Part shown: positions 1 through 64,000 of the stretch, in pieces
Numbering within the stretch: the first letter of the stretch is position 1
Layout of the letters: every line of letters starts with the position of its first letter
From: an uncultured beta proteobacterium
Lineage (GTDB): Bacteria > Pseudomonadota > Gammaproteobacteria > Burkholderiales > SG8-39
Assembly: GCA_903859155.1 (NCBI GenBank)
Contig: CAIOLO010000165.1
Coordinates: forward strand, 1 to 64,000
Direction: 5' to 3'
Length of the DNA stretch: 64,000 nucleotides
The notes under the pieces: model-generated
The model's input: the letters and a program-made list of their open reading frames with translations, nothing else
What the model was told of the DNA's origin: nothing
Databases searched by the model: none
Position numbers and translations under genes: made by a program

Positions 1-259
1 CACCCAGGTCTTCCGTGCCGCGAATGCCCCAGCGTGGCGCATTGAAGTGCAATTGCTGCTTGGTCAGCGAAGACGCGATAGGCTGGCCAACCGTACCGCC
101 AGCTGCGGCGGTAGCATTAACGGAACTGCTGCTGTACTTGGCACTACGCAGCGAGCCGTCGAAGTTTCCGTAGATGCTGACGTTCGCCGACTGCGCCAGG
201 GCAAGTGCGGGGGCAGCCAACGCGCCGGCTACTGCTACAGCCATGAGTTTCTTGTTCAT
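1..259 (-). CDS. Gram-negative general porin, N-terminal fragment
   Basis: This is the first 86 codons of an outer-membrane porin that continues past the left edge. The start at 259 is preceded by a clear AAGGAG ribosome site. The product opens with a typical signal peptide (MNKKLMAVAVAGALAAPALA, cleavage expected after ALAQ) and goes straight into a first beta-strand of the betaproteobacterial porin type (SANVSIYGNFDGSLR). It later contains the WGIRGTEDLG turn typical of the family. Mature proteins of this family form trimeric beta-barrels for small hydrophilic solutes. Specificity cannot be judged from this fragment. The 221 bases between it and trpC would hold its promoter. Confidence 0.85.
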   Translation of the reverse strand, partial: MNKKLMAVAVAGALAAPALALAQSANVSIYGNFDGSLRSAKYSSSSVNATAAAGGTVGQPIASSLTKQQLHFNAPRWGIRGTEDLG

Positions 260-470
260 TAAATGGTATCTCCTTTGTGTTTCGGAATTTGGTGAAACTG
301 AAGCGGTTCGAACGGCACCTCGGCTTCACTACTTAACCCTCCCCTGTCTTGAGGAGTTGGCGCTATTGTGGTGATTACGTACGGGCTTTTCCAGGGAAAG
401 CAGCGTTTTTCGCGATTTGGGCAGCAATTTTGTTGCGTCAATGCAACAGCGTGGCCGGGAAACTTACTAA

Positions 471-488
471 CTCATTGTATTCAATGAG
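471..488. repeat. Short inverted repeat at the trpC stop
   Basis: CTCATTG and CAATGAG pair across a four-base TATT loop, and the trpC stop codon lies inside. A second small inverted repeat, TGTTGC/GCAACA, lies at 431-448. Neither is followed by a T-tract on the minus strand, so a terminator role for trpC is only possible, not shown. Confidence 0.3.
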
Positions 489-1275
489 ATGAAAATATCT
501 CTTCAAGTGCCTTCCCAGGATCCGGTTCGCGCATGAATGCTTCACCCACCAGAAACGCACCAACGCCGTGATTCCGCAGGCGTTGCACATGCTGCGCAGA
601 CAGAATTCCGCTTTCGGTGACCGCCACCCGCTCCGCCGGCACATGCGGCAACAATTGCACGGTGGTATCGAGCGAGGTCACGAAAGTCCGCAGATCCCGG
701 TTATTGATGCCGATGAGGGGCGTCGCCAGCTTTAACGCTGCATCCAACTCTGCGCGGTCATGTACCTCGACCAGCACCGCCATGCCCAGGGACATTGCCA
801 GCGCTTCCAGCGCCTGGAGGTGCCCGGCATCGAGGGCAGCGACAATCAACAGGATGCAATCCGCGCCCCAGGCGCGTGCCTCATAGACCTGATAGGCCGC
901 CACCATAAAATCCTTGCGCAGCGCGGGAATTCGCGCCGCCGCGCGCGCCGCGATCAGATGCTCTGGCGCGCCCTGGAAAAAATGCGCATCGGTCAGCACC
1001 GACATGCAGGCGGCGCCATGCTCGGCATAAGACGCCGCAATGGCCGCCGGGTCGAAATTCTCGCGGATCACGCCCTTGCTGGGACTGGCCTTCTTGATCT
1101 CGGCAATCACGGCGGGCTTGCCGGCGGCGATTTTGGCGCGCAGAGCGCCGGTGAAATCGCGCGCCGGCGGCGAAGACTCCGCCGCTGCGCGCACCTGGGC
1201 CAGCGGTCGCAGCAGCTCGGCAGCGGCGACTTCTTCAGTCTTGAGCTTGAGAATCTTGTCGAGAATGTCGCTCAT
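481..1275 (-). CDS. trpC: Indole-3-glycerol phosphate synthase
   Basis: TrpC closes the indole ring of 1-(2-carboxyphenylamino)-1-deoxyribulose phosphate in tryptophan synthesis. It is a single TIM-barrel domain of normal length (about 264 residues). Family motifs visible in order are [36 protein letters not shown] and FLVGEAFM. I start it at the ATG at 1275 because MSDILDKIL is the usual N-terminus. An in-frame ATG at 1296 would overlap the upstream toxin stop (ATGA) and add seven residues. The order trpG-trpD-trpC is normal, but here a toxin-antitoxin pair lies directly upstream, so trpC is probably transcribed through or from that module. Confidence 0.95.
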
Positions 1276-1292
1276 ATCGTCCCGTGAAATTT

Positions 1293-1727
1293 TCATGAGA
1301 AATCGTGAACCCTCAAGCCCATCGCCTTTGCGGCTGCGATTTGAATCCGGTCGGCACTGGCAAACTCGCTGGCGCGCATTCGTTTTGCCGCAGCCAGCTG
1401 CAGCGCGTCGAGCGTCCGCAGCGGAATGGCGGGAAAGGTGTGCATCAAATGTTCGGCCTCGGCGCAGTCATTATCGGTGAGCGGCAGAACGACCAGGTTT
1501 CCGTTGCGCCGATGCGCGGAAAATAGATTCAAAATCGTTTTTTCAAGGCGGCCGCTAATTTGCCGGCTGCGGCGCCGACGCCCCAGCGCACTGCACAACT
1601 CCACGCCCGCCAGCCGGCTGATGGCGACGCTCGACTGCGCGACAAACAGCGCTTCAACATCTTCGGAACGCGCCTCGGCGATGTACCACTTGATCAAGGC
1701 GCTGGTGTCGGCGAAGAGCGAGGCCAC
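1293..1727 (-). CDS. PIN-domain (VapC-like) toxin ribonuclease
   Basis: A 144-residue PIN-domain protein. The acidic active-site residues expected for a metal-dependent RNase are present: Asp7 (FADTSAL), Glu43 (GVELCSAL), Asp107 ([11 protein letters not shown]) and Asp126 (FASADRIQ). It begins three bases after the stop of a small antitoxin-like gene, the standard antitoxin-first arrangement. In known VapBC systems the toxin cleaves tRNA or rRNA when the labile antitoxin is lost; the target here is unknown. Its stop overlaps the upstream candidate start of trpC. The all-acidic site suggests an active enzyme. Confidence 0.88.
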
Positions 1728-1730
1728 CGC

Positions 1731-1973
1731 CTAAAAATCCCGACTGTCCCGGTCCGCGCGGATCAGCGCTTCGCTGGGGATGGGTTGCAGTTTCTGTCTG
1801 GCACGAAATGCCTTGAGGCTGGGCAGGCGGCGGGGCGCTGCGCCCCCCTCCAACGGCAGCACGCGGGCAAAAGGCTTGCCGTGATGCGTGAGCAGCACTT
1901 CGCCCTCCTGCTCCAGCGCCTTGTTCAAGACCTCGTAACTTGCCCGCATTTCTCGAATACCCAGGGTTTTCAT
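1731..1973 (-). CDS. Phd/YefM-like antitoxin of the PIN toxin
   Basis: An 80-residue basic protein immediately upstream of the PIN toxin. The N-terminus (MKTLGIREMRASYEVLNKAL) followed by GEVLLTHHGKPFARVLPL is the pattern of Phd/YefM-type antitoxins, which bind operator DNA with the N-terminal half and neutralise the toxin with the C-terminal tail. The tail (IRADRDSRDF) is charged, as expected. The family call rests on pattern recognition of short motifs; the antitoxin role is well supported by context. Autoregulation at the direct repeats upstream (2010-2035) is plausible. Confidence 0.8.
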   Translation of the reverse strand: MKTLGIREMRASYEVLNKALEQEGEVLLTHHGKPFARVLPLEGGAAPRRLPSLKAFRARQKLQPIPSEALIRADRDSRDF

Positions 1974-2009
1974 AATTCACTTCCGCAAATTCGAAGAACG
2001 CGAAAATTA

Positions 2010-2035
2010 TGACACATTTTTTATTTGTGACACAT
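2010..2035 (-). promoter_or_regulatory. Candidate operator/promoter of the toxin-antitoxin pair
   Basis: Two copies of ATGTGTCA (minus strand) lie 18 bases apart at 2010-2017 and 2028-2035, 37-62 bases upstream of the antitoxin start. The nearer copy runs into CATAAT, a possible -10 element. No strong -35 is visible. Type II antitoxins usually bind repeats in this position, so this is a reasonable operator candidate. Confidence 0.4.
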
Positions 2036-2082
2036 CGGCAGCCGTTCCTCGCGCGATCACCCGGCCAAAGGCGCTGGCGATT

Positions 2083-2102
2083 CCCTTTAAATCCCTTTAA
2101 AT
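2083..2102. repeat. Tandem 10-bp repeat CCCTTTAAAT x2
   Basis: Two perfect, directly adjacent copies of CCCTTTAAAT in the trpD-antitoxin gap. The function is unknown; it could be a slippage duplication or a binding site. Confidence 0.6.
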
Positions 2103-2113
2103 GCTTGGGTTTA

Positions 2114-2133
2114 TATTAAAGATCGCTTTAATA
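2114..2133. repeat. Perfect 8-bp inverted repeat
   Basis: TATTAAAG and CTTTAATA pair across the loop ATCG. The stem is AT-rich, and on the minus strand it would lie downstream of trpD and upstream of the antitoxin promoter region. It could be a weak terminator or an operator. Confidence 0.5.
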
Positions 2134-2407
2134 CAAAAGAGGCTAATTAAAGCTTGATTTGCATGATCCGCTCTACTGGCAACCACTCGCTGAGCTGGGC
2201 ATCGTTGCTGAAATGACCGGGCAAAAGAAAAACCGCAGCTTTGGTTATCAGTCGTACATTGCGTTACTGACGAAATGACGGGCTCGCGACGCCCGAAAGG
2301 CCAATCCGCGCCGGTGCGGATGCGGGAGAGGTTTAGGACCGCGCGGCCAAAAGCTTGCTGCGCTGCTTCCAAAAGCCGGCGCGAGATCCATGCGCCGGCG
2401 ATCGAAT

Positions 2408-3436
2408 CTAGCCTGGCTGCTGCGTGCTCTTGACGAACTCATCGAGTTTGGCGCGCGCCTTGCCGCTTTGGATCGCGGCGAATGCCTTTTCCACGCCCTC
2501 CTCCAGCGTTGCCGCTTTGCCCGACACATAAATCGCCGCGCCGGCGTTGAGCGCGACGATGTCACGCGCGGCGCCCGCCTTGTTCTCAAGGGACGCCAGC
2601 ACCATGGCGCGCGACTCCTCCACGCTCGCCACCCGGATTGCGGCGGCATCATGCACCGGCAATCCGAAGCGCGCCGGTTCCAGCGTGTACTCTGAAACCT
2701 CCCCGTCTTTGAGCTCTCCCACCAGGGTAGGACCGCTGTTGGATATCTCGTCCAGCCCTTCCATGCCAAAGACGGTGAGGGCATGGCGCGAGCCCAGGCG
2801 CTGCAGGGCGCGGATCTGGATGCCCACCAGGTCGGGATGGAATACGCCCATCACCTGGGTCGGCGCGCCGGCCGGATTGGTGAGCGGTCCGAGGATGTTG
2901 AAAATCGTCCTGACGCCCAGTTCACGGCGCACCGGCGCGGCGTGCTTCATGGCGGAATGATGGGCCGGTGCGAACATGAAGCCCACGCCAACCGTGTCGA
3001 TGCAGCGCCCCACCTGCTCCGGGGTGAGATTGATATTGGCGCCAAGGGCTTCGAGTACGTCGGCGCTGCCCGATTTCGAGGACACCGCACGGTTGCCATG
3101 CTTGGCAACCCGGGCGCCAGCCGCAGCGCACACAAAAATCGCCGCGGTGGAAATGTTGAAGGTGTGCGATCCATCGCCGCCGGTGCCGACCACGTCGACC
3201 AGATGGGTGCGATCGGCCACATTCACCGCGGTGGCCAGTTCGCGCATCACCTGCGCGGCCGCCGTGATTTCGCCGATGGTTTCTTTCTTGACACGCAGGC
3301 CCGTGATAATCGCCGAGATCAGCACCGGCGACATCTCTCCGCCCATGATCTTGCGCATCAGATCGAGCATCTCGTCGTGGAAGATCTCGCGGTGCTCGAT
3401 GATGCGGGACAGGGCTTCCTGCGGGCTGATAGTCAT
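2408..3436 (-). CDS. trpD: Anthranilate phosphoribosyltransferase
   Basis: TrpD joins anthranilate to phosphoribosyl pyrophosphate. The 342-residue protein has an N-terminal helical domain (about 1-70) and the nucleoside-phosphorylase-fold domain with the PRPP-binding GTGGDG loop at residues 84-89. These are followed by [19 protein letters not shown] (anthranilate and PRPP contacts) and [10 protein letters not shown]. Length and motifs are complete. It follows trpG by 16 bases on the same strand and is surely co-transcribed with it. trpC does not follow directly: 434 bases and a toxin-antitoxin pair intervene. Confidence 0.96.
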
Positions 3437-3452
3437 GTCAATCCATTCATGG

Positions 3453-4022
3453 TTACACCTTGGTGTTCAGAAAATTTTGCAGCAGTTTCCTGCCGTGTTC
3501 GCTCAAGATCGATTCCGGATGAAACTGCACCCCTTCCACCGCCAGCGACCGGTGGCGTACACCCATGATTTCCCCATCTGCGGTCCAGGCCGTGACTTCC
3601 AGGCACTCGGGCAGGCTCGCGCGCTCGATGGCCAGCGAATGATAGCGCGTGGCCGTGAACGGACTGGGCAGCCCCGCGAACACCCCCGCGCCGGCATGTT
3701 CGATGGGCGAGGTCTTGCCATGCATCAGGGTTGCCGCGTGCACCACTTTCCCGCCGAAGGCCGCGCCAATGGCCTGGTGACCAAGGCACACGCCGAGCAA
3801 CGGAACTTTTCCGGCGAAAGTCCTGATCGCGTCCACCGAAATTCCCGCCTCGGCCGGGGAGCACGGCCCCGGGGAAATAACGACCTGGGCGGGTCGCATT
3901 GCCAGAACCTGCGCGACGCTGGCCTCATCGTTGCGAACCACCTGCACCTCGGCGCCCAGTTCGCCAAAATACTGCACCAGGTTGTAGGTGAAGCTGTCGT
4001 AGTTATCGATCATGAGAAGCAT
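3453..4022 (-). CDS. trpG: Anthranilate synthase component II (glutamine amidotransferase)
   Basis: TrpG releases ammonia from glutamine for TrpE. It is a class I glutamine amidotransferase of 189 residues with the oxyanion motif SPGPCSP, nucleophile Cys79 in GVCLGHQ, and His168/Glu170 in FHPES. Enzymes of this type in some bacteria also serve folate synthesis as PabA; with trpD downstream, Trp is the main role. The usual upstream partner trpE is about 5 kb away behind an opposite-strand island, so trpG-trpD must have its own promoter in 4023-4559. Confidence 0.95.
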
Positions 4023-4559
4023 GATTGGATTAACCTATTTTTTTAATGATGGTAGAAAAGCAATTATTGCTTTAGCACCCTCATTTATACCCGCAAATTG
4101 TTTGGATGCTCCCGGATTAAAGTCCGGAATTTCGGACCTCAATCGCCGAAAGGTTCGGCGCACACCTGGGGATTTCACGCGAGCGACTTACGCCAACGCC
4201 AGCAGGCAGATACGTCAGGATTTAGGCTGGAATTCACGACGCTATTATTGCACCGGTTTTGGGTGCCGCCAATCCCGAAGATTGCCCCGTAACGGCCATA
4301 ATTCGCCTTGGATCACGTTGCCGCGTCGCCATCCGCCAACACCCGTTGCGTGAATCATTGTCCAAATATTATTGGCGAATTGATTGACCACCTCCTTCCA
4401 AATGCGTGGAGGTGTGACACTTTTTTTCTGATATTGCACGAACGCGACAGGGCCACTTCTCGTGGCCACCTCGTCGCTGGTAAAATGGCCTCGGTGTCTG
4501 CGCGAGCGTGTATTTTCTTCCCGCTCTAAAAGGCTTTTCGGCCAGAATCAGGGATTCCG
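4023..4559. other. 537-base intergenic region between trpG and a divergent methyltransferase gene
   Basis: No supported gene. On the minus strand it must carry the trpG-trpD promoter; TATAAA (complement of 4084-4089) is a possible -10 without a clear -35. Two adjacent hairpins, GTCCG/CGGAC near 4126-4141 and CGCCGAA/TTCGGCG at 4144-4160, could form in the leader. A palindromic AGCAAT/ATTGCT lies close to trpG. No run of Trp codons was found, so there is no evidence for classical trp attenuation. A minus-strand open frame (4245-4469) has no recognisable homology. Confidence 0.5.
4144..4160. repeat. Perfect 7-bp hairpin in the trpG upstream region
   Basis: CGCCGAA and TTCGGCG are separated by AGG. 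It lies about 120 bases upstream of trpG and next to a second, weaker hairpin. There is no T-tract on either strand. Confidence 0.5.
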
Positions 4560-5144
4560 ATGAAACTCAACATGGGCTGCGGACACGCTAAGGTCGCTGG
4601 TTTCATCAACGTCGATCTGTATCCAGCGTGCAATCCGGATTTAGTCTGCGACCTAGAGGTTCTACCGTGGCCTTGGCCTGATAACTCGATCGAGGTGGTT
4701 AAGTTTAACCATTGCCTTGAGCATATGGGGCAGAATTCCAGAGTATTCCTAGGAATAATGAAGGAACTCTATCGAATTTGTAAGGATGGGGCACAGATAG
4801 AAATCAACGTACCGCACCCCCGTCATGACGATTTCATCAATGATCCAACTCATGTCAGGATCATTACACCGGAACTCTTGACATTATTCGACCGTGAGCA
4901 AAACGACATGTGGCAGATGACCGGAGCAGCAAATTCGCCCCTTGCTCACTACCTTGATGTCAATTTTAAGATCAAGAGTGCGGTCTCCATTTTGGCCGAG
5001 CCGTACGCCTCTAAGTTCGATAAGGGCGAAATCAGTGCCGAGGCTGCCCAATCCATGGCCCGCGATCTGAATAACGTGATCCGAGAGATCCGGATTGTCA
5101 TCCTTGCATTGAAGGCGACCTCAAACAGAACCGTTGCTGCATGA
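4560..5144 (+). CDS. Class I SAM-dependent methyltransferase
   Basis: A 194-residue protein starting LNMGCGHAKVAGFINVDLYP, which gives the glycine-rich SAM-binding loop (GCG) and the acidic residue ending strand 2 (VDL). Then come DLEVLPWPWPDNSIEVV and FNHCLEHM, the usual pattern of the small Methyltransf_11-type domain. Proteins of this type are common in polysaccharide and glycoprotein clusters. Base composition is clearly lower in GC than the flanking trp genes, which suggests recent acquisition. It starts the opposite-strand island between trpG and trpE. The substrate is not known. Confidence 0.8.
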   Translation: MKLNMGCGHAKVAGFINVDLYPACNPDLVCDLEVLPWPWPDNSIEVVKFNHCLEHMGQNSRVFLGIMKELYRICKDGAQIEINVPHPRHDDFINDPTHVRIITPELLTLFDREQNDMWQMTGAANSPLAHYLDVNFKIKSAVSILAEPYASKFDKGEISAEAAQSMARDLNNVIREIRIVILALKATSNRTVAA

Positions 5145-5406
5145 AGTGAACGCGCAGCATCATCTCCATCACCAAGTGCTGGAAGACCGGTCTTGCCAGT
5201 GGAATTTGGCCGGTATCAGTAACCCCCAGAGGGTGATGCTGATTATCGATCCTCAGGAGCATGGCGGGCGAAACCTCATGGTTCAAGTTAACGTTGAAAA
5301 GCACATTTTTCATTAACACCCCATTTTTACCTGCAATTTAAATCAGATCTCCCCTGGGTTGCCCGAGCAGACTATAAGCATTGATTACGATACCGAATTG
5401 CGCAAA

Positions 5407-7536
5407 ATGACCAACCTCAATTCGAATCCACCTGCTCCGCCGGCGCGACAGCATGCCACGCCAAACGACCGGGCCGCGCAGAAGTTGCTCGACATATTCA
5501 ATCAGGCCCTACGCACATATTGCAGCGGTGATTGGTCGAAGGCAGAGAATTTGTGCAGACAGCTATTGAAGGCCAATCCCGACTACTTTGACGCCCTGAA
5601 CTTGTTAGGAGCAATTACAGCCCAGACCCAACGACTTGAAGAAGCGGCTGCTTTATTAGGGCGCGCTGTTGTTGTGAATCCAAATGATTCTTCAGTTCAT
5701 TGCAATCGCGGCAATGCATTACAAGTACTCAAGCAATTCGACGCGGCTATTGCAAGCTATGACCGCGCGATTGCCATAAAACCCGACTATGCAGAAGCCT
5801 ATAGCAACCGCGGCAATGCGCTGCAAGAGCTCATGCAATTCGATGCGGCTGTTGCAAGTTACGACCGCGCAGTTGCCATCAAGCCTGATTTTGCGGGCGC
5901 CTACAGCAACCGCGGTAATGCACTACAAGAACTCAATCGATTGGACGAGGCTGTAGCGAGTTATGACCGTGCGCTCGCCATCAGGCCCGATTTCGCTGAG
6001 GCTTATTTCTATCGAGGTATCGCCTTACAAAGACTTAAACAATTTGATGCCGCTATTTCGAGCTATAACCAAGTAATTTCCATTTGGCCCGAGCATGCGG
6101 AAGCACACAACAACCGAGGCTATTTGCTGAAAGAATTCAAGCAATTCGAGGCGGCTATTGCGAGCTATAACCGGGCGATTGCCAGCAAGCCGGATTACGC
6201 TGAAGCCTATGGCAACCGAGGCATTGCCTTAAGAGAACTCCAACAATTTGATGCGGCAGTCGCAAGTTATGACCGCGCGATCGCAATCAAACCCGATTAC
6301 ACGGAGGCGTACTACAACCGGGGGATTGCGCAGCAAGAACTCGGACAACCAGAAGCGGCCATCGCAAGTTACGACCTCGCAATTGCACTTGATCCGGATT
6401 ACACGGACGCCCACAGCAACCGGGGCAATGCCTTACTGAGAATCATGCGACTCGAAGCGGCTGTTGCGAGCTATGAGCGTGCCATTTCCATCAAACCCGA
6501 TTTTGCCGATGCCTTCAACAACCGGGGACTTGCACTTCAAGCACTCAAGCAAATCAATGAGGCAATTGCAAGTTACGACTGCGCGATCTCCATCAAACCC
6601 GACTACGCTCAGGCGTACTTGAACAAGTCAATGATTCTGCTATTGACTGGTGATTTTGCAAAAGGCTGGGATTTGTATGAATGGCGCTGGAAAGTCGCTA
6701 AAGCAATATCACAGTGCCGCCATTTTTCCCAACCGCTTTGGCTGGGTAATGAGCCCCTAGCAAATAAAACCATATTGCTGCATTGCGAGCAGGGTTTGGG
6801 CGACACGATCCAGTTTTGTCGTTATGCCAATCTGCTAGCGGAATTAGGGGCAAAAGTGATTGCCGAGGCGCCGAAAGCGCTGCTCGGATTGCTGCATGGA
6901 TTGCAGGGTGTTAGCGAATGCATAGAAATCGGCAACGCGTTGCCGCAATTTGATTATCAATGCCCAATGCTTTCACTTCCATTAGCTTTCAAAACGAGCG
7001 TCACAACCATACCAAGTTCTCAGGCCTACTTGAAAAGTGATGATGCCAAGCTAAGCAAATGGAGCAGCAAGGTGGGTTACAGAACCAAGCCTCGTATTGG
7101 AATTGTTTGGAGCGGTAGCACCGCACATGAGAACGATCATAATCGCAGCGTCGCTCTGTCGGCTTTGCTTCCTTTTTTGCCAAATTCGTTTGACTATTTC
7201 TGCCTGCAAAAAGAACTTCGTGAAACAGACGAAGCGATTCTGCACTCAACATCAATCAGGTATTTTGGTTCGGAGCTTGAAGACTTTACGGATACCGCTG
7301 CGTTATGCGAATTGATGGATGTTGTCATCTCCGTAGACACAAGCGTCGTGCACTTGAGTGGCGCCTTGGGCAAAAAGACCTGGTTGCTGTTGCCATATGC
7401 ACCTGATTGGCGCTGGCTTTTTGACAGGAGTGATAGCCCCTGGTATCCCAGCGTAAAACTATATCGGCAAGAACGGATCGGCGACTGGGAAGGCGTATTC
7501 GCGCGGGTGCGAGCAGATTTGCTGCAGATGACTTAA
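5407..7536 (+). CDS. TPR protein fused to a glycosyltransferase-9-like domain
   Basis: About 709 residues. The N-terminal half is a tetratricopeptide array: one or two degenerate repeats, then nine 34-residue units (5701-6618) with the consensus NRGNAL..L..FDAAIASYDRAIAIKPDYAEAY. After GWDLYEWRWK comes a GT-B-fold domain with ILLHCEQGLGDTIQFCRY, RIGIVWSGS and VISVDTSVVHLSGALGK, the signature of the family-9-like domain found at the end of many TPR proteins. Such fusions act in surface glycan or protein glycosylation. I chose ATG 5407; TTG 5359 is in frame and neither has a clear ribosome site. Low GC and near-identical repeats mark it as foreign to its neighbours. Confidence 0.85.
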   Translation: MTNLNSNPPAPPARQHATPNDRAAQKLLDIFNQALRTYCSGDWSKAENLCRQLLKANPDYFDALNLLGAITAQTQRLEEAAALLGRAVVVNPNDSSVHCNRGNALQVLKQFDAAIASYDRAIAIKPDYAEAYSNRGNALQELMQFDAAVASYDRAVAIKPDFAGAYSNRGNALQELNRLDEAVASYDRALAIRPDFAEAYFYRGIALQRLKQFDAAISSYNQVISIWPEHAEAHNNRGYLLKEFKQFEAAIASYNRAIASKPDYAEAYGNRGIALRELQQFDAAVASYDRAIAIKPDYTEAYYNRGIAQQELGQPEAAIASYDLAIALDPDYTDAHSNRGNALLRIMRLEAAVASYERAISIKPDFADAFNNRGLALQALKQINEAIASYDCAISIKPDYAQAYLNKSMILLLTGDFAKGWDLYEWRWKVAKAISQCRHFSQPLWLGNEPLANKTILLHCEQGLGDTIQFCRYANLLAELGAKVIAEAPKALLGLLHGLQGVSECIEIGNALPQFDYQCPMLSLPLAFKTSVTTIPSSQAYLKSDDAKLSKWSSKVGYRTKPRIGIVWSGSTAHENDHNRSVALSALLPFLPNSFDYFCLQKELRETDEAILHSTSIRYFGSELEDFTDTAALCELMDVVISVDTSVVHLSGALGKKTWLLLPYAPDWRWLFDRSDSPWYPSVKLYRQERIGDWEGVFARVRADLLQMT
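5701..6618 (+). repeat. Nine in-frame 102-bp TPR-coding repeats
   Basis: Nine consecutive units of exactly 102 bases encode 34-residue TPRs with no insertions. Neighbouring units are strongly similar at the DNA level (recurring CGCGGCAATGC and GCAAGTTATGACCGCGC strings), which implies recent expansion by unequal recombination. Copy number may differ among related strains. Confidence 0.85.
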
Positions 7537-7675
7537 GGCCAAAAAAAAACCTCAATACGCCGCGGGTCGAATGTGAAGTTTGGGAACAATTAATTTGAGC
7601 CGCAGCAATCGGATATGGGCATCAAAATGACCTTTTGCACTTCCCTGTTTTCGCTAACATAGGATTGGCAATCAA

Positions 7676-8440
7676 ATGCTTCCGTCAGCCTCCTGTCCCG
7701 TCTGCGAAAGCCCATCGCGGCCGTATGACGTAGTTGATCTGAACAAATCCTGCGAGGAGCAGCGTGGAAAATTCCTCCCGCTCGCAGGCGTGCCAATTTA
7801 TTACTATCTGTGCCAGTCATGCGGGTTCTGCTTTGCACCCGAATTCTCCAGCTGGCCACTCGAAGAATTCGAATCGAAAATCTACAACGATGCCTACATC
7901 ACGGTCGATCCAGATTATCTGGAAAATCGTCCTCGCGACAACGCACAACTGCTGACGCAGTTGTTTGGCGTAAGCCGCACGAGTATCCGACATCTCGATT
8001 ACGGTGGCGGGAATGGCTTGCTTAGCAAGCTGCTCGTCGATTCCGGCTGGGAATCCTCTTCGTATGATCCGTTCGTCGATCGGCAGGTACAGATCAACGA
8101 TCTCGGAAAGTTTGATTTGATATCGGCTTTTGAGGTCTTTGAACACGTTCCGACTCCCTCGCGATTGATCGGTGACTTGGCATCTCTTATTAAGGACGAT
8201 GGTTTGGTCATATTTACCACCTTGATCTCGGAGGGCAACATCGACCCGGCGAAACGCCTGAGTTGGTGGTACGCGTCCCCGCGAAACGGGCATGTCAGCC
8301 TATATACAGCAAATAGCCTGGCGCTCTTGGGTGCAAAGAAAGGCTTCCAATACGCGAGTTTTTCAAACCTTCCCGACCTTTTGCACGTTTATTTTCGAAA
8401 CATCCCTCACTGGGCTCAAAGCGTTGCCGGAGGAAAGTAA
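7676..8440 (+). CDS. Methyltransferase with N-terminal zinc-ribbon motif
   Basis: A 254-residue protein. An N-terminal pair CPVCES (residues 7-10) and CQSCGF (about 45-48) forms a probable zinc ribbon of the type seen in sugar C-methyltransferase-like proteins. The central domain has HLDYGGGNGLLSKLL (SAM loop), an acidic residue in SSYDPFV and the post-loop FDLISAFEVFEHV. It belongs to the same low-GC group as the TPR/glycosyltransferase gene 140 bases upstream and probably modifies a glycan or nucleotide sugar. The exact reaction cannot be deduced. Confidence 0.8.
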   Translation: MLPSASCPVCESPSRPYDVVDLNKSCEEQRGKFLPLAGVPIYYYLCQSCGFCFAPEFSSWPLEEFESKIYNDAYITVDPDYLENRPRDNAQLLTQLFGVSRTSIRHLDYGGGNGLLSKLLVDSGWESSSYDPFVDRQVQINDLGKFDLISAFEVFEHVPTPSRLIGDLASLIKDDGLVIFTTLISEGNIDPAKRLSWWYASPRNGHVSLYTANSLALLGAKKGFQYASFSNLPDLLHVYFRNIPHWAQSVAGGK

Positions 8441-8559
8441 GCCGCAACCTGGCGCTCTGAAGCTGCAGGAGGACACTGCCGGCAGCGGGAAGGAATAAAA
8501 TCCCTCGTTGCAGCGTTAGCCTGATGATTACCGAGCATACGCGTAATGCAGGAGGAAAA

Positions 8560-9042
8560 ATGCGGATACTGATTGCGATAATTTCACTTGTCGTACTCGG
8601 GGCGTGCGTGACCATTGTCCCAGGCACAAGCCGCGAGACCGATGTCCTGGCGCACTTCGGCACCCCTGCCGAGCAGCGCCAACTCCCAGATGGTGGCCGC
8701 GTTTTGGAGTTCCCCAGATCGCCACTTGGTCATGAAAACTGGCGCGTGACTTTGGCTGCCGACGGAACGGTTCGCGCGGTTGAACAACTTCTGGACGAGC
8801 CTCATTTCGCACGCTTGAAACCAGGCATGACAAAATCGGAAGTGCGCCTGGAACTTGGCCGACCTGCCGAATCGGAAACGCAGATCTACCCCAATCTCAA
8901 CGAGGAGGTGTGGACCTGGCGTTATCTCGAACCACAACGACGAATGTTCTTTAATGCCCATTTCGATCAAAAAACAGGCAAGCTGAAATACACCTCGCGC
9001 ACCGAAGAGTCTTATTTGCCCATTAACGACATGGGAACGTGA
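8560..9042 (+). CDS. Small outer-membrane lipoprotein, BamE/SmpA-like fold
   Basis: A 160-residue protein started at ATG 8560, directly after an AGGAGG ribosome site. An earlier in-frame ATG at 8524 has no such site. The signal peptide MRILIAIISLVVLGAC ends in a lipobox with Cys at residue 16. The mature part contains two copies of the short motif typical of BamE/OmlA-type domains: DVLAHFGTPAEQRQLPDG and FARLKPGMTKSEVRLELGRPAESE. It is smaller than a pair of true BamE domains and need not be BamE itself. It is the last gene of the island before trpE. Confidence 0.75.
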   Translation: MRILIAIISLVVLGACVTIVPGTSRETDVLAHFGTPAEQRQLPDGGRVLEFPRSPLGHENWRVTLAADGTVRAVEQLLDEPHFARLKPGMTKSEVRLELGRPAESETQIYPNLNEEVWTWRYLEPQRRMFFNAHFDQKTGKLKYTSRTEESYLPINDMGT

Positions 9043-9163
9043 GCTTCAGGCAAGAACACCAATCACAGCGGCGATTGCGCTCGGGCGAAACTGTCGAAAT
9101 GACTGCTCGATTGCGCGAGACCTGCCTGGACCGAACTGCCAGCCAATCCAGGACAGCATGAGC

Positions 9164-10645
9164 TCAGTCAGGTTCATCCAGCCCGGCCTGCACCTGCTCG
9201 GCCGCCTGCAGCAGCGCGCGCGCCTTGTTCTGCGTCTCCAGCCATTCGCTCTCGGGCACTGAGTCGGCCACGATGCCCGCGGCGGCTTGCGCATACAGAA
9301 CACCGTCCTTGATCACGCCGGTGCGGATGGCGATCGCCAGATCCATGTCGCCCTGGTAACTCAGATAGCCGACCGCGCCGCCATAGATGCCGCGCTTTTC
9401 CGGTTCGAGTTCGTCGATGATCTCCATGGCGCGAACCTTGGGCGCGCCGCTCAGCGTGCCGGCGGGAAAAGTCGCGCGCAGCACATCCAGCGAACTCATG
9501 CCGGGCTTGAGCAAACCCTCGACGTTGGAGACGATATGCATGACATGCGAATAGCGCTCGATCACCATCTGATCCGGAACCGTCACGGTGCCCGTCTGCG
9601 CGATGCGGCCGATGTCGTTGCGCGCAAGATCGATGAGCATGACATGTTCGGCAATTTCCTTGGGGTCGCCAAGCAGTTCCTCGGCCAGAGCCTTGTCCGC
9701 CTCGGGGGTGGCGCCGCGCGGACGCGTGCCGGCCAGCGGCCGGATGGTCACGGTAGTGCCGCGTGCATCGCGCTCCTGGCGCACCAGGATTTCCGGCGAC
9801 GCTCCGACCACATGGAACCCGCCGAAATCATAGAAATACATGTAAGGCGAGGGGTTGAGCGAACGCAGCGCCCGATACAAGGCGAGCGGTGAGTCAGTGA
9901 AGGGCTTGGCAATGCGCTGGCCGATCTGCACCTGCATCATGTCGCCATCGAAAATGTACTGCTTGGCGCGCGCCACAGCGGCAAGATAATCCGGTTTCGC
10001 AAAGTTGGTGCTGGCCACGGTGGGTGCGCTGGCTCGCTGCAGCGGCGGCGCGATCGGCACGCGCAGCATGAGCAGCAATTCGCGCAGCCGCGCCTGCGCC
10101 CGGGCATAGGCGTCTTTCTCGGCGGGGTCGGCGTGAACTATCAAGGAGAGCTTGCCCTTGAGGTTGTCCACCACCGCCAGCTCTTCGGTCTGTAGCAGAA
10201 GAATGTCCGGGGTGCCCAGTGGATCGGGTTTTTGCGCGGCGGCCAGTTTCGGCTCGATGTAGCGCACCGTGTCATAGCCGAAATAGCCGGTCAGCCCTCC
10301 GGAAAACCGCGGCAATCCGGCCACCGGCGCGACACGCATGCGCTGCTGGTAGGCGGCAATGAAATCCAGCGGATTGCCCGAAAAGGTCTCCACAACGGCG
10401 CCATCACGGACCACCTCGACCTGCCGACCCTGCGCACGCAACAGGGTGCGCGCCGGCAGCCCGATGAACGAATAGCGTCCGAAGCGCTCCCCGCCCACCA
10501 CCGATTCCAGCAGGTAGGTATGCGCGGTGTTGGCCAGCTTGAGATAGAGCGAAAGCGGCGTATCGAGATCGGCGAAGGTTTCCAGAACCAGCGGGATCCG
10601 GTTATGGCCTTCGGCGGCCAGCCGTTTGAATTCTGCTTCTTTCAT
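9164..10645 (-). CDS. trpE: Anthranilate synthase component I
   Basis: TrpE makes anthranilate from chorismate with ammonia from TrpG. The 493-residue protein has the N-terminal regulatory domain ([17 protein letters not shown], with the LLES-type tryptophan-binding motif) and the chorismate-binding domain with [65 protein letters not shown] and [16 protein letters not shown] 10645 has an AGGAG ribosome site; a longer frame from 10681 is less likely. It is probably feedback-inhibited by tryptophan. Separation from trpG by a 5-kb inverted-strand insert is unusual. Confidence 0.96.
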
Positions 10646-10809
10646 GACCTGCTCCTCACCATCGCATTGCTTGAAAACCACCCCGGGGTGCGCTCTGTGC
10701 GGAGCGCGCGAAATCAGCGGCGCCAGCTGTCGCCGTTTCTGGTCCGGATTTCAATGCGCGTATGGGTCATGTTTGAAGAAAATAGTTGGTGAGCGGATGA
10801 AGTATAGCC

Positions 10810-11349
10810 TCAGCCCGGCATTTTCGGCACCACCAAAACGAAAAACCCCTCGGGCGAGCTATTGAGCCCTTCGATCTCGAAGCGCTGGCACAGCCTGGGC
10901 AACCACCACGACGAGGGCTTTTGGATCAGATGGGCATTGCGGCCATCGGAGAGAACTTTCACCGCTGGCCCGGTGTGAATGCTGAAGATGCCAATTTTGG
11001 TCGTAATCGACTGCAACTCGTCCAGGACGTTGTCCAGCAGATGCGGCTCGATATGCTCGAGCACGTCAATGCAGCAAACAAGATCTGCGGAGCGCGGCTC
11101 TCCATACTCGGGAAACGCGGGATCGTACGGCCGATAATCAATATTGACGCCCAATTTGTCGTTCAGCGTCTTGATGAGATTCTGCTTGCCCGCACCATAA
11201 TCCGACAGCGAACGAGCCTTGATTTGTTCAATGAGCTGCTTGACGATCGGCGCAAAATGGATGGATGCCGTTCCGTAAGCCGGATTCAGGTGCAGTTTTT
11301 GCTGCTCCTTGAGGTACTCGTCGGAAATAACCTGGGCTCTGACTTTCAT
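10810..11349 (-). CDS. Class I SAM-dependent methyltransferase
   Basis: A 179-residue protein with a shortened Rossmann core: LSDYGAGKQNLIKTL (SAM loop), IDYRPYDPAFP (acidic residue after strand 2) and ADLVCCIDVLEHIEPHLLDNVL. The tail has HLIQKPSSWWLPRL, a motif I associate with small methyltransferases in glycan clusters. It lies between trpE and a GlcD-like gene on the same strand. Its GC content looks lower than theirs, so it may be related in origin to the 4560-9042 island. The substrate is unknown. Confidence 0.78.
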   Translation of the reverse strand: MKVRAQVISDEYLKEQQKLHLNPAYGTASIHFAPIVKQLIEQIKARSLSDYGAGKQNLIKTLNDKLGVNIDYRPYDPAFPEYGEPRSADLVCCIDVLEHIEPHLLDNVLDELQSITTKIGIFSIHTGPAVKVLSDGRNAHLIQKPSSWWLPRLCQRFEIEGLNSSPEGFFVLVVPKMPG

Positions 11350-11379
11350 ATTGTTCGTTATTTGATACCGTAAGCGCCG

Positions 11380-12783
11380 CTACAACACCTTGCCCGGATT
11401 CATGATCCCCAGCGGATCGAGCGCCCGCTTGACGCTGCGCATCATTTCCATTTCAACCACCGATTTGTAGCGTGTGATTTCCTCGCGCTTGTATTGCCCC
11501 AGGCCGTGCTCGGCGGATATCGACCCGTTGAAGCGCGCCACGCTGTCGTGCACGACGCGATTCACCTCCTCGGTGCGCCGCACGAAATCCGCGTGCGGCA
11601 CGCCCTCGGGCGGGGAGACGTTGTAATGCAGATTGCCGTCCCCGAGGTGGCCGAAAGTCACATTGCGCATGCCGGGGAAGGCCCGCGCCAGCTCTGCGTC
11701 GGTGACTTCGATGAATTCGGCCATGCGCGAGATCGGCACGGTGACGTCGTGCTTGATGTTCGGGCCTTCCTGCGCCTGCGCTTCCGAAACGTTTTCGCGC
11801 AGCGCCCACATCGACTTGAACTGCGCCAGGCTCTGCGACACTGCGGCATCCAGAATCAGCCCCGATTCAAGCGCGCCGCCGAGCATGCCCTCGAGCGAGT
11901 TTCGCGCCGCCTCCTCGGACTCCAGGTCGGACAATTCAATCAGCACGTACTGCGGATAGCGCGCGGCGAACGGCGCAATACTGGCCGGATAGTGCTTGAG
12001 CACCAGGTCCAGGCACAATGCCGAGAAGAGCTCAAAACCGGTCAACCCGCTTCCCAGCCGCTCCTGTGCATAGGCAAGCAGGGACAGCGCCGTCTGCGCG
12101 TCGGGCAGCGCCGCGATGGCGGTTACGCGCGCGCGCGGCAATGGGAACAGCTTCAGCACCGCGGCGGTAATGACGCCCAGCGAACCCTCGGCGCCGATAA
12201 ACAGGTGCTTCATGTCATAGCCGGTGTTGTCCTTGCGCAGGCCGCGCAGGCCTTCCCAGATCTCGCCGCTGGCCAGCACCACTTCGAGGCCGAGCGTGAG
12301 CTCGCGCGTATTGCCATAGCGCAGCACCGCAGTGCCGCCCGCGTTGGTGGAAAGGTTGCCGCCGATTTGCGCAGTGCCCTCGGCCGCGAGGCTCAGCGGG
12401 AACAACCGCCCCGCCGCCTCGGCCGCCTGCTGCACGGCGGTGAGAACGCATCCCGCCTCGACGGTCAGCGTGTTATTGAGCGTATCGATGGCACGCACCC
12501 GGTTCATGCGCGACAGGCTCAGTATTATCTGAGCGCCGCTCGCATCGGGGGTGGCGCCGCCGCACAGTCCGGTGTTGCCGCCCTGCGGGACAATTGCGGT
12601 GCGGGTCTGCGCGCACAGGCGCACCACTTTGGCAACTTCGGCGGTGTTCGCGGGGCGGACCACGGCGAGTGCCTTGCCAAAATAGCGCTTGCGCCAATCG
12701 GTGGCCCACACCTGGGCATCGGCCCCGGTCAGCATGCCCGAGGGGCCGACAACCGCGCCGATCTGCTCGAGCAGCCGGCTCAT
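11380..12783 (-). CDS. FAD-binding oxidoreductase, GlcD / D-2-hydroxyacid dehydrogenase type
   Basis: A 467-residue flavoprotein of the vanillyl-alcohol-oxidase/type-4 FAD family. The FAD-binding half has VVRPANTAEVAKVVRLC, IVPQGGNTGLCGGATPD (pyrophosphate loop) and GGNLSTNAGGTAVLRYGNTRE. The C-terminal half ends with FGHLGDGNLHYNV (metal/substrate histidines) and SAEHGLGQYKRE. Family members oxidise glycolate, D-lactate or D-2-hydroxyglutarate. The start overlaps the gph stop (ATGA), so it is translationally coupled to phosphoglycolate phosphatase, which makes glycolate; glycolate oxidation is therefore attractive but not proved. No GlcE or GlcF partner is present nearby. Confidence 0.88.
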   Translation of the reverse strand: MSRLLEQIGAVVGPSGMLTGADAQVWATDWRKRYFGKALAVVRPANTAEVAKVVRLCAQTRTAIVPQGGNTGLCGGATPDASGAQIILSLSRMNRVRAIDTLNNTLTVEAGCVLTAVQQAAEAAGRLFPLSLAAEGTAQIGGNLSTNAGGTAVLRYGNTRELTLGLEVVLASGEIWEGLRGLRKDNTGYDMKHLFIGAEGSLGVITAAVLKLFPLPRARVTAIAALPDAQTALSLLAYAQERLGSGLTGFELFSALCLDLVLKHYPASIAPFAARYPQYVLIELSDLESEEAARNSLEGMLGGALESGLILDAAVSQSLAQFKSMWALRENVSEAQAQEGPNIKHDVTVPISRMAEFIEVTDAELARAFPGMRNVTFGHLGDGNLHYNVSPPEGVPHADFVRRTEEVNRVVHDSVARFNGSISAEHGLGQYKREEITRYKSVVEMEMMRSVKRALDPLGIMNPGKVL

Positions 12784-13502
12784 CCTGTGACTTCCAAAAT
12801 CGTGCTGTTCGCGCGCAGCACGAATTCCGCCGCCGCCCGCACATCGTCCACCACGGCATCGCAATCGAGCGACTCCAGCGGCTGCCCTTCGCGATACCCA
12901 TAGGGCACGCACAGCACGCGGCATCCTGCCGCGCGGCCGGCTTGCGCGTCATTGGCCGAGTCACCAATCACCAGCGCCTCTTCGCAGGCAACGCCCAGTT
13001 GCGCGCAGGCATGAACAAAAGGCATCGGATCGGGTTTGCGCCGCGCCACCGTGTCGCCTGAAACCACCGTGGTGAAATATTTCGCCAGGTCCATCTGCCG
13101 CAACAACGGTCGCGTGAACGCCTCGGGCTTGTTGGTGACACAGCCCATCAGCACGCCTTGCGTGGCGAGCAATGCCAGACCTTCAAGCACACCGGGATAA
13201 ATGCGCGCGCTGCGCCCGGATTCCTCCAGGTAAGCCGCGCTGAATACCCCCAGCGCCTCCTCGAGCCTCGCCAGATCGCCGCCTATGCAGCGCTCGACCA
13301 GTTTCGCGGTGCCCTTGCCGACAAAATTGCGTATCTCAGACTCTTCCCGCAGCGCCAGGCCCATTGCCGCCAGCATGCGATTTGCAGCACAGGCAAGGTC
13401 TCCCACGGTATCGAGCAGCGTGCCATCCAGATCGAAAAGCACGGCGCGCACCGGCCTGTGGTTGGCCACGCGCAGTGACGCGCTTGCGCCTGCCTCGCTC
13501 AC
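12780..13502 (-). CDS. gph: Phosphoglycolate phosphatase
   Basis: A HAD-superfamily phosphatase of 240 residues with the nucleophile motif [10 protein letters not shown], the cap domain beginning [16 protein letters not shown], the VTNKPEAF motif and [15 protein letters not shown]...[16 protein letters not shown] (motif III/IV). It dephosphorylates 2-phosphoglycolate, largely from DNA repair. It starts with GTG and overlaps the rpe stop (GTGA), the standard rpe-gph pair upstream of trpE in betaproteobacteria. The next gene, a GlcD-like oxidase, is also overlapped. Confidence 0.92.
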
Positions 13503-14182
13503 GCGCCGACCCCGGCCAACGCGGCTCTCATGGCAAGGATGGTCGCCTGGTAGTCGGGCGAACCAAAAATGGCCGATCCGGCCACGAAGGTATCGGCGCC
13601 GGCGCGGGCAATCGCGGCGATGTTGTCGGTTTTCACCCCGCCATCGACCTCCAGCAGGATGGTGCGCCCGCTCGCGGCGGTTTCGCGATCGATGCGGCGG
13701 CGTGCCTCGGCGATTTTCACCAGCGCATGATCGATGAATTTCTGGCCACCAAAACCCGGATTGACCGACATGATCAGAACCAGATCAAGTTTTGCGAGCA
13801 CGTGATCGAGGCATGCGAGCGGCGTGGCCGGATTCAATACCAGGCCCGCCTTGCAGCCCTGCTCGTGTATCAGGCCGATGGTGCGATCGACGTGGCGGCT
13901 CGCCTCGGGATGAAAACTGATGATATTGGCGCCGGCCTTGGCGAAATCGGGAATGATGCGATCAACCGGTTCGACCATCAGATGCACGTCTATTGCAGCG
14001 CTGGTCACCGGCCGCAGCGCTTCGCACACCAGCGGCCCGATGGTGAGATTGGGGACGTAATGGTTATCCATGACGTCGAAGTGGATCATGTCGGCACCCG
14101 CCGCGATTACCGCGCGGACCTCCTCGCCAAGGCGGGCGAAGTCGGCCGAGAGAATGCTGGGTGCGATTCGGTATTGAGGCAT
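13499..14182 (-). CDS. rpe: Ribulose-phosphate 3-epimerase
   Basis: Rpe interconverts ribulose 5-phosphate and xylulose 5-phosphate in the pentose phosphate pathway. The 227-residue TIM barrel shows [32 protein letters not shown] (metal-binding His and Asp), [18 protein letters not shown] and LEVDGGV (second catalytic Asp). Length is normal. It is the first gene of the rpe-gph-oxidase-methyltransferase-trpE run; its promoter should lie in the 197-base gap shared with divergent apaG. Confidence 0.96.
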
Positions 14183-14379
14183 GGTTGCAGTGGATCCGGG
14201 ACGTCGCAGCTTCGACGCCGGCCCGGCGCCGGGCGCGCAAAGCCAAAGCGTCTGCGCGGCCGGATTTTACCCTTGATTCCCGGCCTGGAATGGTGGCGCG
14301 GCTGCGCCAAAGATGTGGCTGCGCTTGGCGGCTATGCGCAATCTGCCTGTGACAGCAATTTCATGTGCAATAATCGCTG

Positions 14380-14775
14380 ATGGGCCAAATCGACAATCCT
14401 GACAAGCGGCGCGAAGTCACGGTTACCGCGCAAACACGTTACGTGCCGGAACAATCCGACGAGAGCAAGGAGCGTTTCGTGTTCGCCTATACGATCACGA
14501 TACGCAATACCGGCAAACTCACAGCCAAGCTCAGATCACGGCACTGGATCATCACCGACGGGCGCGAAAAGATAAACGAAGTGCGCGGGCTGGGTGTCGT
14601 GGGCGAACAACCGGTGCTCAAGCCCGGACAGAGTTTTGAATACACCAGCGGAACCATCATCGCGACCCCGGTGGGGGTCATGCGCGGATCCTACGAGATG
14701 GTCACCGAGGACGGTGTGGCCTTCGATGCACAGATCCCGCCGTTTACGCTATCTGTTCCGCGCGTCCTGCATTGA
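14380..14775 (+). CDS. apaG: ApaG-domain protein
   Basis: A 131-residue protein with the fibronectin-like ApaG fold. The diagnostic pieces are RFVFAYTITIRNTG, LRSRHWIITDG, EVRGLGVVGEQPVLKPGQSFEYTSGT and GSYEMV. ApaG is widely conserved and was linked to cobalt/magnesium homeostasis, but its biochemical role is unsettled. It is divergent from rpe and stands alone; a short inverted gene follows. The N-terminus (MGQIDNPDKRREVTVTAQTRY) is typical. Confidence 0.92.
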   Translation: MGQIDNPDKRREVTVTAQTRYVPEQSDESKERFVFAYTITIRNTGKLTAKLRSRHWIITDGREKINEVRGLGVVGEQPVLKPGQSFEYTSGTIIATPVGVMRGSYEMVTEDGVAFDAQIPPFTLSVPRVLH

Positions 14776-14913
14776 TTGGTTTCCTCGCCTCTTGCTGCGG
14801 CAAAGCTATACGCTGATCGCCGTGCTGCACGACCTGGTACTCGCGCGCCAGCGCGGACGCAGGATGCAATCGCTGCGGTCTGAACGCGGCAACCCGTTGA
14901 AAGTTGCCAATCT

Positions 14914-15036
14914 CTACCGTTTGTCTTGTGGGCGTTTGTCCTTGTTGCCGCTTGGCAAGGTCCACCAGACAATGAACAGCAGCAGCCCGACCGCAATAGC
15001 CCCTTCGAGTATCAAAATCCACAATCCAGAACCCAT
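14914..15036 (-). CDS. Tiny single-pass membrane protein (40 residues)
   Basis: A small frame with a good ribosome site (AAGGA six bases before ATG 15036). The protein has a short N-terminus, one hydrophobic helix (LWILILEGAIAVGLLLFIVW, residues 4-23) and a lysine/arginine-rich tail (SGNKDKRPQDKR), the layout of a small inner-membrane peptide with its tail in the cytoplasm. No function is known to me. It lies on the opposite strand between apaG and mltA. Confidence 0.55.
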   Translation of the reverse strand: MGSGLWILILEGAIAVGLLLFIVWWTLPSGNKDKRPQDKR

Positions 15037-15195
15037 GAAAATCCTTAGCAGCCTTTGCGCGAAGACAGCAACACCCCCGGACCTCGGGGAGTTCGCGGGG
15101 AGCATTTTCTTATTATGAAAGCCATTCTTGCGTTTCCACCGCCGGGCAAATCGTTGACGCTTGAACGGTCAAAGGTCGTTTCGAACCTGCGCGCA

Positions 15196-16416
15196 ATGAT
15201 ACGGGTCATTCAACGCGCCGGGGCCCTGTTATCCGGCGCCCTCGCCGCCGCTTGTGTCACCGCTCCTGTCACCGAGCTCGCAGTGTGCCCGGCCCAGACA
15301 CCCTGCCCGGTGTGTCAGGCTTGTCCGGCACCGCCCACTGTTACCCCCGTTCCGCCGCGAGCGAGCCTGTTTGAAGCCTCCGCTTTCGCCGACCTGCCAG
15401 GCTGGAGCGACGATGAAATGGCCGATGCGCTGGGTGCATTGCGCACGTCCTGCACGCGCTTGCGCAATCGGCCCGACTGGCGCGATGCCTGCGCCGCCGC
15501 TGCCAGTACCGGCGCGGACCGCCTGAGGCAATTTTTCGAAGAACATTTCCTGCCCTGGCGAGTGTCTGCGGCCGACGGCAATACGGAAGGCCTGATCACC
15601 GGCTATTACGAGCCGCTGCTGCGCGGCAGCCGCATCCGCCAGGGTGCTTATCGCGTACCCCTGTATGCGCCCCCCGATGACCTGCTGATCGTGGACCTGG
15701 CTGCAATAAATCCGGATTTGCGCAATCTGCGCCTGCGCGGGCGCATCGAGGGACGCCGCGTGGTCCCCTATTTTTCCCGCGCGGAGATCGAGCGCGGTGC
15801 TGCACCGCTCTCGGGCAAGGAACTGGCGTGGGTGGACGATGCCGTCGAGGCCTTTTTTCTACAGATCCAGGGTTCGGGACGCGTTCAGCTCGACAATGGC
15901 GATACGCTGCGCCTGGGCTACGCGGAACAGAACGGACACCCTTACGTTTCCATTGGGCGCGCCTTGATCGAGCGCGGCGAGCTGCAAGCCAGCGAAGCCT
16001 CCATGCAGGGAATTCAGGCCTGGGCGCGCGCCAACCCGGCGCGATTGCCGGAGCTGCTGGCGCAGAACCCGAGCTATGTATTCTTTCGTGAATTGCCCAA
16101 GGCCTCCTCCGACCCAGCCCTGGGCCCGCCCGGCGCCATGGGCACGGCTCTCACACCACAGCGTTCCATTGCGGTGGATCCGCGCTTCATTCCGTTGGGG
16201 GTGCCGGTATTCCTCGCCACCAGCATGCCGGGGAAAAGCGAACCCTTGAGGCGCCTGGTATTCGCACAGGATACCGGCGGCGCCATCCGCGGAGCGGTGC
16301 GTGCCGATTTCTTCTGGGGCTTCGGTGCCGAAGCCGGCAATCAAGCCGGAAGCATGCGCCAGCAGGGACGCATGTGGGTGCTGTGGCCCAAAGGCTCACA
16401 ACCACCGAGCCCCTGA
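15196..16416 (+). CDS. mltA: Membrane-bound lytic murein transglycosylase A
   Basis: MltA cleaves the MurNAc-GlcNAc bond of peptidoglycan with formation of anhydromuropeptides. From ATG 15196 the protein has about 406 residues with a lipoprotein signal ending ALAAAC. The MltA domain has GLITGYYEPLLRGS, VDDAVEAFFLQIQGSGRV and LRLGYAEQNGHPYVSIGR. The C-terminal 3D domain has VDPRFIPLGVPVFL and FAQDTGGAIRGAVRADFFWG, with the catalytic Asp in AQDTGG. A cysteine-rich stretch (CPAQTPCPVCQACP) just after the lipobox is odd. A longer start at 15115 is possible, but the lipobox argues for 15196. Confidence 0.93.
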   Translation: MIRVIQRAGALLSGALAAACVTAPVTELAVCPAQTPCPVCQACPAPPTVTPVPPRASLFEASAFADLPGWSDDEMADALGALRTSCTRLRNRPDWRDACAAAASTGADRLRQFFEEHFLPWRVSAADGNTEGLITGYYEPLLRGSRIRQGAYRVPLYAPPDDLLIVDLAAINPDLRNLRLRGRIEGRRVVPYFSRAEIERGAAPLSGKELAWVDDAVEAFFLQIQGSGRVQLDNGDTLRLGYAEQNGHPYVSIGRALIERGELQASEASMQGIQAWARANPARLPELLAQNPSYVFFRELPKASSDPALGPPGAMGTALTPQRSIAVDPRFIPLGVPVFLATSMPGKSEPLRRLVFAQDTGGAIRGAVRADFFWGFGAEAGNQAGSMRQQGRMWVLWPKGSQPPSP

Positions 16417-16474
16417 GCAGCGGCCCAGGCGCAGTCAATCCAAAGAAGAGCTCGATACAAGAGATTGACCCCAA

Positions 16475-16495
16475 GGTGCCGAGTTGAGAGGCACC
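16475..16495. terminator. Possible hairpin between convergent mltA and dsbC
   Basis: GGTGCC and GGCACC pair across nine bases in the gap between two converging genes. There is no T-tract, so intrinsic termination is doubtful. Confidence 0.3.
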
Positions 16496-16511
16496 CCGCT
16501 TCGGTCCCTGC

Positions 16512-17246
16512 CTAATTCTTTACCAGCTCTATCGCCTTGCGCAATTCGGGGAACCTCGCCCCGACGATGCGTTGCCCATTAGCCGCGAAGCTGGTGGGCG
16601 TACCGCTGATGCCCAACTTCGTGCCCAGCTCAAGATTGCGCTGCAACACCGTGGTATCGCAATTGCCCGCCATGATCGGCGCCACGCTTTTCTGCATCAG
16701 GTCCAGCCAGGCCTTGCCCCGGTCCTTGGAACACCAGATGGCCTTGGACTTGCGCATGGAATCCCCGCCGTTGCCGGGATCGAGAATGGGGTAAAGAAAG
16801 GTGTAGATGGTGACATCCTGCAGTGTCGCCAGATCGCGCTCGAAGCGCTTGCAAAAAGCGCAGTTGGGGTCGGCGAAAACCGCGAAAACGCTTTTGCCAT
16901 TGCCGCGAACCACCTTGACCGCGGACTCCAGCGGCAGTTCGTCGAAATTGACCTGGCCGAGCTTTTCCTTGCGCGTTTCAGTGATGTTCTCCCGCGTCTT
17001 GGCGTCGATGAGGCTGCCCACCAGCAGGAAGTTGACCTTTTCATCGGTGTATACGAGTGTTTCGCCCAGACGCACCTCGTACAGACCGCCATATCCCGTC
17101 TTGACGACGCCGTCGACTTTCGCCGAGAAACGCGCCTCGACCATCTGCCGCACGGTGGCTTCATCGGCCCAGGCGGGCGCGCTGCCGGCGATCAGGCCGA
17201 TCGAGGCGATCAGAGCGGTGAAAAACACTACCGGTATTCGCATCAT
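16512..17246 (-). CDS. dsbC: Periplasmic disulfide isomerase DsbC
   Basis: DsbC reshuffles wrong disulfides in periplasmic proteins. From ATG 17246 the protein has a signal peptide ending SAPAWA, the N-terminal dimerisation domain (residues about 25-90, GLYEVRLGETLVYTDEKVNFLLVGSLID) and a thioredoxin domain. The latter has the active site DPNCAFCKRF (CxxC = CAFC) and the cis-proline motif GISGTPTSF. Two further cysteines (IWCSKD, GNCDTT) match the structural pair of DsbC. It follows the UbiH-family gene closely, a common betaproteobacterial arrangement. Confidence 0.93.
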   Translation of the reverse strand: MMRIPVVFFTALIASIGLIAGSAPAWADEATVRQMVEARFSAKVDGVVKTGYGGLYEVRLGETLVYTDEKVNFLLVGSLIDAKTRENITETRKEKLGQVNFDELPLESAVKVVRGNGKSVFAVFADPNCAFCKRFERDLATLQDVTIYTFLYPILDPGNGGDSMRKSKAIWCSKDRGKAWLDLMQKSVAPIMAGNCDTTVLQRNLELGTKLGISGTPTSFAANGQRIVGARFPELRKAIELVKN

Positions 17247-17250
17247 CGTG

Positions 17251-18426
17251 TCAGTCCATGGCATGCCGTGCAAGCAGACTCTTTATGACTGTCGCCCGGT
17301 CGATTAGGTTCAAACCAAAATTGCGCATTTTCGCCGCGGCAACCGAGCGATCTGCGAATAATTCCTTGAGGCCCTTGGTCGCCAGTCGCATCGCAAGTAT
17401 AGCCTCAGCCCGGGACCGTTCGAATTTTCGCAAACGCAGCAGTTCGCCCGGGTCGGCACGCCGCTCGGCAGCACCGCGCAGCAGCACCGCGAGTTCACGG
17501 GCATCGCCGAAACCCAGGTTGACGCCCTGGCCGGACAGCGGATGCACGACGTGGCCGGCATCGCCGATCAATGCCAGACGCTCGCGCACCCGATTGCGCA
17601 CCGACAACCACGCCAACGGGAACGCCGCGGGCGCGGTCAAAAGGGACAATTCACCCAGAGTCCCCCTGCCCGCCAGCGCCACACGCTCGCAAAGCAAGTC
17701 GGCCCCGCACTGCAGCAGTTCGGTCGCATGCTTTTCATCGGTCGACCACACCATGGAAAAGCGCCGGCCCGGCAATGGCAGCCAGGCCAGCACCCCGTCT
17801 TCACGAAACCATTGAAAAGCCGTCCCGAAATGCGGCGACGCACAGGAAAAATTCGCTACGACACCCTTTTGTCCGGCGGGCTCGATACGCGCCTCCATGC
17901 CCGCGGCCATGCGCACCGCGGAGTGCATGCCATCGGCGCCCACCACAAGTTTTGTTCTTATCATCCCGCCGCTCTCGAGATGGATTTCGCAGGCATCCCT
18001 GCCCCAGAGAAATTCCCTCGCCGTCTCCGGGCAAATCAGTTCAATGTCGCGTGCCTCCCGCATCGCCTCCCACAGGGCGCGTTGTACAGCGCCTGACTCG
18101 ACAATGGTGGCGAGACGGTCAACGGCAGTTTGATAGGCCGAAAAGCCCAGGCTTGCAGCACCATCGTCGCCGAAAATGCGCATGTCGCGCACCGCCTCGA
18201 GGCGCTCCGGGTCGAGTTTTTCCCAGACGCCAAGTTCGTCCAGAAACCTCTGGCTGGATGGCGACAAGGCGTAGACCCGTGCGTCCCAATCCGCAACCGC
18301 AGCGACAGGCGGCCTTGCTTCAATGACGGCAATCCGCAGACCGTGGTTCCGCAAGGCGCACGCCAGGCTCGCTCCGGTCAGTCCCGCGCCGACCACCAGC
18401 ACATCACACGTCAGGTTTTTGCTCAT
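17251..18426 (-). CDS. UbiH/UbiF/UbiI-family FAD monooxygenase
   Basis: An FAD-dependent aromatic hydroxylase of ubiquinone synthesis, 391 residues from ATG 18426. It has the dinucleotide-binding motif VLVVGAGLTGASLACALR, the ARVYALSPSSQRFLDELGVW segment, the DG motif (VVGADGMHSAVRMAAG) and the C-terminal FAD ribityl motif LIGDAGHVVHPLSGQGVNLGFGDA. Which ring position it hydroxylates cannot be told. A second member of the family is at 42271-43473, so the two probably divide the reactions. It ends four bases before dsbC. Confidence 0.9.
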   Translation of the reverse strand: MSKNLTCDVLVVGAGLTGASLACALRNHGLRIAVIEARPPVAAVADWDARVYALSPSSQRFLDELGVWEKLDPERLEAVRDMRIFGDDGAASLGFSAYQTAVDRLATIVESGAVQRALWEAMREARDIELICPETAREFLWGRDACEIHLESGGMIRTKLVVGADGMHSAVRMAAGMEARIEPAGQKGVVANFSCASPHFGTAFQWFREDGVLAWLPLPGRRFSMVWSTDEKHATELLQCGADLLCERVALAGRGTLGELSLLTAPAAFPLAWLSVRNRVRERLALIGDAGHVVHPLSGQGVNLGFGDARELAVLLRGAAERRADPGELLRLRKFERSRAEAILAMRLATKGLKELFADRSVAAAKMRNFGLNLIDRATVIKSLLARHAMD

Positions 18427-18566
18427 TTCCAATTACACCACGGCGGACCGAGGCTGAATTGACCGGCCGGTTCCGGTTATTCCGAAAACAGGGACTAATG
18501 GCGCCAAAACGGGCCTCAAGCGTCCTCAAAATCAGAGCTACGGGCAGCCGTAAAGCGGCTATCTCC

Positions 18567-18595
18567 TTGACAATACCGGCCTTGAAAACGACAAT
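18567..18595 (+). promoter_or_regulatory. sigma-70-type promoter of tRNA-CAU
   Basis: TTGACA (18567-18572), a 17-base spacer and GACAAT (18590-18595) lie just upstream of the tRNA, with the expected start about eight bases before the mature 5' end. A GC-rich CGCGACC discriminator follows, as in stringently controlled stable-RNA promoters. Confidence 0.75.
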
Positions 18596-18609
18596 TCGCG
18601 ACCTTGCAT

Positions 18610-18686
18610 GGCGAATTAGCTCAGCCGGTTAGAGCGACGGAATCATAATCCGCAGGTCCCGTGTTCGAATCACGGATTCGCCACCA
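18610..18686 (+). tRNA. tRNA-Met (CAU anticodon), elongator type
   Basis: A 77-base cloverleaf with encoded CCA. Acceptor stem GGCGAAT/ATTCGCC, D-arm GCTC/GAGC, anticodon stem (A)CGGA/TCCG(C) with loop ATCATAA, and T-arm CCGTG/CACGG with TTCGAAT. The anticodon is CAU. The first acceptor pair is a normal G-C, so it is not an initiator. CAU can also belong to tRNA-Ile2, whose C34 becomes lysidine; overall similarity favours elongator Met, but the identity needs comparison. Confidence 0.92.
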
Positions 18687-18693
18687 ACAATAC

Positions 18694-18724
18694 AAAGGGT
18701 TACGTGAAAGCGTAGCCCTTTTCC
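18694..18724 (+). terminator. Intrinsic terminator of the tRNA gene
   Basis: An 11-pair stem (AAAGGGTTACG with CGTAGCCCTTT, one G-T pair) with loop TGAAAG runs into TTTTCC eight bases after the tRNA. Confidence 0.8.
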
Positions 18725-18730
18725 ATAGCG

Positions 18731-18790
18731 GTTTTCGGTCGGGCCGAAAAAGCGCTGCCCGCGGCGCAGCCGCGCTACCCGACCGAAAAC
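18731..18790 (-). terminator. 13-bp inverted repeat with nested hairpin at the end of the OGT-like gene
   Basis: GTTTTCGGTCGGG (18731-18743) and CCCGACCGAAAAC (18778-18790) are perfect complements 34 bases apart. On the minus strand the inner part contains GCGGC/GCCGC followed by GCGCTTTTT. The outer arm overlaps the last codons and stop of the gene at 18775-20964. It probably terminates that gene and may insulate it from the convergent tRNA unit. Confidence 0.6.
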
Positions 18791-20964
18791 GCTTCGGGCG
18801 CCCGGCCCAGGCGGGTCAGATGCCACATTTTTTCAAAAGCCTTCTCCAGATTTTGCGTGTAGCGGTCGGTGTCGAAGAGCGGAACGTTGTGTCGTGTGCT
18901 CGCCAGTCTAGCGCGCAACTCGCCGAGCCAGGCCCGGTCGCTGGCCAGGCGCAGCGCCAGCGCTTCGTATTCCTGCATTGTCGAGACGGCGAGTTCGGGC
19001 ATGCCAGCGGCACATAACATGCTCCCTGCAACACGTCCTGCGAACGCCGACCCCGCACAACTGAGCACCGGGAGCCCTGCCCAAAGGGCATCGCTCGCCG
19101 TGGTGTGGGCGTTGTAGGGAAGCGAGTCGAGAAACAGGTCCGCGAGGCGATGGCGCGCCAGGTGCTGCGCGATGGGCAGCTTTTGCGCGAATATCAGCCG
19201 CTGCGGGTCAACGCCGCGCGCGCGCGCCTGCTTGCGAAGGTTTGACGCGGCTTCCTGATTGTCCTGGAACAGCCATAGCACGCTGGTCGGAATTGCGGCG
19301 AGCAGACGCATCCAGACATCAAAACACGCCGGCGATAACTTGGAAGTGTTATTGAAGCTGCAGAAGACGAACGCCTCGTCGGGCAACCCCGCATCGGCCC
19401 GCGAGGGGGTGCGCGCATCAATCTGCTGACCCGAGTCCCAGGGCATGTAACAGTCAGGAAGACAGACGACTTTTTCAGAATAGTGGCGCTCATATTCCTG
19501 GGGCACGACGAATCTATCCGCGATGATGTAGTCGGCCAGGCTTCCGCCGAGCGTGCCAGGGAAACCGATAAAATTGACCCGCACCGGCGCCGGTCGCCGC
19601 GCTGCTATCGCGGGTCTGGCGCGGGCGGTTATGCCGCTCAGATCGACCACGATGTCGATGTTGCCCTCGCGCAGAACCTGCGCCACTGCGTCGTCGCTCA
19701 AGCGGCTTGCATCAACGAACCGGTCGAAGGAACGCTCAAGCCGGGCGCGCATTGCGCTGCCGTCGCCGGCGACAAGGGAAACGCATGTGGTCTTGAATCG
19801 CGCGCGATTGTGGCGCTCGAACACGCCGGCTATCAGGTAGGCGACGGGATGGGCATTGATGTCCGCCGACACGTAGGCCAGTCGGATCTCCGGGTGCGCA
19901 TAAATCGCGCCATTCCATAATGGCGCCGGATTTGCCGGGAACAGGTCTGCGATGCTCCTTTCGGCGCAACGACGCTGTGCGGCGGGATCGTCGGAAGATG
20001 TCAGAAAGAAAAAAGGTTCGATCACCGACGATCCTTCGGTGACAGCACGGTTGAGTTGTTCCGTTCTTTGACTGAAACCCTCCCAGTTGCAGATTGCCCG
20101 CTCGCTTGCCGCCAGCGCACTGAGCGCGTACCTGTGCCCGGGTTCCAGAGACAGAGTCTTCTCAAAGCAGGCAATCGCCTCGCCGTGGCGCTTCAGTTCC
20201 TTGAAAACAAGGCCCAGGTTGTATGCGGCCTTGGCAAGATCAGGGCGGATCGACAAGGCCATGTGATAGCTCGCCATGGCTTCGTCGTAGCGTCCCATGT
20301 CAGCAAGTGCGGTACCCAGGTTGTCGTGTAGCTCAGGATCGCCTGGGGACAACACCGCCGCAAGACGAAAACTTGCAACCGCTTCCTCATGTCGCATCAG
20401 GCTCTTCAGGGCCTTCCCCAGATTGCTGTGCGCGGAAGAACGCTCCGGACGCAGTTCTGCGGCCCTTCTGAAATTATCGATGGCCTCTTCATGACGACCG
20501 GTTTCATGGAGCAGGCAGCCAAGATTGATGCAGGTGTCATAAAGCGGCGGATTGAGGTCGCGCGCCGGCTGCAGGACGGCTATGGCTTCGCTGTGGCGGG
20601 ATTGCCTTGCAAGTGAAAGGGCAAGCAAGTTTCGCAAGTCCGGAGATTCGGGCGACCTCCCGACCTCCTGCTCCAGCAGCTGCGTCGCTTTCGCGGCATC
20701 GCCGCACTCTAGGTAGCACTGGCCGAGCGGACCGCCGGCACCGCTTTGCGGATCGTGCTCGTACAACCTGAGCAATGGCGCCAGGGCATCCTGGTATCTT
20801 CTCTGCTGGTAGAGACTGGCGCCAAGTACGCCAAGGAAGTCCATGTCACGGGGGTTCGCTTTGAGCCCGGCCCTGGCCAGCGCTTCAGCGGCCTGCCACT
20901 GCCCGCGACCCATTGCCTCGTGCGCCCTGTCGAGGCGATTCTGCTGCTGCGCGTTTGTAGACAT
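18775..20964 (-). CDS. TPR / O-GlcNAc-transferase-like (GT41, SPINDLY family) protein
   Basis: From ATG 20964 this is a 729-residue protein. Residues about 5-310 are TPRs, the later ones well conserved (SSAHSNLGKALKSLMRHEEAVASFRLA; AKAAYNLGLVFKELKRHGEAIACFEK). The C-terminal half is the GT41 catalytic region: IRLAYVSADINAHPVAYL with the catalytic-type His, DIVVDLSGITARARPAI, RVNFIGFPGTLG, FCSFNNTSKLSP, LFLDSLPYNAHTTASDALWAGLPVL. In bacteria such enzymes glycosylate adhesins, flagellins or translation factors. The acceptor here is unknown. It is divergent from the 21236 gene and convergent with a tRNA. Confidence 0.9.
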   Translation of the reverse strand: MSTNAQQQNRLDRAHEAMGRGQWQAAEALARAGLKANPRDMDFLGVLGASLYQQRRYQDALAPLLRLYEHDPQSGAGGPLGQCYLECGDAAKATQLLEQEVGRSPESPDLRNLLALSLARQSRHSEAIAVLQPARDLNPPLYDTCINLGCLLHETGRHEEAIDNFRRAAELRPERSSAHSNLGKALKSLMRHEEAVASFRLAAVLSPGDPELHDNLGTALADMGRYDEAMASYHMALSIRPDLAKAAYNLGLVFKELKRHGEAIACFEKTLSLEPGHRYALSALAASERAICNWEGFSQRTEQLNRAVTEGSSVIEPFFFLTSSDDPAAQRRCAERSIADLFPANPAPLWNGAIYAHPEIRLAYVSADINAHPVAYLIAGVFERHNRARFKTTCVSLVAGDGSAMRARLERSFDRFVDASRLSDDAVAQVLREGNIDIVVDLSGITARARPAIAARRPAPVRVNFIGFPGTLGGSLADYIIADRFVVPQEYERHYSEKVVCLPDCYMPWDSGQQIDARTPSRADAGLPDEAFVFCSFNNTSKLSPACFDVWMRLLAAIPTSVLWLFQDNQEAASNLRKQARARGVDPQRLIFAQKLPIAQHLARHRLADLFLDSLPYNAHTTASDALWAGLPVLSCAGSAFAGRVAGSMLCAAGMPELAVSTMQEYEALALRLASDRAWLGELRARLASTRHNVPLFDTDRYTQNLEKAFEKMWHLTRLGRAPEAFSVG

Positions 20965-21235
20965 CTTCGGAAATCCCACTGAATCGACTGCCGGACTTTT
21001 CACGACAAATGGGCAGAAAGTCACGGCAAAAACAACCTGCACAATGCGGAACACCGTGATACAAGGGGTTCGGCGTCAAGCATTGATTCTGTTATTCTTG
21101 CCGGCGTTTTATAGTTCAAAATTGCGGCGAGACGGAATCTTAGTCCGCGCCGCAAAGGTTTAACCCCATCATTTGCGACCAAATATCTTCAGTGTTAGCA
21201 CGTAAGTATGTACTAACCTCACCGGGTTCTGCGGC

Positions 21236-21559
21236 ATGAATCAATGGCGACTGTACCTCATTGGCGGGATCCTATTGGGCATTGCCTATTGCGCTTCAGC
21301 ACAAATCCGGCCAATCCCGCTCGACACCCAGCGGGGCTGGTTGCGGCATGTGCAGGATTCCGTGATCGCGATCGACGACAAGCAGATGCAGCTTGCCCCT
21401 GGAGCGACAATCCGCAACCAGCAAAACATGATTGTCGTGCCGGTGTCACTCCCCGGTGAAGGCGCGTTGGCGGAATATCAGCTGGACCCCTCCGGGCAGG
21501 TGGCGCGCGCCTGGCTGCTGACCCCCGAAGAGGCGGCGCGCGAAAAACCGCTGCCCTAG
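21236..21559 (+). CDS. Small exported hypothetical protein
   Basis: A 107-residue protein with a clear signal peptide (LYLIGGILLGIAYCASAQ). The mature part, about 85 residues, looks like a small beta-domain: GWLRHVQDSVIAIDDKQMQLAPGATIRNQQNMIVVPVSLPGEGALAEYQLDPSGQVARAWLLTP, written here in pieces: GWLRHVQDSVIAIDDKQMQL, then APGATIRNQQNMIVVPVSLP. I do not recognise a named family. It sits 39 bases upstream of miaB on the same strand and may share its transcript. A partial inverted repeat (GTTAGCAC/GTACTAAC, one mismatch) lies 20-43 bases before its start. Confidence 0.7.
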   Translation: MNQWRLYLIGGILLGIAYCASAQIRPIPLDTQRGWLRHVQDSVIAIDDKQMQLAPGATIRNQQNMIVVPVSLPGEGALAEYQLDPSGQVARAWLLTPEEAAREKPLP

Positions 21560-21598
21560 CCTCCGGGGCCCGGATTGCGAACTATCGCAGCCTGAATC

Positions 21599-22942
21599 AT
21601 GGTCAAAAAAATATACCTGCGTACCTTCGGCTGCCAGATGAACGAGTACGACTCGGACAAGATGACCGACGTGCTGTACGCCGCAGAAGGCTATGTAATG
21701 ACAGACAAGCCCGAGGACGCGGATCTGATCCTGTTCAACACCTGCTCGGTGCGCGAAAAAGCTCAGGAAAAAGTGTTTCACGACCTGGGTCGCGTCCGCC
21801 ACCTCAAGGACGCCAATCCCGGCCTGCTGATCGGCGTGGGGGGATGCGTGGCCAGCCAGGAGGGCGAGGCGATAATCCGGCGAGCACCCTTTGTCGATGT
21901 CGTATTCGGTCCACAAACCCTGCACCGGCTGCCGCAATTGCTGGCAGCGCGGCGCAGTTCCGGCAAGCCCCAGGTGGATATCTCCTTTCCGGAAATCGAG
22001 AAATTCGACCATCTGCCCGCGCCGCGCAACACCGGCCCGAGCGCTTTTGTCTCCATCATGGAAGGCTGCAGCAAATACTGCAGCTTCTGCGTCGTGCCCT
22101 ATACCCGTGGCGAGGAGGTCTCACGACCGCTGGCCGATGTGCTGACCGAGATTGCCGGATTGGCTGCGACCGGAATCAGGGAAGTCACTCTGCTCGGACA
22201 GAATGTCAACGCCTATCGCGACGAGGCCTCCGGCACGACGCAAGTTTGCGACTTCGCATTGTTGCTGGAATACGTCGCCGACATCCCCGGCATCGGCAGG
22301 ATCCGCTACACCACCTCGCATCCGCGGGAATTCACGCCGCGCCTCATCGAAGTGCATGCACGCATCGAGAAGCTCGCCGAACATGTCCATCTTCCGGTGC
22401 AATCGGGATCGGACCGGGTCCTTGCCGCGATGAAACGCGGCTACACCTCGCTTGAATATAAATCCATTGTGCGGCGCTTGCGTGAAGCGCGGCCGGGCAT
22501 TTCGGTGACCACGGATATCATCGTCGGATTCCCCGGGGAAACCGCGGCGGATTTCGAGGCCACATTGCGCCTGATGGACGATGTCGGCTTCGACGCGTCC
22601 TATTCCTTCTTGTACAGCCCGCGGCCCGGAACCCCGGCCGCCGCGCTCACCGACGACACGCCACACCCGGAAAAACTTGAACGCCTGTATCGGCTGCAGG
22701 AAAAGCAGGACTCCATGGAGCTGGTGCACAGCCAACGCCTGATCGGCACGATCCAGACAGTGTTGGTCGAGGCGCCCTCGGCAAAAGACCCCCGGGAACT
22801 TGCCGGACGCACCAGCAGCAATCGGACGGTGAATTTTCCCGGTGATCCCGCTTCGATCGGCACATTCGAGAAAGTACGCATCCAGGAAGTGCGAAAACAC
22901 ACTCTCCGCGGAGAACCGGCGGCGACAGGCACGCCGGCATGA
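21599..22942 (+). CDS. miaB: tRNA-2-methylthio-N6-isopentenyladenosine synthase
   Basis: MiaB adds the methylthio group to isopentenyl-A37 of tRNAs reading U-starting codons. The 447-residue protein has the N-terminal domain with three cluster-binding cysteines ([31 protein letters not shown]). The radical-SAM domain carries [18 protein letters not shown] (CxxxCxxC), and a C-terminal TRAM region follows. All cluster ligands are present and the length is normal. It begins the miaB-phoH-ybeY-corC-lnt series. Confidence 0.97.
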
Positions 22943-23057
22943 TGTCGACTCGTGCTGATGGCGCCTTCGCCCGAACGGCATTGCGGATTTTGCCGATTTG
23001 CACGGAACGCGCCAAAACTGCGACACTACACACTTCACATCGTTTGATCCCCCATAC

Positions 23058-24002
23058 TTGAAGCTCAAGCCCGTCGAACTGCGTTTCTCGCCGATCGACA
23101 ATCAGCGCCTGGCCAACCTGTGCGGCGTTCTGGACGAAAACCTGAGGCAGATCGAGACCGCCCTGGACGTTTCCATTGCACGGCGCGGCGAACGCTTCAC
23201 CTTGAGCGGAGCGCCTGCCAATACGGCGCGCGCCGCAAGCGCGCTGCGCGATTTCTATGCGGACGCGGCGCGCGAATTGTCGCTTGAAACAATACAACTT
23301 GCCTTGATCGAAGACCCCGGCGAGTCGGCGCAGGCGGATTGCGTCGAACCCTCGCTTGCCACGCGCAAGCTCGATCTCAAAGGCCGCACGCCCAATCAGC
23401 GCGCCTATCTGCGCGATATCCTGGCGCACGACATCACCTTCGCCATAGGACCGGCCGGCACCGGCAAGACCTATCTGGCGGTCGCCTGCGCCGTGGACGC
23501 CCTGGAGCGCGATGCCGTCAAGCGCATCGTGCTGGTTCGGCCCGCGGTGGAGGCCGGAGAACGCCTGGGATTTCTGCCGGGCGACCTGGCGCAGAAGGTG
23601 GATCCTTACCTTCGCCCCCTGTATGACGCGCTCTACGACCTGATGGGATATGACAAGGTGGGCAAGCTGTTCGAGCGCGCGGCCATTGAACTCGCGCCGC
23701 TCGCTTACATGCGCGGGCGCACCCTGAATCATTCCTTCATCATTCTTGACGAGGCGCAAAACACCACGCCCGAACAGATGAAGATGTTTCTTACGCGCAT
23801 CGGCTTTGGCTCCAAGGCTGTCGTCAACGGCGATGTCACCCAGGTCGACCTGCCGCGCGGACACACCAGCGGCCTCACCAATGCCCGCAAGGTGCTCGCC
23901 GGGGTGCGCGGCATCGCGTTCTCGACTTTCACCTCCAAAGACGTGGTGCGGCATCCTCTGGTGCAGCGCATCGTGGACGCGTATGACGGTGAAACGGAAT
24001 GA
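23058..24002 (+). CDS. phoH: PhoH-like (YbeZ) ATPase
   Basis: A PhoH/YbeZ-type P-loop ATPase that acts with YbeY in RNA and ribosome maturation. Walker A is AIGPAGTGKTYLAVA, followed by RPAVEAGERLGFLPGDL and Walker B FIILDEAQNTTPEQMKMFLTR. The N-terminal part (VELRFSPIDNQRLANLCGVL) is the usual one. There is no ATG in a suitable place: I chose TTG 23058, where the homologous N-terminus begins; TTG 22998 is also in frame. Its stop overlaps the ybeY start (ATGA). Confidence 0.93.
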   Translation: MKLKPVELRFSPIDNQRLANLCGVLDENLRQIETALDVSIARRGERFTLSGAPANTARAASALRDFYADAARELSLETIQLALIEDPGESAQADCVEPSLATRKLDLKGRTPNQRAYLRDILAHDITFAIGPAGTGKTYLAVACAVDALERDAVKRIVLVRPAVEAGERLGFLPGDLAQKVDPYLRPLYDALYDLMGYDKVGKLFERAAIELAPLAYMRGRTLNHSFIILDEAQNTTPEQMKMFLTRIGFGSKAVVNGDVTQVDLPRGHTSGLTNARKVLAGVRGIAFSTFTSKDVVRHPLVQRIVDAYDGETE

Positions 24003-24472
24003 CCGCCAGAACGAAAGTCGCCCCGCCCGCGGTCAGCGTGCAGATTGCCACCCGAGCCCGAGGGGTGCCGCGCGGCGCCAATTTTCGTCACTGGGCCCTG
24101 GCCGCACTGGGCGCACGCGCCGAGGTGACGGTCAGGGTGGTGACCACGCCGGAGGCCCGCTTGCTGAACCGTCGCTACCGCGGCAAGGATTACGCCACCA
24201 ACGTGCTTTCGTTTCCCTATGAAACGGGCCGCACGACCTGCGGCGACATCGTTCTTTGCGCCACCGTCGTTGCCCGCGAAGCGCGCGAACAGCGCAAGTC
24301 GCCCGGCGCCCATTACGCACATTTGACGGTGCACGGCATCCTGCATTTGCGCGGTTATGATCACGAATCCCCCGCCGCCGCCCGGGTCATGGAGCGGCAT
24401 GAACGGCGCATACTGCGCGGCTTGGGTTACCCTGACCCGTACCTGCCGACCCCTGCCCGTGAACGAGCCTGA
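23999..24472 (+). CDS. ybeY: Endoribonuclease YbeY (16S rRNA 3'-end maturation)
   Basis: A 157-residue zinc metalloprotein. The family signature HGILHLRGYDHES, with the three zinc histidines, is intact. NRRYRGKDYATNVLSFPY and CGDIVLCATVVAREA also match. YbeY takes part in 16S rRNA maturation and ribosome quality control. It is overlapped by phoH upstream and by the GTG start of corC downstream, so all three are translationally linked. Confidence 0.95.
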   Translation: MTARTKVAPPAVSVQIATRARGVPRGANFRHWALAALGARAEVTVRVVTTPEARLLNRRYRGKDYATNVLSFPYETGRTTCGDIVLCATVVAREAREQRKSPGAHYAHLTVHGILHLRGYDHESPAAARVMERHERRILRGLGYPDPYLPTPARERA

Positions 24473-25289
24473 AAAACATTCATTGCTGGAACGTCTCTCC
24501 GCCTTGCTGATGCGCGAGCCCCAGGACCGCACGCAACTGCTGGAGTTGCTGCGCTCGGCCCACGCGCGCAACCTGCTGGACGCGGATGCTCTTTCAATGA
24601 CCGAAGGCGTGATGCAGGTCTCGGAAATGCGGGTGCGCGACATCATGGTGCCGCGCGCGCAAATGGATGTCATCGACGTCGCCGAGACCCCGGACAAGTT
24701 CATCCCGTTTGTGATCGCCACCGCGCATTCGCGCTTTCCGGTGGTCGACAAGAATCGCGACAACGTGATCGGCATCCTGCTGGCCAAAGACTTGTTGCGC
24801 TATTACGCCGGTGAGGAGGATTTCAGCGTGCGCGAAATGCTGCGCCCCGCGGTGTTCGTGCCGGAATCCAAACCGCTCAATGTGCTGCTGCGGGATTTTC
24901 GCGCCAACCGCAATCACATGGCGATCGTGGTGGATGAGTACGGCGGCGTCGCAGGCCTGATATCGATCGAGGATGTCCTCGAGCAGATCGTGGGCGATAT
25001 CGAAGACGAATACGACTTCGACGATGCCGCGGACAACATCGTGCTCGAGATCGGCGGGCAATATCGCGTCAAGGCGCAGACGGAGATCGAGGATTTCAAC
25101 GACGCGTTTGACACCTCGTTCGCCACCCATGATTTCGATACCGTCGGCGGGCTGCTGATCGACCGCTTCGGCCGGCTGCCCAAACGCGGCGAATCGGTCA
25201 CCCTCGAGGGTTTGCGCATTTCGGTGCTCCGCGCCGACAGCAGAAGGCTGCATCTGTTGTCGGTGCAGAAACTGCCCGGTCGCAATTGA
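24459..25289 (+). CDS. corC: CorC/HlyC-type CBS-domain transporter-associated protein
   Basis: A 276-residue cytoplasmic protein beginning at GTG 24459 (VNEPEKHSLLERL), 14 bases inside ybeY. A CBS pair (about 45-165: MVPRAQMDVIDV, SRFPVVDKNRDNVIGILLAKDLL, MAIVVDEYGGVAGLISIEDVLEQIVGDIEDE) is followed by the CorC/HlyC domain (YRVKAQTEIEDFNDAF, FDTVGGLLIDRFGRLPKRGE). The family is linked to magnesium and cobalt efflux. No membrane segments are present. It precedes lnt, as in many proteobacteria. Confidence 0.92.
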   Translation: MNEPEKHSLLERLSALLMREPQDRTQLLELLRSAHARNLLDADALSMTEGVMQVSEMRVRDIMVPRAQMDVIDVAETPDKFIPFVIATAHSRFPVVDKNRDNVIGILLAKDLLRYYAGEEDFSVREMLRPAVFVPESKPLNVLLRDFRANRNHMAIVVDEYGGVAGLISIEDVLEQIVGDIEDEYDFDDAADNIVLEIGGQYRVKAQTEIEDFNDAFDTSFATHDFDTVGGLLIDRFGRLPKRGESVTLEGLRISVLRADSRRLHLLSVQKLPGRN

Positions 25290-26824
25290 ACGCGGCCCCA
25301 TTGTCGGGGGTTCTGGCTTCCCGCTCGCGCCGCGCCATGCTCGCCGCGACCGCGGGCGCCTGCGCGGCGGCCGGATTCTCGCCCTTTGGGCTGCCGTGGC
25401 TTACCGGATTGTGTTTGACGGTACTGGTGATCATCTGGCTGCGCACCCCGAACCCCAGGGAAGCGGCCCTGTACGGGTTTCTCTTTGGCGCCGGCCTTTT
25501 CGGCGCAGGTGCCTCCTGGGTGTACGTGAGCCTGCACCAATTCGGCATGATGCCGGCACCGCTGGCGGGTGCGGCGACCGCGCTCTTCTGCGCCTATCTC
25601 GCCCTGTTCCCGGCGCTGGCAGGATCGCTCCAGGCGCGCATGGAAGCGCCCCCCGGCGTTCAGGCGATCCTCCTGGTGCCGGCTCTTTGGGTCCTCACCG
25701 AGTGGATGCGCGGCTGGCTGCTGACCGGCTTTCCCTGGCTGGCGATGGGTTACTCGCAGATCGACTCGCCCCTGGCCGGCTACGCTCCGGTACTGGGCGT
25801 GTATGGCGTGTCGCTTTTGCTGGCCATTGTCTCGGGTTCGCTCGCCGCCGCCGCCGTGATTGCGTCCCTGCCCGGGCGTCTCGCCCTTGTGGCAATCGCC
25901 GTCTCGTTGATCGCTGGCGGGGCACTGCTGCGCGATGTCGAATGGGTTCACGCCTCGGGGGCGCCGGTTGCGGTCGCGTTGGTTCAGGGGAATATCCCGC
26001 AAAGCATGAAATTCGAGCCGGCTCAATACGCCGCGACGCTGGCCACCTACAAGCGCCTGGTCGAATCCAGCAACGCGAGGCTCATCGTCCTGCCTGAAAC
26101 CGCGGTGCCGCGCTTCCTCGACCAGGTCGACCCGGCCTACCTGGATGGCCTTGCCGGATTTGCCCGGCAGCGCCAGGCAGACATACTGCTGGGAGCACCC
26201 TATCGCAATGCCAGCGGCGATTACTTCAACGGCGTGGCCAGCCTGGGACTGAGCGAGCTGCAGTTCTATGCCAAGTCGCACCTGGTTCCACTGGGCGAGT
26301 TCGTGCCGCCGGAATTCAAATGGATACTGGGCACGCTGCACATCCCGCTATCGGACTTTTCCATGGGAACCGATCCCAGGCCGATGCGCGCCGCCGGGGT
26401 ACCCATCGGCATCACCGTCTGCTACGAAGATGCTTTTGGCGAGGAGCTGATCGCACAACTGCCAGAAGCAGCGCTGCTCGCCAATCTTTCCAATGTCGCC
26501 TGGTTCGGAGATTCGCTGGCTCCCGGGCAACACCTGCAGATCTCGCGCATGCGCGCCATTGAAACCGGCCGACCCATGCTGCGCGCGACCAATACCGGCG
26601 TGACTGCCATCATCGACCAACGCGGCAGCGTGCTCGCGCAACTGCCGCAGTTCACCGAAGGCGTGTTGCATGCGACGGCGCAACCCCAGGTTGGCATCAC
26701 GCCCTATGTAAGGGTCGGAAACAGCGCGGTCCTCGCGGCATGCCTGCTGTCGCTGCTGCTGGCATTGGTTTATGCCTTGCGACAACGCCATTTCGCCCGC
26801 AAAAGACCGACTCTGACCGCCTGA
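25286..26824 (+). CDS. lnt: Apolipoprotein N-acyltransferase
   Basis: Lnt adds the third acyl chain to lipoproteins at the periplasmic face of the inner membrane. The 512-residue protein has about six N-terminal membrane helices (25-210), a nitrilase-like domain and a final helix near 475-495. The Glu-Lys-Cys triad is visible in [20 protein letters not shown] and [26 protein letters not shown] and RATNTG are also conserved. The start is a TTG overlapping the corC stop (TTGA), so expression depends on coupling. Confidence 0.95.
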
Positions 26825-26882
26825 GTTGCTGCAAATGCCGGTAAAATCGCGTCGGTGTTCATCATCGTCTGCAGCTCGCCCC

Positions 26883-27824
26883 ATGTCCACGTTTCAGGAT
26901 CTCATTCTGTGTCTGCAGCAATTCTGGGCCGCGCAGGGCTGCGCGCTGCTTCAGCCCTATGATCTGGAGGTCGGCGCCGGCACCTCGCACACGGCCACCT
27001 TCCTGCGTGCCATCGGACCGGAGCCGTGGCGCGCGGCCTATGTGCAGCCTTCGCGCCGCCCAAAGGACGGTCGCTATGGCGACAACCCCAACCGCATGCA
27101 GCATTACTACCAGTTTCAGGTGGTGCTCAAGCCCTCGCCGCCGGAGATTCTCGATCTTTACCTTGGATCGCTGCGGGCCATCGGCATTGACCCGAAAGAG
27201 CACGATGTGCGCTTTGTCGAGGACGACTGGGAAAATCCCACGCTGGGCGCCTGGGGCCTGGGCTGGGAGGTCTGGCTGGACGGCATGGAGATCACCCAGT
27301 TCACCTATTTTCAGCAGGTAGGCGGGCTGGACTGCAAGCCGATAATGGGCGAGATCACTTACGGCCTGGAACGGCTGGCGATGTATCTGCAAGGCGTCGA
27401 AAACGTTTTCGATCTGGTGTGGACACCCGGGCTCAAGTACCGCGATGTCTACCACCAGAACGAGGTGGAGCAATCGACTTACAACTTTGAACAATCGGAT
27501 GCCGAGATGCTGTTCCGCCATTTTGGCGATCACGAAAGCGACGCCAGGCGCCTCATGGAGGCGCGCCTGGCTCTGCCCGCCTATGAAAAAGTGCTCAAGG
27601 CCGCCCACACTTTCAATCTGCTGGATGCGCGCGGCGCCATTTCCGTCACCGAACGCGCAGCCTACATCGGGCGCATCCGCAATCTGGCGCGCAGCGTGTC
27701 CCAGGCCTATTTCGATTCCCGGATCCGCAGCGGCTTTCCCTTGTGCGCGCCGGACCAGTTACACAAGCTCGGCATCGATCTTGAGGCCCTGCGCGCGGGC
27801 TTGCAGGAGCGCGAAGCCGCATGA
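26883..27824 (+). CDS. glyQ: Glycyl-tRNA synthetase alpha subunit
   Basis: Catalytic subunit of the bacterial alpha2beta2 glycyl-tRNA synthetase. From ATG 26883 it has 313 residues beginning [20 protein letters not shown]. Typical motifs are [73 protein letters not shown] and [14 protein letters not shown]. The next gene, glyS, overlaps its stop. Confidence 0.97.
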
Positions 27825-29923
27825 ACGCGAGCCTCCTGGTAGAGCTTTTCACCGAAGAGTTGCCCCCCAAGGCACTGCGGCAACTGGGCGAGCGCTTCGG
27901 CCAGGGGCTGCTCGACTATCTGGTGCGGATCAAGCTGAAAGAACTCGACACCGGAGACATGCGCGTGTTCGCCACGCCGCGGCGCCTTGCCGCGCTGATC
28001 AGTGAGGTGCGCCCGCGCGCGGCGGACCGAACCGAAGAGAAAAAGCTGATGCCCGCCAAGGTCGCCTTTGGCGCCGATGGAAGCCCGAGCGCGGCCCTGG
28101 GCAAACGCCTGGAGAAAGAAGCTGCAACCCTGGACCAGATCGAGCGCAAAGTGGAGGGCGGCGCCGAATTTGTTTATCTGAAGCAGATGATCCCCGGCGT
28201 GACACTGGCCGCCGGATTGCAGCTCGCTTTGCAGGATGCGCTCGAAAAGCTGCCCATTCCGAAGTTGATGACTTACCAGCTTGCCGACGGGATGAGCAGC
28301 GTCCGCTTCGTGCGCCCGGCCCATGGACTGATTGCCCTGCACGGCCCAGCAATCATCGAAGTATCGACTCTGGGCCTGCAGGCCGGACGAATGACTCAAG
28401 GCCATCGCTTCCAGGGCGTCAAGGACATCGAGGTGGCGTCCGCGGACGCTTACGAAGAGGCGCTTGCGGCGCACGGCATGATCATCGCGTCCTTCGATGC
28501 GCGCCGCGCCGAGATCGAAAGCCAGTTACGTGCGCGCGCCGCGCAACTGGGGGCGTCGCTCGGACCGGAGGACGCCGTCGCGCCGCTGCTGGACGAGGTT
28601 ACCGCGCTGGTCGAGTATCCGAGCGTGTATGCCGGCCAATTCGATTCCGAGTTTCTGTCGGTTCCCCAGGAATGCCTGGTGCTCACCATGCGCACCAATC
28701 AGAAATATTTCCCGCTTTTCGATTCCGCCGGAAAGCTTGTCAACCGCTTTCTCATCGTCAGCAACATGCGCCTTGCCGATCCTCGCAACATTGTCGAGGG
28801 CAATCAGCGCGTGGTGCGGCCGCGCCTTGCCGACGCGCGCTTTTTCTTCGATACCGACCGCAAGGTCCGTCTTGAAACCCGCGTACCGCAGCTGGCGAAG
28901 ATTGTGTTCCACAACAAACTGGGAACGCAACTCGAGCGCACCGAGCGGGTGCAATTGCTGGCGGGCCAGGTGGCGCGCGCCATCGGCGCCGACGCTGCGC
29001 TGTCAGAGCGCGCCGCATGGCTTGCCAAGGCGGACCTGGTGACCAACATGGTCGGCGAGTTTCCCGAACTGCAGGGAATCATGGGCCGCTACTACGCGAC
29101 CGGCGACGGCGAGGATCCGCGCGTGGCGACGGCCATCGAGCAGCATTATCAGCCGCGCTTTGCCGGCGACGCGCTGCCGCGCGACGCGGTTGCGCTAGCC
29201 GTTGCGCTGGCCGACAAACTGGAAACGCTGGCGGGCATGTTCGGCATCGGCCAGCAGCCAAGCGGCGACAGGGATCCCTATGCACTGCGCCGCCACGCCC
29301 TGGGCGTGCTACGCATGCTGGTCGAGGGCGGCATCAATGTGTCGCTCATCGAACTTGTCAGAAGCGCATTTTCAGTGTTTCCCCCGGGAATGCTCTCCGA
29401 TGCTCAGGCCGATCTCGAGAGTTTTGTGCATGAGCGCCTGCGCGGCTACCTGCGCGATGCCGGCTATACCGCCAACGAGGTTGAGTCGGTGTTGTGCATG
29501 AAACCCGCCCTGCTGGCCGAGGTTCCCCGCCAACTCGCCGCGGTCCGCGCTTTCTCCGCCTTGCCCGAAGCGGCAAGCCTGTCCGCCGCCAACAAGCGCG
29601 TCGCCAATATCCTCAGGCAGGCCGAGGCCAAGGGGGAGTCATTCAATCAGGCGGACGCCGCCGCGATGAACGAAACAGCCGAACGCGGGCTTTTCGACGC
29701 CCTCGCCGAAGCCTCGCGCCTGGCAAGGCCGCTGTTCCAGCGCGGAGACTACACGGCATACCTGAAGACTTTTGCGGTTCTGCGCGTTCCGGTGGATGCG
29801 TTTTTCGAATCCGTCATGGTGATGGTGGACGATGCCGCGGTACGCAAGAACCGCCTTGCGCTGCTGCGAGACCTGCGCGACGAGATGAATCGTGTCGCCG
29901 ATATTGCCAAGCTGGCCGCATGA
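27821..29923 (+). CDS. glyS: Glycyl-tRNA synthetase beta subunit
   Basis: The 700-residue beta subunit, needed for tRNA binding. It starts [19 protein letters not shown], continues with the HD-like region ([30 protein letters not shown]) and ends with the anticodon-binding DALR-like domain ([22 protein letters not shown]). The start overlaps the glyQ stop (ATGA) and the stop overlaps the gmhB start, so glyQ-glyS-gmhB is one coupled unit. Confidence 0.97.
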
Positions 29924-30453
29924 AGCTGCTGATACTCGATCGCGACGGGGTGATCAATTTTGACAGCGATCATTACATCAAGAACGCCGATGAATGGCGT
30001 CCCGTGCCCGGCAGTCTGGATGCCATCGCGCGCCTTACCCAGGCAGGCTGGCGCATCGCCGTGGCCACCAATCAGTCGGGAATCGCGCGTGGATTATTCG
30101 ACATGGAAGCCCTCAATGCCATGCATGCAAAGATGCACAAGGTCGTCACCCAGGCCGGCGGCCGCATTGACGCGGTGTTTTACTGTCCTGACAGCGCCGA
30201 TTCCGATTCAACCTGCCGCAAACCCAATCCGGGCATGTTGCTTGCCATAGCCGAGCGCTTCAATATACCGCTGCAGGGCATTCCTGCGGTCGGCGACAGC
30301 CTCAAGGATCTTCAAGCTGCGCACGCCGTGGGGGCGCAGCCCTATCTGGTGCTTACCGGCAAAGGCAGGAAGACCCGCAAACATGGCGGACTCCCGGATG
30401 GGACGATGATTTTTCCGGACCTTGCCGCGGTGGCCCAGGCGCTGGTTCAATAG
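29920..30453 (+). CDS. gmhB: D-glycero-D-manno-heptose-1,7-bisphosphate 7-phosphatase
   Basis: A 177-residue HAD phosphatase of LPS heptose synthesis, with nucleophile Asp7 and Asp9 in ILDRDGVIN, ATNQSGIARGLF and the GDSLKDLQAA motif. The structural zinc site usually reads CxH...CxCRKP; here Cys89 and Cys99 remain, but Asp91 stands where His is expected and Ser97 where Cys is expected. The loop (CPDSADSDSTCRKPNPGM) is therefore a degenerate zinc site. Context with glyQS and plsC supports the GmhB role. Start chosen at the ATG overlapping the glyS stop. Confidence 0.9.
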   Translation: MKLLILDRDGVINFDSDHYIKNADEWRPVPGSLDAIARLTQAGWRIAVATNQSGIARGLFDMEALNAMHAKMHKVVTQAGGRIDAVFYCPDSADSDSTCRKPNPGMLLAIAERFNIPLQGIPAVGDSLKDLQAAHAVGAQPYLVLTGKGRKTRKHGGLPDGTMIFPDLAAVAQALVQ

Positions 30454-30522
30454 GCGGCATATGCCTCTTCCGCCACTGCGCATCGTCCATTTACCGTAGC
30501 CGCCAGGGATTGCGATCCTCGA

Positions 30523-31263
30523 TTGCGTACCTATACAGACCGCGAACTGCCCAATTTTCTGCGCTCGGTGATTTTCGCGCTCGCACTGGTACTGCTGACC
30601 CCGCCTTTTTCGATCCTCGCCCTGATAACGGTGCTGCTGCCTCGCCAGGCGCGCTGGCGCGTCATCTCGGGGTGGTCGTACTGCGTCATGGGACTAGCGC
30701 GCGTGCTGCTGGGCCTCACCTACCGCGTCGAAGGCCTGGAGCATCTTCCCGGCTCCCCGGCGGTTATTCTGTCCAAGCACCAATCGGCCTGGGAAACCAT
30801 AGCGTTTCAGCAAATTTTCCCGCCGCACGTGCATGTCCTCAAGAAAGAGTTGCTGTGGATTCCCTTTTTCGGCTGGGGCCTGGCACTCATGAGCCCCATT
30901 GCGATTAATCGCGGCAAGGGAATGCGTTCATTGCGCCAAATGGCCGAGCAGGGTGCGACACGCCTGGCGCAGGGTTTCTGGATCCTGGTCTTCCCGGAGG
31001 GCACCCGCGTGCCCCCGGGCACCAAGGGTACCTATCGCATTGGCGGGGCCTGGCTCGCGGTTCGCACCGGCGCACCGGTGGTGCCCGTGGCGCATAACGC
31101 GGGGCTCTATTGGGGACGCAATGCGTTTACCAAGCGCCCGGGCGAGATCCGGGTGGTAATCGGCGAGGCGATCGACAGCGATGGCCAGACTCCCGAGATG
31201 CTGAACGCCAAAGTAGAAGCCTGGATCGAGGCGCAGTCGAAATATTTGTGTCCTGCCGCTTGA
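30523..31263 (+). CDS. plsC: 1-acyl-sn-glycerol-3-phosphate acyltransferase
   Basis: PlsC makes phosphatidic acid from lysophosphatidic acid at the inner membrane. The 246-residue protein has one or two N-terminal hydrophobic segments (about 14-65), then SKHQSAWET, FPEGTRVPPGT and APVVPVAHNAG. The catalytic HX4D motif reads HX4E here (H-QSAW-E), a variant I associate with the betaproteobacterial branch. The start is TTG 30523; no nearby ATG is in frame. Confidence 0.92.
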   Translation: MRTYTDRELPNFLRSVIFALALVLLTPPFSILALITVLLPRQARWRVISGWSYCVMGLARVLLGLTYRVEGLEHLPGSPAVILSKHQSAWETIAFQQIFPPHVHVLKKELLWIPFFGWGLALMSPIAINRGKGMRSLRQMAEQGATRLAQGFWILVFPEGTRVPPGTKGTYRIGGAWLAVRTGAPVVPVAHNAGLYWGRNAFTKRPGEIRVVIGEAIDSDGQTPEMLNAKVEAWIEAQSKYLCPAA

Positions 31264-31276
31264 GTTTTCGCAACCC

Positions 31277-32047
31277 ATGATCCAGTTGCCCCTGCAATTC
31301 GATTTGCCCCGGACTTTTGTACCGCCGCTTCGCGGCATGGCGCGCCAGATCGCGCTTGCCAGCGGCCTGCTGTGCTACGGTTTTGTCCGTGCCCGGCGCC
31401 GCAGCCTGAGCATCATCGTGGGTCGACAGGGCGTGGAAGTACGCGCGCCGCGCTGGATTTCCCGCTCGGAAGTAGAAGCATTCATTCGCGAAAAAGAATC
31501 TTGGATACAGCGCCGCATGAACGACTGTCGGCGTGAAGCCAGGCCGTTCTCATGGAGTGAAGGCGAATGCCTGCCTCTGTTTGGCAGGCCGGTGCACCTG
31601 GCCGTGCCGCGCCTGCCCTGCACGGCCGGGGCACGCAGGGTCCTGCATGAAGAGGGCCGCCTGGTTGTGCACCTGCATGCGGGCGACGACACCGAACAGT
31701 TGCGTGTCACGGTGCTCGCATGGCTTCGCGCGGCTGCGCTGGCGCTGTTTCAAAAGCGTGTCGACCACTATTCCCGCAGGCTTGACGTAGCGTCGCCCGC
31801 GGTGCGGCTATCCAATGCCCGCACCCGCTGGGGAAGCTGTCACGCTTCTGGCCGGGTATTGCTCAACTGGCGCCTGGTACACATGCCCGAGCGCCTTATT
31901 GACTACGTCGTGGCCCACGAGATCGCGCATCTTCTGGAGATGAACCATTCACCACGCTTCTGGTCGCTGGTTGAAGGCGTCTACCCGGATTGTCGCGCGG
32001 CGCGCCGCGAACTCAATGAACTGGAAAAACAACTCCCCGAACTGTAA
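31277..32047 (+). CDS. YgjP-like zinc metallopeptidase-fold protein
   Basis: A 256-residue cytoplasmic protein of the DUF45/YgjP family. The zinc motif HEIAHLLEMNHSPRFW (HExxH with a further His) and the preceding NARTRWGSCHASGRVLLNWRLVHMP are diagnostic. Family members resemble WSS1/SprT-type proteases, but for most no substrate is known. It follows plsC by 13 bases and probably shares its transcript. Confidence 0.88.
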   Translation: MIQLPLQFDLPRTFVPPLRGMARQIALASGLLCYGFVRARRRSLSIIVGRQGVEVRAPRWISRSEVEAFIREKESWIQRRMNDCRREARPFSWSEGECLPLFGRPVHLAVPRLPCTAGARRVLHEEGRLVVHLHAGDDTEQLRVTVLAWLRAAALALFQKRVDHYSRRLDVASPAVRLSNARTRWGSCHASGRVLLNWRLVHMPERLIDYVVAHEIAHLLEMNHSPRFWSLVEGVYPDCRAARRELNELEKQLPEL

Positions 32048-32182
32048 GGGAGAACCGAACCAGGGCGCACCACTTGGCTTCAATGAGCCTTTTTCATACT
32101 CCCAGCTTGAGCTGGAGCAGCGCACGAAACCTGCGAGAATTACCGAATGTGCGCAGGCTCACTGCAATCACCGGAGGTCAAC

Positions 32183-32572
32183 ATGAGAATTCTTCACACC
32201 ATGCTGCGAGTGGGCGACCTGGAGCGCTCGCTCAAGTTCTATACCGAAGTGCTGAAAATGAAACTCCTGCGCAAGCGGGATTTTCCGGAGGGCAAGTTCA
32301 CCCTGGCATTCGTCGGTTATGGCGACGAGGCGAGTTCGGCAGTGATTGAACTGACCTATAACTGGGGCATCCAGAAATACGAACCCGGGACTGGTTACGG
32401 CCACATCGCCATTGCCGTGGAGGATGCCTACCAATCCTGTTCGGAAATCAGGCAACTCGGCGGAAATGTCACACGCGAAGCCGGCCCCATGAAAGGCGGC
32501 ACCGTGGTGATCGCGTTCGTCGAGGACCCCGACGGTTACAAAATCGAGCTGATACAGCGCCCCGGCCCCTGA
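32183..32572 (+). CDS. gloA: Lactoylglutathione lyase (glyoxalase I)
   Basis: GloA converts the methylglyoxal-glutathione hemithioacetal to S-lactoylglutathione. The 129-residue protein (ATG 32183, GGAGG ribosome site) has both vicinal-oxygen-chelate modules: [20 protein letters not shown] and [12 protein letters not shown]. Metal ligands are visible as His5, a Glu in VIELTYN, His in GHIAI and Glu in KIELIQ. The His/Glu set is of the nickel-type bacterial enzyme. Confidence 0.95.
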
Positions 32573-32656
32573 TCGCAGCCTGAATTCCATCGGCTCTGCC
32601 GGGGTCAGTTCGACCCGGCGCAATGAAAATCAGCGCGTTTCCGCCGGCATCAGATC

Positions 32657-33319
32657 CTAGCGCAACTGACCCTGCACCTTGTACTTCTGGAAGGCGCTGG
32701 GATGACCAAGAAGGGTCTTGGCGAACTCCTCGAGCCAGGCTTCATTGATATCGTCCGAGGGAACGACGAACTCCTCGCTGCCCAGCCGCATCAGGTTCCG
32801 GCTCCCGACCTGCAGCCGCATTTGGTCATGATCGGCGCTGATCTTGATGTCGGTGTTGATGGCCTGGTCGATCATGAATTTCCAACCCGCCACGGTACCG
32901 CGGGGGCTGCGCAACTCCTCTTCCGCAAACTTCACGCCGCTCTGCACGAGGCCATCGCGAACCTTCTGGGCTGACGCAGGCATGTCTCGTTCGAGGCTGA
33001 CCTTGTTGGTGCTGCCCCACTTGATATAGAAGGCAATATGGTCAATGACCTCGAGGTCATTGATCCGCTTTTTGCGATTGTCGATAAAAGAATCGAGGTA
33101 CTGCAGGTTTTTCAATTCGGCCACGCCGGGGACCGGGAAGACCAATGGATTCACGGGCTTCAGTACCGAGAGCTGCTTGAGCAACTCGTGCAGATACAGA
33201 AAAGTCTGCTTCATCTTGGCTTCCACCGCTTTCACGGAAGCGCCCTGCAGGGAAGCCGCAGACAACTGCTGCGACTTGGCCAATTCCGCCTGTTTCTTCA
33301 AATCATCAAGCAGGCCCAT
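32657..33319 (-). CDS. Conserved hypothetical protein
   Basis: A 220-residue soluble protein starting at ATG 33319 (GGAG ribosome site). The first 50 residues (GLLDDLKKQAELAKSQQLSA) look like an amphipathic helix or coiled coil. The rest is a mixed alpha/beta domain with YLHELLKQLSVLKPVNP, IDHIAFYIKWG and SEEFVVPSDDINEAWLEEFAKTLLG. I do not recognise a family with known function. It is convergent with gloA and separated from rsmA by 279 bases, so it is likely a single-gene unit. A 22-base palindrome lies in its coding sequence at 33042-33063. Confidence 0.75.
   Translation of the reverse strand: MGLLDDLKKQAELAKSQQLSAASLQGASVKAVEAKMKQTFLYLHELLKQLSVLKPVNPLVFPVPGVAELKNLQYLDSFIDNRKKRINDLEVIDHIAFYIKWGSTNKVSLERDMPASAQKVRDGLVQSGVKFAEEELRSPRGTVAGWKFMIDQAINTDIKISADHDQMRLQVGSRNLMRLGSEEFVVPSDDINEAWLEEFAKTLLGHPSAFQKYKVQGQLR
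33042..33063. repeat. 22-bp perfect palindrome inside a hypothetical gene
   Basis: The 11-base arm TCAATGACCTC is followed directly by its exact complement GAGGTCATTGA. It encodes part of the INDLEVID segment on the minus strand. It could be chance or a protein-binding site. Confidence 0.6.
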
Positions 33320-33598
33320 GTATTCGATCTCCAAATTTACTCAGGTCCAAGGGGTTACAGCCCCCAACTGATTTCTACATAAATATCCGGCGCGACCAAA
33401 CGGTAGCGGTCGCAACTGCAGTAATTTCCCGCAGTAATCTCCGATTGTGCCAGTGACTGGGGATTTTGTGAATGGGAAGTGAACTTAAGGTTCAGGGGAA
33501 GAACTGAACAAGGCAACAGCAACGGCAATTGCCGGCACTGGCATTGCCCGCAGTATGCGGCAAACGCTCTGCCTCATTTTCCCTGAAGCGGCTATTGC

Positions 33599-34369
33599 TC
33601 AGAGTTTCTCCAGATGCCTGGACAGAGTGACGTAGTCGTTCAGACTCAAGTTTTCGGCCCGTGCCCCCGGATTTACGCCCAGTTCCACGAGCTTTGCTTC
33701 GTTCAGCATTCCTGCAAGCGCATTCCTCAGTGTCTTGCGTCGATGGGAAAAGGCGGCCGTTACCACCCTTTTGAGCAAGCCCGCATCGGCCAACCCGCGC
33801 AAATCGGCCGGGCGCGGTATCAGCCGCACCATCATCGATTCCACCTTGGGCGGCGGGCGAAAAGCGGCTGCCGGCACGAGAAACAGGGGCTGTACTTCAA
33901 ACCAGTACTGCGTCATGACCGACAACCTGCCGTACTGGGGCGTCGAGGGCGTTGCCGCCATACGCTCGACGACCTCCTTTTGCAGCATGAAATGCATGTC
34001 CACAAAACGTTCGGCAAAAGTACAAAGATGGAACATCAGCGCCGTGGATATGTTGTAGGGAAGATTGCCGATCACACGCAGCCCCTCCGGTAGCGCCGAG
34101 AAATCCAGGGCCAGGGCATCGCCCTCGACGAGTAGCAGTTTCTCGCCGCCGAACTTCGCACGCAGGCCCGCGGCGAGATCACGGTCGATCTCTACCGCAT
34201 GCATGCGCGCGACAACCGCAAGCATGCGCGCGGTGAGAACCCCTTCGCCAGGACCGATTTCCACGAACAGTTCATCAGCCCCTGGATCGATCGCGGCGAC
34301 GATCCGGTCGAGGATTGCCGCATCGGCGAGAAAATGCTGTCCGAAGCGCTTGCGCGGAATATGCCGCAT
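33599..34369 (-). CDS. rsmA: 16S rRNA dimethyladenosine transferase
   Basis: RsmA (KsgA) dimethylates A1518 and A1519 of 16S rRNA. The 256-residue protein has KRFGQHFLADAAILDRIV, the SAM loop EIGPGEGVLT, acidic VEIDRD and the catalytic NLPYNIS motif; the C-terminal domain has FRPPPKVESMMVRL and FSHRRKTLRN. It is last in the lptD-surA-pdxA-rsmA unit, a conserved proteobacterial order. Confidence 0.97.
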   Translation of the reverse strand: MRHIPRKRFGQHFLADAAILDRIVAAIDPGADELFVEIGPGEGVLTARMLAVVARMHAVEIDRDLAAGLRAKFGGEKLLLVEGDALALDFSALPEGLRVIGNLPYNISTALMFHLCTFAERFVDMHFMLQKEVVERMAATPSTPQYGRLSVMTQYWFEVQPLFLVPAAAFRPPPKVESMMVRLIPRPADLRGLADAGLLKRVVTAAFSHRRKTLRNALAGMLNEAKLVELGVNPGARAENLSLNDYVTLSRHLEKL

Positions 34370-34382
34370 GCCCGCCCCTGTT

Positions 34383-35384
34383 CTAGCGGCGAGCGTTCCG
34401 GGCCCGGGCTTTCACCATGGTCGCGGCAAGCTGCACCGCCTCCATAAGGCTTCCCGATGCCGCGGTGCCGCTTCCGGCGATGTCCAGCGCGGTGCCGTGG
34501 TCTACCGAGGTGCGGATGAGCGGCAGGCCCAGCGTCACATTGACGCCGGATCCGAAGCTTGCGAACTTCAGCACCGGCAGACCCTGATCGTGATACATCG
34601 CCAATACGCAGTCGGCCCCGCGAAGCCGCTCCGGATTGAACAGGGTATCCGCAGGCAATGGCTCCGACAGGTCCATGCCCTGTGCGCGCAGACGCTCGAG
34701 TACCGGCCGGATGACGTTGATTTCCTCGCACCCCAGATGTCCACCCTCGCCACTGTGAGGATTGAGTCCGGCAACCAGCACACGCGGCGAGTTCATCCCG
34801 AAATCCTCACGAAGTCCGGCAACGAGCACCCGCAAAGTCTGTTCCAGAGACGTTTGCGTAATGGCCCCCGGCACCTCCTGCAACGGCAGGTGGGTCGTCG
34901 CCAGCGCCACCCTCAACCCCCCGCCCACCAGCATCATGACCACATGGACGCCTCCGGCGCGCTCGGCAAGATATTCGGTATGGCCGGTGAACGGGATGCC
35001 CGCGTCATTGATTGCAGCCTTGCTGATGGGCGCCGTAACCATGGCAGCAAACTCGCCGGCAACGCACCCGTCATAAGCACGGTCTATCATTTCCAGAACA
35101 TAGCCGCTGTTGCGCGGGTCGAGTCGCCCGGGTTTACAGGCAACCTTCAGCGGCAAGTCGAGCACTTCCAAAGTGCCCGCCACCGCGGATTGGGCCCGGA
35201 CGTAGGGCTGCAGCAACACCCTCTTGCCAAGGAGTGCGGCCCTCTGTCGCAACAGATCCAGATTGCCGACTGCGACCACGCGCACGCCGCCCACCCCCGC
35301 GGCAAGATCCAGGCAAATGTCCGGGCCAATGCCCGCGGGTTCCCCGGAGGTCACCGCGATTACGCGATTTGCGTCAGTTTCCAT
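34383..35384 (-). CDS. pdxA: 4-hydroxythreonine-4-phosphate dehydrogenase
   Basis: PdxA acts in the DXP-dependent pyridoxal-phosphate pathway. The 333-residue protein has VTSGEPAGIGPDICL, TAPISKAAINDAGIPFTGHTEYLAE (metal His), VLVAGLNPHSGEGGHLGCEE (second metal site) and LAMYHDQGLPVLKFASFG (third). All metal ligands are in place. It lies 13 bases upstream of rsmA and 36 downstream of surA. Confidence 0.96.
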   Translation of the reverse strand: METDANRVIAVTSGEPAGIGPDICLDLAAGVGGVRVVAVGNLDLLRQRAALLGKRVLLQPYVRAQSAVAGTLEVLDLPLKVACKPGRLDPRNSGYVLEMIDRAYDGCVAGEFAAMVTAPISKAAINDAGIPFTGHTEYLAERAGGVHVVMMLVGGGLRVALATTHLPLQEVPGAITQTSLEQTLRVLVAGLREDFGMNSPRVLVAGLNPHSGEGGHLGCEEINVIRPVLERLRAQGMDLSEPLPADTLFNPERLRGADCVLAMYHDQGLPVLKFASFGSGVNVTLGLPLIRTSVDHGTALDIAGSGTAASGSLMEAVQLAATMVKARARNARR

Positions 35385-35420
35385 CGTCGAACGGCGCGCT
35401 CGCCGTTCCGCGGCATGCGC

Positions 35421-36749
35421 TCACCGGTCTTCGAGCCGATACTCGACATAGGCCCGGTCGCGCATCTGGCGCAACCAGTCCTGATAGGCCTCATCGCTTC
35501 TGCGATCGCGCAATGTCTTGCGCGCCTCGAGCCGCCTGCGGTCGTTGGAAACATCCGAGGTTCGCCGTTCGAGCACCTGTATGAGATGCCACCCGAACTG
35601 CGTCTTGACCGGCTCGCTGACCTCCAGGGGGTTCAGCCCCGTGAAAACCCGCTCGAATTCCGGCAGGGTATCGCCCGGCGATATCCAACCCAGGTCGCCA
35701 CCCCGCGCAGCCGAGGAGTCATCGGATTGCAGGCGCGCGAGTTCGGCGAAATCGGTGCCGTTGACGATGCGGTCACGAAGCAGGACAAGCTTGCGCTTTG
35801 CCTCCTCCTCCGAGGTCAATTCATTGGTGCGAACGAGAATATGGCGTACGCGGCTCTGCTCGGTCATCAGCGGTGCGGAGCCACCACGACGCTCGATCAC
35901 ACGCAGAATGTGAAAACCGGCTGGGCTGCGAAGCGCACTGCTGACCTGACCGACCTTCATCTTCAGCACGGCCTCGGCGAACAGTTCAGGCAGGCGATCG
36001 TGATCCCGCCACCCCATGTCACCGCCCTTCATGCCGTCTGGCGCATCTGAATAGGTGGCGGCAAGCTGCGCGAAGTCGCCCCCCTGCTCCAGTTTGCCAA
36101 CGACTTCCTGCGCGCGCGTGCGCGCGCGCTCGAGCTGGTCGGCGCTCGCCTGTTCGGGAACCCGCACCAGGATATGTCCAAGACGGATTTCACCCTGCGA
36201 TTCGGTCGCCTCTTTCTGCTCGAGGAGAAAATTTTCTATTTCGCTGTCGGCGATGTTGATACGGCTGTCCACCTCGCGCTCACGAACGCGCGCGATGAGG
36301 ATTTCCTTGCGCAACTCGTCCCGAAACTTGCTGAACAAGATCCCGTCGCCTTCCAGCCTGCTGCGAAACTCGGCCAGCGAGAGCTGGTTGGCCTCGGCGA
36401 TCCGCGAGACGGTGCGGTCCAGCTCCAGATCGTCGACGCGCATTGAGGTCTCTTTCGCGAACTGGAGTTGCACCCGCTCGGTGATGATCCGGTCGAGCAC
36501 CTGCTTCTCCAGCGCCTCGCGCAGTGGAATGGGCGTACCGCGACGGCGCAGCTCGTCCAGCGAGGACTCGATCTGCCGCTCAAGCTCGTTCCGGGTAATG
36601 ACCTCGTTGTTGACTACTGCCACGATCCGATCGACCAGGGTCACCCGTGAACGCGGCGTCTGGGCCTGGGCCTGGGCAGTCCCCGGAAGGTGCGCGAGAA
36701 TCGCCGCAAGCAGCAAAATCCTCGGCCAGTTTGGCAATGCTATTTTCAC
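35421..36749 (-). CDS. surA: Periplasmic chaperone / peptidyl-prolyl isomerase SurA
   Basis: SurA escorts outer-membrane proteins, notably LptD, through the periplasm. A signal peptide (ILLLAAILAHLPGTAQA) is followed by the chaperone N-domain (IVAVVNNEVITRNELERQI) and two parvulin domains: GEIRLGHILVRVPEQAS...GGDMGWRDHDRLPELF and SRVRHILVRTNELTS...GGDLGWISPGDTLPEF. A short C-terminal helix ends the protein. There is no ATG; GTG 36749 has AGAGG five bases upstream and gives 442 residues, while GTG 36755 is also in frame. It lies 42 bases downstream of lptD. Confidence 0.95.
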   Translation of the reverse strand: MKIALPNWPRILLLAAILAHLPGTAQAQAQTPRSRVTLVDRIVAVVNNEVITRNELERQIESSLDELRRRGTPIPLREALEKQVLDRIITERVQLQFAKETSMRVDDLELDRTVSRIAEANQLSLAEFRSRLEGDGILFSKFRDELRKEILIARVREREVDSRINIADSEIENFLLEQKEATESQGEIRLGHILVRVPEQASADQLERARTRAQEVVGKLEQGGDFAQLAATYSDAPDGMKGGDMGWRDHDRLPELFAEAVLKMKVGQVSSALRSPAGFHILRVIERRGGSAPLMTEQSRVRHILVRTNELTSEEEAKRKLVLLRDRIVNGTDFAELARLQSDDSSAARGGDLGWISPGDTLPEFERVFTGLNPLEVSEPVKTQFGWHLIQVLERRTSDVSNDRRRLEARKTLRDRRSDEAYQDWLRQMRDRAYVEYRLEDR

Positions 36750-36791
36750 ATCCACCTCTAGGTGCAGGCCACAGGCTCGTCGGAGACGTTT

Positions 36792-39047
36792 TCAATAATC
36801 ATCATAATCTCCGGTTCGCCCCGGATTGAGCGTCTGATTCAGGCGCGTGTAACCGGGAATATTGCGCTTCAGCGCCTCCAGGGGATTGGAACCGATTTGC
36901 GAAAACCCCTTTAGTTCAAGCTGTAGAAAAACCGCATGGGTCGCAATACCCGCGGCCGCGGCAAAGCGCTGAATCACAATCCGGCCGATCCAGCAGTCGT
37001 CATTGTATTCGAAGCCCGCCATGCCTTCGACCACGCGATGATCGCGGATCGAATAATTGTAACGGCCCACGCCATAGACCTTGCCGGTCAAGGGCCATTG
37101 CGAAGAAACGTCCACCTGTCTGAACTGATCGCGCAAAAAACGATAGCTCAGATTCAGGGTCTTATGGACTTCCGGCTGATAACGTGTCGCCACTGTAAGG
37201 CGCTCGACCCTGGATTCCCTGCTGCTGTATTGAGTTGCCCCCTCCAGCGTCCAGCGCGGTGCCACGCGTCCGGCAACCGAGGCAAGCCAATCCGAGGAGA
37301 AAAAATCGCGCGGTGACGAGGCCGGATCGAGCGTCACCTGCTGGCGGGCGAAATAGTAGCGCTGCGCAATGGTGGCGCGAAACGCCTCCTGACCGCTCGA
37401 GGGCGCGAGCAGACGCGAGGTCAACGCCAGGGTGACCTGATTGGCGTCGTTGATGCGGTCGCCGCCGGTAAATCCGTTTTCCGAAAAAATCTGTGCGTAA
37501 TTGAAATCGGACGCGGCAGTATCGAACAGCGGGATCTGGCGCTGATCCTTGTACGGAACATAAAGATAATAGGCGCGCGGCTCCAGAGTCTGCTGGAAGG
37601 ACTGCCCGAAATACGCCGAATTCCGCTCAAACACCAGCCCGGAGTCAACCGAAAAGACCGGGAGCGACCGCTGAATTGAGGTATTTGCGCCCGCGGCGGC
37701 ATTGGAAAGGTTGTAAGTGGTCGAATGCAGGCCGATCTTCGGCGTGACAAAAGCACCCGAGGCCAATAGAGGAATGGCCAGACTCGGGTTAAATGTCGTA
37801 CGCACTCCCCGCACCTGCGTGGGGTGGTGAAAATCCACCATTTCGCCATTTATGTTGAAGTCGGTACCGTGAATGTCCGGCCGACTGGCGGCCATGCGCA
37901 ACTGCGGCAGGCGTGAATATTGCGTCGGTACAAACACATCGGGCAGCTGCAGCGTCTGGAATGACTGCGCGCGCAGATTGGCGCTCCAGATTCCATCTCC
38001 CCACCAGGTACCCGTGTAACCCGCAAAACCCTCGCGCGGCAGATAGGTCTGCGATACAAAATTCACCCGGCTGGAGAGGTCGCGAAAATAATCACTGTCG
38101 GATACCTTGTTCAGGCTCAGCCCTCCACTGTAGGGCCCGCTGTCGAAACCGTGCACCAGCGAAATCGCCGATCGCCGTCCGCCGCGCACCTGATCCTCGG
38201 GCAGATACTCGATGCGCGCGTTGCCGCGGCTGCTGGGCTCGAGGTAGCGAAACTCGCTGCCAACGATCAGCCCCCGCTTTGCCATGTAGCGCGGCGTCAC
38301 GGTAAGGTCGCGATTGGGGGCAAGATTTAAATAGTAAGGCAGCGAAACTTCAGGCCCGTTCTTGCCGCTGGTTCCCAGAGTGGGTGACAAAAATCCGGAC
38401 TTGCGCTGCCTGTTCAGGGAAAAATCCAGGTACGGTGTTGTCAGGATCGGGGTGCCGAGAAAATGAACCGTCGCCCAGCGCGCGGTGCCCACTTCGCGTC
38501 CGTAATCCAGACTCAACTCCCCCACCTGCATGTACCAGGAATCGTCACCCGGCACGCAGGTGGTGAACGTCGCATCGATCAGGCGGTAAAGACCCTCGCC
38601 CTCGATGTCCATCCGGCTTGCCTCGCCCCGGGCACTGATCGTCTGCCCGTCGGCCCTGGACTTCGACGTAATGGTGTAAGCGGGGCTTTCAATGCTTCCA
38701 ATGGACTCCGCGGTGCGCAGGCGCAGTCCCGGACCGGTGATGACCGCGCCCTCCTGCTCCAGACGCACATTGCCCTTGGCCTCCACTTCTTCAGATTCAC
38801 TGCTGAACCGCAGCCAATCCGCGGCAATGCTGCGATTTCCACGGCGTAACAGGACGTCGCCCTCGGCAATCGTTTCCTTGTCCGCGACCCCGTCAATGCG
38901 CCGCGCAGAAAGCGAGGTCGGCAGGCCCGCGGCGCTGCTGCGCTGTGCGGTCGTCGACAGACGCAATCCGGGCTCCTGCGCGGCCAGCTGGCCTGCCGCA
39001 AATAACCAGCCGGCTAACGCCGCGACTCGAATGGTGAGAACGGACAT
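36792..39047 (-). CDS. lptD: LPS-assembly outer-membrane protein LptD
   Basis: LptD forms, with LptE, the pore that places LPS in the outer leaflet. The 751-residue protein has a signal peptide ending GQLAAQ and an N-terminal LptA/OstA-like domain (about 45-160, GVADKETIAEGDVLLRRGNR, VEAKGNVRLEQEGAVITGPG). A large beta-barrel with aromatic-rich strands follows, up to the end (LELKGFSQIGSNPLEALKRN). Only one cysteine pair is obvious (TCVPGD and DCWIG), fewer than in E. coli. It heads lptD-surA-pdxA-rsmA and is divergent from the amgK-murU unit. Confidence 0.95.
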   Translation of the reverse strand: MSVLTIRVAALAGWLFAAGQLAAQEPGLRLSTTAQRSSAAGLPTSLSARRIDGVADKETIAEGDVLLRRGNRSIAADWLRFSSESEEVEAKGNVRLEQEGAVITGPGLRLRTAESIGSIESPAYTITSKSRADGQTISARGEASRMDIEGEGLYRLIDATFTTCVPGDDSWYMQVGELSLDYGREVGTARWATVHFLGTPILTTPYLDFSLNRQRKSGFLSPTLGTSGKNGPEVSLPYYLNLAPNRDLTVTPRYMAKRGLIVGSEFRYLEPSSRGNARIEYLPEDQVRGGRRSAISLVHGFDSGPYSGGLSLNKVSDSDYFRDLSSRVNFVSQTYLPREGFAGYTGTWWGDGIWSANLRAQSFQTLQLPDVFVPTQYSRLPQLRMAASRPDIHGTDFNINGEMVDFHHPTQVRGVRTTFNPSLAIPLLASGAFVTPKIGLHSTTYNLSNAAAGANTSIQRSLPVFSVDSGLVFERNSAYFGQSFQQTLEPRAYYLYVPYKDQRQIPLFDTAASDFNYAQIFSENGFTGGDRINDANQVTLALTSRLLAPSSGQEAFRATIAQRYYFARQQVTLDPASSPRDFFSSDWLASVAGRVAPRWTLEGATQYSSRESRVERLTVATRYQPEVHKTLNLSYRFLRDQFRQVDVSSQWPLTGKVYGVGRYNYSIRDHRVVEGMAGFEYNDDCWIGRIVIQRFAAAAGIATHAVFLQLELKGFSQIGSNPLEALKRNIPGYTRLNQTLNPGRTGDYDDY

Positions 39048-39115
39048 GTGGATGAAACGGGGAATTTGTGATGAAGGCGAATGCTAAAATCGCACAATTC
39101 AATGCGGAAGGCAAC

Positions 39116-39159
39116 ATGGATTGGCTGATTGTGCTGAAACAGGGCCTGCCGCTTCCAAA

Positions 39160-39163
<4 letters not shown>
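39116..39163 (+). CDS. Putative 15-residue leader peptide coupled to the sugar kinase gene
   Basis: A short frame ATG...TGA encodes MDWLIVLKQGLPLPK. It has the best ribosome site of the region (GGAAGG five bases upstream), and its stop overlaps the kinase start as ATGA. The kinase ATG itself has no ribosome site, so its translation may depend on re-initiation after this peptide. It could also be a decayed start region. Confidence 0.45.
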
Positions 39164-40910
<1,747 letters not shown>

Positions 40911-40955
40911 AAGATGCCCGGGGCGGCAGTCACTGCATGACTCTATACTTGCCGC

Positions 40956-42260
40956 ATGAGTGAATTCCTGAACCAGGCCAGGCGCCGCGCAGCGCTTTGC
41001 CGACACATGAAGGGCGGCGTGGCAATCCTGCCCACGGCCCCCGAGCGCCTGAGAAACCGCGACAGCGATTACCTGTACCGCTTCGACAGCTATTTTTATC
41101 ACCTGACGGGCTTTCCCGAACCAGAGGCAGTGATGGTCCTGATTGCCGGGTCACAGCCCAAATCGGTTCTTTTTTGCCGCGACAAAAATGTCGAGCGCGA
41201 ATTGTGGGAAGGTTTCCGCTTCGGCCCGGCGGCTGCGCGCGAACGCTTCGGTTTCGATGAAGCCCATTCGTACGCCAGAATGGACGAAGTAATCCCCGGG
41301 TTGCTCGCCGATCAGCCCACGCTCCACTACATGCCTGGAGCCGATGCGGCCTGGGATGCGCGGATCATGTCCTGGCTCAACCAGGTGCGCGCGCAGTCAC
41401 GCGCCGGGATCTGCGCGCCATCGCAAATCCAGGACCTGCGACCGGTGCTCGACGAGATGCGCCTCATCAAGGACAAAACCGAGATCGCCACGATGCGCCG
41501 CGCGGCGGCGATCTCCGACGCCGCTCACCGTCGCGCCATGCAGGCAACGCGTCCGGGCATGCACGAATATGGGATCGAGGCCGAATTGCTTTACGAGTTT
41601 CGCCGGCAGGGAGCGCAGTATCCGGCCTACTGGCCGATTGTCGCCGGCGGCGCGAATGCCTGCGTGCTGCATTATCGCGACAACAATGCGCCGATGCGCG
41701 ATGGCGAACTGCTGCTGGTAGATGCCGGGTGCGAACTCGATGGTTACGCCTCGGACATCACCCGCACCTGGCCGATCGGCGGCAGGTTTTCAGGACCGCA
41801 GCGTGCCATTTACGAACTGGTGCTTGCCGCACAGACCGCCGCCATCGCCAAGGTATCCCCAGGCAATCACTGGAACGAACCCCATGATGCTGCAGTGGAA
41901 ACGCTGGCGCGCGGCTTTATTGACCTGGGTCTGTGCAGGGGCAGTCTCGCCGAGGTGCTGGAAAAGGAAGATTACAAGCGCTTCTACATGCATCGCACCG
42001 GTCACTGGCTGGGGCTGGACGTGCATGATGTCGGCGAGTACAAGACTGCCGGCGCGTGGCGTGACCTGAAGCCGGGCATGGTGTTGACGGTCGAGCCCGG
42101 CTGCTATATTCGTCCCGATGACGCCGTGCCGCGGGAGTACTGGAATATCGGCGTGCGCATCGAAGATGACGTCCTGGTCACCACAAACGGCTGCGAAGTG
42201 CTCACCCAGGCCACCCCAAAGACCGTCGCCGACATCGAAGCGTTGACGGGCTCGGCCTGA
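40956..42260 (+). CDS. pepP: Xaa-Pro aminopeptidase
   Basis: PepP removes N-terminal residues before proline. The 434-residue protein has an N-terminal creatinase-like domain (FDSYFYHLTGFPEPEAVMVLI) and a pita-bread metal domain: LLVDAGCELDGYASDITRTWP (two Asp), MHRTGHWLGLDVHDVGEY (His), LTVEPGCYI and VRIEDDVLVT (two Glu). All five metal ligands are present. pepP-ubiH is a conserved proteobacterial pair. Confidence 0.96.
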   Translation: MSEFLNQARRRAALCRHMKGGVAILPTAPERLRNRDSDYLYRFDSYFYHLTGFPEPEAVMVLIAGSQPKSVLFCRDKNVERELWEGFRFGPAAARERFGFDEAHSYARMDEVIPGLLADQPTLHYMPGADAAWDARIMSWLNQVRAQSRAGICAPSQIQDLRPVLDEMRLIKDKTEIATMRRAAAISDAAHRRAMQATRPGMHEYGIEAELLYEFRRQGAQYPAYWPIVAGGANACVLHYRDNNAPMRDGELLLVDAGCELDGYASDITRTWPIGGRFSGPQRAIYELVLAAQTAAIAKVSPGNHWNEPHDAAVETLARGFIDLGLCRGSLAEVLEKEDYKRFYMHRTGHWLGLDVHDVGEYKTAGAWRDLKPGMVLTVEPGCYIRPDDAVPREYWNIGVRIEDDVLVTTNGCEVLTQATPKTVADIEALTGSA

Positions 42261-42270
42261 TCCGCCGGTC

Positions 42271-43473
42271 ATGGACTCCTCCTATGATGTGGTCATCGCA
42301 GGCGGCGGGCCGGTGGGCGCGCTGCTCGCGCTGGCCCTTGGCGAATCGCCGCTCTCCTTGTTGCACGTCGATAGCGCGGAAGCTGGAACAGGAACGAGAG
42401 CGGGAATAGGAACCGGGGCGGGGGCAGAGCGTCCGATTGCCCTGTCGCATGGTTCGCGGCTGCTACTCGACCGTTACGGCGTATTCAGGAGAATTCACAA
42501 CACGCCCATCTTGACCATCCACGTATCACAACGCGGGGGTTTCGGCCGCACGCTCATGCGCGCAGACGATTATGCGCTGCCGGCGCTGGGCTATGTCGCA
42601 GCCTACAGCGCGATTCGCGCCGCAATGGCTGGTGAATCAAAATCCGCGCCGCTCATCGGGCGCGTCACCGCCTGGTCCGACGCACCTGCCGGCCTGTCGG
42701 TCAGCCTGCAGTTGCCCGACGCGGGGCATCGCGAGGTTCAGACACGCCTACTGGTTCTCGCCGACGGCGGTGCATCCGAAATGCGCGCCAGCTCGCCCCC
42801 CAAAGGCGCTGCAAGCGCGGGGGTGTCTCGCATTCGCGACTACGCTCAAAGCGCGCTCGTCGCACAGGTTCAGGCGGAGAAACCTCACCGCAATACCGCG
42901 TACGAACGCTTTACACCGCAAGGGCCCCTGGCCTTGCTGCCCAACGACGAGGGATACGCCATGGTCTGGTGCACCCGCGCCGAAGAAGCGCTCGAATTGC
43001 GCGAAATGGGCGACAGGGCTTTTCTCGACAGGCTGGGCGCGAGGTTCGGAGCACGCCTGGGAAAATTCGTGGCCTGCAGCAAACGCCAAAGTTTCCCGCT
43101 TGCGTTGCGTTACCTGACGGCCGGCACCGCCCCCAGGGTGATTGCCATCGGCAACGCGGCGCAAACACTGCACCCGGTAGGCGGCCAGGGAATGAATCTG
43201 GGGTTGCGCGATGCCTGGGAGCTCGCGGCTTCTATCCTCAAACGATTGAGCGTTCTCGATCAGCCTGATTTTTCTGCCGGGTTCATGGCGCAGCGCAGCG
43301 CCGACCGGCGCGCGGAAATCAGCCTTACCGATTCGCTGGTGCGCGTTTTTTCGCATCCCGACCGGCTTGTTGGGGCGGCCCGAGGCGCCGCACTGATGGC
43401 TATTGACACGCTTCCCCGGGCTCGGCGGCTTCTGGCCGCGGCCATGATGTACGGTTTGCGTTCCGGGCGCTGA
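42271..43473 (+). CDS. ubiH: UbiH-family FAD monooxygenase (second copy)
   Basis: A 400-residue ubiquinone-pathway hydroxylase directly after pepP, as with ubiH elsewhere. Dinucleotide loop VVIAGGGPVGALLALAL, RPIALSHGSRLLLDRYGVF, a DG region reading VLADGGASEMR, and the C-terminal IGNAAQTLHPVGGQGMNLGLRDA. Relative to the 17251 copy, GDAGH is replaced by GNAAQ, which is common in this subfamily. An unusual Gly/Thr/Ala-rich insert (AGTGTRAGIGTGAGAE, residues about 38-53) replaces the usual short loop and looks like a repeat expansion. Confidence 0.9.
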   Translation: MDSSYDVVIAGGGPVGALLALALGESPLSLLHVDSAEAGTGTRAGIGTGAGAERPIALSHGSRLLLDRYGVFRRIHNTPILTIHVSQRGGFGRTLMRADDYALPALGYVAAYSAIRAAMAGESKSAPLIGRVTAWSDAPAGLSVSLQLPDAGHREVQTRLLVLADGGASEMRASSPPKGAASAGVSRIRDYAQSALVAQVQAEKPHRNTAYERFTPQGPLALLPNDEGYAMVWCTRAEEALELREMGDRAFLDRLGARFGARLGKFVACSKRQSFPLALRYLTAGTAPRVIAIGNAAQTLHPVGGQGMNLGLRDAWELAASILKRLSVLDQPDFSAGFMAQRSADRRAEISLTDSLVRVFSHPDRLVGAARGAALMAIDTLPRARRLLAAAMMYGLRSGR

Positions 43474-43817
43474 ACGCAGCCGGTGGTCGCACGGTGAGCG
43501 AACGCCCCAACCCTCGATCGGCACGCGAGACCTTTTTCGCCGTCCGTGACTTGCACGCGGGCCGCGGGTGCCGCGGGGACATGCGCGTTGTTGGCGAAAA
43601 TCCTGCAATTCTGTTGCACAGAAGCACATTCCTGCGCGAAAAATGATCTTTTCCTGACCGCCAGAGAACGGCGCCGAACGCATAGCATTTGCGGGACACC
43701 CCGTCAATGCCCACCTCCGCAGGAATCGTCATTTTGCAGCGGCAATCCTCTCATGTGAAAAGCGATTCGGTATAGAATTACCGCCCCCCGCGAAAATAAA
43801 ATCCTGAATTAATCAAT
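43474..43817. other. 344-base region upstream of dusB
   Basis: No gene is supported. The left two-thirds is GC-rich without motifs I recognise. The right end holds a likely dusB-fis promoter (43771-43776) and an AT-rich leader of about 30 bases with no Shine-Dalgarno sequence before dusB. Confidence 0.6.
43771..43776 (+). promoter_or_regulatory. Candidate -10 element of the dusB-fis promoter
   Basis: TATAGA(AT) lies 42 bases before the dusB start, with a weak -35 region and a strongly C/G-rich stretch (CCGCCCCCCGCG) just downstream. In enterobacteria the dusB-fis promoter is under stringent and growth-rate control through a GC-rich discriminator; a similar control here is an inference. Confidence 0.5.
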
Positions 43818-44831
43818 ATGCAGATCGGCGCGCATTTGCTGCGCAACAATCTTCTTGTCGCGCCCATGGCAGGCGTCACTGATCGTCCGTTCCGCCAGCT
43901 TTGCAAGAAGTTCGGCGCCGGGCTGGCCATCTCCGAAATGGTTGCGTCGAACTCACTCCTTTGGGGAAGCGAAAAAACGCGACGGCGGGCCAATCACGAC
44001 GGCGAAGTGGAGCCTATCGCAGTGCAGATCGCCGGCGCCGATCCGCAGATGATGGCCAACGCGGCGCGCTACAACGTCGACGCGGGTGCGCAGATCATCG
44101 ATATCAACATGGGTTGCCCGGCGAAAAAGGTCTGCAACGCCATGGCGGGTTCCGCGTTGCTGCGCGACGAATCCCTGGTGGGCCGGATACTCGAAGCCGT
44201 GGTCAATGCGTCAAAGGTGCCGGTCACGCTCAAATTTCGCACCGGCTGGGACACGCTGAGCAAGAACGCACTGACCGTGGCGCACATTGCCGAGGAAAGC
44301 GGCATCCGCATGCTGTCGCTGCATGGCCGCACCCGCGCCTGTGGTTTTTCCGGACATGCGGAATACGACACCATCCGCGCCGTAAAGCGCGCCACACGCG
44401 TTCCGGTGGTGGCCAATGGCGATATTTCCACGCCCGAAGAGGCCAAACAAGTGCTCGAATACACTGGGGCGGATGGCATCATGATCGGGCGCGCCGCACA
44501 GGGGCGCCCATGGATATTCCGCGAAATCGAGCATTACCTGGCGACCGGTGGCAAACTGCCGCCGCCGCTGGTCGAGGAAATTCATCAGGTGCTGATCGCG
44601 CACCTGCAGGACTTATACGGGTTCTACGGCAAGGAACGCGGCGTCAAGGTCGCGCGCAAACACATCTCCTGGTACACCAAGGGATTGGCGGGTTCGGCGA
44701 GTTTCCGGCACCGCATGAACCAGATCGAACAATGCGAAGAGCAGCTCGCCGCGGTTGACGGCTTTTTCAAGCAGATGACGCAGCAAAGCATGCATCTTCA
44801 ATACCTGGAATTTGAGGAGGCGGCGGCATGA
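43818..44831 (+). CDS. dusB: tRNA-dihydrouridine synthase B
   Basis: An FMN enzyme reducing specific uridines of tRNA, 337 residues. N-terminal LLVAPMAGVTDRPFRQLC, catalytic-Cys region DINMGCPAKKVCNAMAGSALLRDE, LKFRTGWD, LSLHGRTRACGFSGHAEYD and ANGDISTPEEAKQVLEYTGADGIMIGRAAQGRPWIF (FMN phosphate loop) are all present. It overlaps fis (ATGA), the order also found in gammaproteobacteria. Confidence 0.96.
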   Translation: MQIGAHLLRNNLLVAPMAGVTDRPFRQLCKKFGAGLAISEMVASNSLLWGSEKTRRRANHDGEVEPIAVQIAGADPQMMANAARYNVDAGAQIIDINMGCPAKKVCNAMAGSALLRDESLVGRILEAVVNASKVPVTLKFRTGWDTLSKNALTVAHIAEESGIRMLSLHGRTRACGFSGHAEYDTIRAVKRATRVPVVANGDISTPEEAKQVLEYTGADGIMIGRAAQGRPWIFREIEHYLATGGKLPPPLVEEIHQVLIAHLQDLYGFYGKERGVKVARKHISWYTKGLAGSASFRHRMNQIEQCEEQLAAVDGFFKQMTQQSMHLQYLEFEEAAA

Positions 44832-45079
44832 CGACGGCATTGAGGCAGGGCAACGAGATCGCTGACAGCGTTCGCCGTTCGCTGGAACGCTATTTCAAGG
44901 ACCTGGATGGAACGCGCCCGCACTCCATTTACGACATGGTTCTGAAAAATGTTGAACGCCCGATGCTCGAGGCGGTCCTCGACCATGCCGCAGGCAACCA
45001 GACCATCGCGGCGGAAATGCTCGGCATCAACCGCAATACGCTGCGCAAGAAGATCCACGCTCTGAAAATCAAGAGCTGA
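44828..45079 (+). CDS. fis: Fis-family nucleoid-associated DNA-binding protein
   Basis: An 83-residue protein with the Fis core helices ([23 protein letters not shown]) and C-terminal helix-turn-helix ([26 protein letters not shown]). It is shorter at the N-terminus than E. coli Fis (98), as is usual for betaproteobacteria, so the beta-hairpin that activates Hin recombinase may be reduced. Coupled to dusB. Probably high in fast growth. Confidence 0.94.
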
Positions 45080-45137
45080 AACACCTCCGGATGCCTGCCG
45101 CGCGGCGAACCAACACGATCACAATCGCCAGGAAAAC

Positions 45138-46703
45138 ATGAATATCACCATACGCCGGGCGCTCATCAGCGTCTCAGACAAAAGCGGCCTGGAAGAACTG
45201 GCTAGGGCGCTGACCGGGCTGGGGGTCAGCATTCTCTCCACCGGCGGCACCGCCAAGGCTTTGACACAATACGGCATACCGGTTACCGAAGTCTCCGATT
45301 ACACCGGTTTTCCCGAGATGCTCGACGGCCGGGTCAAAACCCTCCATCCGCGCATCCATGGCGGCCTGCTCGCCAGGCGCGATCTGCCGGAGCACATGCA
45401 GGCAATCCGGGCGGCGGACATCGAACCGATAGACCTGGTCGTGGTCAATCTTTATCCCTTCGAAAAAACGGTGGCACGCCGCGATTGCACCCTGGAAGAA
45501 GCCATCGAAAACATCGATATCGGCGGGCCGAGCATGCTGCGCGCTGCGGCCAAGAACCACCCTGGAGTCGCCGTCGTCGTGGACCCGGACGACTATGCGG
45601 CCATCATCGCCGAATTGCGCGCCAACCAAGGAGCCCTGGGCGCCGCGCGCCGCTTCGAACTGGCGAAAAAAGTCTATACCCATACCGCAGCCTACGACGC
45701 GGCCATCAGCAACTACCTGACCGGACTTGACGCAGACGGCAAGCGCAAACAATGGCCCGATCGGCTCACGCTCCAGTTCGAGAAGATGCAGGATATGCGC
45801 TATGGGGAAAACCCCCATCAGAGCGCCGCGTTCTACCGCGATGCCAGCCCTTTTGCCGGCGCCATCGCCGGGTATCGCCAGATTCAGGGCAAGGAACTCT
45901 CCTATAACAACATCGGCGATGCCGATGCCGCCTGGGAGTGCGTGAAAACCTTCGACGCACCGGCATGCGTCATCGTCAAGCATGCCAATCCCTGCGGCGT
46001 GGCTGTCGGTGCTTCGCCGCTGGAGGCCTACCAGGCGGCACTGGCCTGCGATCCGACCTCGGCCTTTGGCGGCATCGTCGCCTTCAACCGCCCGCTGGAT
46101 GCGGCCACAGCCGAAGCCCTGTCAAAACTCTTCGTCGAAGTCGCCCTGGCACCGGAAATCCCCGAACCGGCCCGCAAAATCATGGCAGCAAAAGCCAATG
46201 TGCGTTTGCTCGAGATCCCGCCGGGAACCGCGGGCGCGGCTTTTGATCTCAAGCGCGTCGGCGGCGGATTGCTGGTCCAGACACCCGACAGCCGCAACCT
46301 TGCAGCCTCCGAACTTCGTGTGGCCACCCGTGTGGCGCCGACCCCGGCGCAACTGGCTGACCTGCTGTTCGCGTGGCGAGTCGCGAAGTTCGTGAAATCG
46401 AATGCCATCGTATTCTGCGGCGCAGGACGCACCCTCGGTGTCGGCGCCGGCCAGATGAGCCGTGTCGACAGTGCACGCATCGCCTCCATCAAAGCGCAGA
46501 ACGCCGGCTTGTCGCTCGAGGGTTCGGTGGTGGCGTCCGATGCTTTCTTTCCGTTTCGCGATGGCCTCGACGTGGTCGCGCAAGCCGGGGCGAAAGCCAT
46601 CATTCAACCCGGTGGCAGCATGCGCGACAACGAGGTGATAGCCGCGGCCGACGAATTGGGCATCGCCATGGTGTTCACCGGCGTACGCCACTTCCGCCAC
46701 TGA
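45138..46703 (+). CDS. purH: Bifunctional AICAR transformylase / IMP cyclohydrolase
   Basis: PurH does the last two steps to IMP. The 521-residue protein has an N-terminal MGS-like cyclohydrolase domain ([47 protein letters not shown]) and a C-terminal transformylase domain with [28 protein letters not shown] (catalytic Lys-His) and [18 protein letters not shown]. Complete. It follows fis by 58 bases and precedes purD. Confidence 0.97.
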
Positions 46704-46743
46704 CCATGAAACCGGTGACATTGCCATGCAAACGGTGAACACA
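46704..46743. repeat. Imperfect 20-bp tandem repeat before purD
   Basis: Two 20-base units beginning CCATG(A/C)AA.C(G)GGTGA run in phase, and the purD start continues the pattern as CCATGAAGC. This looks like a small duplication of the translation-start region. Confidence 0.5.
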
Positions 46744-46745
46744 CC

Positions 46746-48023
46746 ATGAAGCTTCTGGTCATAGGAAATGGCGGACGCGAACACGCGATGGCGTGGCGCC
46801 TGGCGCAGAGTCCGCGCGTACAGACCGTGTACGTGGCTCCCGGCAATGCCGGCACCGCCACCGAACCGGGGGTCAAGAACCTGGCAATCACCGATGTCGC
46901 CGCGCTCGCGGATTTTGCGGCAAGCGAACCCATCCACCTCACCGTGGTCGGGCCGGAGGCGCCGCTGGCCGCAGGAGTGGTGGATATTTTTCGCGAACGA
47001 GGGCTGAGGATTTTCGGCCCTTCGCAAGCCTGCGCAAGACTGGAAAGTTCCAAGGAGTTCGCCAAGGACTTCATGAAGGAGCACAGCATTCCGACGGCGG
47101 GTTACGCGGCCTACTCGGATGCCGCCGCCGCTCACGCACATGTGGAGCGCAGCGGGGCGCCAATCGTCATCAAGGCCGATGGGCTTGCCGCAGGCAAGGG
47201 CGTGGTCGTGGCCACCACGCCTGCCGAGGCGCACAAGGCCATCGACTGGATGCTCGTCGACCATGCCATGGGCAGCGCCGGCCTGCGCGTGGTGATCGAG
47301 GATTTTCTTGATGGCGAAGAGGCAAGCTTCATCGTCATGTGCGATGGCCGCAATATCCTGTCGCTGGCCACCAGTCAGGACCACAAACGCCTGCTCGATG
47401 GCGACCTGGGACCGAATACCGGCGGCATGGGCGCCTACTCTCCGGCGCCGGTAATCACCCCGGAAATCCACGCGCGTGTGGTGCGTGAAGTGATACAACC
47501 GGTCATGCACGGCATGGCGGCCAGGGGAACCCCATATTCGGGATTCCTCTACGCCGGACTGATGATCGGCAAGGACGGCGCGCCCCGCGTGCTCGAATTC
47601 AACTGCCGGCTGGGAGATCCGGAGACGCAACCCATCATGCTGCGCCTCAAGAGCGATCTGTTCGAACTGATTGAGAGCGCCGTGGATGGCAGGCTGGACG
47701 CGACCGAGGTGCGGTGGGACCGGCGCGCGGCACTGGGCGTAGTGCTCGCCGCCAGCGGCTATCCGGAGGCGCCGCGCAAGGGCGATCCGGTTCTGCAACT
47801 TCCCGCGGGCGGGGAGGATTTTCATGTATTCCAGGCAGGCACAGTGCTTAGCGGGGGCAAGGTTGTCACCGACGGTGGCCGGGTGCTTTGCGTGACCTCC
47901 CTGGGCGAATCGATCAAGATCGCCCAGCGGCGCGCCTACCAGGTGATCGAGGGCATACGCTTTGAGGGCATGCAGTTCCGGCGCGACATCGGCCACCGCG
48001 CCGTCGCCATCCGGCACGGTTGA
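46746..48023 (+). CDS. purD: Phosphoribosylamine-glycine ligase
   Basis: PurD makes glycinamide ribonucleotide. The 425-residue ATP-grasp protein starts [19 protein letters not shown] and has [31 protein letters not shown] (ATP-binding), [33 protein letters not shown] and [17 protein letters not shown]. All family motifs are present. Its stop is overlapped by a possible TTG start of hemF. Confidence 0.97.
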
Positions 48024-48052
48024 CTGCAGCGCTCCCTGACCGCCATGTCCGC

Positions 48053-48982
48053 ATGAAATTCGAACCCGGGGAAGTCAAGACGTACCTGCTCTCGCTGCAG
48101 GAGCGCATCGTCGCGGAACTCGAGCGCCTGGACGGCTTGCATTTTGCCCGCGATGTCTGGCAACGCGGCCCTGATGATCCCGCCGGACTGGGCGGTGGCG
48201 GCGATACCCGCGTCATCGAACAGGGCGAACTTTTCGAGCGCGGCGGCGTGGCCTTTTCGCATGTCACCGGAGATCGTCTCCCTCCCTCGGCCACCGCCGC
48301 GCGGCAGGAACTGGCCGGGCGCGGCTTCGAAGCCATGGGGGTGTCGCTGGTACTGCATCCGCGCAACCCCTACTGCCCGACGGTACACATGAACGTGCGC
48401 TTCCTCGTGGCCACGCAGGAAGGCAAGGATCCGATCTTCTGGTTCGGCGGCGGAATGGATCTGACCCCCTATTACGGATTCGAGAAAGACTGCCACCATT
48501 TCCACCAGACCTGCCGCACCGCGCTTGCGCCGTTCGGACCGGATCGTCATGCGCGCTACAAACGCTGGTGCGACGAGTATTTTTTTCTCAAGCATCGCGG
48601 CGAACCGCGCGGCATCGGCGGCATCTTTTACGACGATCTGCATGAACCCGGCTTCGCCGAGTGCTTTGCCCTGACACGCAGTGTCGGCGATCATTTTCTA
48701 CCCGCGTATGTCCCAATACTGCAACGGCGCCGCAGCCTTGCTTTCGGCGAACGGGAACGGGATTTTCAGGCCTATCGCCGCGGGCGCTACGTGGAGTTCA
48801 ACCTGGTATGGGACCGTGGCACCTTGTTCGGCCTGCAATCGGGCGGCCGCACCGAGTCGATCCTGATGTCCATGCCGCCCACGGTAAAATGGCGTTATGA
48901 CTGGAAACCCCTGACAGGCAGCGAAGAGGAAAGCCTGTACCGCGATTTTCTCCGACCGCGCGACTGGGCCGATGAAGCCTGA
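48053..48982 (+). CDS. hemF: Oxygen-dependent coproporphyrinogen III oxidase
   Basis: HemF decarboxylates coproporphyrinogen III to protoporphyrinogen IX using oxygen. The 309-residue protein (ATG 48053; TTG 48020 overlapping purD is the alternative) contains [99 protein letters not shown], given here as separate conserved blocks: [42 protein letters not shown] and ESILMSMPP. The aerobic form implies oxygen-using growth. Confidence 0.95.
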
Positions 48983-49008
48983 GTTCCGCTAACGCCAACG
49001 ATCCGAAC

Positions 49009-49659
49009 ATGCCCCGCATAGCGCTGATTCACGCCACCGCCCTCGCAATCGATCCGATCCGTGAGGCGTTTGCGCGCCTCTGGCCCGCAGCACGCACCAC
49101 CAATCTGCTGGAGGATTCGCTCTCGGAGGATCTCGCGGCGAGCGGTCGCCTGGATGCGGCCATGATGCATCGCTTCGATACCCTGGCGCAGTACGCGCAA
49201 GCCAGCGGCGCGGATGCGATCCTGTTCACCTGTTCGGCGTTTGGCGAAGCCATAGAGGCAGCGGCCAGGACAATTCGCATACCGGTGCTCAAGCCCAACG
49301 AGGCGATGCTCGAGGAAGCGCTCAGCGCGGGCGATCGCATCGGCATCGTGGCGACATTTCAGCCCACCATCCCCTCCATGCTGGAGGAACTCAGGGCGCT
49401 TGCCGCCGCGCGCGGCCGCAAGATCGAAATCCTGCCGCGCCATGTCGTTGGCGCCATGGACGCTCTCGCGGCCGGCAAAGGCGAGGATCACGACCGCATG
49501 ATCGCGGCGTCGCTTTCGGATTTGACCGAATGTGACGCGGTGCTGCTCGCGCAGTTTTCCATGGCGCGGGCCGCGAAACGGGCGCGGCTGACGCTCGACC
49601 GCCTGGTACTTACCAGCCCGGACAGCGCGGTAAACAAATTGCGCAACCTGCTGGGCTGA
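49009..49659 (+). CDS. Aspartate/glutamate racemase-superfamily protein
   Basis: A 216-residue protein of the Asp/Glu/hydantoin racemase fold. It begins PRIALIHATALAIDPIREAF; the first catalytic cysteine lies in ILFTCSAFGEAI. The second position that is usually Cys in true racemases reads LLAQFSMARAA (Ser), so racemisation is doubtful. Annotations of relatives include arylmalonate decarboxylase-like and hydantoin-racemase-like proteins. Substrate unknown. It follows hemF by 26 bases. Confidence 0.75.
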   Translation: MPRIALIHATALAIDPIREAFARLWPAARTTNLLEDSLSEDLAASGRLDAAMMHRFDTLAQYAQASGADAILFTCSAFGEAIEAAARTIRIPVLKPNEAMLEEALSAGDRIGIVATFQPTIPSMLEELRALAAARGRKIEILPRHVVGAMDALAAGKGEDHDRMIAASLSDLTECDAVLLAQFSMARAAKRARLTLDRLVLTSPDSAVNKLRNLLG

Positions 49660-49693
49660 ACCGCCACAACGGCCATTCAAACCGGATGACGAA

Positions 49694-50869
49694 TCAGTCT
49701 CCGATTCCCGGCCCGGCGGCGGCGCGGAACTGCCGGTTAGCCTCATCGACGCGTCCAATGGCGTCAAACAGCCTGCCCAATGCGATGTGTGCTGCACGCG
49801 AGCGCTGGATCGCGAGGCTTGCCTCCAGGTAACCCTGTGCCTTGCCCCATAACTCGCGTTCGGCGCAGAGCCTGCCCAGAACCAGGAGCAAGCCCGCATC
49901 ACGCGGGTATGCGGCAAGCCAGCGCTCGCTGCGTTCGATGCGCGACAGCGTTTCCGCGCCGCTGCAATCGCCGTAGAGTTGCACCAATTCGGCCTCCCAG
50001 CCGGATTCCAGCGCGTCTTCGATCGCCCGTCGCGCCGTTGCAGGATCACCCAGGTGCATGAAGGTCCGCGCCGCGACGGCTGCAATGCGCGGCTGCAGGC
50101 GCTGCTCTGCGGGCGCGCTTTTCCAGAATTGCGCGAGGCGTGTCAGGTCATTTGCCATTCGCCCGAGCTGTGCGATGTACGCGCCGCCGACTATGCCGTG
50201 CAATGCTTCCGGGGCGAGCGCGCCGCGCTTGGCCAGCTGCTGCGCGAGGCGGATAACTTCTTCCCAGTTGCCCAGCGCCTGTTCGCAGCGAAGCAGCAAT
50301 TGCTGGCTGGACAGGTGTCTCAGACCGCCCGCGTGCAGTTCGCCCAGCACGCGCTTGGCGTCCTCGAAGCGGCGCTCCTCGGCCAGCAATTCGGCCTCCA
50401 CCGCCAGCCGTGCGTTGCGCCACTCGGGCGCCGCGCCGCGGGCGCGTTCTAACCATTCGTCGCGCCGCCGGAAATCACGCCGCCGTTGCGCGGCGCGCGC
50501 CCCGATCAGACAGGCAAGCGCGGGGCTCGCGCCGTGCTCCCAGGCGTCGCCGGCCAGCTTGTCAACGCGTGCGTAGCGCCCTTCCAGTTGCGCCTGCAGC
50601 GCATCGATCAGGGCCTGGCGTGCGCGCGTATCGCGCTGGCGCTGCCGAAATGCACGCACATGTGCGGGTAGCGACAGCGCGTGCGCGGCAAGGCGCAGCA
50701 GGAAATATCCCGCAACAAAGGCAGCCAGCAATACCAGCAGGGCAAACACCAGCGAGATCTCAAGCCGCCAGGGCGGCAAAGTGACCAGTACATAGCCGTC
50801 ACCCTGCAAGGCCAGGGAAAGCGCCACGGCCGCGGCAAAAACCCCAACAACCCAAAGCAGGCCCCTCAT
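49694..50869 (-). CDS. hemY: HemY-like inner-membrane TPR protein
   Basis: A protoheme-cluster protein of proteobacteria, not the oxidase HemY of Gram-positives. From ATG 50869 it has two N-terminal membrane helices (LLWVVGVFAAAVALSLAL; ISLVFALLVLLAAFVAGYFLL) and a long helical region with TPR-like repeats up to ARRAIEDALESGWEAELV and GYLEASLAIQRSRAAHIALGRLFDAIGR. Its role in heme synthesis is not defined. It is the last gene of hemC-hemD-hemX-hemY. Confidence 0.9.
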   Translation of the reverse strand: MRGLLWVVGVFAAAVALSLALQGDGYVLVTLPPWRLEISLVFALLVLLAAFVAGYFLLRLAAHALSLPAHVRAFRQRQRDTRARQALIDALQAQLEGRYARVDKLAGDAWEHGASPALACLIGARAAQRRRDFRRRDEWLERARGAAPEWRNARLAVEAELLAEERRFEDAKRVLGELHAGGLRHLSSQQLLLRCEQALGNWEEVIRLAQQLAKRGALAPEALHGIVGGAYIAQLGRMANDLTRLAQFWKSAPAEQRLQPRIAAVAARTFMHLGDPATARRAIEDALESGWEAELVQLYGDCSGAETLSRIERSERWLAAYPRDAGLLLVLGRLCAERELWGKAQGYLEASLAIQRSRAAHIALGRLFDAIGRVDEANRQFRAAAGPGIGD

Positions 50870-50906
50870 GCAGGTGTTCCGCGGGCCGGTGCGCGCAGGG
50901 TGCGGT

Positions 50907-51935
50907 TCATCGCGAGGCTTTGTCGCGGGCGGATTTGAAGTTTCGCACAGCGGCCAGGCTTTCGGCGACACTGGGAAGCTCGATGCTTATCGCACTGGCA
51001 GCGACCTGCTTCAAGGTCCCGCCTGCGGCGATGACCTGCCTGGAGCGCGTATCGAAATACCGCGTCAGCCAGGCATTGGAGGCCTCCAGGTCCGCCCGCA
51101 GAACCGCTTCATTCCGGTCCAGCAGCGCAAGCCGCGCGTTGAGCAGGCGCAGCCGCAGGTTCTGCCGCAGAAAATAGGCCTGCGTCGGCGTCAGCAGCGG
51201 TGCCTCCGGCTGTTCGATGTTGCGCACGCGCACCAGTTGCTTCAACTCATCCAGGATGCCGCTTCCCAGGCGCGTCCAGAACCCCTCATCGCGCAGCTCG
51301 CTGGTCTGCGGCGCCGGCGCCCTCTCGTCGGTGGCCAGGGGCAGGGCATCGACAGCGGCAATCACCTGATCGATCCGCAGCGCCAGACCGAGGACATCCA
51401 CATTCGGCGCGGCCTTGAGACGCTCGATATCGCGCGCCATGGCTTTGCGCACCGCTATCAGCGGCGGCCGCTCCGAGCGCGCCAGACGGGCATCGGCGGT
51501 CTGCAGCGCCACCAGCGCCGCCTGGACGTTGCCTGCGAGTTGCAACTGTTGCGAGGCGATCGCAAGAATCTGCTCGACTTCGGCGAGAACCCATTCGTCG
51601 CGGCCTCGCGACAGGTCCTGGTACAGCGACTCCAGCGCGAGTTGCTGGCTTTGCGATTCGGCGAGCTTCGATTCCAGTTGCGCGATGCGCACTTGGGCGT
51701 CGCGAACCGATTCCTGTGCCTGGCGCGCTGCGGCGCGGGCATCGCGGCTGTCGGAATCGGTCTCACGCAGCCGTCCCGCGAGTTCCCGGCGCAGGTCGAC
51801 AACCTCGGTGCGGGTGTCAAACCAGAGCCAAGCCAGGCCCAGGAGCAGCAGCACCGCAATTGCAGCCAGCCATCGCGGCGCGCGGGCGCCCGCCTTGGGC
51901 TCGTCGGCATCGGGCAGCTTCTGACTGTCGTTCAT
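50907..51935 (-). CDS. hemX: HemX-like membrane protein
   Basis: The 342-residue protein has a short cytoplasmic N-terminus, a single transmembrane helix (residues about 22-40, WLAAIAVLLLLGLAWLWF) and a long coiled-coil region (LRRELAGRLRETDSDSRDAR onward) in the periplasm. In older E. coli work it was called a uroporphyrinogen methyltransferase; that activity is not expected from this sequence. It lies between hemD and hemY, which fixes the identity. Confidence 0.9.
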   Translation of the reverse strand: MNDSQKLPDADEPKAGARAPRWLAAIAVLLLLGLAWLWFDTRTEVVDLRRELAGRLRETDSDSRDARAAARQAQESVRDAQVRIAQLESKLAESQSQQLALESLYQDLSRGRDEWVLAEVEQILAIASQQLQLAGNVQAALVALQTADARLARSERPPLIAVRKAMARDIERLKAAPNVDVLGLALRIDQVIAAVDALPLATDERAPAPQTSELRDEGFWTRLGSGILDELKQLVRVRNIEQPEAPLLTPTQAYFLRQNLRLRLLNARLALLDRNEAVLRADLEASNAWLTRYFDTRSRQVIAAGGTLKQVAASAISIELPSVAESLAAVRNFKSARDKASR

Positions 51936-51972
51936 GTGTCTGCGTTCATGGTTGAGCGTTCAGGTATTGCGC

Positions 51973-52743
51973 TCACACTGTAGCAAAAAACGCTGCCAGG
52001 GCTTCCGCAACTGCGCCATCGCCGCCAATGGCAACGATCGCATGAGTAAAACCCATCATCCGCGCCGCCTCGGCGATACGCGGATGCGGTACGAAAACCG
52101 GCGTGCCCAGAACCAGTCCCGCATCCGCTGCACCGGCCATGTCGCGCAGGTTCGAGAGGGCTTCGCTGCTCGCCGCGCATACGGCCTTTACTGCGCCGGA
52201 ACGCCAGCGGGTCAGCAATCCCGACATGTCCGCTGCCGGACGCGCACGCCGGTAGCATTCGGCGTATTCGACGCGGGCGCCGCGGGCGGCAAGCACCCGC
52301 GCCAAGTGCTCGCGGCCACCGTCGCCGCGAAAAATGACAATATTTTGTCCGGCGATATCGCATAACTCCGGCATCGCGGCCAAAGCCTCGCTGTCGCCCG
52401 GCACCGGCGGCACAAGAATTTCATTTAGACCCAGTGCGGCAAGGGCCGCGGCGGTGCTGCGGCCGACGGCGGCCAGGCGCACCGCCTCTGGCCAGGAGCG
52501 TCGCTCGCGCACGCTGCGCATGCCCTCCCGCGCCGCGGTGGGACTGATGAATATCGCCCAGTCGAATGTATGCAGCCGGGCGATGACCATGGCGAGGTGC
52601 GCCGGTCGCGGCGCGGAAAGGATGTCGATGGCCGGAAAAAGGATGGCGTCCCCGCCGTCGGCGTGTATTTTTTCCGCCAGGGCATCGCCAAGGCCTGCAG
52701 GCCGGACAATCAGGATGCCGCAGTCAATCAGTCGGCCGCCCAT
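51973..52743 (-). CDS. hemD: Uroporphyrinogen-III synthase
   Basis: HemD closes hydroxymethylbilane with inversion of ring D. The 256-residue protein (ATG 52743) shows the weak but recognisable pattern of the family: ILIVRPAGLGDALAEKI, FDWAIFISPTAAREGM, LAAVGRSTAAALAALGL, IVIFRGDGGREHLARVLAARGARVEYAECYRR, given in parts: IVIFRGDGGREHLARVL and VEYAECYRRARP, then VPHPRIAEAARMMGF. It starts five bases after the hemC stop. Confidence 0.9.
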   Translation of the reverse strand: MGGRLIDCGILIVRPAGLGDALAEKIHADGGDAILFPAIDILSAPRPAHLAMVIARLHTFDWAIFISPTAAREGMRSVRERRSWPEAVRLAAVGRSTAAALAALGLNEILVPPVPGDSEALAAMPELCDIAGQNIVIFRGDGGREHLARVLAARGARVEYAECYRRARPAADMSGLLTRWRSGAVKAVCAASSEALSNLRDMAGAADAGLVLGTPVFVPHPRIAEAARMMGFTHAIVAIGGDGAVAEALAAFFATV

Positions 52744-52748
52744 GTGCA

Positions 52749-53666
52749 CTACTCACCCAGAATGCGGTCGGCGCCCAGCGCGCGCAATTGCGCTGCAAGT
52801 TCTTCACCCAAGGACTCGGCCTGGCGGGGTTCGCCGTGAATCTCGGCACGCAAGACTGTCTCTCCATCCTGCGTGGCCACCAGGCCGCGCAGATACAACT
52901 GCCCGGTCTCGATCACTCCGAAAACACCCAGCGGCAACTGGCAACTGCCGGACAGCGCCCGGCTCGCAGCACGCTCGGCACGCACGCAGGCGTCGGTCTC
53001 CACATCATTGAGCGCCGCGAGCAGGGTGGCCAAATCCTCCCGATCGTCGCGACACTCGATTGCCAGCGCCCCTTGCCCGGGCGCCGGCAGGCTGTGCTCC
53101 GGTTCAATGCATCCGCGAATGCGTTCGCCAAGGCCCAGCCGTTTCAGTCCGGCGGCGGCCAGCACCAGTGCGTCGTATTCGCCGCGGTCAAGTTTTGCCA
53201 GGCGCGTATCCAGATTGCCGCGCACCGGCACCACGTTCAGAAGGGGGAAGCGCTCGCGCAACTGCGCCTCGCGGCGCAGGCTGGAACTGCCCACGCGAGC
53301 CCCCGGCGGCAGTGCCTCCAAACTCGCGAAGTGCGGCGACACCAGGCAATCGCGTGGGTCCTCGCGGCGCAGCGTCGCGGCAATGCGGAATCCCGGGGGC
53401 AGGGTCATCGGGACATCCTTGGCCGAATGCACCGCGATATCGGCACGCCCCTCGAGCATCGCGGTCTCCAGTTCCTTGACGAACAGGCCCTTGCCGCCGA
53501 TCTTGGACAGGCTCACATTGAGGATCTGGTCGCCCTGCGTCGTCATGCCCAGTATCTCGACAGCGCATGCCGGATACAACTGCAGCAGGGATTCCCTCAC
53601 GTGTCGTGCCTGCCACAGGGCAAGCCGGCTCTCACGGGAAGCGATAATGAGACGATTGATGTTCAA
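52749..53666 (-). CDS. hemC: Hydroxymethylbilane synthase (porphobilinogen deaminase)
   Basis: HemC polymerises four porphobilinogens on a dipyrromethane cofactor. From TTG 53666 the protein has 305 residues: [67 protein letters not shown] and SGSCQLPLG. The cofactor Cys falls at residue 242, the same number as in E. coli, which supports this start. No ATG exists in frame upstream, so expression relies on a TTG without a strong ribosome site. Confidence 0.94.
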
Positions 53667-53893
53667 GCGGGTATTGAGACGGGTTGTATTACGGCGGGTG
53701 CCTGCCCTGCGTCCGCAAATGGCGATGCAGGAGTTGTTTGCCAGTGTCGGGATATTAGCATGCACCCGCCGCAACCCCCGCTGGCACAGACACCGCGGCG
53801 GCGCCCCGGCGCGGCGGACCAGCCATACGGGTGGCGTGGCGGCAAATCCGACCGCCCCCGGCCGCCCGGCCCCTGCGCAACGTATATACCCGG

Positions 53894-54661
53894 TCAGCGT
53901 TTCACCAGGGGCTTGATCATGCCCCACTGGCGCCGGCTTACCGGGATCGGTTCAGGATAGCCCTCCAGGTGTACCGCCCACTGGCCGCCTTCCTCATCGT
54001 CGGCTGTGGATCGAACACGCTCGGCACCACGGATGAGAGCCGCCGCGACCAGGCAGTTGCGGTGCACGCGCACGAAGCGCGCCCCGGCTTCCTCTTCAAT
54101 CTGGCTCAGGGAATCTTCGATCAGGAACTCGCGCTCGCGCGTATGCACGGTGACGTACTTCAATTCAGCCTTGAGAAACAGCACCTCCTGAACCGGAATC
54201 AGATGCACCCGGCCACGCTCGGCTGAACTGAAGTAACGGCGCGGGCCGGGGTCGGCACGCGCCAACTGCTCGCGTTGAGGCCCGCCGCTGCCGGCGAATT
54301 TGACCAGCGCCGCCGCCAGGCGCGCCGCGCGCACCGGCTTGAGCAGGTAGTCGATCGCATTGACTTCGAATGCCTGCACCGCGTACTGGTCATGGGCGGT
54401 AACGAAGATCACCCCGGGCGGATGATCCAGCACCTGCAAATGGCGTGCGAACTCGATGCCGCTCATGCCCGGCATGTGAATATCCACCAGCGCGATTTGT
54501 GCCTGGCAATCCGGGATCAGGGCGAGCGCCTGCACGCCGCTGGCGGCCTCGCCGACGACACGGCTGGGAACCTCGGCAGAACAATCGGCGAGCAGCTCGC
54601 GCAGACGCGCGCGCGCCGGCGCCTCGTCATCGACGATCAGGATCTGCAATGGCCCGCTCAC
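53894..54661 (-). CDS. algR: LytTR-type response regulator (AlgR-like)
   Basis: A 255-residue regulator. Receiver domain with acidic pocket IVDDEAPAR, phospho-acceptor Asp60 ([11 protein letters not shown]) and Lys108 (LLKPV). The C-terminal LytTR DNA-binding domain (about 145-255) has [28 protein letters not shown] and [14 protein letters not shown] in recognisable pieces such as ELKYVTVHT and [10 protein letters not shown]. It begins with GTG overlapping the kinase stop (GTGA). In Pseudomonas AlgR governs alginate, twitching and virulence; the targets here are unknown. Confidence 0.92.
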
Positions 54662-55686
54662 GGCCCGGCCTCGCCCAGGGTACGCCATGGAATGCAGATG
54701 AGTATCCGGAAGCGGTTGTCGACAATGGATGTCTCCAGCGATGCCTCGACGTCGAAATGCAACGCCAGTCGCTCGCCGATATTCACCAGTGCCATGCGGT
54801 TGCCCTGGCGATGCTGATGCTCCGGCCAGTAGGGATTGATCAGCTCCAGCCGCAACTGATCGCCGGCGCGGCTCACGCCGATCTCGATTCTGCCGGGCCC
54901 GTTGCCGGGTTCGATGCCGTGATAGACGGCGTTCTCCACCAGCGGCTGCAACAGCATCGGGGGCAGCAGCACCGGCCCGCACTGCGGGTCCACGCTCCAA
55001 TTGACGATCAGGCGATCGCCCAGACGCAGGTGTTCCAGGTCCAGATAGCGCCGGGTCAGCGTTATCTCCTCATCGAGCGTCACCAGGTCGCGGTTGTCGG
55101 TCATGACGCTGCGAAACATTTCCGCCATGTCCTCCAGCGCGGTCTCCGCGCGACGCGGGTCCTTGCGTATCAGGGACAGCACGGCATTGATGCTGTTGAA
55201 CAGGAAATGCGGCCGGATCCTCGCCTGCAGCGCCTGCAGCCGCGCTTCGGCCAGCGCCGGCGAGTAGGCGCGTTCGCGCAGCGAAAAATAGGCGGCCAGC
55301 GTAATGCACAGCAGCAGCGCGTAGCCGGCGCTCCAGGCTGCGCTGGCCTGGCCAAGACCCAGTGCGTTCAGCCCTGCGGCAACGCCCGCGGCGATCGCTG
55401 CCGCAATCAGCGCCACCACCGCGAGACCGTAGAAGTATCCCGGCCTTCGCAACCATCGGTCCAGGACATGCAGGCAGACCAGCGTGGCGAGCAGGGAGGG
55501 TTCCAGCGTGGAGGCTATACGCACGAACCGGTCGACCACTTCCGGCAGGGTATCGGAGCGCAACAGAGCCGCAATCAGTCCGGCGAAATTCGCAGCCAGC
55601 AGCGCCCGGGTCGCCAGCCCCAGATTGCGGAAATCGGGTAGCTTGCCGAACGTTTGCCTTATACTCTTGGGGTTGTAAGCGTTCAA
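54658..55686 (-). CDS. algZ: LytS/YehU-type sensor histidine kinase (AlgZ-like)
   Basis: A 342-residue membrane kinase. Four to five hydrophobic helices lie at about 25-140. The His_kinase domain has LQARIRPHFLFNSINAVLSLIRKDP, shortened here to RPHFLFNSINAV, with the phospho-accepting His. The ATPase domain has PPMLLQPLVENAVYHGIEP and NIGERLALHF; the canonical second glycine box is weak. The start is a TTG at 55686, so the true N-terminus is uncertain. Coupled to algR downstream and divergent from argH. Confidence 0.9.
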   Translation of the reverse strand: MNAYNPKSIRQTFGKLPDFRNLGLATRALLAANFAGLIAALLRSDTLPEVVDRFVRIASTLEPSLLATLVCLHVLDRWLRRPGYFYGLAVVALIAAAIAAGVAAGLNALGLGQASAAWSAGYALLLCITLAAYFSLRERAYSPALAEARLQALQARIRPHFLFNSINAVLSLIRKDPRRAETALEDMAEMFRSVMTDNRDLVTLDEEITLTRRYLDLEHLRLGDRLIVNWSVDPQCGPVLLPPMLLQPLVENAVYHGIEPGNGPGRIEIGVSRAGDQLRLELINPYWPEHQHRQGNRMALVNIGERLALHFDVEASLETSIVDNRFRILICIPWRTLGEAGP

Positions 55687-55724
55687 TGAAAGCGCAGGCC
55701 GGTTAAACGCAATGGAACCTGCCG

Positions 55725-57182
55725 ATGGCAGGTCGCTCTATCGTTCCGCTCCATTCTATGCCAAGAAAATCCCCACCTTCCAGAAACCAATCCCGACAGC
55801 AGGCAGAGCGCAAGACGGCATGGTCAGGCCGCTTCGCAGAGCCGGTGTCCGAGCGCGTCAAGCGCTACACCGCATCGGTCGGATTCGATCAACGGCTGGC
55901 CGCCGAGGATGTGCGCGGATCGCTCGCGCACGCGCGCATGCTGGCCGCCAGCGGCATCATTACCCGCGCCGACCTGGCCGCGATCGAGCGCGGCATGAAG
56001 GCCATCGCCAGCGAGATAGCGGCGGGCAGCTTCGCCTGGTCGCTGGATGACGAGGATGTGCATCTGAACATCGAACGGCGCCTGACCGCGCTGGTCGGGG
56101 ACGCCGGCAAACGCCTGCATACCGCACGCTCGCGCAACGATCAGGTTGCCACCGATGTGCGCCTGTGGCTGCGCGGTGAACTCGACGGCATTGTCGCGCT
56201 CCTCACAGCGCTGCGCCGCGCGCTGGCGACCCTTGCCCTTGAGCATGCGGCACTGATCATGCCCGGCTTCACCCACATGCAGGTGGCGCAACCGGTGACT
56301 TTCGGCCATCACCTGCTTGCCTACTGCGAAATGTTCGAGCGCGACCTGCTGCGCCTGCTCGATTGCCGCAAGCGGCTCAACCGGCTGCCCCTGGGAGCGG
56401 GCGCTCTGGCCGGCACCACCTTTCCGATTCGCCGCGACCGCGTGGCCCGCGAACTGGGCTTCGACGGTCTGTGCGCCAACTCGATCGATGCGGTGTCGGA
56501 CCGCGACTTCGCCATCGAATTCTGCGCCGCTGCCGCGGTCGCGATGATGCACCTGTCGCGCCTGTCGGAAGAACTGGTGCTGTGGATGAGTCCGCGCTTT
56601 GGATTCATCGGCCTGCCGGACCGCTTCTGCACCGGCTCATCGATGATGCCGCAGAAGAAAAATCCGGATGTACCCGAACTCGCCCGCGGCAAGACAGCGC
56701 GCGTCTACGGCGACCTCATGGCCCTGCTCACCCTGATGAAGGGACAGCCGCTCACTTACAACAAGGACAACCAGGAGGACAAGGAACCGCTGTTCGACGC
56801 TGTCGATACGCTGCGCGAAACCCTGGCGATCTTCGCGGAAATGATCCCGGGCATCAGCGTCCACCCGGAGCGCATGCTGGCCGCGGCACGCGAGGGCTAT
56901 GCGACCGCCACCGACCTGGCCGACTACCTGGTGAAGAAAGGGGTGCCGTTTCGCGACGCGCACGAAGCGGTGGCGCGCGCGGTGCGCCACGCGGAGACCC
57001 TCAAATGCGACCTCGCCGACCTGCCGCTCGCCGACCTGCGCCGCTTTTCCCCGGCAATCGGCGCCGATGTGCGCAGGGCGCTCACCCTGGAGGGCTCGGT
57101 TGGCGCCCGCAAGCACCCGGGAGGCACGGCACCCGCCCAGGTGCGAGGCGCCGCGCGCCGGGTTTTGCGGCAGAGCCGTTAG
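55725..57182 (+). CDS. argH: Argininosuccinate lyase
   Basis: ArgH splits argininosuccinate to arginine and fumarate. The 485-residue protein shows [69 protein letters not shown] and the lyase signature [19 protein letters not shown] with its catalytic Ser. N-terminal extension of about 30 basic residues precedes the usual start; ATG 55758 is an alternative. The algZR // argH divergent order is typical of betaproteobacteria. Confidence 0.96.
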
Positions 57183-57210
57183 TCGCTTGCCAGCCAAGTT
57201 TTGACGGGCT

Positions 57211-57240
57211 AAATCATGGGGTTGCGTACGTGCCGACAAT
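57211..57240 (+). promoter_or_regulatory. Candidate promoter of the kinase gene
   Basis: TTGACG (57211-57216), an 18-base spacer and GACAAT (57235-57240). The -10 lies inside the left arm of the inverted repeat 57234-57277, and the predicted start falls in its loop. The same -10 hexamer is used by the tRNA promoter at 18590. Confidence 0.45.
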
Positions 57241-57277
57241 TTGCAAAATTGCGCCTTTGCAACTTTGCAAATTGTCG
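57234..57277. repeat. 14-bp inverted repeat, likely operator, before the kinase gene
   Basis: CGACAATTTGCAAA and TTTGCAAATTGTCG are perfect complements separated by 16 bases. The heptamer TTTGCAA occurs three times (57240-57277). There is no T-tract, so a terminator of argH is less likely than a binding site for a regulator. Its right arm ends 24 bases before the kinase start. Confidence 0.65.
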
Positions 57278-57301
57278 TGAAAAGCGGATTCCGGGCCGTC
57301 C

Positions 57302-58588
57302 ATGACCGCCCCCCTGCAGCGCATAGGCAAATTCGAGGTCAAACGCAAGCTGGGCGAAGGCGCCACCAGCGAGGTCTACCTTTGCGATGATCAGTTCAAC
57401 AAGCGCGAAGTCGCCATCAAGGTGGTGTTCGAGAACCGCCTGGAGCAGTCCGACGACGGCAGGTTGACGCGCAAGCTCTTCATCACCGAAGCCTCGCTCG
57501 CCGGCAAGCTCAATCACCCGCACATCGTACAGATCTTCGACGCGGTGGTCGGGGAGACCCTGTCCTACATCGTGATGGAATTCGTCCCCGGCGGGACGCT
57601 CGAAAAATTCTGCAGCAAGGACGCGCTGCTTCCCATAGACAAAGTTGTCGAGATCATTTTCAAATGCACGCGCGCGCTGGATTTCGCCAACCGCCTGGGC
57701 GTAACCCACCGCGACATCAAGCCGGCGAACATCCTGGTGTCGGGGGAAACCGACATCAAGATTTCCGATTTCGGTGCAGCCCTCATGTCCTCGGTTGACC
57801 AGACCCAGGTGGCGGGTATCGGTTCGCCCGCCTACATGTCGCCGCAGCAGATCAAGGAACACCCCCTCAACCACCAGACCGACATCTATTCGCTGGGCGT
57901 GGTGATGTTCCAGCTGCTCACCGGCCAGTTGCCGTTCCAGGCATCCAACAACTATTCGATGATGTACCAGATCACCAACGTGGAACCGCCCCTGGCCTCG
58001 TCCCTGCGCAAGGAGATTCCGCTGTCGGTGGACAAGATCGTGCGCAAGGCCATGCAAAAGGAACTTGAGCGCCGCTATGAAACCTGGGAGGCGTTCTCCT
58101 ACGACCTGGCCGAAGCCTTTCGCAGCGGCATTCTGGGCGAGCACAGCGAGGAAGTTGCAGACAGCGAGAAATTCAACACCATGCGCGCGCTGGTCTTTTT
58201 CGACGAGTTCAGCGACGCCGAACTGTGGGAGGTGATGCGCATTTCAACCTGGGAAAACCTGCCAGCCGATCACACCATCATGCAGGACGGCGACAAGGGG
58301 GATTTTTTCTGCGTACTCGCGCAAGGAGAGGTGAAGGTGACCAAGCGCAAGAAGCTGCTCAACATCCTCGCCCCGGGGGAATGCTTCGGCGAGATGGCTT
58401 ATCTTTCAAGAACCGGCAATGAGCGCAGCGCCGACGTATCCACCATGAGCGAGTCGCGCGTCATCCGCATCCGCACCGAGGACCTGGAAGCCTCCTCCCA
58501 GGCCTGCCGCTACCGCTTTGACCGCGCCTTCATGGGGATACTGGTGGAGCGGTTGGCACTGGCGAACACGCGTTTAACCGCGGTGTAA
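57302..58588 (+). CDS. Ser/Thr protein kinase fused to a cyclic-nucleotide-binding-type domain
   Basis: A 428-residue cytoplasmic protein. Residues 8-275 form a Hanks-type kinase: GEGATSEV loop, catalytic Lys40 (VAIKVV), HRDIKPANIL (Asp138), DFG at 156-158, GSPAYMSPQQ and DIYSLGVVMFQLLTG. Residues about 296-415 form a CNB/Crp-like domain: LVFFDEFSDAELWEVMRIS, FFCVLAQGEVKVTK, and the phosphate-binding cassette GECFGEMAYL with Arg375-Ser376. The cassette matches proteins that bind cAMP or cGMP. No transmembrane or PASTA part is present. It could be a ligand-gated kinase; targets unknown. Confidence 0.92.
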   Translation: MTAPLQRIGKFEVKRKLGEGATSEVYLCDDQFNKREVAIKVVFENRLEQSDDGRLTRKLFITEASLAGKLNHPHIVQIFDAVVGETLSYIVMEFVPGGTLEKFCSKDALLPIDKVVEIIFKCTRALDFANRLGVTHRDIKPANILVSGETDIKISDFGAALMSSVDQTQVAGIGSPAYMSPQQIKEHPLNHQTDIYSLGVVMFQLLTGQLPFQASNNYSMMYQITNVEPPLASSLRKEIPLSVDKIVRKAMQKELERRYETWEAFSYDLAEAFRSGILGEHSEEVADSEKFNTMRALVFFDEFSDAELWEVMRISTWENLPADHTIMQDGDKGDFFCVLAQGEVKVTKRKKLLNILAPGECFGEMAYLSRTGNERSADVSTMSESRVIRIRTEDLEASSQACRYRFDRAFMGILVERLALANTRLTAV

Positions 58589-58602
58589 CCGGCAAAAACA
58601 AT

Positions 58603-58648
58603 AAAGCTTCAGGGCGGGGGAAGAGGGCTCCCCCGGTTCTGAAGCTTT
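58603..58648. terminator. Large bidirectional terminator between kinase and grxD
   Basis: AAAGCTTCAG and CTGAAGCTTT (10 pairs) enclose a second GC stem (GGGGGA with TCCCCC). It ends in A/T-rich arms on both strands, fitting a shared terminator for two converging genes; the grxD stop codon touches its right edge. Confidence 0.75.
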
Positions 58649-58962
58649 CAGGCCTTTTCTTCCAGCAGCTTTTGCAGCTCACCCGACTGGTACATCTCTT
58701 TCATGATGTCCGAGCCGCCGACGAATTCGCCGTTGACATATAGCTGGGGAATGGTGGGCCAGTTGGCGTAATCCTTGATCCCCTGGCGTACTTCGGGGTC
58801 ATCGAGTACGTTCACCGTGTGCAGGGCCTTCACTCCGCATGTGTCGAGGATCTGCACCGCGCTGGCCGAAAATCCGCACATCGGAAAGTCCGGCGTGCCT
58901 TTCATGAAAAGTACCACCGGATGGCCGGTGACTGTCTGCTGAATGCGTTCTTTGGTATCCAT
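58648..58962 (-). CDS. grxD: Monothiol glutaredoxin, Grx4 type
   Basis: A 104-residue CGFS glutaredoxin (Cys29-Gly-Phe-Ser) with [37 protein letters not shown] (glutathione-binding TIP and GGSD). Such proteins pass iron-sulfur clusters with BolA partners. It lies downstream of hemA-prfA-prmC, a common betaproteobacterial order. Confidence 0.96.
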
Positions 58963-59022
58963 GGAATCCTCTAACGGTGATTACTACTTTCGTCACAATA
59001 CTCGACTAAATTCATCAAGATT

Positions 59023-59847
59023 CTAGCGCCTGGCTACTGCAGGGTCAAACTGCGCTTGTACAACTCGTGAGTTCTCCGCCAGGTCGCGATGATCGCTCAC
59101 TTTAGTGTATCCGAGGCGCTCGAGGAGGCCCACGCACGCCTCGCCCTGATCGTAACCGTGCTCCAGCAGCAACCAGCCGCCGGCATTCAAATGATCACGC
59201 GCCACCACCGCGATGGCATCAATGCACTCCAGGCCGCGCTTGCCGGCCACCAGCGCCTCGTGCGGTTCAAAGCGCAGGTCGCCCTCGAACAGATGCGGAT
59301 CGTCAAGCGCGATGTAAGGTGGATTGGAAACCACCAGGTCAAAGCGCTCCCCCTGCAATCCCGCGAACCAGTCGCTTTTCAGCAGGCGCAAATGCGCGCC
59401 ATGGCGTGCCGCATTGGCGTGCGCGACGGCAAGCGCCGCGTCCGAGGCATCGCAGGCGCTGATCTGGGCCATCGGGCAGTTGAGCGCCAGGGCAAGCGCG
59501 ATGGCGCCGCTGCCGGTACCCAGATCCAGCACCCGCCCGCCCTGGCGCAGCAGCGGGATCGCCCGGTCCACCAGCAATTCGGTTTCCGGGCGCGGTATGA
59601 GCACCGCGGGAGTTATCGCCAGGGACAAACCGTAGAATTCACGCTCGCCGGTAAGGTAGGCGATCGGCTCGCCCGCGCGGCGCCGGCTGTACAAAGCCTC
59701 GATCGCGCGCAGCCCATTTGCCTCCGGCACATCCTTCTCGTGGGCTGAAATCCAGACCCGCTCGACGCCCAGTGCATGCGCGGCGAGGATGCGCGCCTCG
59801 AGCATCGGCAGGCGGCTTGCTTTGAGAATCTCGCCAAGGCCGGCCAC
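59023..59847 (-). CDS. prmC: Release-factor glutamine methyltransferase
   Basis: PrmC methylates the GGQ glutamine of release factors. The 274-residue protein has a helical N-domain, GEPIAYLTGEREFYGL, PAVLIPRPETELLV, VLDLGTGSGAIALAL (SAM loop) and the substrate-binding NPPY (VVSNPPYIAL). It starts with GTG seven bases after prfA, with GAGGG as ribosome site, so enzyme and substrate are co-expressed. Confidence 0.95.
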   Translation of the reverse strand: MAGLGEILKASRLPMLEARILAAHALGVERVWISAHEKDVPEANGLRAIEALYSRRRAGEPIAYLTGEREFYGLSLAITPAVLIPRPETELLVDRAIPLLRQGGRVLDLGTGSGAIALALALNCPMAQISACDASDAALAVAHANAARHGAHLRLLKSDWFAGLQGERFDLVVSNPPYIALDDPHLFEGDLRFEPHEALVAGKRGLECIDAIAVVARDHLNAGGWLLLEHGYDQGEACVGLLERLGYTKVSDHRDLAENSRVVQAQFDPAVARR

Positions 59848-59854
59848 GCCACCC

Positions 59855-60937
59855 TCACGCAGCCTCGGCCAACTGAGCGAGCTGCTCGGCCTGGTGCTCG
59901 GACATCAATGCGCCGATGAGCTCGCCGATATCTCCGTCCATCATGCTGGCGATCTTGTAGAGCGTCAGGTTGATGCGATGGTCGGTAACGCGCCCCTGCG
60001 GAAAATTGTAGGTGCGAATGCGCTCCGAACGATCACCCGAGCCGATCAGCGACTTGCGCGTGGCAGCTTCTTTGGCCTGCTGCGCTCGATGCTGCGCGTC
60101 CTTGATGCGCGCGGCCAGCACCGCCATGGCGCGCGCGCGGTTGCGGTGCTGCGAGCGATCATCCTGGCATTCCACCACGATGCCGGTGGGCAGGTGCGTG
60201 ATGCGAATCGCCGAATCCGTCTTGTTGATGTGCTGGCCGCCGGCACCGGAGGCGCGGTAGGTGTCGATTTTTAGGTCGGCCGGATTGAGCACCACCTCGC
60301 CCACTTCGTCGGCCTCGGGCATCACCGCCACGGTGCAGGCCGAGGTGTGGATCCGCCCCTGGGTTTCGGTGTCGGGTACGCGTTGCACACGATGGCCGCC
60401 GGATTCGAACTTGAGCTTGGAATAGACGCCCTGTCCGATGATGCGGGCGATCACTTCCTTGTAGCCGCCGACTTCTCCCTGGCTCTCGGAGACGATTTCC
60501 ACCTGCCAGCGGTTGCGCTCGGCAAAGCGCGTGTACATGCGAAACAGGTCCCCTGCGAACAGGGCCGATTCGTCGCCGCCGGTGCCGGCGCGGATTTCGA
60601 GAAAAATGTTGCGCTCGTCATCGGCATCCTTGGGCAGCAGCCGCTTCTGCAGGTCCTCCTCGAGTTGCGCAAGACGCCCCTTCGCGGCGCGGATCTCGGT
60701 CTCCGCATAGGCTTTCATCTCCGCATCGCCGAGCATGGCCTCGGCGTCGGCGGCGTCCGTCTGCGTACTGCAATACTGGCGGTACAGGTCGGCGATCGGC
60801 TCGATTTCCGAATGCTCCCTGGACAGGCGCCGATACTGGTCCATGTCGCGTGTGGCGCCCTCGGAGCTGAGCAACGCGCCCAGCTCATCGAGTCGCCGCG
60901 ACAACTGCTCCAGCTTGAACGCGATGCTCGGTTTCAT
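59855..60937 (-). CDS. prfA: Peptide chain release factor 1
   Basis: RF1 ends translation at UAA and UAG. The 360-residue protein has the coiled N-domain, the central domain with [20 protein letters not shown] in parts ([22 protein letters not shown]), the catalytic loop [17 protein letters not shown] (GGQ) and [18 protein letters not shown]. Normal length. It sits 27 bases downstream of hemA. Confidence 0.97.
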
Positions 60938-60964
60938 CGGCCCGTTTTCATCGACGCGGCTGCG

Positions 60965-62233
60965 TCAATCATCGGCGCGCAGGTGGTAAAGGTGCACAAC
61001 CGCGCGGCTGAGGGCTTCACCGTCCTCGTCACCCTCCCTGTCGCCCTGATTGAGCGCCTGGGTGGGTGCATGCAGCAGCTTGTTGGTGAGGCTGTGCGAG
61101 AGAAGATCGAGCACCTTCCCCGGATCATCGCCGCGCGCCAGCGCGCGCAGCGCCCGGTCGAGTTCGGCGCGCCGGGCGACCTCGCCGGATTCGCGCAGCT
61201 GCCGGATCAGCGGCACGCGCTCGCGGCCGCGAATCCAGTGAAGGAAGGAATCCACCTGCGTCTCGATGATCGCCTCGGCCTGCACCACCGCGCTCTGGCG
61301 TTCGTCACGCCCCTCGCGCACCAGCTCGGCCAGGTCGTCTATGCAATACAGGAACACGTCGTCCATCGTTCCCACCTCGGGCTCGATGTCGCGCGGCACC
61401 GCCAGGTCGACCATGAACACCGGGCGGTGGCGGCGCGCACGAATGGCGCGCTCCATCATGCCCTTGCCGATGATGGGCAGGGACGACGCGGTGCAGGAGA
61501 CCACGATGTCGTATTCGGCCAGCACTTCGGGCACCTCGCGCAACAGCAGGGCGCGCGCATTGAAGCGCGGCGCCAGCGCCTCGGCGCGCTCCAGCGTGCG
61601 GTTGGCGAACGCCACCGCGCGCGGATGCTGTGCCGCGAAATGCGTGGCACACAGTTCGATCATTTCGCCGGCGCCGATGAACAGTATCTTCTGCTCATCA
61701 ATGCTCGAGAAAATCCGCCCCGCGAGCTTCACCGCGGCGGCGGCCATCGACACCACGTTGGCGCCGATGCGGGTGTTGCTGCGCACGTCCTTGGCGACCG
61801 AAAAACTGTGCTGAAACAGCCGGTTGAGCGTGGTGCCCAGCGTGCCCGCGGAACTCGCGGCACGCACCGCGTCCTTCATCTGCCCGAGAATCTGCGGCTC
61901 GCCCAGCACCATCGAATCCAGGCCCGAGGCGACGCGAAACACGTGCCGCACCGCCTCATTCTGCGGCAGGGAATAGACATAAGGCTTCAGGTCCTGCGCC
62001 GCGATCTGATGGTAGTCGGCCATCCAATCAAGGGCCGTGCCCGGTTCGCTCGAGGCGCCATAGATTTCGGTGCGATTGCAGGTGGAGATGATCGCCGCCT
62101 CGGACACCGGCTTGGCGCGCACCAGTTCCGCGAGGGCCCCTTGCAGGCGCTCGGCGGCAAACACCACACGCTCGCGCAACTCGAGTGGCGCGCTCTGGTG
62201 ATTCAAGCCAAGGGCAAATAGCTGCGAAGACAT
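60965..62233 (-). CDS. hemA: Glutamyl-tRNA reductase
   Basis: HemA reduces glutamyl-tRNA to glutamate semialdehyde, the first step of heme synthesis by the C5 route. The 422-residue protein begins [19 protein letters not shown], has the catalytic Cys in [25 protein letters not shown], the NADPH loop [14 protein letters not shown], and the C-terminal dimer helix region. The first residues after Met (SSQLFALG) lack a clear heme-regulated degradation tag. hemA-prfA-prmC is a conserved unit. Confidence 0.97.
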
Positions 62234-62262
62234 ACACGGGGACCGGACTTGGCGAAGCCCGG

Positions 62263-62268
62263 ATTATA
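62263..62268 (-). promoter_or_regulatory. -10 element of the hemA promoter
   Basis: A perfect TATAAT on the minus strand, 30 bases before the hemA start. No good -35 is seen at 16-18 bases, so an activator may help. Confidence 0.5.
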
Positions 62269-62372
62269 AACCAGTACCCCCGCCATCTCCTTGATATCCG
62301 GGCAGAATGCCGGTACTCCGCAGCGGAAAAAAACGCTGGAAGTTGATGTAAGACAGAAAACCCGGAAAAGTC

Positions 62373-62395
62373 GCCGGCACCCTGTCGGTGCCGGC
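62373..62395 (-). terminator. Intrinsic terminator of the alpha/beta hydrolase gene
   Basis: GCCGGCACC and GGTGCCGGC form a perfect nine-pair stem with a five-base loop. On the minus strand it is followed by GACTTTTCCGGGTTTT, about 100 bases after the hydrolase stop and before the hemA promoter. Confidence 0.65.
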
Positions 62396-62493
62396 CCTGC
62401 CGGCTGTTTCCGCCGGGGTCCTGCCGCAGACCTGTCCGGCGAAGCTCCCGCCGCAGATCCTGGCTGGTCTGATTCGCGAACTGTTGCCCGCCG

Positions 62494-63783
62494 CTACTTG
62501 AACGACCCCTTGATGATGTTGCCGTTGGGTTGCACCACCCAGCGCTCGCTCGGGAAGGACTTGCCGTTGAGCGTCGAGGCCATCCAGTCGGCCACCAGCG
62601 TCGGCGGGAACGGCCCGAGGTTGGCGGCCGGCACATTGCCCACCGAATGTCTCGACTCCTGATAGATCACCAGACGCTTCCTGCCGCGCAGCACGCGCAT
62701 CAGCGCCTCGGTGTGCTTGAGCGGGCTCAGCTCATCCCATTCGCCGGCAAGGCACAGATAGGGCGCGCGGATCTTCTGCGCATGCCCCTCCCAGGTAAGC
62801 GTCTTGCGGAAGGCGTCGAACTCGGCCTCGTCGGTGTAGCCCGACATGTACATGAAGCGCATCTTGAAGGTCGGCGAGGCCTCCTCGAAAATCGAGTGGA
62901 AGCCCGGTTCATGGCACACCGAAGTCGCCGCCACGGCGCGTATGCGCGGTTCGTGCGCCGCGGCGATGGTGGCAAAAAAGGTGCCAAAAGAAAGTCCATT
63001 GATGCCGATGCGCTCCGGGTCGATCTCGCGCCGTTTGCGCAGCCATTCGACACAGGCGCGACCGGTGGCCATCCAGTCTTCCATGGTGACATGCACGCCG
63101 AGAACGGCGGCCTCATACTGCCCCGGCCCGTCGATGGCGAGCACCGCCATGCCGCGCGCGAGCCAGCGATCGCCGTTCAGCGCAACGCTGATCTCCTTGA
63201 AACTGTCCATCCCGGGAACCGCGATCACCACCGGAACGCGCCCGCCGCGGTAGTTGGGCGGCAGGTGGAACCAGGCAGGGATCTTTCCGCCGGGCACCGC
63301 GATCGACACCGGCTCGACGCGGTGGTCGGCCAGTTTGGCGTAGCGCGTGTAGCACTCGCGCTTCTTGGTGTTGTAGAACAGGTTCTGCATGTCGTTCTCG
63401 TCGATCGGCCATTGCGCCGCGCCCCAGTGCACCGAGGCCATGAAGAAATTGTCGCGCGCGGTAATCAGGTCGCCATTGGCCGCGGCGGCCAGCGCTTTCG
63501 CCTCGCGGCGCTTGGCCACCGACTCAAACACCGGCGACGCATCGGCGAGTTTGCTGATGCGCTGGCGGATGCCGGCGAAATCGGCATTCGCTTCCATGCC
63601 CATCGGCGCCGAAAGATATATGGAGCGCGGCTGATCCCAGTCCATGCCGACGGCGCGGATGGTGTTATCCAGGGTCCAGCGCTGCTCGATCCAGCGGCGC
63701 GTAACGGGACCGCTGTGCGCCGGCGCGGATGCCGCTTTCGCCGGTGCATTGTTGCGGGACTGCGTGCGTTTCGGTGTGGCCAT
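62494..63783 (-). CDS. Alpha/beta hydrolase family protein
   Basis: A 429-residue protein from ATG 63783 (AAAGGAG ribosome site). A basic N-terminal tail (about 30 residues) is followed by a helical region, then the hydrolase core: RVPVVIAVPGMDSFKE (oxyanion region), nucleophile elbow GINGLSFGTFF (GxSxG, Ser), CLAGEWDELSPLKHTEAL (acid) and YQESRHSVGNV (His). The architecture resembles C-C-bond hydrolases of the 2,6-dihydroxypseudooxynicotine-hydrolase/FrsA group. It is divergent from a fumarylacetoacetate-hydrolase-like gene, so a catabolic role is plausible. Substrate unknown. Confidence 0.83.
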   Translation of the reverse strand: MATPKRTQSRNNAPAKAASAPAHSGPVTRRWIEQRWTLDNTIRAVGMDWDQPRSIYLSAPMGMEANADFAGIRQRISKLADASPVFESVAKRREAKALAAAANGDLITARDNFFMASVHWGAAQWPIDENDMQNLFYNTKKRECYTRYAKLADHRVEPVSIAVPGGKIPAWFHLPPNYRGGRVPVVIAVPGMDSFKEISVALNGDRWLARGMAVLAIDGPGQYEAAVLGVHVTMEDWMATGRACVEWLRKRREIDPERIGINGLSFGTFFATIAAAHEPRIRAVAATSVCHEPGFHSIFEEASPTFKMRFMYMSGYTDEAEFDAFRKTLTWEGHAQKIRAPYLCLAGEWDELSPLKHTEALMRVLRGRKRLVIYQESRHSVGNVPAANLGPFPPTLVADWMASTLNGKSFPSERWVVQPNGNIIKGSFK

Positions 63784-63947
63784 GCGGTGCTCCTTTGGGA
63801 CATTGCGTGTCGGAAATTTCAGCCCGCCAAGGCTAGCCGCTTGGCCTGCAAAGAGCAAGAACACGCCGACCGGGACTGGCACTATCGGTTAAGATCGCGA
63901 CCGGATCCATCCCCCACTCCATTCCCCTAGGTCATCGAGGAGCAAGC

Positions 63948-64000
63948 ATGAAGATATGTCATTACAACGCCAACCAGGCGGGCGCCGTGGTCGGTGACAA
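63948..64000 (+). CDS. Fumarylacetoacetate hydrolase-family protein, N-terminal fragment
   Basis: The first 17 codons only (MKICHYNANQAGAVVGD), with a GAGGAG ribosome site. The opening resembles FAH-family proteins, which start with a short beta-strand and a line like GLVEGD. The frame runs off the right edge, so the call rests on the N-terminus and on the divergent hydrolase neighbour. Confidence 0.5.
   Translation, partial: MKICHYNANQAGAVVGD

Follow-up and report, generated by a model that had tools for sequence, protein, structure and literature searches.

Does a single bacterial gene join cyclic nucleotide sensing to protein phosphorylation, and is that gene controlled by the palindrome lying in front of it? 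Both questions were raised by a complete open reading frame (57302..58588, + strand, stop codon included) in the 64,000-nucleotide stretch of DNA analysed here (the window). This gene encodes a 428-aa protein in which a Ser/Thr kinase is followed by a cyclic nucleotide-binding (CNB) domain.

Domains and known relatives of the window protein

The Hanks/PknB-type kinase domain occupies residues 11-264 (57332..58093, + strand; Pfam PF00069, E 1e-50), and its catalytic Lys (K40), alphaC Glu (E63), HRD Asp (D138), Asn (N143) and DFG Asp (D156) are all present. The CNB domain with its flanking helices covers residues 286-428 (58157..58585, + strand), as indicated by a PF00027 match to residues 318-397 (E 5.7e-16), AF2 modelling and Foldseek. 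Both domains scored well over the Pfam cut-offs, and the two remaining Pfam matches overlapped the kinase domain. The PBC of the CNB domain spans residues 362-377 and fits the canonical FGE...R(S/T/A)A motif, with FGE at 362-364, the phosphate-binding Arg at R375, and S376 and A377. The sequence-only reading, which had described an intact Ser/Thr kinase and an intact CNB domain (FGE and Arg375-Ser376) in one soluble chain, was thus borne out for both domains and both motifs. The term soluble is reasonable, since no hydropathy of membrane-helix strength was found in the protein (highest 19-residue Kyte-Doolittle mean, 1.25).

An AF2 model of the full protein, built on a 31-sequence alignment, had a mean pLDDT of 86 and a pTM of 0.62. 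Linker residues 279-284 fell under pLDDT 50, and the model gave no confident domain arrangement, so it supports no allosteric path. The CNB part modelled alone reached an AF2 pLDDT of 93, and its top Foldseek matches included M. tuberculosis CRP and the regulatory domains of PKG and PKA, many of them solved with ligand. At the sequence level the CNB domain likewise matched PKA-R, PKG and CRP domains.

The kinase domain most closely resembled PknB/Stk1. Its top match in a PDB sequence search was M. tuberculosis PknB (E 2e-44, 155 bits), Foldseek ranks 1-23 were all PknB/Stk1 structures, and NCBIfam NF033483 matched with E 2.1e-75. In contrast to PASTA PknB/Stk1 proteins, the window protein had no PASTA match in the Pfam search and no membrane-helix-like stretch, and its NF033483 score of 254.8 bits lay under the 450 cut-off. 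The comparison with eukaryotic PKG, also drawn in the earlier reading, held in part. Kinase and CNB share one chain with a canonical pocket, PKG CNBs rank with the top matches in both sequence and fold, and the CNB is indeed C-terminal. However, this reverses the PKG order, in which the CNB is N-terminal; there is one CNB here; and the kinase is closer to PknB than to PKG (best PKG match among solved structures, 119 bits for the whole sequence), as compared through solved relatives and Foldseek rather than an AGC model. The window protein is not a member of PKG.

The joining of a bacterial Hanks kinase to a CNB domain is a combination already known from passages of two papers. Kannan et al. 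2007 (PMC2246266) describe, in the part consulted, bacterial CNB domains joined to kinases among other domains in an 'Other_bacterial' group, which the window protein resembles in its canonical PBC (consensus GEMALLDGEPRSATVVA) and its kinase attachment. That part of the paper lists 'kinases' only, without naming their type, the order of the domains, a link to argH (described below) or a family of their own. A passage of PMC11032199 names CNB among the few associated domains common to STKs of Planctomycetota, yeast and C. elegans; these Planctomycetota kinases belong to another phylum than the window family, and the likeness seen is one of domain content. A cNMP_binding domain also appears in a figure of PP2C architectures in PMC12088040. 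Neither cNMP nor cyclic nucleotide nor CNB turned up in the abstract of PMC1262709 or in a term search of that paper. Among the matches listed in a search of literature titles and abstract openings, with most subscription journals outside its scope, no bacterial kinase carrying a CNB domain was reported as tested. Neither the argH-linked clade nor the repeat family described below was met in those titles and abstract openings or in the passages, which came from searches aimed at subjects other than the repeat.

A conserved family, one clade of which is linked to argH

Using the window kinase-CNB protein as a query, and counting its own genome each time, we found matches in 43 of 61 relatives (E 1e-60), in 46 of 274 genomes of the class (E 1e-70) and in 3 of 299 genomes of a phylum sample (E 1e-60). 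Among the named organisms with a full-length relative are Azonexus hydrophilus and MAGs of Rhodocyclaceae, Azoarcus, Propionivibrio and Gallionellaceae. To call this the most promising unexplained system of the window was therefore an overstatement, as the family recurs in relatives and the part of PMC2246266 seen listed the kinase-CNB combination in 2007. The own genome encodes a second kinase-CNB protein, 44% identical to the first. Among the query-matched places and 21 CNB matches of that genome, the two domains occur together in these two genes only, and the CNB-before-kinase order is absent. At three places in the genome (C155:26129-26812, C120:7846-8454 and C6:12840-13433), one open frame holds CNB matches in tandem, an arrangement reminiscent of PKA regulatory subunits.

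Viral and defence origins were considered and rejected. Thirty viral-contig loci matched the protein, none past residue 308, so that the CNB domain was not reached. In the comparison with anti-phage kinases (PD-T4-6, MADS6), the best 25 of 41 PADLOC matches covered the kinase part and ended by residue 312. The neighbourhood consists of argH, hem and housekeeping-type genes and is not that of a defence system.

Residue conservation was assessed in an alignment of 31 sequences and in a wider set of 89 proteins, made up of these 31, 18 near full-length matches from 17 of 80 named loci, and 40 stretches picked from the match rows of the searches of relatives' and class genomes; the set includes one sequence with an in-frame stop (L255) and one that is incomplete (L253). 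In the 31 sequences, kinase K40, E63, D138, N143 and D156 and CNB G363, E364, M365 and R375 were invariant. In the 89, kinase G20, K40, E63, N143 and D156 were kept throughout and D138 in 88, while in the CNB domain E364 was kept in 89 and R375 in 87 (one exception, L220, has Arg one alignment place off; the other, L239, has His); selection by good match to the query favours apparent conservation, and because of this selection the counts hold for this family and not for kinase-CNB fusions in general. When residues 290-428 were ranked by conservation, E364 tied for first and R375 for sixth. Position 376 was variable across the 89 proteins, and we read Ser376 as not discriminating cAMP from cGMP. 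In our own alignment G333-D334 take the place of PKA Gly169-Asp170 in the beta2-beta3 loop; the Gly169 equivalent was kept in 27/31 sequences but in 47/89 of the wider set. According to a passage of PMC2246266, the Arg coordinates the cAMP phosphate and Gly169 is co-conserved with this phosphate-binding Arg.

Upstream of the kinase gene lies argH (argininosuccinate lyase; 55725..57182, + strand), a conserved neighbour, with the kinase frame beginning 119 nt past its stop. Counting the window, 25 of the 30 loci that have 1.5-kb flanks show the two genes side by side, and one of the other five (L012) ends at a contig edge; the genes also adjoin in 7 of 23 named loci examined (L057-L062 and L074). 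All 29 argH-linked proteins in the tree fall in one clade with no unlinked members (local support 0.975), where argH scoring covers loci with flanks and 40 of the 89 proteins entered the tree without them. Five linked sequences lie outside the tree (L009, L014, L019, the second copy of L055 and the partial L074). The argH stop and the first aligned residue of the kinase are no more than 65 nt apart at 27 of 32 junctions (33 rows, one of them a duplicate that was set aside), and at several junctions stop and start overlap. This arrangement suggests that argH and the kinase form one operon, in which the kinase gene is probably transcribed with argH.

On the other side, a monothiol glutaredoxin-like gene (58648..58962, - strand), which we take from its sequence to be grxD, is a frequent neighbour, with tblastn matches in 18 loci, a count that includes two derived from the window. 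On the far side of argH, the window carries a run of hemY, hemX, hemD, hemC, LytTR regulator and His_kinase genes (49694-55686). We take the hem/LytTR/His_kinase/argH order to resemble argH-fimS-algR-hemCD of Pseudomonas.

Other gene pairings were seen elsewhere in the family. Two kinase-CNB genes lie close together in six same-class genomes that were fetched. A phosphoglucose isomerase gene (pgi) lies between them in four (L047, L049, L050 and L056) and a CBS-pair gene in four (L047, L048, L050 and L056), while L051 has neither; a glucokinase-like gene adjoins the pair in L048. The pgi assignment in L047 and the CBS assignments in L047 and L048 were confirmed by Pfam, and the rest were made by eye.

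The palindromic repeat between argH and the kinase gene

The earlier reading gave the kinase gene an operator-like promoter, overlapping a 14-base inverted repeat with three TTTGCAA boxes, and took its transcription to be probably regulated. The repeat exists as sequence: a hairpin at 57234..57277 has arms (57234-57252 and 57259-57277) that are 95% complementary, with the outer 14 bases perfect, and TTTGCAA occurs on the + strand at 57240, 57256 and 57264. It is among the best paired of 24 inverted repeats found at the same settings, and TTTGCAA is no more frequent in the window than expected (10 found vs 10.97 expected by calculation).

The hairpin proved to belong to a dispersed element. The 107 bases at 57186-57292, used as a DNA query, gave 13 own-genome matches (the query site contributing one on each strand) and, across 11 genomes, 9 and 12 matches in two congeners and none in 8 other relatives. 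An alignment of 21 copies (20 fetched, L175-L194, and that of the window) defined a palindromic element of about 155 bp with a 23-pair stem, nine pairs of which carry changes on both sides. A covariance model of this element matched the window at 57179..57335 (+ strand), its end extending into the kinase frame. Of 37 genomes searched, it gave 37 matches in the own genome, 65 and 43 in two others of the genus, 35 in a genome of another genus (G020) where the DNA search gave none, and none in the remaining 33, including the genome of L022 (G015); distinct copies are fewer than these counts because opposite-strand matches on the same hairpin are included. About 20 long own-genome matches were among those listed. 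An Rfam search of the window stretch and 8 of the 20 fetched copies gave only miRNA-family matches under the gathering score. Several copies start at a TAG triplet, possibly the stop codon of the preceding gene.

Comparison with congener L009, where the argH-kinase gap is 16 nt vs 119 nt in the window, places the extra bases at about 57187-57290, and the repeat is therefore most simply an insertion here. By eye, it was not seen at 31 other argH-kinase junctions, so that conservation of an operator upstream of orthologues was not found. Two junctions in two other genera carry palindromes of their own: in L011 (about 1326-1501) an unrelated one comes with what looks like a duplicated kinase 5' end, and in L022 (about 1417-1450) a different one has TTGCAA in both arms.

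That the 57234-57277 repeat nonetheless acts as an operator or promoter element of the kinase gene is, in our judgement, very improbable. In favour of such a role are the near-perfect palindrome directly upstream of the gene, stem pairing kept through two-sided changes in 9 of 23 pairs, what we read as TTGACA-like and TATAC-like blocks in the repeat consensus, and TTGCAA in the otherwise different L022 palindrome. Rough gene calling around the 20 other copies showed a same-strand gene downstream in 10. However, the upstream gene is on the same strand in 14 of these copies (opposite in 4, none or unclear in 2), and 6 of the 14 lie between convergent genes; this flank pattern argues against an operator role at the kinase gene. 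So do the dispersal of the element through four genomes and its absence from the L009 junction. A sigma-70 scan of 57100-58700, which covers one promoter type, found no site, leaving the proposed promoter without a match, although one inside the 155-bp element is possible. Nor did the alternative of an argH terminator find backing, as on neither strand is the stem followed by a T-run, and a terminator scan did not report it. The inverted repeat would thus be an inserted repeat element, not an operator.

Ligand supply and the proposed mechanism

No cyclase was seen beside the window kinase-CNB gene; the own genome has nine class III cyclase (PF00211) matches, all on other contigs. A class III cyclase is present in 42 of 43 kinase-positive vs 13 of 18 kinase-negative relatives (Fisher p 0.007), with median numbers of 8 and 1, but this association is confounded: the relatives' genomes are not independent, because the number of cyclases depends on signalling content and kinship as well. 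The exception is a kinase-positive genome without a PF00211 match (G042, 68% complete). Within the 24 genomes that belong to other families of the order, cyclase number again differed between kinase-positive and kinase-negative members (Mann-Whitney p 0.002), and genome size differed weakly between kinase-positive and kinase-negative relatives (p 0.07). Class I adenylate cyclase was rejected as a ligand source, as it occurs in none of the 61 relatives.

Further cyclase contexts were seen by the way. Among the matches listed, and by eye, a cyclase lies about 2 kb from a kinase-CNB gene in one case, in G038 (L215, with cyclase-hemerythrin and HDOD genes). In the own genome, one gene run encodes a CHASE2-kinase, a PP2C phosphatase, an FHA protein and a CHASE2-cyclase (C32, L217 3253-9816), and another stretch (C80, L216 2691-4745) holds a single ORF in which a class III cyclase and a Ser/Thr kinase are fused to a response-regulator receiver.

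We think it probable, judging from the sequence, that the window protein is a cyclic-nucleotide-gated kinase, PKG-like in logic, PknB-type in its catalytic domain and reversed in domain order. A direct link from cyclic nucleotide to phosphorylation, as first proposed for this gene, seems reasonable. A 3',5'-cyclic nucleotide supplied by the cell's class III cyclases, with cAMP as first choice and cGMP as second, would set kinase activity from the C-terminal CNB domain. Binding in the FGE...Arg pocket may shift the helical linker (residues about 265-300) together with the C-helix of the CNB domain, and this shift would relieve, or impose, inhibition of the PknB-type kinase. The ligand, the sign of its effect and the substrates are the parts of this model that we infer.

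Two other roles for the CNB domain have to be weighed against cyclic nucleotide gating. It may regulate the kinase by sensing a nucleoside, c-di-GMP or another small molecule, which we consider unlikely. CNB families do vary in ligand, and position 376 is variable here; parts of the literature describe a trypanosome PKA that binds nucleosides (PMC10959531), and heme and chlorophenolacetate in CNB pockets (PMC2246266). However, in the passage of PMC2246266 the heme and chlorophenolacetate cases have a different residue at the Arg position, whereas Arg375 (87/89) and Glu364 (89/89) are kept in this family, and class III cyclases are numerous in the kinase-positive relatives. The CNB domain might instead serve dimerisation, localisation or partner docking, with the kinase under autophosphorylation as in PknB. 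The PknB-like kinase domain points this way, as does activation-loop Thr168, kept in 29/31 sequences but only 68/89 of the wider set. The AF2 model also has a long C-terminal helix (residues 400-427), as dimerising CNB proteins do. Yet the pocket residues themselves are conserved, not the helix alone, and such a role seems to us quite improbable. Gating by a cyclic nucleotide is the reading that we prefer.

Textbook bacterial cAMP signalling acts through CRP-type transcription factors. If the preferred reading is true, a cAMP-gated bacterial Ser/Thr kinase adds a fast post-translational branch to cAMP signalling, and would be an independent origin of the PKA/PKG idea. Tentatively, and with more doubt than confidence, we suggest that beta- and gammaproteobacteria may possess a cyclic-nucleotide-dependent kinase branch independent of PKA and PKG, in which cAMP would control metabolism directly, by way of phosphorylation and not of CRP, with one clade tied to argH and so to arginine synthesis, and others beside pgi, glucokinase and CBS-pair genes.
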